The notes under the pieces: model-generated | What the model saw: the letters and a program-made list of their open reading frames with translations, nothing else | Told to the model about the DNA's origin: nothing | The model's database searches: none | Shown here: piece by piece, positions 1-31,853 of the stretch | Layout of the letters: the number at the start of each line of letters is the position of its first letter | Numbering within the stretch: the stretch's first letter is position 1 | Made by a program: the position numbers and the translations under genes | Virus record (IMG/VR): IMGVR_UViG_3300047667_000696 | Coordinates: 1 to 31,853 of that record | Reading direction: 5' to 3' (one strand) | Length of the DNA stretch: 31,853 nucleotides | Origin: a virus

Positions 1-2
1 CA

Positions 3-1988
3 ATGATATCTGGGATAGATGACTTTATCACGGCCAACGTAGGCAACGAGAGCAACCCAGAATATCTAGCAGAATTAACTTCAATGGTTGGAAACATGCA
101 AAATGCAATCTCCGGCGACGAACGCGAGAGGTTATCTCTTATAGCCTTGACAAATGGCTCACAGGCTGAAAACGCCAGATTGTTATTAGGTATGCGCCGT
201 GACGCCGCTGGATTGAACACTGACGCTGCCGAAAATCAACAAGAATTTATACGTACTAGCGTTGAAATGGCGCTATCACCACTGATAGGACTAGGATCAA
301 CGTTTGAGGATGCAGCGGTCACATTGCAGTTGGCAGCATTAGAAACAGTGATTGGTGGGTTTGATACCCTTATGGCCAAACTGATGGGTGATTCTGACAT
401 AGTGGGGGCCGCAGGCACCAGCATGATCGGGGCGCTAGATGCACTTACAGCAGCATATACTGATACAAACCTCGTAGGTGGGACATATAACCTACTTAAG
501 GACGTTGATAAGTCCACACTCCTTATGGCTGGTGCTGCTACCGCCCTGTTGGGATATTTGCGTGGTCGAGAAGGCGCAGGCGCAGGCAGCGGCGTCGGCG
601 GCACAATACTTAGCGGCCTTGGTGTATACACTGCAATTGCATGGGGCAAATCTGTAGTCACTAGGGCCACTGTTGGTGCCGTTAACATCGTCTCGAATGC
701 GGCCACAGCCGCCCGCACTGCTGCGGTGGCCACAGCCCGTGTAACGTCAACGTCAGCCGCCGCAGCCGCTAGGGAAGCATCTGCTATTATTACCGCCCGC
801 TCTATTGCAGCCCGTGAGGCGGCAATAGTCGTCGCCAACGCGGCCCGTGTAACGTCAACGTCAGCCGCAGTCAAAGCTGTACAGGTTATGGCCAACGCGG
901 CAAGAATTTTAGGCGGTCCTGTATCATTGGCCGCACAGTTCATCGCCGCGCCTACCGCCGCAGGTGACGGCACAATGCCCGAACCAGACGATTACCGCGC
1001 AGCAATTGAAGCAGCCACAGAGTCAAATCGCGCGGATGCCGTTAGGGAATCTCGTATATATAAAAATGAAACGCGAACCCAACGGGCAACTGACCTTCCA
1101 CCAATTATTGAACACAATGCCCCCATTCAGGCAGGACAAGTAAGACCAACCGAAACTGGTGCACTAGAAACTGGTATGACGACAGATAATGCTTGGCGTC
1201 ATGGAATCAGAGGGCAGAGATTCTTAGAATCGCTGATGCCATCACCGCCAGTTGTTGAAGTTTATGTCGAGCCGATAATCAACGTTCATGCACCAGCCGT
1301 GCCATCTATTGTTATTCCAGAACAAGATACTCCAACAATCAATGTTCATGCACCAGCTATTGTAGTTCCAGAGCAAGATGTCCCAGCTATCAATGTTCAT
1401 GCACCAGCTATTGTTGTTCCAGAGCAAGATGTCCCAGCTATCAATGTTCATGCACCAGCTATTGTTGTTCCAGAACAAGATATTCCGACAATAAATGTCC
1501 CTGCACCAGTTGTACCAGCTATTGTTGTTCCAGAACAAGATATTCCGACAACCAATGTTCATGTACCAGCTATTGTTGTTCCAGAACAGGTAGCCCCAAA
1601 TATCAATGTCCCTGCACCAGTTGTACCAGCTATTGTTGTTCCAGAACAAGATATTCCGACAATAAATGTCCCTGCACCAGTTGTACCAGCCGTCGAAGTT
1701 CGCGCTGAACTTATCGAAAACATTCCTAATGCATTGGCCAACAATCGCAACGTATCACCAATTATTGACCAATCTGAGCGCACCCGTCCAGAGCAACCAA
1801 AGCCAACAAAACATGGTGCCTCAGAAACTGATATAAAAACAGATAGTGCGCGACGAAACAGCCAACGTGAAAAAGACTTGGTAAAAGAGCAAGAACAACA
1901 GGCACATCATTATCAAAATTATCAAAAACACGCACAAGAAACTAATCATTTACTTCGCAGATTAATCACTGCTTTTGAAAACAACTAA
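3..1988 (+). CDS. Repeat-rich probable internal tail/virion protein (likely 5'-truncated)
   Basis: I do not recognise the family with certainty. The frame is open to the left edge, so the ATG at 3 may be internal and the protein longer than the 661 residues visible. In order: a mixed N-terminal part; a hydrophobic, Gly/Ala-rich stretch (about residues 170-320) with likely membrane-active helices and Ala/Thr/Ser repeats; a low-complexity array of about eight 17-20-residue units with core INVxAPxIVVPEQD (about residues 425-565); and a charged, Gln/Glu-rich C-terminus that looks like a coiled coil. Hydrophobic segments plus a terminal coiled coil are typical of tape-measure or internal tail proteins, and it is followed by a late promoter and the portal gene. 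Tape measure is an inference; a fibre or DNA-ejection protein is possible. Confidence 0.55.
   Translation: MISGIDDFITANVGNESNPEYLAELTSMVGNMQNAISGDERERLSLIALTNGSQAENARLLLGMRRDAAGLNTDAAENQQEFIRTSVEMALSPLIGLGSTFEDAAVTLQLAALETVIGGFDTLMAKLMGDSDIVGAAGTSMIGALDALTAAYTDTNLVGGTYNLLKDVDKSTLLMAGAATALLGYLRGREGAGAGSGVGGTILSGLGVYTAIAWGKSVVTRATVGAVNIVSNAATAARTAAVATARVTSTSAAAAAREASAIITARSIAAREAAIVVANAARVTSTSAAVKAVQVMANAARILGGPVSLAAQFIAAPTAAGDGTMPEPDDYRAAIEAATESNRADAVRESRIYKNETRTQRATDLPPIIEHNAPIQAGQVRPTETGALETGMTTDNAWRHGIRGQRFLESLMPSPPVVEVYVEPIINVHAPAVPSIVIPEQDTPTINVHAPAIVVPEQDVPAINVHAPAIVVPEQDVPAINVHAPAIVVPEQDIPTINVPAPVVPAIVVPEQDIPTTNVHVPAIVVPEQVAPNINVPAPVVPAIVVPEQDIPTINVPAPVVPAVEVRAELIENIPNALANNRNVSPIIDQSERTRPEQPKPTKHGASETDIKTDSARRNSQREKDLVKEQEQQAHHYQNYQKHAQETNHLLRRLITAFENN
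1278..1700 (+). repeat. In-frame 51/60-bp tandem repeat array
   Basis: About eight tandem copies encode INVHAPAIVVPEQDVPA (17 aa) or a 20-aa version with an extra VVP. The units keep the reading frame. Copies near 1330-1480 are almost identical at DNA level, which indicates recent expansion by slippage or recombination. The array encodes a Pro/Val-rich, probably extended segment. Confidence 0.85.
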
Positions 1989-1992
1989 ATAT
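1985..1992 (+). promoter_or_regulatory. Late-type promoter box CTAAATAT before portal gene
   Basis: CTAAATAT overlaps the stop codon of the upstream gene and lies 31 bp before the portal ATG, leaving room for a leader with a GAAGG ribosome site. It belongs to the recurrent (A/C/G)TAAATA(C/T) set found before virion gene blocks here, resembling the T4 gp55-dependent late box TATAAATA. Confidence 0.6.
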
Positions 1993-2023
1993 TGGCAATA
2001 GAAACAAAGAAGGTAATACTAAT

Positions 2024-3715
2024 ATGAGCTGGCGCAAGCATTTTACGACATACAACGGACAACAAAGCCCAATCAGTGGTGCAAGAAAAGGAGGCAACGA
2101 TAGTGCAAGCCGCTTCCAAAGCTGGTTGCCGGAGGTATATACAGGCCAACCCAACAGAATGGATCGTTATATGCAATATGACGCCATGGACCAAGATAGT
2201 GAAATCAACACTGCATTGGACACTATTGCTGAGTTCTCAACCCAACAAGACGAAAGCACCACCACTCCATTTGTTATTGAATGGAATGATGATCCAACCG
2301 AAACTGAAAGTGAAGTTTTACAGACTGTACTAAAACAATGGTGTCGTGTCAATGACTGGGACCGCCGTTTATTCAATACATTCCGTAATACTGTAAAATA
2401 TGGCGACCAGCCATTTGTTCGTGATCCAGAAACATGGAAATTGTTTTATGTAAATCCATCGGACGTTATGCGTGTTATTGTTGACGAGGCAAATGGCAAA
2501 GAACCTGCACAGTATGTTCTTAAAAACCTTGATCCTAATTTCCAAACATTAATAGCAACCACACCACATAATGGCGGTCATCAAATTGCTGGACTGGGTA
2601 CTATGCAATCACGGAATGTAGCACAGGTAAACAATGTGAACGGCATGGGTAGCGAAACTGAAACCACAGTAGACGCGTCTCATGTTATTCATATCGCTAT
2701 TACAGATGGCATGGACTTAAGCTGGCCATTTGGTAATAGTATCTTAGACGCTATTTTCAAAACATACAAGCAAAAAGAATTACTAGAAGATTCAATCATT
2801 ATCTATCGTGTCCAACGTGCACCAGAACGTCGTATCTTTTATATCGATGTAGGTGATATGCCTGCACACCAAGCTATGTCCCATGTCGAGCGTGTCAAGA
2901 ATGAAATTCATCAACGCCGCATCCCCAGTAAAACAGGTGGTGGCAGCAATATGATGGATGCACAATACAACCCATTGTCTATCATGGAGGACTATTTCTT
3001 TGCTCAAACTGCTGAAGGACGTGGATCAAAAGTTGATACATTACCAGGCGGTACAGGCTTAGGTGACATTGATGACCTTAAATTCTTTAACAACAAGTTA
3101 GCCCGTGGCTTACGTATTCCGTCCAGCTACCTACCAACAGGACCAGATGACGGTACTGCGGTCATGAATGATGGCAGACAAGGCACCGCATTTATTCAGG
3201 AATATCGTTTCACACAATATTGCCGCAGACTACAACGTATGGTTCAGCCAACGTTTGACAAAGAATTTAAAATGTTTTTGAAGCACCGTGGATATGAAAT
3301 TGACTCAAGCCAATTTGTATTGAATTTCGTCGAGCCACAAAGTTTCAGTGATTATCGTGAGATTGAAATCAATGGAGCACGTGCTGGTGTATTTGGACAA
3401 GTTGAAGGTGTTGAATACATGAGTAAGCGATTTGCACTTAAGAAGTACCTACAATTAACCGATGACGAAATCCTTGAAAATGAAAAAATGTGGAAGCAAG
3501 AAAATCCAATCAAGGGTGACACCGAGGGTGCAGTTGACAGTGATGAATTCAGTGACCTGAACAATGTCGGCATCCAAGGTGGTGCAGACGGATCATTGGA
3601 AGATTTTGAATCTGAAGAAGACCTTGACGGAGAATTTGACGACGAATTTGCAGACGAGGGTGAATCTGCTATTAGCGGTGCAGAAGATGGCGACGAAGAG
3701 GAACCAACACCATGA
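2024..3715 (+). CDS. 20: Portal protein (T4 gp20-like)
   Basis: This 563-residue protein forms the dodecameric ring at the unique capsid vertex through which DNA is packaged and ejected. The length is close to T4 gp20 (524 aa). The N-terminal region with LPEVYTGQPNRMDRY and MDQDSEINTALDTIAEFS, and the central EDSIIIYRVQRAPERRIFYIDVG segment in broken form (about residues 254-277), are characteristic of T4-like portals. The C-terminus (about 505-563) is strongly acidic. It starts the head operon behind a late box and is followed, with a 4-bp ATGA overlap, by a 68-aa ORF. Identification rests on sequence character and its position before gp67/21/22/23, the order known from T4. Confidence 0.93.
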   Translation: MSWRKHFTTYNGQQSPISGARKGGNDSASRFQSWLPEVYTGQPNRMDRYMQYDAMDQDSEINTALDTIAEFSTQQDESTTTPFVIEWNDDPTETESEVLQTVLKQWCRVNDWDRRLFNTFRNTVKYGDQPFVRDPETWKLFYVNPSDVMRVIVDEANGKEPAQYVLKNLDPNFQTLIATTPHNGGHQIAGLGTMQSRNVAQVNNVNGMGSETETTVDASHVIHIAITDGMDLSWPFGNSILDAIFKTYKQKELLEDSIIIYRVQRAPERRIFYIDVGDMPAHQAMSHVERVKNEIHQRRIPSKTGGGSNMMDAQYNPLSIMEDYFFAQTAEGRGSKVDTLPGGTGLGDIDDLKFFNNKLARGLRIPSSYLPTGPDDGTAVMNDGRQGTAFIQEYRFTQYCRRLQRMVQPTFDKEFKMFLKHRGYEIDSSQFVLNFVEPQSFSDYREIEINGARAGVFGQVEGVEYMSKRFALKKYLQLTDDEILENEKMWKQENPIKGDTEGAVDSDEFSDLNNVGIQGGADGSLEDFESEEDLDGEFDDEFADEGESAISGAEDGDEEEPTP

Positions 3716-3918
3716 AAAGTATAGAATTTTTAACAGAAATATATGATGAGAAAGACGACAATTATACAATTGTTGATATTGACCATAAGCGTCGTCCAAG
3801 AATTACGCTTCGACATCTGCAAAAATTACGTAAAACTCGTAGTATTGAGGACCTTGAACAGAAGCAACGTATCGATGACGTGGCTTATATTTACGGTAGA
3901 CCAGACGAAGAAATTTAA
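3712..3918 (+). CDS. Small basic virion/core protein candidate
   Basis: A 68-residue protein overlapping the portal stop by 4 bp (ATGA), so probably translationally coupled. It begins MKSIEFLTEIYDE, reminiscent of the capsid-targeting N-terminus of T4 internal proteins (MKTYQEFI.E). The rest is charged, with an Arg/Lys-rich middle (HKRRPRITLRHLQKLRK) and ends YIYGRPDEEI. Its position between portal and core protein fits a small prohead component. Function is inferred only from position and the N-terminal resemblance. Confidence 0.7.
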   Translation: MKSIEFLTEIYDEKDDNYTIVDIDHKRRPRITLRHLQKLRKTRSIEDLEQKQRIDDVAYIYGRPDEEI

Positions 3919-3939
3919 AAATCATTACTTAGGACAAAC

Positions 3940-3984
3940 AGCATGGAATTAAGTCATACTATTTGACTTTTTTCATGCTTTTTT
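3940..3984 (+). terminator. Probable rho-independent terminator after portal unit
   Basis: Two stacked stems, AGCATG/CATGCT outside and AAGTCA/TGACTT inside with loop TACTATT, are followed by a run of T residues. It ends the portal/68-aa unit just upstream of the late box for the next gene. Confidence 0.6.
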
Positions 3985-4015
3985 GCGTCTTTTAACAAGG
4001 TAAGATGCTTTGTAG

Positions 4016-4023
4016 GTAAATAC
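4016..4023 (+). promoter_or_regulatory. Late-type promoter box GTAAATAC before gp67-like gene
   Basis: GTAAATAC lies just after the terminator and 53 bp before the proposed ATG at 4077. It matches the late box family of this window. Confidence 0.55.
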
Positions 4024-4076
4024 CATTGAAGTAATGTAAAACAAACACCTCACGACGAGGTATTAGGAGTGTGAAA

Positions 4077-4970
4077 ATGAAAAAATCAAAACTCGAAAAA
4101 GTGCTAGAGTACATGGTAAATGGTGAGAGCGATCTTGCTAGTGAAATGTTACATGAGCATATTATCGAATCAGCGCGTGAAATTTACGCAGATTTAGCTG
4201 AAGAAGACGATGCAGCAGAAGCCGATCTTGAATTAGACGAAGATGCTGACGAAGACCTAGACGAAGGTTATTTTGACGACAATAAGACTGGCGATTTCGA
4301 AGACGATATTGAGACAATGGAAGACGAAGTTGAAACTGAAGAGTATTTCGGTGAAGACGACGACGACGACATGGACGATCTCGAAGGCGAAATGGGCATG
4401 GACGACGATATGGCCGACGAAATGGATGTCGATGATATGGATATGCGCGACGAAATGGGCATGGACGACGAAATGGGCGACGCTGTACCAGCAGAAGCCG
4501 ATATCGAAGACTCGTTTGTAAACTTTGAAGATGCGTTCGATGAACTCAAAGCAGCATTTGCTGACATTATGGGTGACGAAGGCATGGGCGACAATATGGA
4601 TGATGAAGTTGCTGATACATTCGGTGGCGAAGACGACATTAATCTTGACTCACCAGACGAATATGAAGACGACGAAGACGAATTCGAAGAGTCATTCGCT
4701 ATGGAAGATGCAAAGCTCAATAAAGTAGCTGTTAAAAAAGTATCAGACACAGGTGACAAAACGTCTCCAATCCGCCAAAACCAGCCTGCAATCGGCGACG
4801 GTGGCAAGGCAGTTAATTTTGCTGGTGGTAGCGACGAAAAAGGTGGCAAAGGCGACTCAGCTAAAAAGATGAGCGTTACTGGACCACAAGAGCAAAAAGG
4901 CAAGATGGACAAAAAAGTGGCAGCACCGTCCAACAAGTCTGAAAAAGCTAAATCGAATATTGGTAGCTAA
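4077..4970 (+). CDS. 67: Acidic prohead core protein (T4 gp67-like)
   Basis: A 297-residue, extremely Asp/Glu-rich protein. The N-terminal helix (KLEKVLEYMVNGESDLASEMLHEH broken, about residues 4-28) followed by a long acidic tract parallels T4 gp67 (PIP), a prohead core component degraded by gp21. The middle carries Met/Asp/Glu/Gly repeats (MGMDDDMADEMDVDDMD type). The C-terminal 80 residues change to Lys/Gly/Ser-rich. Start choice: AGGAG at 4065-4069 sits 7 nt before ATG 4077 but only 1 nt before an in-frame GTG at 4071, so ATG is preferred. It lies directly before the protease, as gp67/68 do in T4. It is much longer than T4 gp67 (about 80 aa), so orthology is by role. Confidence 0.72.
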   Translation: MKKSKLEKVLEYMVNGESDLASEMLHEHIIESAREIYADLAEEDDAAEADLELDEDADEDLDEGYFDDNKTGDFEDDIETMEDEVETEEYFGEDDDDDMDDLEGEMGMDDDMADEMDVDDMDMRDEMGMDDEMGDAVPAEADIEDSFVNFEDAFDELKAAFADIMGDEGMGDNMDDEVADTFGGEDDINLDSPDEYEDDEDEFEESFAMEDAKLNKVAVKKVSDTGDKTSPIRQNQPAIGDGGKAVNFAGGSDEKGGKGDSAKKMSVTGPQEQKGKMDKKVAAPSNKSEKAKSNIGS

Positions 4971-4984
4971 AGGACACATTGATT

Positions 4985-5620
4985 ATGTTTACCCCACTTA
5001 GAGAAGTTATTGCGCCTAGTGCAGCTCATATTACAACCGAAAGCCGCGACAACGGCCAAGGCGGTAAAGACCTGTACATGCATGGCATCTTCATCCAAGG
5101 TGACAAACGCAATCAAAATGAACGTGTATACCCTGTTAATGAAATCACTAGTGCTGTAAAGACACTGCGTGAAAAGATTAACAGTGGTTTTTCGGTCCTT
5201 GGTGAGGCAGATCATCCAGATGATTTGAACATCAATATCGACCGTGTTTCTCATGCAATTGTCGAAATGGACATGCAAGGGAATGACGGTATCGGTAAAC
5301 TAAAAATGTTACCCACTCCAATGGGTAACATCTGTAAAACACTACTGGAAAGTGGTGTAAAACTCGGCGTCAGTTCACGTGGTTCTGGCAATGTTGATGG
5401 ATCAGGAAATGTATCTGATTTTGAAATTGTTACAGTTGATATCGTAGCAAACCCAAGCGCACCGGATGCGTATCCGGACGCAATTTACGAACAGATTATG
5501 AATCATCGTAGAGGCGGAACTTTTTGGGACGTGGCAGAAAGCGTAAACCATGACTACAAAGCACAAAAATATCTCAAAGAAGAGATGAAACGATTTATCC
5601 AAGACCTAGGGAGAAGATAA
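4985..5620 (+). CDS. 21: Prohead core protease (T4 gp21-like)
   Basis: A 211-residue serine protease that cleaves scaffold, core and capsid proteins during prohead maturation. Visible motifs are LGEADHPDD with probable catalytic His at about residue 77, GVSSRGSG with probable nucleophile Ser at about 131, and the conserved downstream VDIVANPSAPDA. The length matches T4 gp21 (212 aa). Start choice: ATG 4985 gives MFTPLREVI and has AGGA 10 nt upstream; an in-frame TTG at 4979 lies only 4 nt from it. It is followed 2 bp later by the scaffold gene. Confidence 0.92.
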   Translation: MFTPLREVIAPSAAHITTESRDNGQGGKDLYMHGIFIQGDKRNQNERVYPVNEITSAVKTLREKINSGFSVLGEADHPDDLNINIDRVSHAIVEMDMQGNDGIGKLKMLPTPMGNICKTLLESGVKLGVSSRGSGNVDGSGNVSDFEIVTVDIVANPSAPDAYPDAIYEQIMNHRRGGTFWDVAESVNHDYKAQKYLKEEMKRFIQDLGRR

Positions 5621-5622
5621 AC

Positions 5623-6738
5623 ATGCCTAAGTCATTTAATGAAATTCTCGGCAGCAACGTTCTTAATGAAGAACTACAATCAGAGCTAAATGAAGCGTTC
5701 GAAACCCGCATTGCGGAAGAGCGTGAAACTTTGACAGCAAACTTGCGTGAAGAATTTGCGTCTCGTTATGAAAATGACAAGACACAGATTGTTGAAGCAA
5801 TGGATGCTATGTTGACAGAAGCCATCAAAACAGAACTCGAAGAGTTCTCAGAAGACAAAGCAAATGTAGCAAAGGATCGCGTTCGTTATAAGAAAGCGGT
5901 CAAAGAACATGCTAAAATGCTTGAAGGTTTCCTAAACGAAGTTCTTGCGAAAGAAATTCGTGAATTGCGCGAAGACCGCAAATCACAAAAGGCTAATTTT
6001 GGTAAGCTAGAAGAATTCGTTCTTAAACAGCTATCAACCGAATTAAATGAATTCCACGACGACAAACGTTCTCTTGCAGAACAAAAAGTTAAAATGGTAC
6101 GCGAAGGTTACAAAGTTATCGAAGCTGCAAAGCGCAACTTCGTTAAAAGAGGTGCCGCCAAACTCGAAACTATGGTTGAGAGTGTTATGCGCAAGGAACT
6201 CAGTTCTTTACGTGAAGACATTCAGACAGCCAAAGAAAACGATTTTGGTCGTAAAATCTTTGAAACATTCGCAAGTGAGTTTATGACAAGCACCTTGAGC
6301 GAAAGCACACAGGCCGCAAAACTTGCTAAACAAATTATGGGTCTTAAGCAGACCGTTGCAGAGTCTAACGACGCAATTACTGCTAAAGATCAAGCTCTTA
6401 AAGAAGCACACCGCAAAGTTCGGGTCACTAATGACTTGAGCGAGCGTAAAGCTATTATGAGCGAAATGCTTGGTCCACTAAACAAAGGCCAGAAAGAACT
6501 AATGGGAACTCTACTTGAGTCTGTTAAAACTGCACAGTTAAAACAGTCTTATAAAAAGTACCTTCCAAGCGTTCTTTCAGAAGAAGCTGATGTGAAAGCA
6601 CAAGTAACTAAAAAAGCCAACCTTACCGAAACTCGTAAACACGAAGTAAACGGTGACAAGGTCAATAAGAGCGCCCAACCAGACGTTGGCGGCTCCGCTG
6701 ATATTATTGAATTAAAGAAATTAGCAGGATTAAGCTAA
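5623..6738 (+). CDS. 22: Prohead scaffold / core protein (T4 gp22-like)
   Basis: A 371-residue, highly charged, mainly helical coiled-coil protein forming the internal scaffold around which gp23 assembles; it is later digested by gp21. The C-terminal part with FGRKIFETFASEF and LLESVKTAQLKQSYKKYLP followed by SVLSE is characteristic of gp22 homologues. The very end, ELKKLAGLS, resembles MRELAGF at the N-terminus of the protein at 22957. Ribosome site GGGAGAAG precedes the start, and gp21 is 2 bp upstream, giving the T4 order 21-22-23. Length is larger than T4 gp22 (269 aa). Confidence 0.92.
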   Translation: MPKSFNEILGSNVLNEELQSELNEAFETRIAEERETLTANLREEFASRYENDKTQIVEAMDAMLTEAIKTELEEFSEDKANVAKDRVRYKKAVKEHAKMLEGFLNEVLAKEIRELREDRKSQKANFGKLEEFVLKQLSTELNEFHDDKRSLAEQKVKMVREGYKVIEAAKRNFVKRGAAKLETMVESVMRKELSSLREDIQTAKENDFGRKIFETFASEFMTSTLSESTQAAKLAKQIMGLKQTVAESNDAITAKDQALKEAHRKVRVTNDLSERKAIMSEMLGPLNKGQKELMGTLLESVKTAQLKQSYKKYLPSVLSEEADVKAQVTKKANLTETRKHEVNGDKVNKSAQPDVGGSADIIELKKLAGLS

Positions 6739-6752
6739 AAAGGAAAAGACAA

Positions 6753-7913
6753 ATGACAAACGTACTATTTGAAAATTGGGCAGCGACTAAGGTTGCATTG
6801 ACCGACGGTTTGACCGGAAATAAAAAAGCAGTAATGGAGACCATTCTTGAGAACACTAAGCGTGGCTTGACAGAATCTGCATCAATCGGTGGCACATCCG
6901 CTGGTAACATCGCAACACTTAACAAAGTGATTTTGCCTGTTATCCGTCGTGTTATGCCAACAGTGATTGCTAACGAACTTGTTGGTGTACAGCCAATGAC
7001 AGGACCAGTCGGTCAAATCCACACACTACGTGTGCGTTATGCCGAAACAGCTGCTGGCGCAATCGCTGGTGACGAAGCATTGAGTCCTTTTGCAATTGCA
7101 AACGGTTACTCAGGTAACGCAACGACTGAACGTGCAGAAGCTACTTCCGCACTTGAAGGTCAAGCTGGTCGTAAGCTAAACATCCAAGTCCTTAAGCAGA
7201 CTGTTGAAGCTAAGACACGTAAGCTCAGCGCACGTTGGACTTTCGAAGCAGCACAAGACGCGCAGTCAATGCACGGTCTTGACGTTGAAGCAGAAATCAT
7301 GGCAGCACTAGCTCAAGAGATTACTGCTGAAATCGACCAAGAAGTTATCTCTTCATTGTTCTCATTGGCTGGTACAGCTACGGGCACATACGATCAGGCT
7401 GGTGTTTCCGGTACAGCTACTTTTGTTGGTGACGAACATGCGGCACTTGCCGTTCTAATCAACAAAGCATCAAACGACATTGCATCGCGCACACGTCGTG
7501 GCGCTGGTAACTGGATGGTAATTTCACCAACTGTTCTTACTGTTCTACAGGCAGCTACTACATCTGCGTTCGCTCGCACAACTGAAGGCGCTTTCGAAGC
7601 ACCTACCAACACCAAGTTCGTTGGTACTCTAAACGGTTCTATGCGTGTTTATGTTAACCAGTATGCTTCAAACGATGATATCCTCATCGGTTATAAGGGT
7701 TCAAACGAGACTGATGCGGCTGCATTCTATTGCCCATACATCCCGTTGATGAGTTCCGGCACAGTGCTTGATCCTAACACATTCGAACCAGTTGTTAGCT
7801 TCATGACACGTTATGGTTATGTAGAACTTAGCAACCAAGCTTCATCGCTCGGTAACGCTGCTGACTACCTAAGCAAGATTGCTGTTACAAGCGCTAACCT
7901 AAGCTTCACATAA
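6753..7913 (+). CDS. 23: Major capsid protein (T4 gp23-like)
   Basis: A 386-residue HK97-fold capsid subunit. The segment IRRVMPTVIANELVGVQPM (about 53-71), followed by TGPVGQIHTLRVRY, aligns by eye with the signature region of T4 gp23 (MVRRAIPNLIAFDICGVQPM). A probable gp21 cleavage site, LTE|SASIGG, follows residue 41 and corresponds to T4 LTE|AEIGG at residue 65, so mature protein should be about 345 aa. It is shorter than T4 gp23 (521 aa), probably lacking much of the insertion domain. An AAAGGAAAAG ribosome site precedes it; a strong terminator follows. Confidence 0.96.
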   Translation: MTNVLFENWAATKVALTDGLTGNKKAVMETILENTKRGLTESASIGGTSAGNIATLNKVILPVIRRVMPTVIANELVGVQPMTGPVGQIHTLRVRYAETAAGAIAGDEALSPFAIANGYSGNATTERAEATSALEGQAGRKLNIQVLKQTVEAKTRKLSARWTFEAAQDAQSMHGLDVEAEIMAALAQEITAEIDQEVISSLFSLAGTATGTYDQAGVSGTATFVGDEHAALAVLINKASNDIASRTRRGAGNWMVISPTVLTVLQAATTSAFARTTEGAFEAPTNTKFVGTLNGSMRVYVNQYASNDDILIGYKGSNETDAAAFYCPYIPLMSSGTVLDPNTFEPVVSFMTRYGYVELSNQASSLGNAADYLSKIAVTSANLSFT

Positions 7914-7945
7914 TACGTGAAACTATAAGGAAAGAAATACGAGAT

Positions 7946-7975
7946 AAGGCGGGCAATTTGCCCGCCTTTTCTTTT
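7946..7975 (+). terminator. Strong rho-independent terminator after gp23
   Basis: Perfect 9-bp stem AAGGCGGGC / GCCCGCCTT with loop AATTT, followed by a T-rich tract. It closes the head operon and separates it from the convergent minus-strand Nudix/neck unit. Confidence 0.92.
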
Positions 7976-8017
7976 GTGTGAAATTGTATACATATAATTA
8001 ATTATAAGACACGAAAA

Positions 8018-8443
8018 TTACAATTGTCCAACAATAGTCCTGATCTTGCTTAAAATTCTTGGATTATGCAAAACAAGTTTTGCTCCTGGGTGAAGTGGTA
8101 TAGGATGTCTGTTGTAATTAACCCATGCATACCCCTCACTTTCTGAATTCAGGATAGGAATAAATTCTTCTTCTACGGTAGCCAAGAACGTATCATATTC
8201 AAAACTTTCATCATTGCTAACCATTTTATGTAATGGGTAGAATTTAGTAATTTCAGGCAGGAAGCCAATTTCTTCAGTCAGTTCTCGTTGAATAGTTTGG
8301 ACCGGAGTTTCGATGCCCTCGCATCCTCCGCCCCAAAATCCCCAATAATTTTTATTTTTGCGATCAGGTGACCGTAATTGTAGCAACATACGTTGGGTAG
8401 ATTTACACAATATGATACAGCCGCTGGCACATACAGTTCTCAT
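8018..8443 (-). CDS. Nudix hydrolase
   Basis: A 141-residue Nudix pyrophosphohydrolase. A complete Nudix box (G-x5-E-x7-REU-x-EE-x-GU) spans about residues 39-61, including RELTEEIGF, so metal binding and catalysis should be intact. Substrate cannot be told from sequence; nucleoside diphosphate-linked compounds or mRNA caps are family possibilities. It is the last gene of a minus-strand unit and overlaps gp15 by 4 bp (ATGA), so it is probably coupled to late tail genes, an unusual place for an enzyme. Confidence 0.9.
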   Translation of the reverse strand: MRTVCASGCIILCKSTQRMLLQLRSPDRKNKNYWGFWGGGCEGIETPVQTIQRELTEEIGFLPEITKFYPLHKMVSNDESFEYDTFLATVEEEFIPILNSESEGYAWVNYNRHPIPLHPGAKLVLHNPRILSKIRTIVGQL

Positions 8444-9777
8444 ACGTATAACCTAAACCAGCCTTCTTTATATGTGCCCTCATAACTATTCTGCCAGAAT
8501 TCGCCTGTCCATTCAAATTGCACCCCATTGTGTAGGTTAGTAACATAATTTGCGCCCGCATTTACACTGGCGTCAAATTCGACAACCCATGCACTGCCAT
8601 TGTATTTAATTATGTCATTGGCACTAGCGGTAACGTTACCCCATAGACTATCGTCAGGTGTGCTATCTAACACTAGATAGCGCTGTCCTGCCGCAACGAC
8701 AGGAAGTGTACCATCATTAGGATAATTGTTTTGTGGATTGATAACGTTGTTTACCGTTCCTTGTGTGTCTATGGGCAATGTGTCTGTATCAATATTCACG
8801 ATCAATCGGCTCACATCTGAGACGTCATAATTTAATGTACCTATTACATCGTTACTAGGATCAGTCACGTCATTGCCTTGTCGTAATCGAATTTGACTAA
8901 TGCCTTCTCGCAACTCACCATACGCAGAAAATACGTCAGTTTTCCAATTAAGAGTTGGGTCCACTGCTCCCGTTTTGTCTAATAATGTTGCAAAACCATT
9001 TTCATATCTGACCCGATAATTTTCCAATGTAGTGACAATGTACTCACTATCCGCAACCAAATCGCCTACGGACCATGTTTCAAAGTCTGCGTTATCAAGT
9101 GTATGAACTTGGGTGAGAATGGTTTGGATGATATTCATGCGTGATACCCGCGCAGGCGGATTGATAAAGATAGGCATTTGAAAGGTCAATGTAGCAACGT
9201 CAATCGAGTTATCAGCACCACTCGGTAATGTACGACTGCTCCAGGTTGTGCCAATCATTTCACAATATGTCAATGAGGTCCAGTCTAGTGGGTTCTCATT
9301 TGTATGCAAATTGATGCCTGGGTTAAACAACACAAGAATCTGTTCTAATAATTGCAGTTTCTGGTCGGTATTGCTAGTCCATATATCGACGGTCATAGTC
9401 AGTACATATGGGACAGGAGTATAACGTGTGACATCATAACTCTGGCCAGGCTCTTCTACATAAGCATGCAAGTCTTCGTCAAATTTCTTCTCAATTACTT
9501 TCAATGTTTCTTCAAATTGTGGGTAACGTCGTAAGTCGGGTTTCATCTCCAAGCTACCGACATAGCAACTGATGAATGGAATAGTGTTTAGAGTATTTTC
9601 ACTATTGTCTTTGAGTATGTGGCCGACTTGCCGACTCATGTCACCGTAACGTGCGGGCACTTGACTGTACACAGGGTTAGACTGTGCGTCAAACCCTTTT
9701 TGAACAGTGAATGAACCAAACACTCGTATGAACTGTAACAAATATTTTCGTATCTGCTCGTCGTAATAAAAAATCAT
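8440..9777 (-). CDS. 15: Tail completion / sheath stabiliser protein (T4 gp15-like), C-terminally extended
   Basis: The N-terminal about 230 residues match the pattern of T4 gp15: a start like MFGYFYNSSFRRY (here MIFYYDEQIRKYLLQF), then VPARYGD, a PVPYVLTMTVDIWT segment and LEQILVLFNPGINLH, with a closing FQMPIFINPPA. gp15 caps the tail and joins it to the neck. At 445 aa it is about 170 residues longer than T4 gp15. The extension contains W/Y-rich modules (YNGSAWV, FEWTGEFWQ) similar to inserts in gp14 and the sheath of this phage. AGGAA lies upstream of the start, and gp14 precedes it by 27 bp. Confidence 0.8.
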   Translation of the reverse strand: MIFYYDEQIRKYLLQFIRVFGSFTVQKGFDAQSNPVYSQVPARYGDMSRQVGHILKDNSENTLNTIPFISCYVGSLEMKPDLRRYPQFEETLKVIEKKFDEDLHAYVEEPGQSYDVTRYTPVPYVLTMTVDIWTSNTDQKLQLLEQILVLFNPGINLHTNENPLDWTSLTYCEMIGTTWSSRTLPSGADNSIDVATLTFQMPIFINPPARVSRMNIIQTILTQVHTLDNADFETWSVGDLVADSEYIVTTLENYRVRYENGFATLLDKTGAVDPTLNWKTDVFSAYGELREGISQIRLRQGNDVTDPSNDVIGTLNYDVSDVSRLIVNIDTDTLPIDTQGTVNNVINPQNNYPNDGTLPVVAAGQRYLVLDSTPDDSLWGNVTASANDIIKYNGSAWVVEFDASVNAGANYVTNLHNGVQFEWTGEFWQNSYEGTYKEGWFRLYV

Positions 9778-9804
9778 GTTAAATTCCTGTAATTATATCT
9801 CAAT

Positions 9805-10857
9805 TTACTCGTCCTCAGTAGGGTCGTCATAGTCGGGCCTTGCAAGAATAGCGTCAGTGATTGATTGACGACTATCATACTCACCAGTGGCGTCGGCATC
9901 TGTCTCAATATTATTTACGAATGAAGAGGCATTAAATGTCTTATCACTCCACGTTGTCGTGGCTATGTTATCATACATTCTGATCCATTTATTATCACGA
10001 TAAGCAAACAATCGATTAGGTTTAAAGTCTGCACGGATAAAATAGTCGCCTTGATTGGGCGATGCTGGGAACGCATCACCAGTGACAATCGGCTCCCCCG
10101 CGTCATATGTGCCGCCAGTTTCATCAGTATAGTTGAATAGGTGATCAGTTAATTGGTGACCACCCCCAATCGGGTCGTTAGCCGCAGCGCTTTCAACTAT
10201 TGCATCACGAATATCTATTTCCTTAGCAAATGTACTAAAGATGTTAGCCATGCTACCGTCTTCTTCGCCTTGGCCAAGCACACCGTCAAATTCCTGACTG
10301 TCGGTGACTGGTTCTAATTTAATACGCCAAATATGCGAACGCCACGTACTACTAAAGCCCTCGCCCCCACGGTTACCATCTGTTACGGTATAGAATTTAG
10401 GAATTGGTGGGCTATTTGCGTCAAGAGCATATTCTTCGGCAAGGTGTGGCAACTCAATCACATCACCATTCATAAGCTTACGTCCTAACATTTCAACCAT
10501 TTCATTAAGGTGAAAAGTCATGTATAATGTATCATTAGTCAAGAATAATCCAAACTGTGTAAGGTCAAAGTCATTGTCGCTCACATTGTAGACGCCCCGC
10601 AGTTCGTAAAGGTCTTGGTCATATTTGCGATCACGGTTTTCCAGAAACAATAAGTCTTGAATCGATGCTTCGTTGATCCCCTCGTCATTTTGATAATCAG
10701 GGCGACTAGGATCGTCTGCATGCTGTCCATCTTCTGGGCCGATATATTTGTGCACAATTGCGCCAACGCCACCAACCCAGAATTGCTCACGGATGGTACG
10801 GTCAAAAAACTTATAATCGTTTGATTTTTGTGATTGCCACATTGAAATTCTTGGCAT
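9805..10857 (-). CDS. 14: Neck protein (T4 gp14-like)
   Basis: 350 residues. Visible T4 gp14-like features are an N-terminal half with a hydrophobic strand-rich core (TLYMTFHLNEMVEMLGRKLM) and GDVIELPHL, which parallels GDLIYFPM of gp14, followed by KFYTVTDG and a WRIKLEP strand. gp14 with gp13 forms the neck joining head and tail. A C-terminal part (about residues 265-310) has NQGDYFIRADF...NKWIRMYDN, resembling the module repeated in the sheath. It is transcribed divergently from gp13, unlike T4 where 13-14-15 are co-oriented. A late box lies 16 bp upstream on its strand. Confidence 0.72.
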   Translation of the reverse strand: MPRISMWQSQKSNDYKFFDRTIREQFWVGGVGAIVHKYIGPEDGQHADDPSRPDYQNDEGINEASIQDLLFLENRDRKYDQDLYELRGVYNVSDNDFDLTQFGLFLTNDTLYMTFHLNEMVEMLGRKLMNGDVIELPHLAEEYALDANSPPIPKFYTVTDGNRGGEGFSSTWRSHIWRIKLEPVTDSQEFDGVLGQGEEDGSMANIFSTFAKEIDIRDAIVESAAANDPIGGGHQLTDHLFNYTDETGGTYDAGEPIVTGDAFPASPNQGDYFIRADFKPNRLFAYRDNKWIRMYDNIATTTWSDKTFNASSFVNNIETDADATGEYDSRQSITDAILARPDYDDPTEDE

Positions 10858-10872
10858 TATATTTCCTTTCCA

Positions 10873-10880
10873 GTATTTAT
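10873..10880 (-). promoter_or_regulatory. Late-type promoter box ATAAATAC for gp14-gp15-Nudix
   Basis: Read on the minus strand this is ATAAATAC, 15 bp before the gp14 start, with a GGAAA ribosome site between. It faces away from the plus-strand box at 10890, making a divergent late promoter pair. Confidence 0.65.
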
Positions 10881-10889
10881 CGCCCTAAG

Positions 10890-10897
10890 ATAAATAT
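10890..10897 (+). promoter_or_regulatory. Late-type promoter box ATAAATAT for gp13
   Basis: ATAAATAT 24 bp before the gp13 ATG, with a GAGGAG ribosome site in the leader. It is the plus-strand half of the divergent pair. Confidence 0.65.
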
Positions 10898-10921
10898 AAA
10901 CATACCTGAGGAGTATAACTA

Positions 10922-11665
10922 ATGACAACCCGTGCGAAAATTACAAAAGAAATAGAATTACGCTTAGGCGGGCAAATGGTGTCAGTGGAGCTGGACCCTG
11001 AACACTATGAGTTAGCTATTGACAAGGCTTTAGAAAAATACCGTCAACGTAGCGAGAACGCAGTCGAGGAAACCTTCCTTGATCTCGACCTTAAGATTGA
11101 TACCAACACTTATACCCTACCAGATAATATCATTGACGTTAAGGATATCTATCAACGCGCGACAGGCGGCGTTTTGAACCAAGGTGTGGAATTTGAACCA
11201 TTTGGCGCACAAAATATCAATACCTACCTAGGGCCAATGGCATCAGGTAGGAGCGGCAGTCTGGCAACATATAATTTGTTGGCCCAGCGACTTGAACTTG
11301 CTGGCCTGATGTTTGGCTATGAAATGCAATTCACATGGAAACGCACCAAGCACGAATTAATGTTACATCGTCGCCCACGTTCTGATTTAACAGTTTACGT
11401 ACATGCATATGCTTACCGCGAAGAATCTGATCTTTTTTCCGATCACTATGTCCTACCTTGGCTAAAAGATTATTCACTGGCCCAAAGTAAATTGATGTTG
11501 GGTGAAGCCCGTGGAAAATTTGCCACCATTGCTGGCCCACAAGGGGGCACAACCCTTAATGGTGAACAACTCAAAGCTGACGCGCTTAATGAACTCGCAC
11601 AACTGGAAGAAGACCTTAAAATGTTCCGTGAAGGTAGTGCTGGACCAGGAATTATTATCGGATAA
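10922..11665 (+). CDS. 13: Neck protein (T4 gp13-like)
   Basis: 247 residues. The N-terminal helix with ELDPEHYELAIDKALEKYRQ followed by a YTLPDNIIDVKDIY segment, and the later LPWLKDYSLAQSKLMLGEARGKF, are the recurring pattern of gp13-type neck proteins in marine T4-like phages. gp13 binds gp14 to form the collar. It has a strong GAGGAG ribosome site. It is split from gp14/gp15 by a strand switch. The end of the gene runs directly into the first early promoter at 11672. Confidence 0.82.
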   Translation: MTTRAKITKEIELRLGGQMVSVELDPEHYELAIDKALEKYRQRSENAVEETFLDLDLKIDTNTYTLPDNIIDVKDIYQRATGGVLNQGVEFEPFGAQNINTYLGPMASGRSGSLATYNLLAQRLELAGLMFGYEMQFTWKRTKHELMLHRRPRSDLTVYVHAYAYREESDLFSDHYVLPWLKDYSLAQSKLMLGEARGKFATIAGPQGGTTLNGEQLKADALNELAQLEEDLKMFREGSAGPGIIIG

Positions 11666-11671
11666 AAGGGC

Positions 11672-11700
11672 TTGACACCATAACGTCTTGGTGCTATAAA
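11672..11700 (+). promoter_or_regulatory. Early sigma70-type promoter P1
   Basis: TTGACA, exactly 17 bp, then TATAAA: a near-consensus promoter 32 bp before the 46-aa ORF. The downstream leader GAACAAGTAAGCAA is shared almost exactly with the promoter at 13615 and partly with those at 31122 and on the minus strand at 19259. This argues for a controlled promoter class rather than chance. Confidence 0.9.
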
Positions 11701-11732
11701 GAACAAGTAAGCAACAAATAGGAAAACACAAA

Positions 11733-11873
11733 ATGTCTGTTACACCGCCAATCTTCCTTGATGAATTGACACAGTCTGTATGCGACGTCGCACTGTTCGC
11801 ACACGCATTAACGACAATGATCAACAATGATATGTTGACAGGCAAGGTGCTTTACTTTATAAAGAACAAGTAA
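11733..11873 (+). CDS. Small hypothetical protein (46 aa)
   Basis: MSVTPPIFLDELTQSVCDVA begins this 46-residue protein, not recognised. A TAGGAAAA ribosome site and the shared early leader precede it. Its last codons (YFIKNK) are read from the -10 and leader of the next promoter (11835-11863), so protein and promoter overlap. The C-terminus is therefore constrained by, or a by-product of, the promoter. Moderate confidence that it is translated. Confidence 0.6.
   Translation: MSVTPPIFLDELTQSVCDVALFAHALTTMINNDMLTGKVLYFIKNK
11835..11863 (+). promoter_or_regulatory. Early sigma70-type promoter P2 inside a coding sequence
   Basis: TTGACA-N17-TATAAA followed by GAACAAGTAA, identical in the start of its leader to P1 and P3. 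It lies entirely inside the 3' end of the 46-aa ORF and would drive the next small genes. Confidence 0.85.
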
Positions 11874-11898
11874 TAACAATTTAGCAAAGGCCGATATA

Positions 11899-12078
11899 AT
11901 GACAATGATCCAAGCCAGCGAAATCGAAACAGGCGCAACATTTCACGATGGGTCACTGATCCAAGTCATCGCGCAAACCGCCGCGTTTATTACTGTTCGC
12001 CTATCAAATGGCGCAGAAATGTGCGGCCAGTCCATTGAACGCAAATGGAAAAAGACATCAATGATCGAGGTAAAATAA
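11899..12078 (+). CDS. Small hypothetical protein (59 aa)
   Basis: 59 residues starting MTMIQASEIETGATFHDG and ending KTSMIEVK, with a likely small beta-strand fold (VIAQTAAFITVRLSNG). An AAAGG ribosome site lies 9 nt upstream, 36 bp after the -10 of P2. Not recognised. The next gene starts 1 bp after its stop, so the small genes form an operon. Confidence 0.7.
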   Translation: MTMIQASEIETGATFHDGSLIQVIAQTAAFITVRLSNGAEMCGQSIERKWKKTSMIEVK

Positions 12079-12079
12079 T

Positions 12080-12313
12080 ATGCCAATGCTAGATACCACC
12101 ACCATCGCAGCGTCAGACGTCACCATCCTTGATGTATTAGATGAAGATATCGCTGTGGTTGAATTCAAGTCAAACGGCTCATTCTTTATTGCAGACACAT
12201 CGGACATGGCCGAATTTGGAGAGGTCTTTCGGATCAGCAATTCAAAGCGCATGAAGCCCGAAGCGACGACAGAAGACAAGATCGCCCTTGCCCGTAAAGA
12301 ATACTTCCTATAA
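12080..12313 (+). CDS. Small hypothetical protein (77 aa)
   Basis: 77 residues beginning MPMLDTTTIAASDVTILDVL, with mixed strands and a charged C-terminal helix (TTEDKIALARKEYFL). It starts right after the preceding stop, using GAGG within that gene's end as ribosome site. No recognised domain. Part of the early accessory operon. Confidence 0.72.
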   Translation: MPMLDTTTIAASDVTILDVLDEDIAVVEFKSNGSFFIADTSDMAEFGEVFRISNSKRMKPEATTEDKIALARKEYFL

Positions 12314-12324
12314 GGATCAATCAC

Positions 12325-12519
12325 ATGACAATCATATCAAAAACAGCAGAACAGCGTATTGCACAGGCAATTGCCGAAAAGGCAGTCATTTCGTTTGATC
12401 ACGAGACTCGTGCATTTGCAGGGTTCCGTTTTCAGCTTTTAGACGAAAGTAGGTCAACAGTGGTAAGGGTTCACAAAAATACGCTGACCTGCAAGTCTCT
12501 GTTGTTGGCCACACAATAA
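12325..12519 (+). CDS. Small hypothetical protein (64 aa)
   Basis: 64 residues beginning MTIISKTAEQRIAQAIAEKA, with an N-terminal helix and then short strands; ATAAGGA precedes the start. Not recognised. It lies 11 bp after the previous gene in the same operon. Confidence 0.68.
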   Translation: MTIISKTAEQRIAQAIAEKAVISFDHETRAFAGFRFQLLDESRSTVVRVHKNTLTCKSLLLATQ

Positions 12520-12536
12520 AAGAGAAGAAAGTCATA

Positions 12537-12839
12537 ATGCCCGACTCCACCTATAATATGCAACCGACAATGTCGATAGATGAAGATGGCGACACAGTAT
12601 GGCTGTTGAACGGCATGTATCACCGCGAAGATGGACCTGCTGTTGTATGGCAAAATGGCGACGAGGATTGGTATCTCCACGGCGATTATCACCGAACTAA
12701 CGGGCCAGCTATTGTATGGCACGATGGTACTGCTTCTTGGTATCTCCACGGCAGTCATTATACGTTTGATGGATGGCTTCATCAGAATAACGAATTGACT
12801 GACGAAGAAAAAGTCATGTTGAAGCTACAGTATGGATAA
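12537..12839 (+). CDS. HRxDGPA-repeat protein, copy 1 (100 aa)
   Basis: First of three tandem paralogues built of 23-residue units of pattern WYLHGxYHRxDGPAxxxxxGxxx. This copy has two full units (about residues 21-66) and ends with a conserved cap (YTFDGWLHQN then LTDEEKVMLKLQYG). The repeats resemble MORN-like/YwqK-type beta-hairpin repeats found in many phage and bacterial proteins of unknown role; no catalytic residues are evident. The N-terminus has a unique six-residue leader (MPDSTY) before the segment shared with copies 2 and 3. Overlaps copy 2 by 8 bp. Confidence 0.85.
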   Translation: MPDSTYNMQPTMSIDEDGDTVWLLNGMYHREDGPAVVWQNGDEDWYLHGDYHRTNGPAIVWHDGTASWYLHGSHYTFDGWLHQNNELTDEEKVMLKLQYG

Positions 12840-13335
12840 AGATATGCAACCGACAATGTCGATAGATGAAGATGGCGACACAGTATGGCTGTTGAACGGC
12901 ATGTATCACCGAACTGATGGCCCCGCTTTCGACCGTCCCTATGGTCGGAAAGAATGGTTCCACCACGGCGAAAGTCACCGAATTGATGGTCCTGCTGTTG
13001 AATTGGCAGATGGTACCAATATATGGTACTTATATGGAAAATGCCACCGAATTGATGGTCCTGCTGTCGAATATGCAGATGGCGAAGCATGGTGGTATTT
13101 GGAGGGTAAACGTCACCGCACCGATGGTCCAGCTATCGAATATGCAGATGGTCGCAAGGGTTGGTGGTTGCATAATACTCGTTTATCATTTGATGATTGG
13201 TTAAATCAGAACCCAGATATGACCAACGAAGAAAAAGTCATGTTGAAGCTACAGTATGGATAAAGATATGCAACCGACAATGTCGATAGATGAAGATGGC
13301 GACACAGTATGGCTGTTGAACGGCAAATATCACCG
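12556..13335 (+). repeat. Three direct 70-bp repeats marking a gene triplication
   Basis: Near-identical 70-bp segments at 12556-12625, 12842-12911 and 13266-13335 begin ATATGCAACCGACAATGTCG and encode the shared N-terminus MQPTMSIDEDGDTVWLLNG. Between copies 2 and 3 the identity extends leftward through the end of the preceding gene (about 12803-12901 against 13227-13325). This is the footprint of unequal crossing-over with units of about 286 and 424 bp. Confidence 0.93.
12832..13263 (+). CDS. HRxDGPA-repeat protein, copy 2 (143 aa)
   Basis: Second tandem paralogue, with four 23-residue units (WLLNGMYHRTDGPA, WFHHGESHRIDGPA, WYLYGKCHRIDGPA, WYLEGKRHRTDGPA) and the cap ending EEKVMLKLQYG. 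The ATG lies inside the last codons of copy 1 (8-bp overlap), so it has no intergenic ribosome site of its own and is probably translationally coupled. An internal ATG at 12844 would give the same conserved N-terminus MQPTMS. Function unknown. Unit number differs from copies 1 (two) and 3 (three). Confidence 0.85.
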   Translation: MDKDMQPTMSIDEDGDTVWLLNGMYHRTDGPAFDRPYGRKEWFHHGESHRIDGPAVELADGTNIWYLYGKCHRIDGPAVEYADGEAWWYLEGKRHRTDGPAIEYADGRKGWWLHNTRLSFDDWLNQNPDMTNEEKVMLKLQYG

Positions 13336-13618
13336 TGAAGATGGTCCGGCAATTGAATCGGCAAATGGTCATAAGTCTTGGTACTTATATGGAGACTGCC
13401 ACCGAATTGATGGTCCCGCTATCGAATATGCAGATGGTGACGCATGGTGGTATTCGGAGGGCAAACTGCACCGCGCCGATGGACCTGCTGTTGAATATGC
13501 AGATGGGCGCAAGGGTTGGTGGTTGCATAGTACTCATCTATCATTTAACGAATGGCTTGATCAAAATAAAACACTAACTGACGAAGAAAAAGTCATGTTC
13601 AAGCTACAATATGGTTGA
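13256..13618 (+). CDS. HRxDGPA-repeat protein, copy 3 (120 aa)
   Basis: Third tandem paralogue, with three 23-residue units (WLLNGKYHREDGPA, WYLYGDCHRIDGPA, WYSEGKLHRADGPA) and the cap LSFNEWLDQN...EEKVMFKLQYG. It overlaps copy 2 by 8 bp in the same way copy 2 overlaps copy 1. Its terminal codons run into promoter P3, whose -35 starts at 13615. Function unknown; a repeat-built binding surface is the only structural inference offered. Confidence 0.85.
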   Translation: MDKDMQPTMSIDEDGDTVWLLNGKYHREDGPAIESANGHKSWYLYGDCHRIDGPAIEYADGDAWWYSEGKLHRADGPAVEYADGRKGWWLHSTHLSFNEWLDQNKTLTDEEKVMFKLQYG

Positions 13619-13643
13619 CACCATGACACCTTGCTGCTATAAA
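13615..13643 (+). promoter_or_regulatory. Early sigma70-type promoter P3
   Basis: TTGACA-N17-TATAAA. The spacer starts CCATGACACCTTG, close to P1's CCATAACGTCTTG, and the leader GAACAAGTAAGCAAAAAAGG matches P1. The -35 overlaps the stop codon of the third repeat gene. Confidence 0.9.
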
Positions 13644-13671
13644 GAACAAGTAAGCAAAAAAGGAATACACA

Positions 13672-14007
13672 ATGAAAAATGAAATCGCACTTCTAATGAC
13701 CGACATCTGCGCTGATTATGCTAACTATGACCGCCGCACAAACCGCAATGAGGCACAGAGTGCCCGCCGCAAGGAAATGATTGCTGAGTTTGAAGCAGGC
13801 ATCGGCTACACCGTTGGCAAAAAGTATATCAAAATCACGAAAGAAAACGGCGGGTCCGTTTGGGGCTTTGTTGTTGCCTGTGACGATGACAAGAAATTTG
13901 CCAAAGGTGCAATCCTCAAAGCGGCAGGATGGCAGGCACCAGCCCGTAACTTCAGCCGTGGCAACATCCTCGAAGGTGGTTACACTGTCCGTTGGACTGG
14001 CTGCTAA
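13672..14007 (+). CDS. Hypothetical phage protein (111 aa)
   Basis: 111 residues. An N-terminal charged helix (about 20-50) is followed by strands and a conserved-looking C-terminus AKGAILKAAGWQAPARNFSR, then GNILEGGYTVRWTGC. I recall similar 'ILK...W..PARNFARGNVL' endings in small proteins of unknown function from other phages. It is the first gene after P3, with an AAAGGAA ribosome site in the shared leader. Confidence 0.8.
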   Translation: MKNEIALLMTDICADYANYDRRTNRNEAQSARRKEMIAEFEAGIGYTVGKKYIKITKENGGSVWGFVVACDDDKKFAKGAILKAAGWQAPARNFSRGNILEGGYTVRWTGC

Positions 14008-14033
14008 TAGAAACCAAAATAAGGAATAGATAC

Positions 14034-14306
14034 ATGAGCCTACCATCACACGGAGATAGCGTTGGCGGTCCAGCCTTCCCAAACGGGCCTGATAATGAAA
14101 GCGGCTGGTGTGCAGAGTATGGCATGAGCCTACGTGATTACTTTGCAGGACAGGCTTTAACTAATGCTGCAATTTGCACTGGTGTTGCCATGGAATATGA
14201 ACTTCGAGCATGGTTTGGAGAACAGTGCGGAATTACTCGGTACCAGATTCTTGCAAAGCAGGCTCTGGAATACGCTGATGCGCTACTGATAGCGCGTAAC
14301 ACATAA
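14034..14306 (+). CDS. Hypothetical phage protein, SLRDYFAGQAL family (90 aa)
   Basis: 90 residues with GPAFPNGP...GMSLRDYFAGQAL and a C-terminal YADALLIARN. This arrangement is familiar from many small phage proteins of unknown function. Start choice: AAGGAATAG 7 nt before ATG 14034 supports MSLPSHGDSV. An in-frame ATG at 13992 would extend back into the previous gene by 14 residues without a ribosome site. Part of the P3 operon. Confidence 0.8.
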   Translation: MSLPSHGDSVGGPAFPNGPDNESGWCAEYGMSLRDYFAGQALTNAAICTGVAMEYELRAWFGEQCGITRYQILAKQALEYADALLIARNT

Positions 14307-14319
14307 AAGGACGATTAGA

Positions 14320-14559
14320 ATGACCCGCGACACAAATTATTGGCATGAGTATCAGACCACAGCCGAAATGCGCAAACGATGCTTGCATCTTGTGGCAGAA
14401 CTTGAAACGTGGGACATCCGACCATATCGTCGTAGCCGCATTGCACTGCATAAAATAATCAAGTTCACATATAACATGAAACGCCTGAATCATATCCATG
14501 ATATGCTTGAGGCTCGATTGGAAAATGCGATGTTGGCAAAACTTTCCGAAGGACTTTGA
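14320..14559 (+). CDS. Small helical hypothetical protein (79 aa), paralogue family member
   Basis: 79 residues, Arg/Leu-rich and helical, starting MTRDTNYWHEYQTTAEMRKR and ending LENAMLAKLSEGL. The LLxEL...W.....R.....K.I pattern and the AKLS ending loosely recall the two genes at 14713 and 14946. AAAGGA precedes the start. Function unknown. Confidence 0.72.
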   Translation: MTRDTNYWHEYQTTAEMRKRCLHLVAELETWDIRPYRRSRIALHKIIKFTYNMKRLNHIHDMLEARLENAMLAKLSEGL

Positions 14560-14561
14560 AG

Positions 14562-14723
14562 ATGAAAAAGCCACGCAAGCCCAAGATACCAGTAGAGCGT
14601 AACTATGCGGCAATGCTGGTACGTGACCCAAATGGTCCGTTTCGTCCTAAGTCCATTCCGGACAAGCATGAAGTAAAATTGCCTCGCAAACGCAAGCACA
14701 AGGGGCGCGACGATGAAACATGA
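14562..14723 (+). CDS. Small basic hypothetical protein (53 aa)
   Basis: 53 residues, strongly Lys/Arg/Pro-rich: begins MKKPRKPKIPVERNYAAMLV, contains RDPNGPFRPKSIPDK and ends KRKHKGRDDET. Small phage proteins with '(R)DP.FRPK.(V/I)P.K' and a basic tail are common; their function is not known to me. The ATG follows the previous stop by 2 bp, with GAAGGAC upstream. Its 3' end overlaps the next start by 11 bp. Confidence 0.7.
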   Translation: MKKPRKPKIPVERNYAAMLVRDPNGPFRPKSIPDKHEVKLPRKRKHKGRDDET

Positions 14724-14949
14724 TATTGCTGCATTGCTTGATGAACTACGCAAAGAAGCGGATAAATATGACAATGAATTTAGAGGGTATGAGGCGGTCT
14801 GTGTAAATGGTATGTTAAGAGCGCATTTCAGATCAATGCACGAGGCCTTACCAGATGATCACTTCCTTAAAGAGTATATCCCTGCACGACTGGCTAAAGA
14901 AATTGACAGCATAAAGGAACGTGCAGTAATGAAAAAGCTAGCATCATGA
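14713..14949 (+). CDS. Small hypothetical protein (78 aa), MKKLAS-ending paralogue
   Basis: 78 residues, mostly helical, starting MKHDIAALLDELRKEADKYD and ending KERAVMKKLAS. The last six residues and 21 bp of DNA around them are identical to the end of the next gene. It overlaps both neighbours (11 bp and 4 bp), so translation is probably coupled. Function unknown. Confidence 0.75.
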   Translation: MKHDIAALLDELRKEADKYDNEFRGYEAVCVNGMLRAHFRSMHEALPDDHFLKEYIPARLAKEIDSIKERAVMKKLAS

Positions 14950-15156
14950 CAGAACTGCACAAGAAGCGCGGAACCGCCCTCAGACTGCTTGATGAATTTA
15001 AGGCATGGGATTATACTCGTAATTCACTCTCCGAGCAACTTTTAATTAGTGCACTCACCAGAGACATCCTTACTGGTACCGAAGATGTTGTGGACCAATT
15101 GATTGTCGAAATAGAAAAGAAAAATAGTAAATCGTTAATGAAAAAGCTAGCATCAT
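14927..15156 (+). repeat. 21-bp direct repeat at the ends of two small genes
   Basis: A 21-bp identity (core ATGAAAAAGCTAGCATCAT) at 14927-14947 and 15136-15156 encodes the shared C-terminus MKKLAS. It suggests that the two genes arose by duplication or share a recombined end. Confidence 0.8.
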
Positions 15157-15158
15157 AA
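14946..15158 (+). CDS. Small hypothetical protein (70 aa), MKKLAS-ending paralogue
   Basis: 70 residues, helical, starting MTELHKKRGTALRLLDEFKA and ending NSKSLMKKLAS. It overlaps the previous gene by 4 bp (ATGA). The pattern LLDEFKAWDYTR is similar to LVAELETWDIRPYR of the 79-aa gene at 14320, supporting one small family in this cluster. Last gene of the accessory operon; no clear terminator follows before the next promoter. Confidence 0.72.
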   Translation: MTELHKKRGTALRLLDEFKAWDYTRNSLSEQLLISALTRDILTGTEDVVDQLIVEIEKKNSKSLMKKLAS

Positions 15159-15194
15159 ATTCAATAACCAATGCATCTTACAAATTCTAACTTC

Positions 15195-15223
15195 TTGATT
15201 CGATAATCATCGTATGTTATAAT
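15195..15223 (+). promoter_or_regulatory. Sigma70-type promoter for dNMP kinase
   Basis: TTGATT-N17-TATAAT. The expected start near 15230 leaves a short leader carrying GGAG at 15238-15241. The leader does not share the AAGTAAGC element of P1-P5. Confidence 0.75.
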
Positions 15224-15247
15224 TATTGTTAACATATGGAGAATACT

Positions 15248-15871
15248 TTGAAAAGAAAAATTATTGGTATCTGTGGATTTATCGGATCAGGCAAAGGCAC
15301 GGTTGCGGACACACTTGTAAATGAATATGGCTACACAAAACTTAGCTTTGCCGACACCTTAAAAGATGGTGTGGCGGCAGTATTTAACTGGGATCGAACG
15401 TTGCTTGAGGGTGATACCAAAGATAGTCGTGACTGGCGCGAAACACCAGACACATTTTGGACAACTGAACTTGGTCGTGAAATTACACCTCGATATGCAT
15501 TACAGTTGTTTGGCACCGATTGTATGCGTCGTGGCTTTGCCGAAGAAATTTGGGTATTAGCAGTCAAGCGTCAATTGATGGACAACCCAGATACAAACTA
15601 TGTACTGCCTGACGTTAGATTCTTTAATGAACGAGCTATGCTGCGCAAATTAGATGGCCAAGTATGGCGAGTAAAACGTGGCCCCGATCCAGAATGGGCT
15701 AATAAAGCAATCAGCGATAATCGCTATGATACCACGTGGATGGACGAACATCCGGAAATTCACGAAAGTGAATGGAGATGGCTTGATTATTCTACGGAGT
15801 TTGACAAAACAATTAACAATGATAATGATCTGACATTCCTAAAAACTGCGGTTTATAAGGCGCTTGAGTAA
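15248..15871 (+). CDS. 1: Deoxynucleoside monophosphate kinase (T4 gp1-like)
   Basis: Phosphorylates dNMPs to dNDPs to feed phage DNA synthesis. The P-loop GFIGSGKGT lies at residues 10-18, followed by the LSFADTLKD segment and RYALQLFGTDCMRRG, typical of the phage dNMP kinase family. Length (207 aa) is close to T4 gp1 (241). Start choice: TTG 15248 has GGAG 6 nt upstream and gives MKRKIIGICGF, like family members. ATG 15236 (four residues longer) lies only about 6 nt after the predicted transcription start and has no ribosome site, so it would be near leaderless; it remains an alternative. It has its own sigma70 promoter and sits before the late sheath gene. Confidence 0.88.
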   Translation: MKRKIIGICGFIGSGKGTVADTLVNEYGYTKLSFADTLKDGVAAVFNWDRTLLEGDTKDSRDWRETPDTFWTTELGREITPRYALQLFGTDCMRRGFAEEIWVLAVKRQLMDNPDTNYVLPDVRFFNERAMLRKLDGQVWRVKRGPDPEWANKAISDNRYDTTWMDEHPEIHESEWRWLDYSTEFDKTINNDNDLTFLKTAVYKALE

Positions 15872-15886
15872 TAACTACGTAGTTAT
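15871..15886. other. 16-bp perfect palindrome after dNMP kinase
   Basis: ATAACTACGTAGTTAT is a perfect palindrome beginning in the last base of the stop codon. With no loop it is a better candidate for a dimeric protein site than for a terminator. It lies 33 bp before the late box of the sheath gene. Confidence 0.45.
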
Positions 15887-15918
15887 ATTGCTAATACGGC
15901 CTGATAACTAGGAGTCAA

Positions 15919-15926
15919 ATAAATAC
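15919..15926 (+). promoter_or_regulatory. Late-type promoter box ATAAATAC before sheath gene
   Basis: ATAAATAC 40 bp before the sheath ATG, with TAGGAGAT as ribosome site in the leader. Confidence 0.65.
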
Positions 15927-15966
15927 TATTAGAGCAAGACCATAAGCTTTAATAGGAGATTATCTA

Positions 15967-18441
15967 ATGGCAATTCTAGTATCACCAGGCGTCGACGTAT
16001 CAGTAACTGATGAGAGCGCCTACTCCAGCCCAGGGACTGGCACTATTCCACTGATCATCATTGCAACCGCACAAAATAAAACTGATCCAACAGGCACAGA
16101 AACTGACGGCATTGCAAAATACACTAAGGCTGCAAACGCAGGCGTTGTCGTACCAGTAACATCACAGCGCGAATTGACACAATTTTTCGGAGATGCAATC
16201 TTTGCTTCAACTCAGGGTGCAGAGACCAGCGAATACGGTCTATTGGCAACTTATAGCTATTTGGGCCAAGGCTCACAGGCATATGTTGTTCGTGCAAACG
16301 TTGACTTGGCAGAGTTGATCGCCACAGACGTAGAACCAACGGGTCCTATGGCTGCTAACACAATTTGGTTAGATACTGATGCGAGCACCTACGGTGTCCA
16401 CGAATGGAGTGGTTCGGCATGGGTTTCACAACCTGTGACAGTTGAAGTTGCACTTACAGCGACTGCTGGTGAAATAACTGACCCAAGCACATATGCACCA
16501 ACAGCTACGGTTGTCACTGGTAACTATCTAGTTGCTGTGTTGAATGACAGTACGTCACCAACAGGCTTTGTACTTGGTTATTTTGTCGGCTTCGGCGGAA
16601 ATTGGGAAGCACTTGATGATGGCGGCGCGACAGCGACGTCACAGACATTTACCTTCGCAGAACATTACTCACAGCCAGCTACACCTGTTGCAGGTGACGC
16701 ATGGGTCAAGACTACACAACCAGGCGCAGGTATCAACCTAGCCCTCTACAGAGCTGACGCAAGTGGTGTTTTTGACCTACTTACCGTTGAAGGCGTTGAA
16801 GATGGTGTAGCATCTGGTGCATATGTTGCCCAAGATGGTAGTGCAAATACAGACATTACATCTACAATGACTAATACTAATATCGCGCTCAATATTTTAG
16901 CTGCCACAACTGCTGGTGTCGAAATAATGACAATTGTAAGTGATGCAGCAACTAGCATTACCGCAGCAATTTCTGCTAGCGATGTAGAACCAACAGGCCA
17001 AGCTGTTGCCGGACAACTATGGTTCGACGACACACAAACTCAACTTGACATTCTACGTAAGGTTGGTACTGTGTGGGAACGTGTTGACACTGCAGACATC
17101 CAATATGGGGTGGCCACACCAACACTTGACGCATTGGGCGGCGCACTTACAACGTCTAGTATTTGGGTCAAAACATCCCCGAATTCTGTTGCATATCCTG
17201 CGATTTATCGTTGGAATGGCACAACTTGGTTGCTACATGACAATACTGACCAGACTACAGATCGCGGCATCTTGTTCGACGATTTCCTTGCAGATACTCA
17301 AGCAGCATTGGTAAGCGGCGACATTGATGCTAACTCGACAGCATTTGACAGTCGTCCTAACGCATTGCTTTATCCAACTGACATGCTAGCCGTTAATATG
17401 ACAGGTAGTCAATCAACATTGCGTGTTTGGACTGAATCTATTTTGATTAATGCAGGCGCAGGCACTGTTAATGCATGGGTTAATGCCGTGTCAAATAATG
17501 CTGACGGTTCTGGCTCATTTGGTCGCCTAGCACAACGTCGTTATGTTGCAAATAAGATGCAGGCAGCTGTTTCCAGTAACGAAGACCTGCGTGATCCAAA
17601 TCGTAACTTTACTCTATTGTGTGCTCCAAACTTCCCAGAGCTTACAGACGAATTGGTTACATTAAACAGTGACCGTGGCGAAACAGGCTTTATCATCATT
17701 GATACACCAATGCGCAAATCACCTTCTGAGGCCACAAGTTGGATTCTCGGTGTAGGCGCATCAGAAAATGGCGATGACGGATTAGTCACAAAGAACACTT
17801 ACTCTGCTGTGTATTACCCTTCTGGTCGTTCTACTGCACCAGACGGCACGACAGTGACCGTACCAGCAAGCCACATGGTTCTTTACTCATTTGCTTACAA
17901 TGATAACATCAGCTACCCATGGTTTGCTCCAGCAGGCCTGACACGTGGTATCGTTCAAAATGCTTCGGCAGTCGGTTATATCACGGCTGAGGAAGAGTTT
18001 AAGGCAATTTCACTTAGCCAAGGACAACGAGACGCAGCTTACGTTAATAAACTGAACCCAATTGCTAACTTCCCACGCGAAGGTGTAGTTATTTTTGGAC
18101 AAAAGACTCTTCACCCAGTAACAAGCGCACAGGATCGCGTAAACGTGGCCCGTCTAGTTGCTTACTTGCGTGAACGGTTCGACGAAATCGCTCGTCCATT
18201 GTTGTTTGAACAGAATAACGACTTGACACGTGATCGTGCGGTACTATTGTTCAACGGCTTTCTAAGTGATATGTTGGCCAAGAGAGCATTGACTGACTTT
18301 GCGGTTGTGTGTGATTCAAGCAATAATACTGCAATTAGAATTGATCGTAATGAATTGTACATTGACGTAGCTATTGCTCCGACAAAGTCTGTGGAATTTA
18401 TTTACATCCCAATTAGAATTGTAAACACTGGCGCACTATAA
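15967..18441 (+). CDS. 18: Contractile tail sheath protein (T4 gp18-like)
   Basis: 824 residues forming the contractile outer tail. The N-terminus MAILVSPGVDVSVTDESAY and the C-terminal domain (SEDLRD-type region near 535, then LARLVAYLRERFD-like and AIRIDRNELYIDVAIAPTK) are classic sheath features. The C-terminal strand IEFIYIPIRI-like end corresponds to the donor arm that links subunits. It is longer than T4 gp18 (659 aa). The excess is a central region (about residues 119-430) with four related W/Y-rich modules such as DVEPTG...W.D......WSGSAWV and SDVEPTG...LWFDD. These probably form surface-exposed insert domains. Late box upstream, strong terminator downstream. Confidence 0.95.
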   Translation: MAILVSPGVDVSVTDESAYSSPGTGTIPLIIIATAQNKTDPTGTETDGIAKYTKAANAGVVVPVTSQRELTQFFGDAIFASTQGAETSEYGLLATYSYLGQGSQAYVVRANVDLAELIATDVEPTGPMAANTIWLDTDASTYGVHEWSGSAWVSQPVTVEVALTATAGEITDPSTYAPTATVVTGNYLVAVLNDSTSPTGFVLGYFVGFGGNWEALDDGGATATSQTFTFAEHYSQPATPVAGDAWVKTTQPGAGINLALYRADASGVFDLLTVEGVEDGVASGAYVAQDGSANTDITSTMTNTNIALNILAATTAGVEIMTIVSDAATSITAAISASDVEPTGQAVAGQLWFDDTQTQLDILRKVGTVWERVDTADIQYGVATPTLDALGGALTTSSIWVKTSPNSVAYPAIYRWNGTTWLLHDNTDQTTDRGILFDDFLADTQAALVSGDIDANSTAFDSRPNALLYPTDMLAVNMTGSQSTLRVWTESILINAGAGTVNAWVNAVSNNADGSGSFGRLAQRRYVANKMQAAVSSNEDLRDPNRNFTLLCAPNFPELTDELVTLNSDRGETGFIIIDTPMRKSPSEATSWILGVGASENGDDGLVTKNTYSAVYYPSGRSTAPDGTTVTVPASHMVLYSFAYNDNISYPWFAPAGLTRGIVQNASAVGYITAEEEFKAISLSQGQRDAAYVNKLNPIANFPREGVVIFGQKTLHPVTSAQDRVNVARLVAYLRERFDEIARPLLFEQNNDLTRDRAVLLFNGFLSDMLAKRALTDFAVVCDSSNNTAIRIDRNELYIDVAIAPTKSVEFIYIPIRIVNTGAL

Positions 18442-18460
18442 GCCTTATAATTTAAACAAA

Positions 18461-18490
18461 GAAAAGGCGGGGAATTCCCCGCCTTTTCTA
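18461..18490. terminator. Strong bidirectional terminator between convergent genes
   Basis: Perfect 12-bp stem GAAAAGGCGGGG / CCCCGCCTTTTC with loop AATT. The A and T tracts at either side let it act on both strands. It separates the sheath gene from the minus-strand 205-aa/29-aa unit. Confidence 0.93.
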
Positions 18491-18520
18491 TGACTAGTTG
18501 ATAGTAATTCTAATCGATAT

Positions 18521-18610
18521 TTAAAGTCCCAATATTGGGGACATATTGATAAACAATTGCATAATAGTAGGTGACTGCAATGTAATCATAATGGTAAGGT
18601 TCTCGGTCAT
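18521..18610 (-). CDS. 29-aa hydrophobic peptide, coupled to upstream gene
   Basis: MTENLTIMITLQSPTIMQLF followed by INMSPILGL: 29 residues, uncharged and hydrophobic after residue 3, so possibly a small membrane peptide. The ATG overlaps the stop of the 205-aa gene as TAATG, and GGAG lies about 9 nt upstream inside that gene. This is a strong layout for coupled translation. The bidirectional terminator follows 31 bp later. Not recognised. Confidence 0.55.
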   Translation of the reverse strand: MTENLTIMITLQSPTIMQLFINMSPILGL

Positions 18611-19227
18611 TATTCTTCTCCTGCTTGATTAAAGTTTTCGATAATTTCGACAAGTTGTTCAAAGCGGTCGATGACGGCATTAAATCCTTCGGAATGCCCT
18701 TCTTCCCATGCCTCGGTAAACAACACTGCTGCCTGTGCCATGCTCATGTCATTTTCATTAGCAAGGTCTCGTTGTAGTTCTTCCCGTCGTGCCCGAACCA
18801 AGGGCCGTCGCTGTTTTAATAGGCGATTATACGAGTCGTATGCTTCCACGAAGTCGGCCTGATCGCGCAATGATTGTGCGCTGTTGCGGTCAAATACCCT
18901 ACTAGGCCGATCTGGTCGCACGGGAATGCCGATGTCGTCACCAGCGTAATAGCTATTTGTTTTACGTGTCATGTTGTTTCCTTGTGCCACTTGCCGAGAA
19001 ATTTCGTCCAACTCCCACACCTCAGTCTGATTATAGATGTCATCGTATGTTCTTGCTTTAGCAATCCTACCCAATGCCAACTTAGGTTTCGCAATCCGCG
19101 CTTGGGCTTCTGCTATCTCAGGCAGGGCTTCTAGGACAGCGTCAGCGGCATCTTCAATGCCATTTACCTCACCCATGCTGCTGACGTGTGTGTAAATAAG
19201 GTCTGCAATTTTAGCTTGTAAATCCAT
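18610..19227 (-). CDS. Hypothetical protein (205 aa)
   Basis: Mostly helical and charged. The N-terminal helix (MDLQAKIADLIYTHVSSMGE) is followed by an Ala/Glu-rich helical stretch, a central loop with GIPVRPDRPSRVFDRN, and C-terminal helices with RRPLVRARREELQRDLANEN. No domain recognised. It is transcribed against the flanking tail genes from an early-type promoter with the shared leader, so it is likely an early accessory gene inserted among late genes. Ribosome site AAAGGAAAA. Followed by the coupled 29-aa peptide. Confidence 0.8.
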   Translation of the reverse strand: MDLQAKIADLIYTHVSSMGEVNGIEDAADAVLEALPEIAEAQARIAKPKLALGRIAKARTYDDIYNQTEVWELDEISRQVAQGNNMTRKTNSYYAGDDIGIPVRPDRPSRVFDRNSAQSLRDQADFVEAYDSYNRLLKQRRPLVRARREELQRDLANENDMSMAQAAVLFTEAWEEGHSEGFNAVIDRFEQLVEIIENFNQAGEE

Positions 19228-19258
19228 TAATAATTTTCCTTTGTTAACTTACTTATAT

Positions 19259-19287
19259 ACCATATCAGAACAATTTATGAATGTCAA
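19259..19287 (-). promoter_or_regulatory. Early sigma70-type promoter P5 (minus strand)
   Basis: On the minus strand: TTGACA-N17-TATGGT, then ATATAAGTAAGTTAACAAAG, matching the P4 leader ATAAAAGTAAGCAAAAAGG. Same architecture as P1-P4 although on the opposite strand and 4-12 kb from them. It drives the 205-aa gene. Confidence 0.8.
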
Positions 19288-19304
19288 GAAAAATTTCGTT
19301 TTGG

Positions 19305-19312
19305 ATAAATAC
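19305..19312 (+). promoter_or_regulatory. Late-type promoter box ATAAATAC before tube gene
   Basis: ATAAATAC 30 bp before the tube ATG; AAGGAGAA is the ribosome site. It lies 17 bp from the -35 of the divergent early promoter P5. Confidence 0.65.
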
Positions 19313-19342
19313 ATGTAGCAGAGCGTTATAAGGAGAATATAA

Positions 19343-19948
19343 ATGGCGATTCTAGATAAATTAAGTGTACCTTTGAAGGGCGAAGCAAGTCACGGGACAT
19401 TGATGCCAAAATTGCAATACCGTTTTCGTGTTAATTTCACAGAGATGGGCAATGGTAACACAAACCAAGCAACACACAATGTTATTAGTGTTCAACGTCC
19501 GAACATGTCACACGACGAAGTTGTAGTTGACACATACAATTCCAAGATTTACCTTGCTGGTAAGCATTCATGGGAACCTATTACAATCGAGCTACGCGAT
19601 GACATTAATTCGCTTACCAGTCAGCTTTTGGACAGCCAAGTTGCAAAGCAGATTGATATGGCAGACCAAAGTTCTCCAAGAGCCGGAACTACTTATAAGT
19701 TCCAAGTTACTATTGAAAACTTAGATGGTGGCAACGACAACCCAACTGTCCTTGACACATGGGAATTGGCAGGTTGCTATATTGCAAATCTAACATATAA
19801 TGACTCAAACTATAGTGCGGGCGGTGATTTCCAAACAATCACAGTTCAAATTAAATTTGATAATGCTAGTCACACAGTAAACGGCACTGATATGCTGAGC
19901 AACGCAACATTGCCTGCAAATGCAGGTACCGCTGATCTCGCTTCATAA
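19343..19948 (+). CDS. 19: Tail tube protein (T4 gp19-like)
   Basis: 201 residues forming the stacked hexameric rings of the inner tail tube. Visible are the family pattern LMPKLQYRFRVNFTEMG, a central HSWEPITIELRDDINSL and the late WELAGCYIANLTYND...DFQTITVQIKFD. Length is close to T4 gp19 (163 aa). Strong AAGGAG ribosome site and a late box are upstream. A second tube-fold paralogue follows after 13 bp. Confidence 0.92.
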   Translation: MAILDKLSVPLKGEASHGTLMPKLQYRFRVNFTEMGNGNTNQATHNVISVQRPNMSHDEVVVDTYNSKIYLAGKHSWEPITIELRDDINSLTSQLLDSQVAKQIDMADQSSPRAGTTYKFQVTIENLDGGNDNPTVLDTWELAGCYIANLTYNDSNYSAGGDFQTITVQIKFDNASHTVNGTDMLSNATLPANAGTADLAS

Positions 19949-19961
19949 TAAGGCTTAATTA

Positions 19962-20552
19962 ATGTCTATTAAAAATATTGCACAAGAAGCTTTTCGCAGC
20001 GACAGCGATCAGCTTTTTGTGCCACGTTTAAAATATAATTTTACATTGTTGCTTGATTTATACAATGATTCAACAAGAGAGTTTCAACGTGTCAGCAGTG
20101 CGTCTGCCGCGAGTTATAGTGTCGATAGCACCATTATGAACCAATACAACCACAAGCGCGTAGTCCAAACTCGCCTCAACTACGACCCAATCACAGTGTC
20201 ATTTTATGATACGTATGACAATCAATGGCATGCCCTAATGCAATCCTATTTGGGTCATTACTTCAATCAGGGAAAAGGGATATCACTGACTCCTAATGAA
20301 GGAAACAGCACAGTCGTACCTAACTTTGAAACAAATTTCGGGTTCACGCCCAATGCTATTCGAAATTTCTTCCCCCAAATTAGAATCATCCAAAATGGAT
20401 ACCGCGACCAATACCGCAACACAGTGTTGGTAAACCCGATAATTACCAGCATTCAAGGGGACACCTTAGATTACAGTGACAGTCAGCCTGTCAAGTACAC
20501 GGTGACTTTTCAACCAGAGAGTATCCAGGTTGAAGACGTACCCCCACGCTAG
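19962..20552 (+). CDS. Tail tube-family protein (second gp19-like paralogue)
   Basis: 196 residues with the same strand pattern as the tube protein: FVPRLKYNFTLLLDLYN, LNYDPITVSFYDTYDNQWHA, then a C-terminal GDTLDYSDSQPVKYTVTFQP. It differs enough from gp19 to be a specialised tube-like protein, for example one capping or initiating the tube (T4 gp54/gp48/gp3 share the fold). The GGCTTAAT upstream region gives only a weak ribosome site; it is probably co-transcribed with gp19. Confidence 0.8.
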   Translation: MSIKNIAQEAFRSDSDQLFVPRLKYNFTLLLDLYNDSTREFQRVSSASAASYSVDSTIMNQYNHKRVVQTRLNYDPITVSFYDTYDNQWHALMQSYLGHYFNQGKGISLTPNEGNSTVVPNFETNFGFTPNAIRNFFPQIRIIQNGYRDQYRNTVLVNPIITSIQGDTLDYSDSQPVKYTVTFQPESIQVEDVPPR

Positions 20553-20566
20553 ATAACGAATAATAG

Positions 20567-20574
20567 CTAAATAT
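20567..20574 (+). promoter_or_regulatory. Late-type promoter box CTAAATAT abutting a start codon
   Basis: CTAAATAT ends 4 bp before the ATG at 20579. If used, transcription would start at or beside the start codon, giving a leaderless message. Alternatively the box is coincidental and gp19 read-through serves the gene. Confidence 0.4.
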
Positions 20575-20578
20575 TGTT

Positions 20579-21061
20579 ATGACAAAATTTCAACAGGGCA
20601 ATTATCAACCTAGAAACCCTGAAAAATACATTGGGAAGCATATCCCACATTATCGTAGTGGATGGGAACTAAAATTCTGTCGTATGTGTGACGATCACCC
20701 TAATATCATAGCATGGGCAAGCGAAAGCCATAAAATCCCATATATTCATCCAATTACTGGCAAACCTAAAAATTATGTTCCTGACTTTTTTGTGGTCTAC
20801 GTGGACAATAATGGCAAAAAGCATGCAGAGATTGTAGAAATTAAACCAAGCGGCCAGATTATGGGAAATGCCAAGGGCCAGTATGATCAGGCGCAGGCGG
20901 TGATCAATGAGGCCAAGTGGTCCTACGCCCGCCAATGGTGCGCACAACAGGGCATTCGTTTCCGTATCATTACTGAAAACGAAATATTTAACAAGCCACA
21001 AAAGTCAAAGGCTCAGCGTAGACCAAAGGTTGCCAAAGTGGCTAAAAGGAAAAAACGATGA
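20579..21061 (+). CDS. 4: Head completion nuclease (T4 gp4-like)
   Basis: 160 residues with YRSGWELKFCRMCDDHPNII (about 23-42), IPYIHPITGKPKNYVPDFFV and EIVEIKPSGQ. This is the E...D...ExK pattern of TnsA-like/PD-(D/E)XK nucleases seen in gp4-type head completion proteins, which act on the capsid after packaging. The C-terminus is very basic (KAQRRPKVAKVAKRKKR). No ribosome site precedes the ATG, and a late box abuts it. Overlaps the next gene by 4 bp (ATGA). Length agrees with T4 gp4 (150 aa). Confidence 0.8.
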   Translation: MTKFQQGNYQPRNPEKYIGKHIPHYRSGWELKFCRMCDDHPNIIAWASESHKIPYIHPITGKPKNYVPDFFVVYVDNNGKKHAEIVEIKPSGQIMGNAKGQYDQAQAVINEAKWSYARQWCAQQGIRFRIITENEIFNKPQKSKAQRRPKVAKVAKRKKR

Positions 21062-21609
21062 GATACCAGCAATTATTTGAGTCAAACACAACATTGTACC
21101 ATGGTGACAACGTCGGCACCACGGCATTGAATTCACAATGGATGATGCATGGCGAAAGTAACAACCAAGAAGGTGTGGGAATATATTTTACTCCGGACAT
21201 CAATGCTGCAAAAACATATGGTACTAAAATATCGTCAATCGATATATCTGGATTGAAGATTAAAAAGAGCAGAGATTTAGTTGCTGACGTCATTTCACGT
21301 GCAGCAGGTACAAAATTAATACACCACCTAAGCAAGACCTCAGAAGATTTTTGGTATTTGCTTACAGATTACGGTATTGAACTGGCTGAGCCAACGGACA
21401 TGATGGATCATCACATGGCAGAATTGTTTGATATGATGAAACTGAATGAGATTAGAAACTGGCAATTGGCATTGGCAGAAGCATCGAATGTCAATGCATT
21501 TGTTGCTGGATGGAATAAGTTTATCAAAATAGATGGTATATATGAAACAGACACAAAATTCTACGCTATGATTAATACCAACATAACAGCAACGCCAGTT
21601 AACTTTTAA
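21058..21609 (+). CDS. ADP-ribosyltransferase-like protein, possibly virion-packaged
   Basis: 183 residues. LYHGDN (His about 15) followed after about 26 residues by GVGIYFTPDINAAKTYG resembles the first two strand motifs (H...Y) of ADP-ribosyltransferase-fold proteins. A clear third catalytic Glu/Gln motif is not identified, so activity is uncertain. The N-terminus MRYQQLFES resembles capsid-targeting leaders of T4 internal proteins (MKTYQEFI.E). T4 Alt is a packaged ADP-ribosyltransferase. It overlaps the gp4-like gene by 4 bp. It contains internally MMKLNEIRNW, similar to the start of the next gene. Fold and packaging are inferences. Confidence 0.7.
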   Translation: MRYQQLFESNTTLYHGDNVGTTALNSQWMMHGESNNQEGVGIYFTPDINAAKTYGTKISSIDISGLKIKKSRDLVADVISRAAGTKLIHHLSKTSEDFWYLLTDYGIELAEPTDMMDHHMAELFDMMKLNEIRNWQLALAEASNVNAFVAGWNKFIKIDGIYETDTKFYAMINTNITATPVNF

Positions 21610-21620
21610 AGGAAGTCACT

Positions 21621-21881
21621 ATGAAATTAAATGAAATACGATCAAATAAGATCAACACAGATAGTATGCCACTAAATGAAGTAGCAGTCAACTCAAGTTG
21701 GATCGAAGACTTAGAATATGACGGTGACTTTGGCGATGTTATCATGACGCTAAATAGCGGCAGAACGTATCAAATTTCTGGTGTTCCTGAGGGGATGTTT
21801 GAGGAGTGGGTCATGGCCGATAGTAAAGGCAAATTTTGGCACAGTGATATCGTTGGACATTACCGGACAACAAGGATTTAA
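21621..21881 (+). CDS. KTSC-domain protein
   Basis: 86 residues. The C-terminal about 65 residues match the KTSC domain: VAVNSSWIEDLEYDGD, MTLNSGRTYQISGVPEGMFE, then ADSKGKFWHSDIVGHY. KTSC domains are small beta-rich units of unknown biochemical role, frequent in phages. The N-terminus MKLNEIRSNKINTDSMPLNE resembles a segment inside the preceding protein and may be a short targeting leader. An AAAGGAAG ribosome site precedes it; the small terminase gene starts 1 bp after the stop. Confidence 0.85.
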   Translation: MKLNEIRSNKINTDSMPLNEVAVNSSWIEDLEYDGDFGDVIMTLNSGRTYQISGVPEGMFEEWVMADSKGKFWHSDIVGHYRTTRI

Positions 21882-21882
21882 A

Positions 21883-22413
21883 ATGACAAAAAAATTAGAA
21901 GAAGTTTTTAATTTGCCATCAATGGGCGCACGAGAAATACCTGAAATTGAAGATGAAGATGATGAATATACAATAGAAGAAATGCACCAGATTATGGAAC
22001 GCGCCGACAAAATCGACGCAGCGTTGCCTCAAGTTGTTGGACTCGACAATATGGACGCAGACTTTGACGGTTATGCAGATAAAGCGGTTGCAGCATTTGA
22101 TGACTTGATTGACCTAGGCAAAAACGTAGAAGATAGATTTGCCGCCGACATATTTAGTGCCGCCAGTAGTATGTTAGGCAACGCATTAACTGCCAAGACC
22201 AATAAGGCGCAAAAAAAGATGGAAATGATTAAGTTACAGCTACAAAACAAAAAAATTGCACACGAGGAAGACAAGCTAGACTACTTAAAAGCCCGCCACC
22301 TTAAGCAAACGGACAATGTTGATCCACAGGAAACTGAGGGACATATCATATCCACACGTAACGATATGCTAAACGATATAATCGCGGGCATGAAAAGAGA
22401 CGAAGATACATAA
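21883..22413 (+). CDS. 16: Terminase small subunit (T4 gp16-like)
   Basis: 176 residues. It opens MTKKLEEVFNLPSMGAREIP with an acidic EIEDEDDEY segment, typical of marine gp16 homologues, followed by a long helical hairpin (about 65-135) of the kind forming the gp16 oligomer core, and a C-terminal tail. gp16 regulates gp17 during DNA packaging. Start choice: ATG 21883 with AAGGA upstream; a longer frame from 21781 runs through the KTSC gene and is rejected. Its stop codon lies within the next late box. Confidence 0.85.
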   Translation: MTKKLEEVFNLPSMGAREIPEIEDEDDEYTIEEMHQIMERADKIDAALPQVVGLDNMDADFDGYADKAVAAFDDLIDLGKNVEDRFAADIFSAASSMLGNALTAKTNKAQKKMEMIKLQLQNKKIAHEEDKLDYLKARHLKQTDNVDPQETEGHIISTRNDMLNDIIAGMKRDEDT

Positions 22414-22417
22414 ATAC
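22410..22417 (+). promoter_or_regulatory. Late-type promoter box ATAAATAC before 171-aa virion gene
   Basis: ATAAATAC overlaps the gp16 stop codon and lies 24 bp before the next ATG, with CAGGAGAC in the leader. Confidence 0.65.
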
Positions 22418-22441
22418 CAGTATAGAATACAGGAGACTCCT

Positions 22442-22957
22442 ATGGTTAAACAATTAGGTCATTATTTGGCAGAAAACGAAGCGGTCCACGAATTCCGTGT
22501 AAAAATCGCCAAAGAGCCAACAGACGAACAACTCGACGCAATGGAGTTGCACCTACGTAAGTATGATGGCTATGACATCACAACACCGTCAAAGACTATC
22601 ATGCAAAAAAATCCTCGTGATTTTCGCAGCATCGACGCGGCAGAAGTGTATATGATTGATTTCAAGACACGTCAACCAGCATCCCCGTTGCAACTGTTAG
22701 CCGAACTAACGCAAAAAATGGGCATTCACGAACGTTTCATTATTGTGCGTAACAAGCACGAGCCTCTACATATTGAGGACGAAGCAGAAGACACAGCCGA
22801 AACAACATACAAGCCACGTCTAACAGACGAGAAATATTCGGATGCTGAAAAAGTAAAAGCTACTGATTATTATGGCGACAAATACAACACGTCCTTTATT
22901 AAGGGCCTTACGAAAGGTCGTAAAGAACATACGACCAAAGTGAAAGTGAAAAAATAA
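22442..22957 (+). CDS. Hypothetical virion protein between gp16 and gp17
   Basis: 171 residues. The N-terminus HEFRVKIAKEPTDEQLDAME, the AEVYMIDFKTRQPASPLQLL segment and the IHERFIIVRNKHEPL stretch recall a protein family that I associate with marine T4-like phages near the terminase genes, described only as structural or unknown. The C-terminus is Lys-rich. It lies between small and large terminase, has its own late box and a good ribosome site, and shares a base with the next start (TAATG). Confidence 0.78.
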   Translation: MVKQLGHYLAENEAVHEFRVKIAKEPTDEQLDAMELHLRKYDGYDITTPSKTIMQKNPRDFRSIDAAEVYMIDFKTRQPASPLQLLAELTQKMGIHERFIIVRNKHEPLHIEDEAEDTAETTYKPRLTDEKYSDAEKVKATDYYGDKYNTSFIKGLTKGRKEHTTKVKVKK

Positions 22958-23706
22958 TGGACAAGAAAACCTTAGACAGAATGCGCGAACTTGCAGGGTT
23001 CGCACCAATTGCAGAAACTGTAGCAGATAAGTCACGTAATAACATGTATCAGATTAATGAAAGCCTAAAGGCCGTGAATGAAACATTCGCAGACGACGAT
23101 GAACTAGAAGAAGGCGCAAAGCCAGATTTTAGTGATATCGACGATGACGGTGACAAAGAAGAAACAGCCCTGAAAGCTGCCGCAGACGCAAAGGATGACA
23201 CTAAAACTGAATCCCAACAAATGCGTGAATGGGCAAAATCAGTCTACGAAACTGTTGAAGACCTTGATGAAACTGACTGCTGTGATGATGATGAAACAGA
23301 AGAACTTGAAGAAGAAACAGAAGAACTTGAAGAATCTTCCGAAAGCCGTCCGTATGTTGCAGTTCATGTTAAAAAAGGCAAAACAGACGTAACAGGCACA
23401 AGCTCATATGGCGCAGCGCAAGCCGCAGCTAAAAAGTGGGGACTAAAGTCCACCGCTGGCATTGACGTACACTTGGCCGACGTAAAGAAGGTTGCAACTG
23501 AGCAACAACAAATGCGCGAATGGTCCAATTCAGTTTACCAAAACTACGAAGACACAGGCCATATCATGGCTCAGCCAGAGGGCGAAACTGTTGATCTTAG
23601 CCTACGTCGTTACTTAAACGCTGAACCAACTAAGGTACAGGTTGTTGAAAGTCACACACCTAAATCTCTAACTGAGTCTTACAAGTCATTCAAGGCTAAA
23701 AAGTAA
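22957..23706 (+). CDS. Acidic virion/core protein with repeated REW motif
   Basis: 249 residues. Starts MDKKTLDRMRELAGFAPIAE; the RELAGF element resembles the gp22 C-terminus (KKLAGLS). It has GAKPDFSDIDDDGDKEE, a short Asp-rich motif common in marine phage virion proteins, an acidic Glu repeat (about 108-128), then a small folded segment YVAVHVKKGKTDVTGTSSYG followed by AAQAAAKKWG. The motif QQMREW(A/S)xSVY occurs twice (about residues 87 and 186). Coupled to the preceding gene via TAATG. An internal or capsid-core role is inferred. Confidence 0.72.
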   Translation: MDKKTLDRMRELAGFAPIAETVADKSRNNMYQINESLKAVNETFADDDELEEGAKPDFSDIDDDGDKEETALKAAADAKDDTKTESQQMREWAKSVYETVEDLDETDCCDDDETEELEEETEELEESSESRPYVAVHVKKGKTDVTGTSSYGAAQAAAKKWGLKSTAGIDVHLADVKKVATEQQQMREWSNSVYQNYEDTGHIMAQPEGETVDLSLRRYLNAEPTKVQVVESHTPKSLTESYKSFKAKK

Positions 23707-23712
23707 GCACGC

Positions 23713-25269
23713 ATGACGCAGAATACTGATTTAGTAAAACGACCGTATCAAACTGAACGGATGGCGGCAACGGAGCTTAGGGAATTGGCCCTTTGCTCTA
23801 TTAATCCGTTGTACTTTATTCGTAATTATTGTTACATCCAGCACCCTACAAAGGGACGGATGTCATTTGACCTTTATGACTTTCAAGAAGGTCTGATAAA
23901 TTCGTACAATGATTATCGTTTTTCAATCAGTCTACTATCTCGCCAAACAGGTAAGTCCACCTGCGCGGCGGCATACTTGCTTTGGTTTGCAATGTTTAAA
24001 CCTGATAGCACTATTTTAGTTGCAGCGCACAAACGTGACGGCGCAAATGAAATTATGACCCGTTTGCGATACATGTACGAGAGTTGCCCTGACAGCATCA
24101 GAGCGGGCGTTACAACGTATAACAAGGGTTCTTTGGAGTTCGACAACGGTAGCAAAATCATTGCACAGGCGACCACTGAGAACACCGGACGGGGCATGTC
24201 ATTGTCTTTGGTGTACTTGGACGAATTTGCGTTTGTTCCACCACGCGTTGCAGAAGAGTTTTGGACATCAATTTCACCTACATTATCAACTGGTGGTAAG
24301 TGTATTATCACGTCTACCCCAAACCAAGATGACGACCAATTTGCTCGTATCTGGAAACAATCTAACAAACGTATCGATGCCTATGGCAATGAAACAGAGG
24401 TTGGTGTAAATGGTTTCCGTCCATATCTTACAAAATGGGATAAGCATCCAGATCGTGACGAGGCGTGGGCTGAAGAAGAACGTCAAAAGATTGGTGACGA
24501 AAGATTCCGTCGTGAGCACGAATGTGAATTCATTGCATTTGACGAAACACTTATCAGTTCAATTTTTCTAAGTGAAATGGACTTGGGTATGGAGCCTATG
24601 CGTAAGCATGGACAGGTTCGTTGGTATGACAAAATTAGAGACGACCAGACATATTTGGTAGCGCTTGACCCTAGCTTGGGAACGGGCGGTGATCCATCAG
24701 CAATTCAAGTATTTGCAATTCCAGGTATGCGACAAATCGGTGAATGGCAACATAACAAGACGCCGATCCAAATGCAAATTAAAATACTAAAAGCCATCTT
24801 AGAAGAAATTGAGGAAGAGGCACCCAATAGTGAAATCTATTATTCAGTAGAGAACAACACGATTGGTGAAGCAGCTTTGATAACCATTGAGGAAATGGGT
24901 GAAGAGTTCATACCTGGCACATTCCTAAGTGAACCAAAAAAGAAACACAACGGCAGACGCTTTAGAAAAGGCTTCAACACCACCAACTCAAACAAGCTTG
25001 CATCATGTGCAAAGTTGAAACGTTGGGTAGAGGAAGGTACTATGAAAGTTCGTAGCAAAAACCTTACTCGTGAGCTAAAAACATTCGTGGCTAAGGGAAA
25101 CAGCTATGCAGCAAAAGAAGGCGAGACAGACGATCTAGTCATGTCAACCATTCTAGCTATTCGTATGGCTATGCAGGTCTCCCGTTATGATCCGGAAGCA
25201 TTTGAAGACCTTAAAGACAGTTTTGACGACAGCGATCTACGCAGGCCAATGCCAGTTGGTTTCCTGTAA
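23713..25269 (+). CDS. 17: Terminase large subunit, packaging ATPase-nuclease (T4 gp17-like)
   Basis: 518 residues. The Walker A variant SRQTGKST (76-83), Walker B VYLDE (167-171) and coupling motif TSTPN (about 200) form the ATPase. The RNase H-fold nuclease has ALDPSLGTGGDPS (catalytic Asp about 319), VENNTIGEA and TDDLVMSTILAIRM near the end. It pumps DNA through the gp20 portal and makes headful cuts. The shorter N-terminus compared with T4 gp17 (610 aa) is usual for marine relatives. Follows the acidic protein by 6 bp. Confidence 0.96.
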   Translation: MTQNTDLVKRPYQTERMAATELRELALCSINPLYFIRNYCYIQHPTKGRMSFDLYDFQEGLINSYNDYRFSISLLSRQTGKSTCAAAYLLWFAMFKPDSTILVAAHKRDGANEIMTRLRYMYESCPDSIRAGVTTYNKGSLEFDNGSKIIAQATTENTGRGMSLSLVYLDEFAFVPPRVAEEFWTSISPTLSTGGKCIITSTPNQDDDQFARIWKQSNKRIDAYGNETEVGVNGFRPYLTKWDKHPDRDEAWAEEERQKIGDERFRREHECEFIAFDETLISSIFLSEMDLGMEPMRKHGQVRWYDKIRDDQTYLVALDPSLGTGGDPSAIQVFAIPGMRQIGEWQHNKTPIQMQIKILKAILEEIEEEAPNSEIYYSVENNTIGEAALITIEEMGEEFIPGTFLSEPKKKHNGRRFRKGFNTTNSNKLASCAKLKRWVEEGTMKVRSKNLTRELKTFVAKGNSYAAKEGETDDLVMSTILAIRMAMQVSRYDPEAFEDLKDSFDDSDLRRPMPVGFL

Positions 25270-25275
25270 ATAAAC

Positions 25276-25283
25276 ATAAATAT
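25276..25283 (+). promoter_or_regulatory. Late-type promoter box ATAAATAT before 620-aa virion gene
   Basis: ATAAATAT 20 bp before the ATG at 25304, just after the gp17 stop. AGAGG is the ribosome site. Confidence 0.6.
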
Positions 25284-25303
25284 ATGAAATAGAGGTTATT
25301 ATC

Positions 25304-27166
25304 ATGACATATTCAGTAGACATCATCGCGCAGCAACTTTTCAAAACTATTAAGGGGTTCAATCACGCCATCGTATTATTCACAGACGACGGACAAAAGA
25401 CCACTGATCCTAACGATGCGCGTCGTTTTTATGCAAAAGATATCCAAATGATGGTTAACTTTGTTGTTGACGAAACAACTAATGAAATTGTGGTCAATCT
25501 TAGCAAAGACTCTGATGTTGCCGAACTTCAACCAATGTTATCTTCTATCCGCAACTTAGCCAACCGTTATATTATTGAATATACAGTAAAGACTTTTGGC
25601 AAATCAATCTCCCCAAAAGATTTCGCGTACCAAGCTAAAAATACAATTGAAGAAACAATGGCGTCTCGTCGAAATCAAACAGAGGCCACAGTCACGTCTG
25701 AAATAAGTATCCCTGGGTTTGGTAGTTGGAATGAACAATCCTTGCAAAAGAATATAATTTCTCGCGCAACAAATATTGCAAAAGCAGCTCAAGATGGTAA
25801 CTTCAGAAATGTTGCACATCACGCAAAGATATTATTAGCGACTTCAAAGGCATATAATGCGCACATGGATAGCAATGGCGTTAACGAAAGCGACGCAAAT
25901 TCCGAGATAAGTATCCCTGGGTTTGGTAGTTGGAATGAACAATCCTTGCAAAAGAATATAATTTCTCGCGCAACAAATATTGCAATAGCAGCTCAGGATG
26001 GCAATTTCAGAAATGTTGAGCATCACGCAAAGATATTATTAGCGACTTCAAAGGCATATAATGCGCACATGGATAGCAACGAAGAAATCAATGAACTTGA
26101 CTGCTGGGATGGTTATAAAAAGCAAGGTACTAAAAAAGGTACTGGCAAGAACAAAGACAAGCGTGTAAACAATTGTGTGCCAGAAGACGTAAACGAAGGT
26201 TTTAGTGGATGGGCAGGATCAGCCCGTAAGAGTGTAAACGAATTAGGTGACGCCCGTATCATTGTCAAGCACAAGCGTAGTGTAGACGAAGAAAAGCGTG
26301 GTGCACGTACACGTCAGATTGAAAGCATCTTTATTGAGAACTCAGACGGCGAACGGTTCAAGTTTCCTAGCACAAATGTCACCGCAGCGAAAGCTATGGC
26401 ACGTCACGTGAAAGAGGGCGGTGTACCGTTTGACGACTTCGGCCAACATATTTACGGTATCATGGAAGAACTTAATCAACTCAAGACATTCCACCGCAAG
26501 AACAAGCGCAACGACTTCTTTGAAGACGCGGCGATCAGCGAAGAAATTGGCACACATATTGGTAACCTCCGCTCCAGTCTAAAATCAATGTCTGGTAAAA
26601 ATGGCTATAACAAGCAGTTTGAAAGCTTCAGCAAAGAGAGTGAAAACGTCTCACAAGAACGCATCGATGAGCTAAAGGACGAGACAACTACGACATATTT
26701 TGACGAAAGCATTGCAGCCGCTCTGCCTTATGTAGCTCGTATCATTGAAACATTGCGCGGACGCCAGACAAACGAATCTGCCGTAGTAGAATTTGCCCGT
26801 CAAGTCATGGGTAGCGAGACATTTTCTCTCAGCGAGGCATGCGACGACGACGACTTAGATTCCCCCGAACTACAAAACTACAAGGACCAGCTTGATGAGA
26901 TCAGCGCATGGTCAACATATTTGGCACCACGTATGCAAAATGAAGAGCTTGCAGGCAAAATGACACATATGGCAGAGAACATTGGTACGGTTGGCGCAGG
27001 CCATGCCAGAATGGCTATGTCAGCAATCAACGTTATCCGTCAACATGGACAGGTAGCTGAAGCAAGTTGCATTGCTGACGAAAAAAACGACGTAGGAGCG
27101 GCTGAAAACGCCAAAATCAACGAAACTTTCGATAAATATACAGTACGCAAAATATTCGGTGTATAA
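25304..27166 (+). CDS. Large virion structural protein with internal duplication
   Basis: 620 residues, function not assigned. An N-terminal about 130-residue domain is followed by two almost identical 68-residue copies (SEISIPGFGSWNEQSLQKNI ...; DNA 25703-25875 and 25907-26079). A CWDGYKKQGTKKGTGKNKDK segment ending VNNCVPE (about 266-290) follows, a Cys-Trp...Cys motif common in marine myovirus virion proteins. The rest is helical with a DDDDLDSPELQNYK stretch. Late promoter and position after the terminase support a late structural role, perhaps packaged in the capsid. Confidence 0.75.
   Translation: MTYSVDIIAQQLFKTIKGFNHAIVLFTDDGQKTTDPNDARRFYAKDIQMMVNFVVDETTNEIVVNLSKDSDVAELQPMLSSIRNLANRYIIEYTVKTFGKSISPKDFAYQAKNTIEETMASRRNQTEATVTSEISIPGFGSWNEQSLQKNIISRATNIAKAAQDGNFRNVAHHAKILLATSKAYNAHMDSNGVNESDANSEISIPGFGSWNEQSLQKNIISRATNIAIAAQDGNFRNVEHHAKILLATSKAYNAHMDSNEEINELDCWDGYKKQGTKKGTGKNKDKRVNNCVPEDVNEGFSGWAGSARKSVNELGDARIIVKHKRSVDEEKRGARTRQIESIFIENSDGERFKFPSTNVTAAKAMARHVKEGGVPFDDFGQHIYGIMEELNQLKTFHRKNKRNDFFEDAAISEEIGTHIGNLRSSLKSMSGKNGYNKQFESFSKESENVSQERIDELKDETTTTYFDESIAAALPYVARIIETLRGRQTNESAVVEFARQVMGSETFSLSEACDDDDLDSPELQNYKDQLDEISAWSTYLAPRMQNEELAGKMTHMAENIGTVGAGHARMAMSAINVIRQHGQVAEASCIADEKNDVGAAENAKINETFDKYTVRKIFGV
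25703..26079 (+). repeat. 173-bp direct duplication within one gene
   Basis: 25703-25875 and 25907-26079 are 204 bp (68 codons) apart and differ at only about six positions. The frame is preserved. This is a recent in-frame duplication of one helical module. Confidence 0.95.
27132..27139 (+). promoter_or_regulatory. Possible late-type box ATAAATAT upstream of gp32
   Basis: ATAAATAT inside the last codons of the structural gene, about 190 bp before gp32. It could add late expression of gp32, but distance and coding context make it uncertain. Confidence 0.3.
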
Positions 27167-27201
27167 GTTATAAGCGAGGCGTTATGGTAACACCTCAAAT
27201 A

Positions 27202-27230
27202 TTGACCGACCCCGAATAATAGTGTATTAT
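27202..27230 (+). promoter_or_regulatory. Sigma70-type promoter for gp32
   Basis: TTGACC-N17-TATTAT, predicting a transcript start near 27237 and a leader of about 95 nt. It lacks the AAGTAAGC leader of the P1-P5 class. Confidence 0.7.
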
Positions 27231-27231
27231 C

Positions 27232-27298
27232 AACGTATTACAAGAGATGATTTGTAATACGTTTGTTAAAATAAACAAACTAGGACCGGACTATCCGG
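27232..27298 (+). promoter_or_regulatory. Multi-hairpin leader of gp32 (possible autoregulatory RNA)
   Basis: Three inverted repeats in a row: a perfect 12-bp pair AACGTATTACAA / TTGTAATACGTT (27232-27243 and 27252-27263, 8-nt loop); GTTTGTT / AACAAAC (27261-27267 and 27274-27280, loop AAAATA); and CCGGA / TCCGG (27286-27290 and 27294-27298, loop CTA). The first two share three bases, so they are mutually exclusive at their tips. The predicted transcript start falls in the first arm, which may instead make that element a DNA operator. Confidence 0.6.
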
Positions 27299-27330
27299 AA
27301 ACATTATGGCTATTATAGGAGACCATCATT

Positions 27331-28317
27331 ATGGCAACATTAGCAGAAATTCGCGCGAAACTACAAGCTCAAGAAAACACCCAAAAAGGTAAAGGTGGCG
27401 GGTTCGACAACGCAATTTACCCACATTGGAACACCCCCGAAAATGAAACAAGTACTATTCGTTACCTCGCCGATGGCGACGATACGAATGACTTCTTCTG
27501 GCGTGAACGCCAGATGATTAACATCACCTTCCCTGGCATTAAAGGCCAAGACGAAGGCAAGGCAGTAACTGTTAAGGTACCATGCATCGAAATGTGGGAC
27601 GGTCAGAAATGCCCAATCCACCAAGAAATCCGTCCTTGGTTCAAAGACCCAAGCATGGAAGACATGGCCCGCAAATACTGGAAGAAGAAAAGCTACCTAT
27701 ACCAAGGTTTGGTAGTCACGTCTGGCTTCACAGAAGAAGAGACTCCGGAGAATCCAATCCGCCGTTTCATCAACTCACCACAAATTCACAACATTATCAA
27801 AGCGGCACTAATGGACCCTGACTTCGGGGAACACATGCCAACTGATTATGACGAAGGTGTAGACTTCCGTGTAGCCAAGACAAAGAAAGGTCAGTACGCT
27901 GACTATACCACTTCAAACTGGGCACGTAAGTCACGTAGCTTGGACCAAGCGGAACGTGATGCGATTGCTGAACATGGGTTGTTTGACCTTAACGATTTTA
28001 TGCCAAAGAAGCCTTCCGAGGCAGACTTGGACATTATGTTCCAAATGTTCGAAGCTAGTGTTGACGGTGAACTTTATGATCCAGAACGTTTTGCGGATCA
28101 TTATCGTCCTTGGGGCATGGACGCACCAAGCGGTGGCTCAAGCAACCGTGTAGTCACACCACCAACCACCCCAGCGGTAGTAAGTTCTACCACAGCGGAT
28201 GAAGACACGGCTGAGACCAAAAAAGCGGTCCCAGAAAAGCCAGTGACACCAGCCAAGACAGGTGGCGGCGACGCAGCAGATATTCTTGCCGCAATCCGTG
28301 CTCGTAAAGAGGCTTAA
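27331..28317 (+). CDS. 32: Single-stranded DNA-binding protein (T4 gp32-like)
   Basis: 328 residues. Binds ssDNA cooperatively during replication and recombination. The basic N-terminus (LAEIRAKLQAQENTQKGKGG) corresponds to the cooperativity domain. The OB-fold core contains IYPHWNTPENETSTIRYLAD and a C-x8-C-x2-H cluster (about C85, C94, H97) in the place of the T4 zinc site. A Thr/Pro-rich linker leads to the C-terminus, where the usual acidic tail is weak and the protein ends DILAAIRARKEA. TAGGAGACC is the ribosome site. Length matches T4 gp32 (301 aa). Confidence 0.93.
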   Translation: MATLAEIRAKLQAQENTQKGKGGGFDNAIYPHWNTPENETSTIRYLADGDDTNDFFWRERQMINITFPGIKGQDEGKAVTVKVPCIEMWDGQKCPIHQEIRPWFKDPSMEDMARKYWKKKSYLYQGLVVTSGFTEEETPENPIRRFINSPQIHNIIKAALMDPDFGEHMPTDYDEGVDFRVAKTKKGQYADYTTSNWARKSRSLDQAERDAIAEHGLFDLNDFMPKKPSEADLDIMFQMFEASVDGELYDPERFADHYRPWGMDAPSGGSSNRVVTPPTTPAVVSSTTADEDTAETKKAVPEKPVTPAKTGGGDAADILAAIRARKEA

Positions 28318-28342
28318 CTAAAAACTTCACACTTAAACTTAA

Positions 28343-28372
28343 GGGCGGGCCAATAGGTCCGTCCATTTTATT
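28343..28372 (+). terminator. Terminator/attenuator between gp32 and uvsX
   Basis: Stem GGGCGGGCC / GGTCCGTCC (9 pairs including two G-U) with loop AATA, then ATTTTATT. It lies 25 bp before the uvsX ribosome site with no obvious promoter between, so partial termination would make gp32 more abundant than UvsX. Confidence 0.75.
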
Positions 28373-28388
28373 CAACAAGGAGAAGCTA

Positions 28389-29498
28389 ATGGCTAAAGCT
28401 TTCGACGTATCAAAATTCCGTAAAGGCATCACCAAGAGTGTAAAGGGCCTATCAGTCGGTTTCAGGGACCCAAAGACATGGATTTCAACTGGAAATTACA
28501 CACTCAATAAACTCATCTCAGGCGACTTCAATAAGGGCATTCCACTAGGCAAGGTGACTATGTTTGCAGGCGAGTCCGGATCAGGTAAAAGTTTTATCTG
28601 TGCAGGAAACCTAGTAAAATCTGCTCAAGATCAGGGCATTTTTGTCGTATTGATCGACTCAGAAAACGCACTCGACGAAAGCTGGCTACATGCACTTAAT
28701 GTAGATACTGACCCACTCAAATTGCTAAAACTAAACATGGCTATGATCGACGAAGTTGGTAAAGTTATTAGCGAATTTGTCACACAATATCGCACAGAAC
28801 ATGGCGACACAGACCCAGATGATCGCCCAAATGTATTATTCGTGATTGACAGTTTAGGCATGCTTATGTCGCCAACTGAGATCAATCAGTTCGAAGCTGG
28901 TGATATGAAGGGTGACTTTGGTCGTAAAGCCAAGCAACTTAAAGCACTTGTTACCAACTGTGTCAATATGTTTGGTGACTTGAATATCGGCCTAGTAGCA
29001 ACAAACCACACGTATGCGTCACAAGACATGTTCGACCCTGATGACAAAATTTCAGGCGGATCAGGTATGATTTTTGCTAGCTCAATTGTTGTTGCAATCA
29101 AAAAGTTGAAACTAAAACTTGATGCAGACGGCAACAAGACGGCACAGGTACATGGTATTCGTGCAAGCTGTAAAGTGGTCAAGTCACGTTATGCTAAACC
29201 ATTTGAAACAGTTCAGATCAAAATTCCATACGAAACGGGAATGAATCCATATTCCGGTCTTGTGGATTATTTTGAGGCACAGACTATTCTCACCAAGGCA
29301 GGAAATAGTTTAGAATACATTGACAAAGAGACCGGAGAGGTGTATAAGATGTTCCGTAAGGCTTGGGAAAGCAATAAAAACGATCATCTAGACACCATCA
29401 TGGCACAATTTGACATGGTAGACCCATTGGCAATTGTGCCTATAGAAGACGACGAAATCAACGAAAATGAGATCGACGAAAATGAAAATACCGACTAA
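28389..29498 (+). CDS. uvsX: Recombinase UvsX (RecA-like)
   Basis: 369 residues. Strand-exchange recombinase for recombination-dependent replication. Walker A GESGSGKSF lies at 61-69, followed by VLIDSENALDESWL, and Walker B LFVIDSLGML at about 150-159. A later segment with NHTYASQDMFDP and KISGGSGM matches the DNA-binding loop region of UvsX. The C-terminus is acidic (DDEINENEIDENENTD). AAGGAGAAG gives a strong ribosome site. Downstream methyltransferase genes overlap its end, forming one operon with gp32 upstream. Confidence 0.95.
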   Translation: MAKAFDVSKFRKGITKSVKGLSVGFRDPKTWISTGNYTLNKLISGDFNKGIPLGKVTMFAGESGSGKSFICAGNLVKSAQDQGIFVVLIDSENALDESWLHALNVDTDPLKLLKLNMAMIDEVGKVISEFVTQYRTEHGDTDPDDRPNVLFVIDSLGMLMSPTEINQFEAGDMKGDFGRKAKQLKALVTNCVNMFGDLNIGLVATNHTYASQDMFDPDDKISGGSGMIFASSIVVAIKKLKLKLDADGNKTAQVHGIRASCKVVKSRYAKPFETVQIKIPYETGMNPYSGLVDYFEAQTILTKAGNSLEYIDKETGEVYKMFRKAWESNKNDHLDTIMAQFDMVDPLAIVPIEDDEINENEIDENENTD

Positions 29499-30138
29499 CT
29501 GGACATTTGATAACACGGACGTGGCTGCTAATTTTGACAGCCACGTCCGTGAACAACTGCCATGGTATGATATTGTGAGCAACGCGATTGCTCAGATAGG
29601 CAACCACTATATTCCTGAAAATGGTGTCGTGTATGATATCGGTGCCAGTTCTGGTAATATTGAAAAAGTGCTACTAAGCACCCTTTCAGACAGGGACGTA
29701 ACATTCATTCCAATTGAAAAAAGTCCTGAAATGGTTGCGACCTATACAGGATTATACGACGTGCTGGCCATGGATGCCATTGACGTTGAATATGAACCGT
29801 TTGATTTTGCTGTCTGTTTCCTTAGTATGATGTTTATACCACCACATAAACGGATTGCATTGATGGACACTCTGATGCATAATCTCAGGGATGGTGGTGC
29901 GCTAGTTATAGTGGAAAAGACTATTCCGGCTGGCGGCTACGCGGCAACTGTTCTTTCAAGATTGACGTTAAAAGAAAAGCTAAACAACGGTGCAAGTCCC
30001 GAAGACATCATTACTAAAGAATTGTCTTTATCAGGTGTTCAACGGCCTATTGATTCAGATAAGCTTTTTGCAAATTACAAGTATACCGAATTCTTTCGAT
30101 ACGGGGAGTTTGGTGGCTACATAGTGGAAAACAAATGA
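29482..30138 (+). CDS. SAM-dependent methyltransferase
   Basis: 218 residues, class I Rossmann methyltransferase. Motif I VVYDIGASSGNIEK is at 49-62, an acidic motif II (IPIEKSPEM) follows, and DFAVCFLSMMFIP, about 40 residues later, is the motif IV region; LRDGGALVIVEKTIP follows. It resembles CmoA/UbiE-type small-molecule or tRNA methyltransferases rather than DNA methylases; substrate unknown. Start choice: ATG 29482 (MKIPTNWTF) is preferred over ATG 29467; neither has a strong ribosome site, and both overlap the uvsX end, implying coupling. Overlaps the next gene by 4 bp. Confidence 0.82.
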   Translation: MKIPTNWTFDNTDVAANFDSHVREQLPWYDIVSNAIAQIGNHYIPENGVVYDIGASSGNIEKVLLSTLSDRDVTFIPIEKSPEMVATYTGLYDVLAMDAIDVEYEPFDFAVCFLSMMFIPPHKRIALMDTLMHNLRDGGALVIVEKTIPAGGYAATVLSRLTLKEKLNNGASPEDIITKELSLSGVQRPIDSDKLFANYKYTEFFRYGEFGGYIVENK

Positions 30139-31115
30139 CATTACAAGTTTTTGATATTTTCAGTGGAAGCGGTGGATACAGCCTTGGCTTCGAACAAGCT
30201 GGCATGAACACTGTTGCCTTCTGCGAATACGAGGGCTACGCCAGAAAAGTCTTGGACAAACATTGGCCTGACATTCCCGTGTATGACGACGTGCGATCTG
30301 TGACTGGAGCTATGCTTAAGGACGATGGGGTCGAGTTCGACGTTATTTGTGGAGGATTCCCATGCCAAGATATATCTATTGCAGGGAAAAATAAAGGACT
30401 GCTCGACGGTGAACGTTCGGGCTTATGGCGTGAATTCAGGAGATTGATAGATGAAACCAAACCAAAATACGCAGTCATTGAAAACGTCAGTGCACTCTTG
30501 TCACGAGGACTTGACATCATTTTGCAAGACCTTGCCGAAATCGGGTACGATGCGACTTGGACGATGCTTGACAGCCAATACTTTGGTGTCCCCCAACGCA
30601 GACGTAGAGTTTACATTCTTGCCGTCCGTGACGGAATCCCCGAAGACGCCGATATTTTCAGATTTGTCGAGCGTAGTGATGCCGCAGTCAAACAGCAAAC
30701 TGTACATATCGAAAAGAGCAGGGACTGGAATTTTGAACAGACAGGAGAAGGGCGGTATCCCTTTGCCTACTTTACTCGACAGCGCAGTGACCAGTTTGGT
30801 TGCAAAGGAGTAGCGTCGACCATCATGAAGCGCGATTACAAAGACTTTACTGATCTGATCTTGGATAGCGATGGTCTCCGTAAATTAGCAGTCACCGAAC
30901 GATTGGCCTTGCAAGGATACGATACAAATTTCTTTGACGGATGCGAGTTGACAAATACACAATCGTATATGTTGAATGGCATGAGTATTCCCGTGGTGAA
31001 ATGGCTGGGCGAACAGATTGTGCATTTTGATCAATCGGTGGAGTCTGGGCAAATAGATACAGCGTATGAAAAACCTGTAGAGGCCAATCAATTTTCTAAG
31101 TTCTTTGGCGACTAA
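30135..31115 (+). CDS. dcm: DNA (cytosine-5) methyltransferase
   Basis: 326 residues. Conserved motifs in order: I FSGSGG (9-14), IV GGFPCQDIS with catalytic Cys about 77, VI ENV (116-118), VIII QRRRRVYIL (154-162), IX RKLAVTERLALQG, and X as LNGMSIPVVKWLG (about 280-292; GMSIPV where GNAVPV is common). All key residues are present, so it should be active. The target-recognition region between VIII and IX is only about 100 residues; the target site cannot be predicted. Likely protects phage DNA from host restriction. The gene symbol denotes family only. Starts in the stop of the previous gene. Confidence 0.93.
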   Translation: MTLQVFDIFSGSGGYSLGFEQAGMNTVAFCEYEGYARKVLDKHWPDIPVYDDVRSVTGAMLKDDGVEFDVICGGFPCQDISIAGKNKGLLDGERSGLWREFRRLIDETKPKYAVIENVSALLSRGLDIILQDLAEIGYDATWTMLDSQYFGVPQRRRRVYILAVRDGIPEDADIFRFVERSDAAVKQQTVHIEKSRDWNFEQTGEGRYPFAYFTRQRSDQFGCKGVASTIMKRDYKDFTDLILDSDGLRKLAVTERLALQGYDTNFFDGCELTNTQSYMLNGMSIPVVKWLGEQIVHFDQSVESGQIDTAYEKPVEANQFSKFFGD

Positions 31116-31121
31116 TAATCC

Positions 31122-31150
31122 TTGACAACCAATATGTTTTACTCTATGAT
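31122..31150 (+). promoter_or_regulatory. Early sigma70-type promoter P4
   Basis: TTGACA-N17-TATGAT, then ATAAAAGTAAGCAAAAAGGA leading to the ATG at 31178. Same class as P1, P3 and the minus-strand P5. Confidence 0.88.
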
Positions 31151-31177
31151 ATAAAAGTAAGCAAAAAGGAACACGTC

Positions 31178-31333
31178 ATGGACTACGAAATGAAAACTTT
31201 GCAACTTGAAGGTTACGCAGATTGTCCCGATGATCGCCGCAAGGCCCAGCAGTTCGAGGATATGTGCGACAATCTGGAAGCCGAAGGCTTTACCAGCGAC
31301 GACGCCGTCAACGAAGCATCCAAGCATTTTTAA
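31178..31333 (+). CDS. Small hypothetical protein (51 aa)
   Basis: 51 residues, acidic and helical, starting MDYEMKTLQLEGYADCPDDR and ending TSDDAVNEASKHF. AAAAGGAA from the shared early leader is its ribosome site, 9 nt upstream. Not recognised. First gene of an early unit after the replication operon; missed if a 60-aa cutoff is used. Confidence 0.75.
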   Translation: MDYEMKTLQLEGYADCPDDRRKAQQFEDMCDNLEAEGFTSDDAVNEASKHF

Positions 31334-31351
31334 ATTTAAGGAATCAACGCC

Positions 31352-31711
31352 ATGACAGACCGTAAAGACGCGCTAACTGAGTTGCTGGCTAAGGTCGAGG
31401 CGGGGGGCAGTATATGGCCCGCTCATCTCGATGATACGGGGTTATCGGATCGACCGTTTGGGGACGCCTACAACGGATCACTAGACGCGGCCAAGGCGCT
31501 GCATGAAGCGGTTTTGCCAGATTGGCGCGTCACTCATGCGTTTGGCCTAGTCTCTGGCGAGGTGGCAAAGTTCAACTTGACCCACAACAAAAAGCCTTCA
31601 ACATATGTTAGCGCAAAATCAGACAGCCCCGCCCGCGCATGGCTCATAGCAATTCTAACCGCGCTTATCGAAGAAGAACCCCAAGCGCAACTAAATAACA
31701 CCGAAGTATAA
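31352..31711 (+). CDS. Hypothetical phage protein, SLDAAxALxExVLPxW family (119 aa)
   Basis: 119 residues. YNGSLDAAKALHEAVLPDWR, followed later by SPARAWLIAILTALIE, is a combination I know from many small proteins of unknown function in phages and prophages, especially of alphaproteobacteria. AAGGAATC precedes the start. No catalytic signature seen. Second gene of the P4 unit. Confidence 0.82.
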   Translation: MTDRKDALTELLAKVEAGGSIWPAHLDDTGLSDRPFGDAYNGSLDAAKALHEAVLPDWRVTHAFGLVSGEVAKFNLTHNKKPSTYVSAKSDSPARAWLIAILTALIEEEPQAQLNNTEV

Positions 31712-31732
31712 ACTTCAGAACAAGGACCCCCT

Positions 31733-31853
31733 ATGAAATTACAGACAACAGATAGCGTAGCATTGGTTGAACTATGGACAGTCATAAAAAATTATGTTGT
31801 CGCCAAAGATCAACGTGCATGTGCTGATCAATTTATCGCCACTATTACAGAAG
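31733..31853 (+). CDS. Hypothetical phage protein, N-terminal part (cut by window end)
   Basis: 40 codons visible, MKLQTTDSVALVELWTVIKN then YVVAKDQRACADQFIATITE, open at the window end. The LW..IK.Y..AKD...AA..F pattern resembles a small conserved phage protein of unknown function. AAGGA lies 8 nt upstream. Third gene of the P4 unit. Confidence 0.7.
   Translation, partial: MKLQTTDSVALVELWTVIKNYVVAKDQRACADQFIATITE

Follow-up and report, generated by a model that had tools for sequence, protein, structure and literature searches.

Our comparative analysis suggests that the leader of the gp32 gene (positions 27202–27330) is probably a cis-acting RNA element that serves as a translational operator, most likely an autogenous one bound by gp32 itself. 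The window, i.e., the whole 31,853-nucleotide stretch of DNA that was analysed, is a 31.9-kb IMG/VR virus record from a myovirus whose virion genes resemble those of T4; genes for portal, major head protein, sheath, tube and terminase were identified. A broad uncultured phage family has a gp32-specific leader that combines covariation-supported RNA structure with repeats unlike those of T4, and its dozens of natural variants make it possible to ask by what means an ssDNA-binding protein that is indifferent to sequence finds its own mRNA. A review of post-transcriptional control in T4 pointed out that neither the pseudoknot nor the AU-rich tract of gene 32 is present in RB49, and that self-control of gp32 across diverse relatives of T4 had still to be studied (PMC3014915).

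The gp32 gene (27331–28317, + strand) encodes an ssDNA-binding protein of 328 aa, identified by matches to phrog_1192 (E 2e-65) and to Pfam PF08804, the ssDNA-binding core domain, which covers residues 41–226 and scores 28.1 bits against a cut-off of 26.8. The next gene after gp32 encodes a UvsX-type recombinase. A PDB sequence search with gp32 returned a designed helix bundle as the sole match, which was judged to be due to chance and was discarded. On the + strand, an early promoter with a -35 box TTGACC (27202–27207) and a -10 box TATTAT (27225–27230) was read directly; the 17-nt spacer between the boxes places +1 at about 27237. A sigma70-like promoter with 9 or more matches in 12 positions is present in 91 of the 92 distinct leaders described below, where the thresholds for promoter score and for unit pattern were our own and were applied to one leader set. 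Scanning of five records for the early promoter plus CAA gave no sign that this combination is a general promoter context.

Relatives were collected by two gp32 searches, giving 159 loci with many duplicates and 92 distinct leaders, which were sorted into groups by leader type; all of the sequences are metagenomic, and kinship among them inflates the counts. Clade A consists of the window and L001–L024, with gp32 proteins that are 63–92% identical, and its inverted repeat follows the -10 box without an intervening base. Clade B leaders (e.g., L028–L055 and L096–L135) open with GGCUAACAAAGGCAAA, which is unstructured, and then have between one and three small hairpins; in the remaining leader types (e.g., L127–L169) the repeat again begins near -5.

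The window contains a perfect 12-bp inverted repeat (27232–27243/27252–27263) with an 8-nt loop, starting just past the sigma70-like -10 box. The first-pass annotation of this DNA had described this repeat together with a 7-bp repeat overlapping it by three bases, and both were recovered at exactly those coordinates. In the register shared by the family, hairpin 1 is a conserved 11-bp stem (27231–27265, + strand; arms 27231–27241 and 27254–27265), with a bulged G at 27261 and C27234·T27262 unpaired in the window, where the stem also grows inward by two A-U pairs to give the 12-bp repeat. Compensatory changes in relatives, on which the earlier RNA reading had been made to depend, are strongly present. 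When 15 distinct clade A leaders were aligned with gap-free arms, the -10 box and a conserved G-CUUG serving as anchors, pairing was found in 96.4% of 165 cells, and both sides had changed in 7 of the 11 pairs. Cells with both sides changed numbered 22, compared to 6.1 in shuffled sequences, and 0/500 shuffles matched the observed value. Sliding the partner arm reduced pairing to 30–41%, versus 96% in the true register. The same result was obtained with a structure-blind MAFFT alignment, and RNAalifold recovered the stem unaided. Parsimony on the gp32 tree indicated that pair -2 changed at least 6 times and pair -1 at least 5 times. Each clade A record gave a single match to a covariance model of the element, in every case at gp32, except that G003 had a second, weak one (E 0.235). 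None of the curated Rfam covariance models matched the leader at gathering score, and two sub-threshold miRNA matches were attributed to chance.

The position of the repeat, which starts directly 3' of the -10 box and includes +1, raises the question of whether it is instead a DNA operator bound by a repressor across the transcription start. This competing explanation had been offered because the predicted start falls inside the first repeat, and that part stands, since +1 at about 27237 lies within the 5' arm of hairpin 1; the outer pairs 5' of +1 are also retained. An operator in DNA would be expected to have fixed half-sites and spacing, but both the arm sequence and the loop length (2–13 nt across clade A) vary. 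Non-Watson-Crick cells in hairpin 1 are G·U in 11 cases and A·C in 1, and stems picked by Watson-Crick pairs only gave 17 G·U against 0 A·C, counts that are partly redundant since the sequences are related; pure Watson-Crick symmetry is therefore not what was retained. The single copy per genome likewise disfavours a DNA operator. Clade B carries a different 6-bp hairpin, situated entirely downstream of +1, which covaries just as well (13 leaders, 100% paired, 0/500 shuffles; G·U 9 versus A·C 0, again partly redundant), with stems that were chosen for full pairing but always lie at nearly the same position. Because mismatches are G·U and not A·C, the loop varies in length and the element occurs essentially once per clade A record, RNA pairing is favoured over DNA symmetry and a repressor-bound DNA operator is very unlikely. 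Judged by this substitution pattern, hairpin 1 is an RNA structure conserved at the RNA level.

The other two hairpins differ in their conservation. Hairpin 2, GTTTGTT/AACAAAC (27261–27280, + strand; 27261–27267/27274–27280), is the 7-bp repeat, and the three bases that it shares with the 12-bp repeat are part of hairpin 1's conserved outer helix. The overlap had been proposed to allow a switch, but hairpin 2 is lineage-specific, being found among the relatives only in the window and in its nearest relative, L001, and we dropped it as a switch partner. Hairpin 3, CCGGA/TCCGG (27286–27298, + strand; arms 27286–27290 and 27294–27298), was seen directly as annotated, as was TAGGAG at 27316–27321. 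Of the 15 clade A leaders in the alignment, 13 have the CCGG/CCGG stem of hairpin 3, the exceptions being L009 and L023, and L003 retains it as CCGA/TCGG. Pairing between the hairpin 3 loop and the CUA(A/U)UAUAGG tract that includes the Shine-Dalgarno looked suggestive in L004, L018, L012 and L014, but was not significant (permutation p 0.09).

Folding of the region as a whole was compared with shuffled sequences. For 27202–27350, 4 of 200 dinucleotide shuffles folded as well (z -2.84), and the 100-nt segment that runs from the -10 box up to the ATG had a z-score of -4.3 in the window, with a mean of -2.07 over 91 leaders. The stretch up to TAGGAG, previously described as unstructured, is mostly unpaired 3' of the CCGG hairpin in the minimum free energy model, but 27310–27316 pairs there with 27216–27222, a pairing that requires bases 5' of the early start.

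The early start has a further consequence for hairpin 1, as the outer 6 bp lie upstream of it and an early transcript has the inner stem only. In the 5' arm, the six outermost bases covary although they precede the early +1, so the transcript that matters must start further 5'. A candidate T4-type late promoter, GATAAATA, is located at 27131–27138 (+ strand), about 190 nt 5' of gp32, where in the window it is also coding sequence (Asp-Lys-Tyr); neither this motif nor the CUAAYA/Shine-Dalgarno motif described below had been reported in the first-pass annotation. Transcription from it would be expected to start at about 27145–27150 and would span the whole leader, and a full-length late transcript is likely. 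The window does not exceed chance in its total of ATAAATA sites (8, with 6.8 expected), so that their placement alone is informative: 6 of the 8 sit 16–41 nt before virion gene starts in the correct orientation, and GATAAATA contains another. Two ATAAATA sites, at 10874–10896, lie on opposite strands, 9 nt apart and facing outward before two divergent virion genes, and are likely to be a divergent late promoter pair. The exact T4 form, TATAAATA, is absent from the window. Among relatives, the late-promoter motif precedes gp32 in 33 of 89 leaders (12 expected), and in some (for example L141 and L157) it is inside the -35/-10 spacer. In T4-like cyanophages, NATAAATA is the late promoter, and overlapping sigma70-type (early) and NATAAATA-type (late) promoters precede one and the same gene in middle genes of RB49, S-PM2 and Syn9 (PMC2984593). 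The arrangement found here is similar, but differs in that the start used would decide whether the transcript has the outer helix of hairpin 1.

The constant part of the leaders is the motif at the Shine-Dalgarno. In the window, GGCTATTATAGGAG (27308–27321, + strand) consists of one clear CUAWYA unit adjoining the Shine-Dalgarno TAGGAG, and this is the only exact match in the 31.9 kb. Across 91 leaders, CTAAYA occurs 186 times versus 24 expected, with at least 2 units in 62 leaders, and when the variant CAAAYA is included, successive units are 10 nt apart in 60 of the 122 intervals that are no longer than 40 nt. In 67 of 74 leaders the last unit is found 7 nt 5' of the Shine-Dalgarno AGGA, and CTAWYAnAGG, i.e., a unit adjoining the Shine-Dalgarno, is present in 76 of 91. 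We compared matches to GGCTAAYANAGG in 14 large related records (~1.8 Mb) with the gp32 locus coordinates from both gp32 searches, and all 13 matches were within ~90 nt 5' of a gp32 start. T4 gp32 occludes 7 nt (PMC10484735), so that one gp32 might plausibly bind per CUAAYA unit. The gp32 leader of L118 (2920–3000) contains seven CTAACA/CTAATA units without a clear hairpin, and may represent the element reduced to its repeats. CUAAYA units were absent from the gp32 leaders of the named distant relatives Phosso, PA5oct-like, Atu_ph07, XbC2 and RaK2, which have predicted hairpins. Agrobacterium phage Atu_ph07 (L180, 830–900) has a hairpin and some four repeats resembling CACAATTTA ahead of the Shine-Dalgarno, the same layout with a different repeat unit.

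Because the hairpin and the motif are both gp32-specific, gp32 is the most economical ligand. The same specificity bears on two other readings of the tract. The gp32 protein is produced in large amounts, and the hairpin, which in clade A lies very close to the expected 5' end or right at it, could stabilise the mRNA while the CUAAYA tract adjoining the Shine-Dalgarno enhances translation, with no gp32 feedback. We consider this rather unlikely, given that such elements would be expected on other abundant mRNAs, but the motif and the model are found essentially at gp32 only, and enhancement does not need repeated units 5' of the Shine-Dalgarno. It is highly improbable that a different translational repressor, for example a RegA-like protein, binds the tract. 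RB69 RegA selects UAA-rich RNA, with SELEX winners AAUAAUAAUAAnA (PMC3014915), but RegA targets many mRNAs and the motif here is confined to gp32; no RegA family match was seen in 12 incomplete records, which says little, as the control was silent too.

Autogenous control by gp32 has a well-known precedent. In T4 and RB69, gp32 shuts off its own message: it binds a pseudoknot in the 5' part and spreads from there across repeats of the UUAAA type and the ribosome-binding site (PMC535899), the layout being a pseudoknot plus UUAAA repeats across the ribosome-binding site (PMC535899, PMC3014915). The first-pass annotation had called the present leader analogous in layout to that of T4 with a different sequence and structure, and our results agree. 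As in the gene 32 operators of T4, T2 and RB69, it belongs to a gp32-family gene, places structured RNA 5' of a less structured, repeat-bearing stretch over the ribosome-binding site, and diverges in sequence while the structure stays. In contrast to those operators, it has one or more hairpins without a detectable H-type pseudoknot: a scan for the T4-type pseudoknot gave nothing consistent in 15 clade A leaders, and the best candidate in the window was equalled by 13 of 100 shuffles. The adjacent tract is present, but when it was tested for UUAAA/UAAA repeats, the unit proved to be CUAAYA, spaced ~10 nt apart. The proteins differ as well. KRKST, the N-terminal LAST motif of T4 gp32, is implicated in nucleic-acid binding and gp32–gp32 contacts (PMC535899), and was not found in the N-terminus of the window gp32 (MATLAEIRAKLQ; MATLAEIRAKLQAQE). 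As no T4-type pseudoknot was found, we do not file the leader as a member of the T4 operators, and by this comparison it would be T4-like in its working at most. The T4/RB69 gene 43 operator, bound by DNA polymerase, is also a hairpin before the start of a replication gene, and autogenous control is likewise predicted here; however, its loop nucleotides are conserved (PMC3014915), whereas here the loop varies freely and the constant part is the motif at the Shine-Dalgarno.

Under the preferred reading, an RNA operator bound by gp32, gp32 mRNA would be made early from the sigma70 promoter and later from the upstream late promoter. The 5' part of this mRNA would fold into the hairpin, usually together with the CCGG hairpin, leaving 3' of them a single-stranded tract in which the CUAAYA unit, often repeated every ~10 nt, would end next to the Shine-Dalgarno. 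In excess of available ssDNA, gp32 would then bind hairpin and tract and spread over the ribosome-binding site, so that initiation would be blocked. Of these steps, we infer the late transcript, the binding of gp32, its cooperativity and the repression by analogy with T4/RB69. A more detailed version, which is conceivable but doubtful, holds that this is a stage-dependent operator without a pseudoknot, in which promoter choice sets the strength of self-repression. Early transcripts, beginning inside the 5' arm, would carry a weakened hairpin and late transcripts from GATAAATA the full stem, while gp32 filaments would be phased by the 10-nt CUAAYA unit, which ends on the Shine-Dalgarno.

Several sequence duplications were also observed in the window. 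Two copies of CATTATGGC lie within 27302–27347, one at the gp32 start codon and the other 26 nt 5' of it, and the 5' copy holds an out-of-frame ATG without an evident Shine-Dalgarno. The virion ORF 5' of gp32 (25304–27166) contains a near-exact internal duplication (SEISIPGFGSWNEQSLQKNIISRATNIA...). Three consecutive ORFs at 12537–13618 (12537–12839, 12832–13263 and 13256–13618) are repeat-bearing paralogues with motifs like DGDTVWLLNGxYHRxDGPA.
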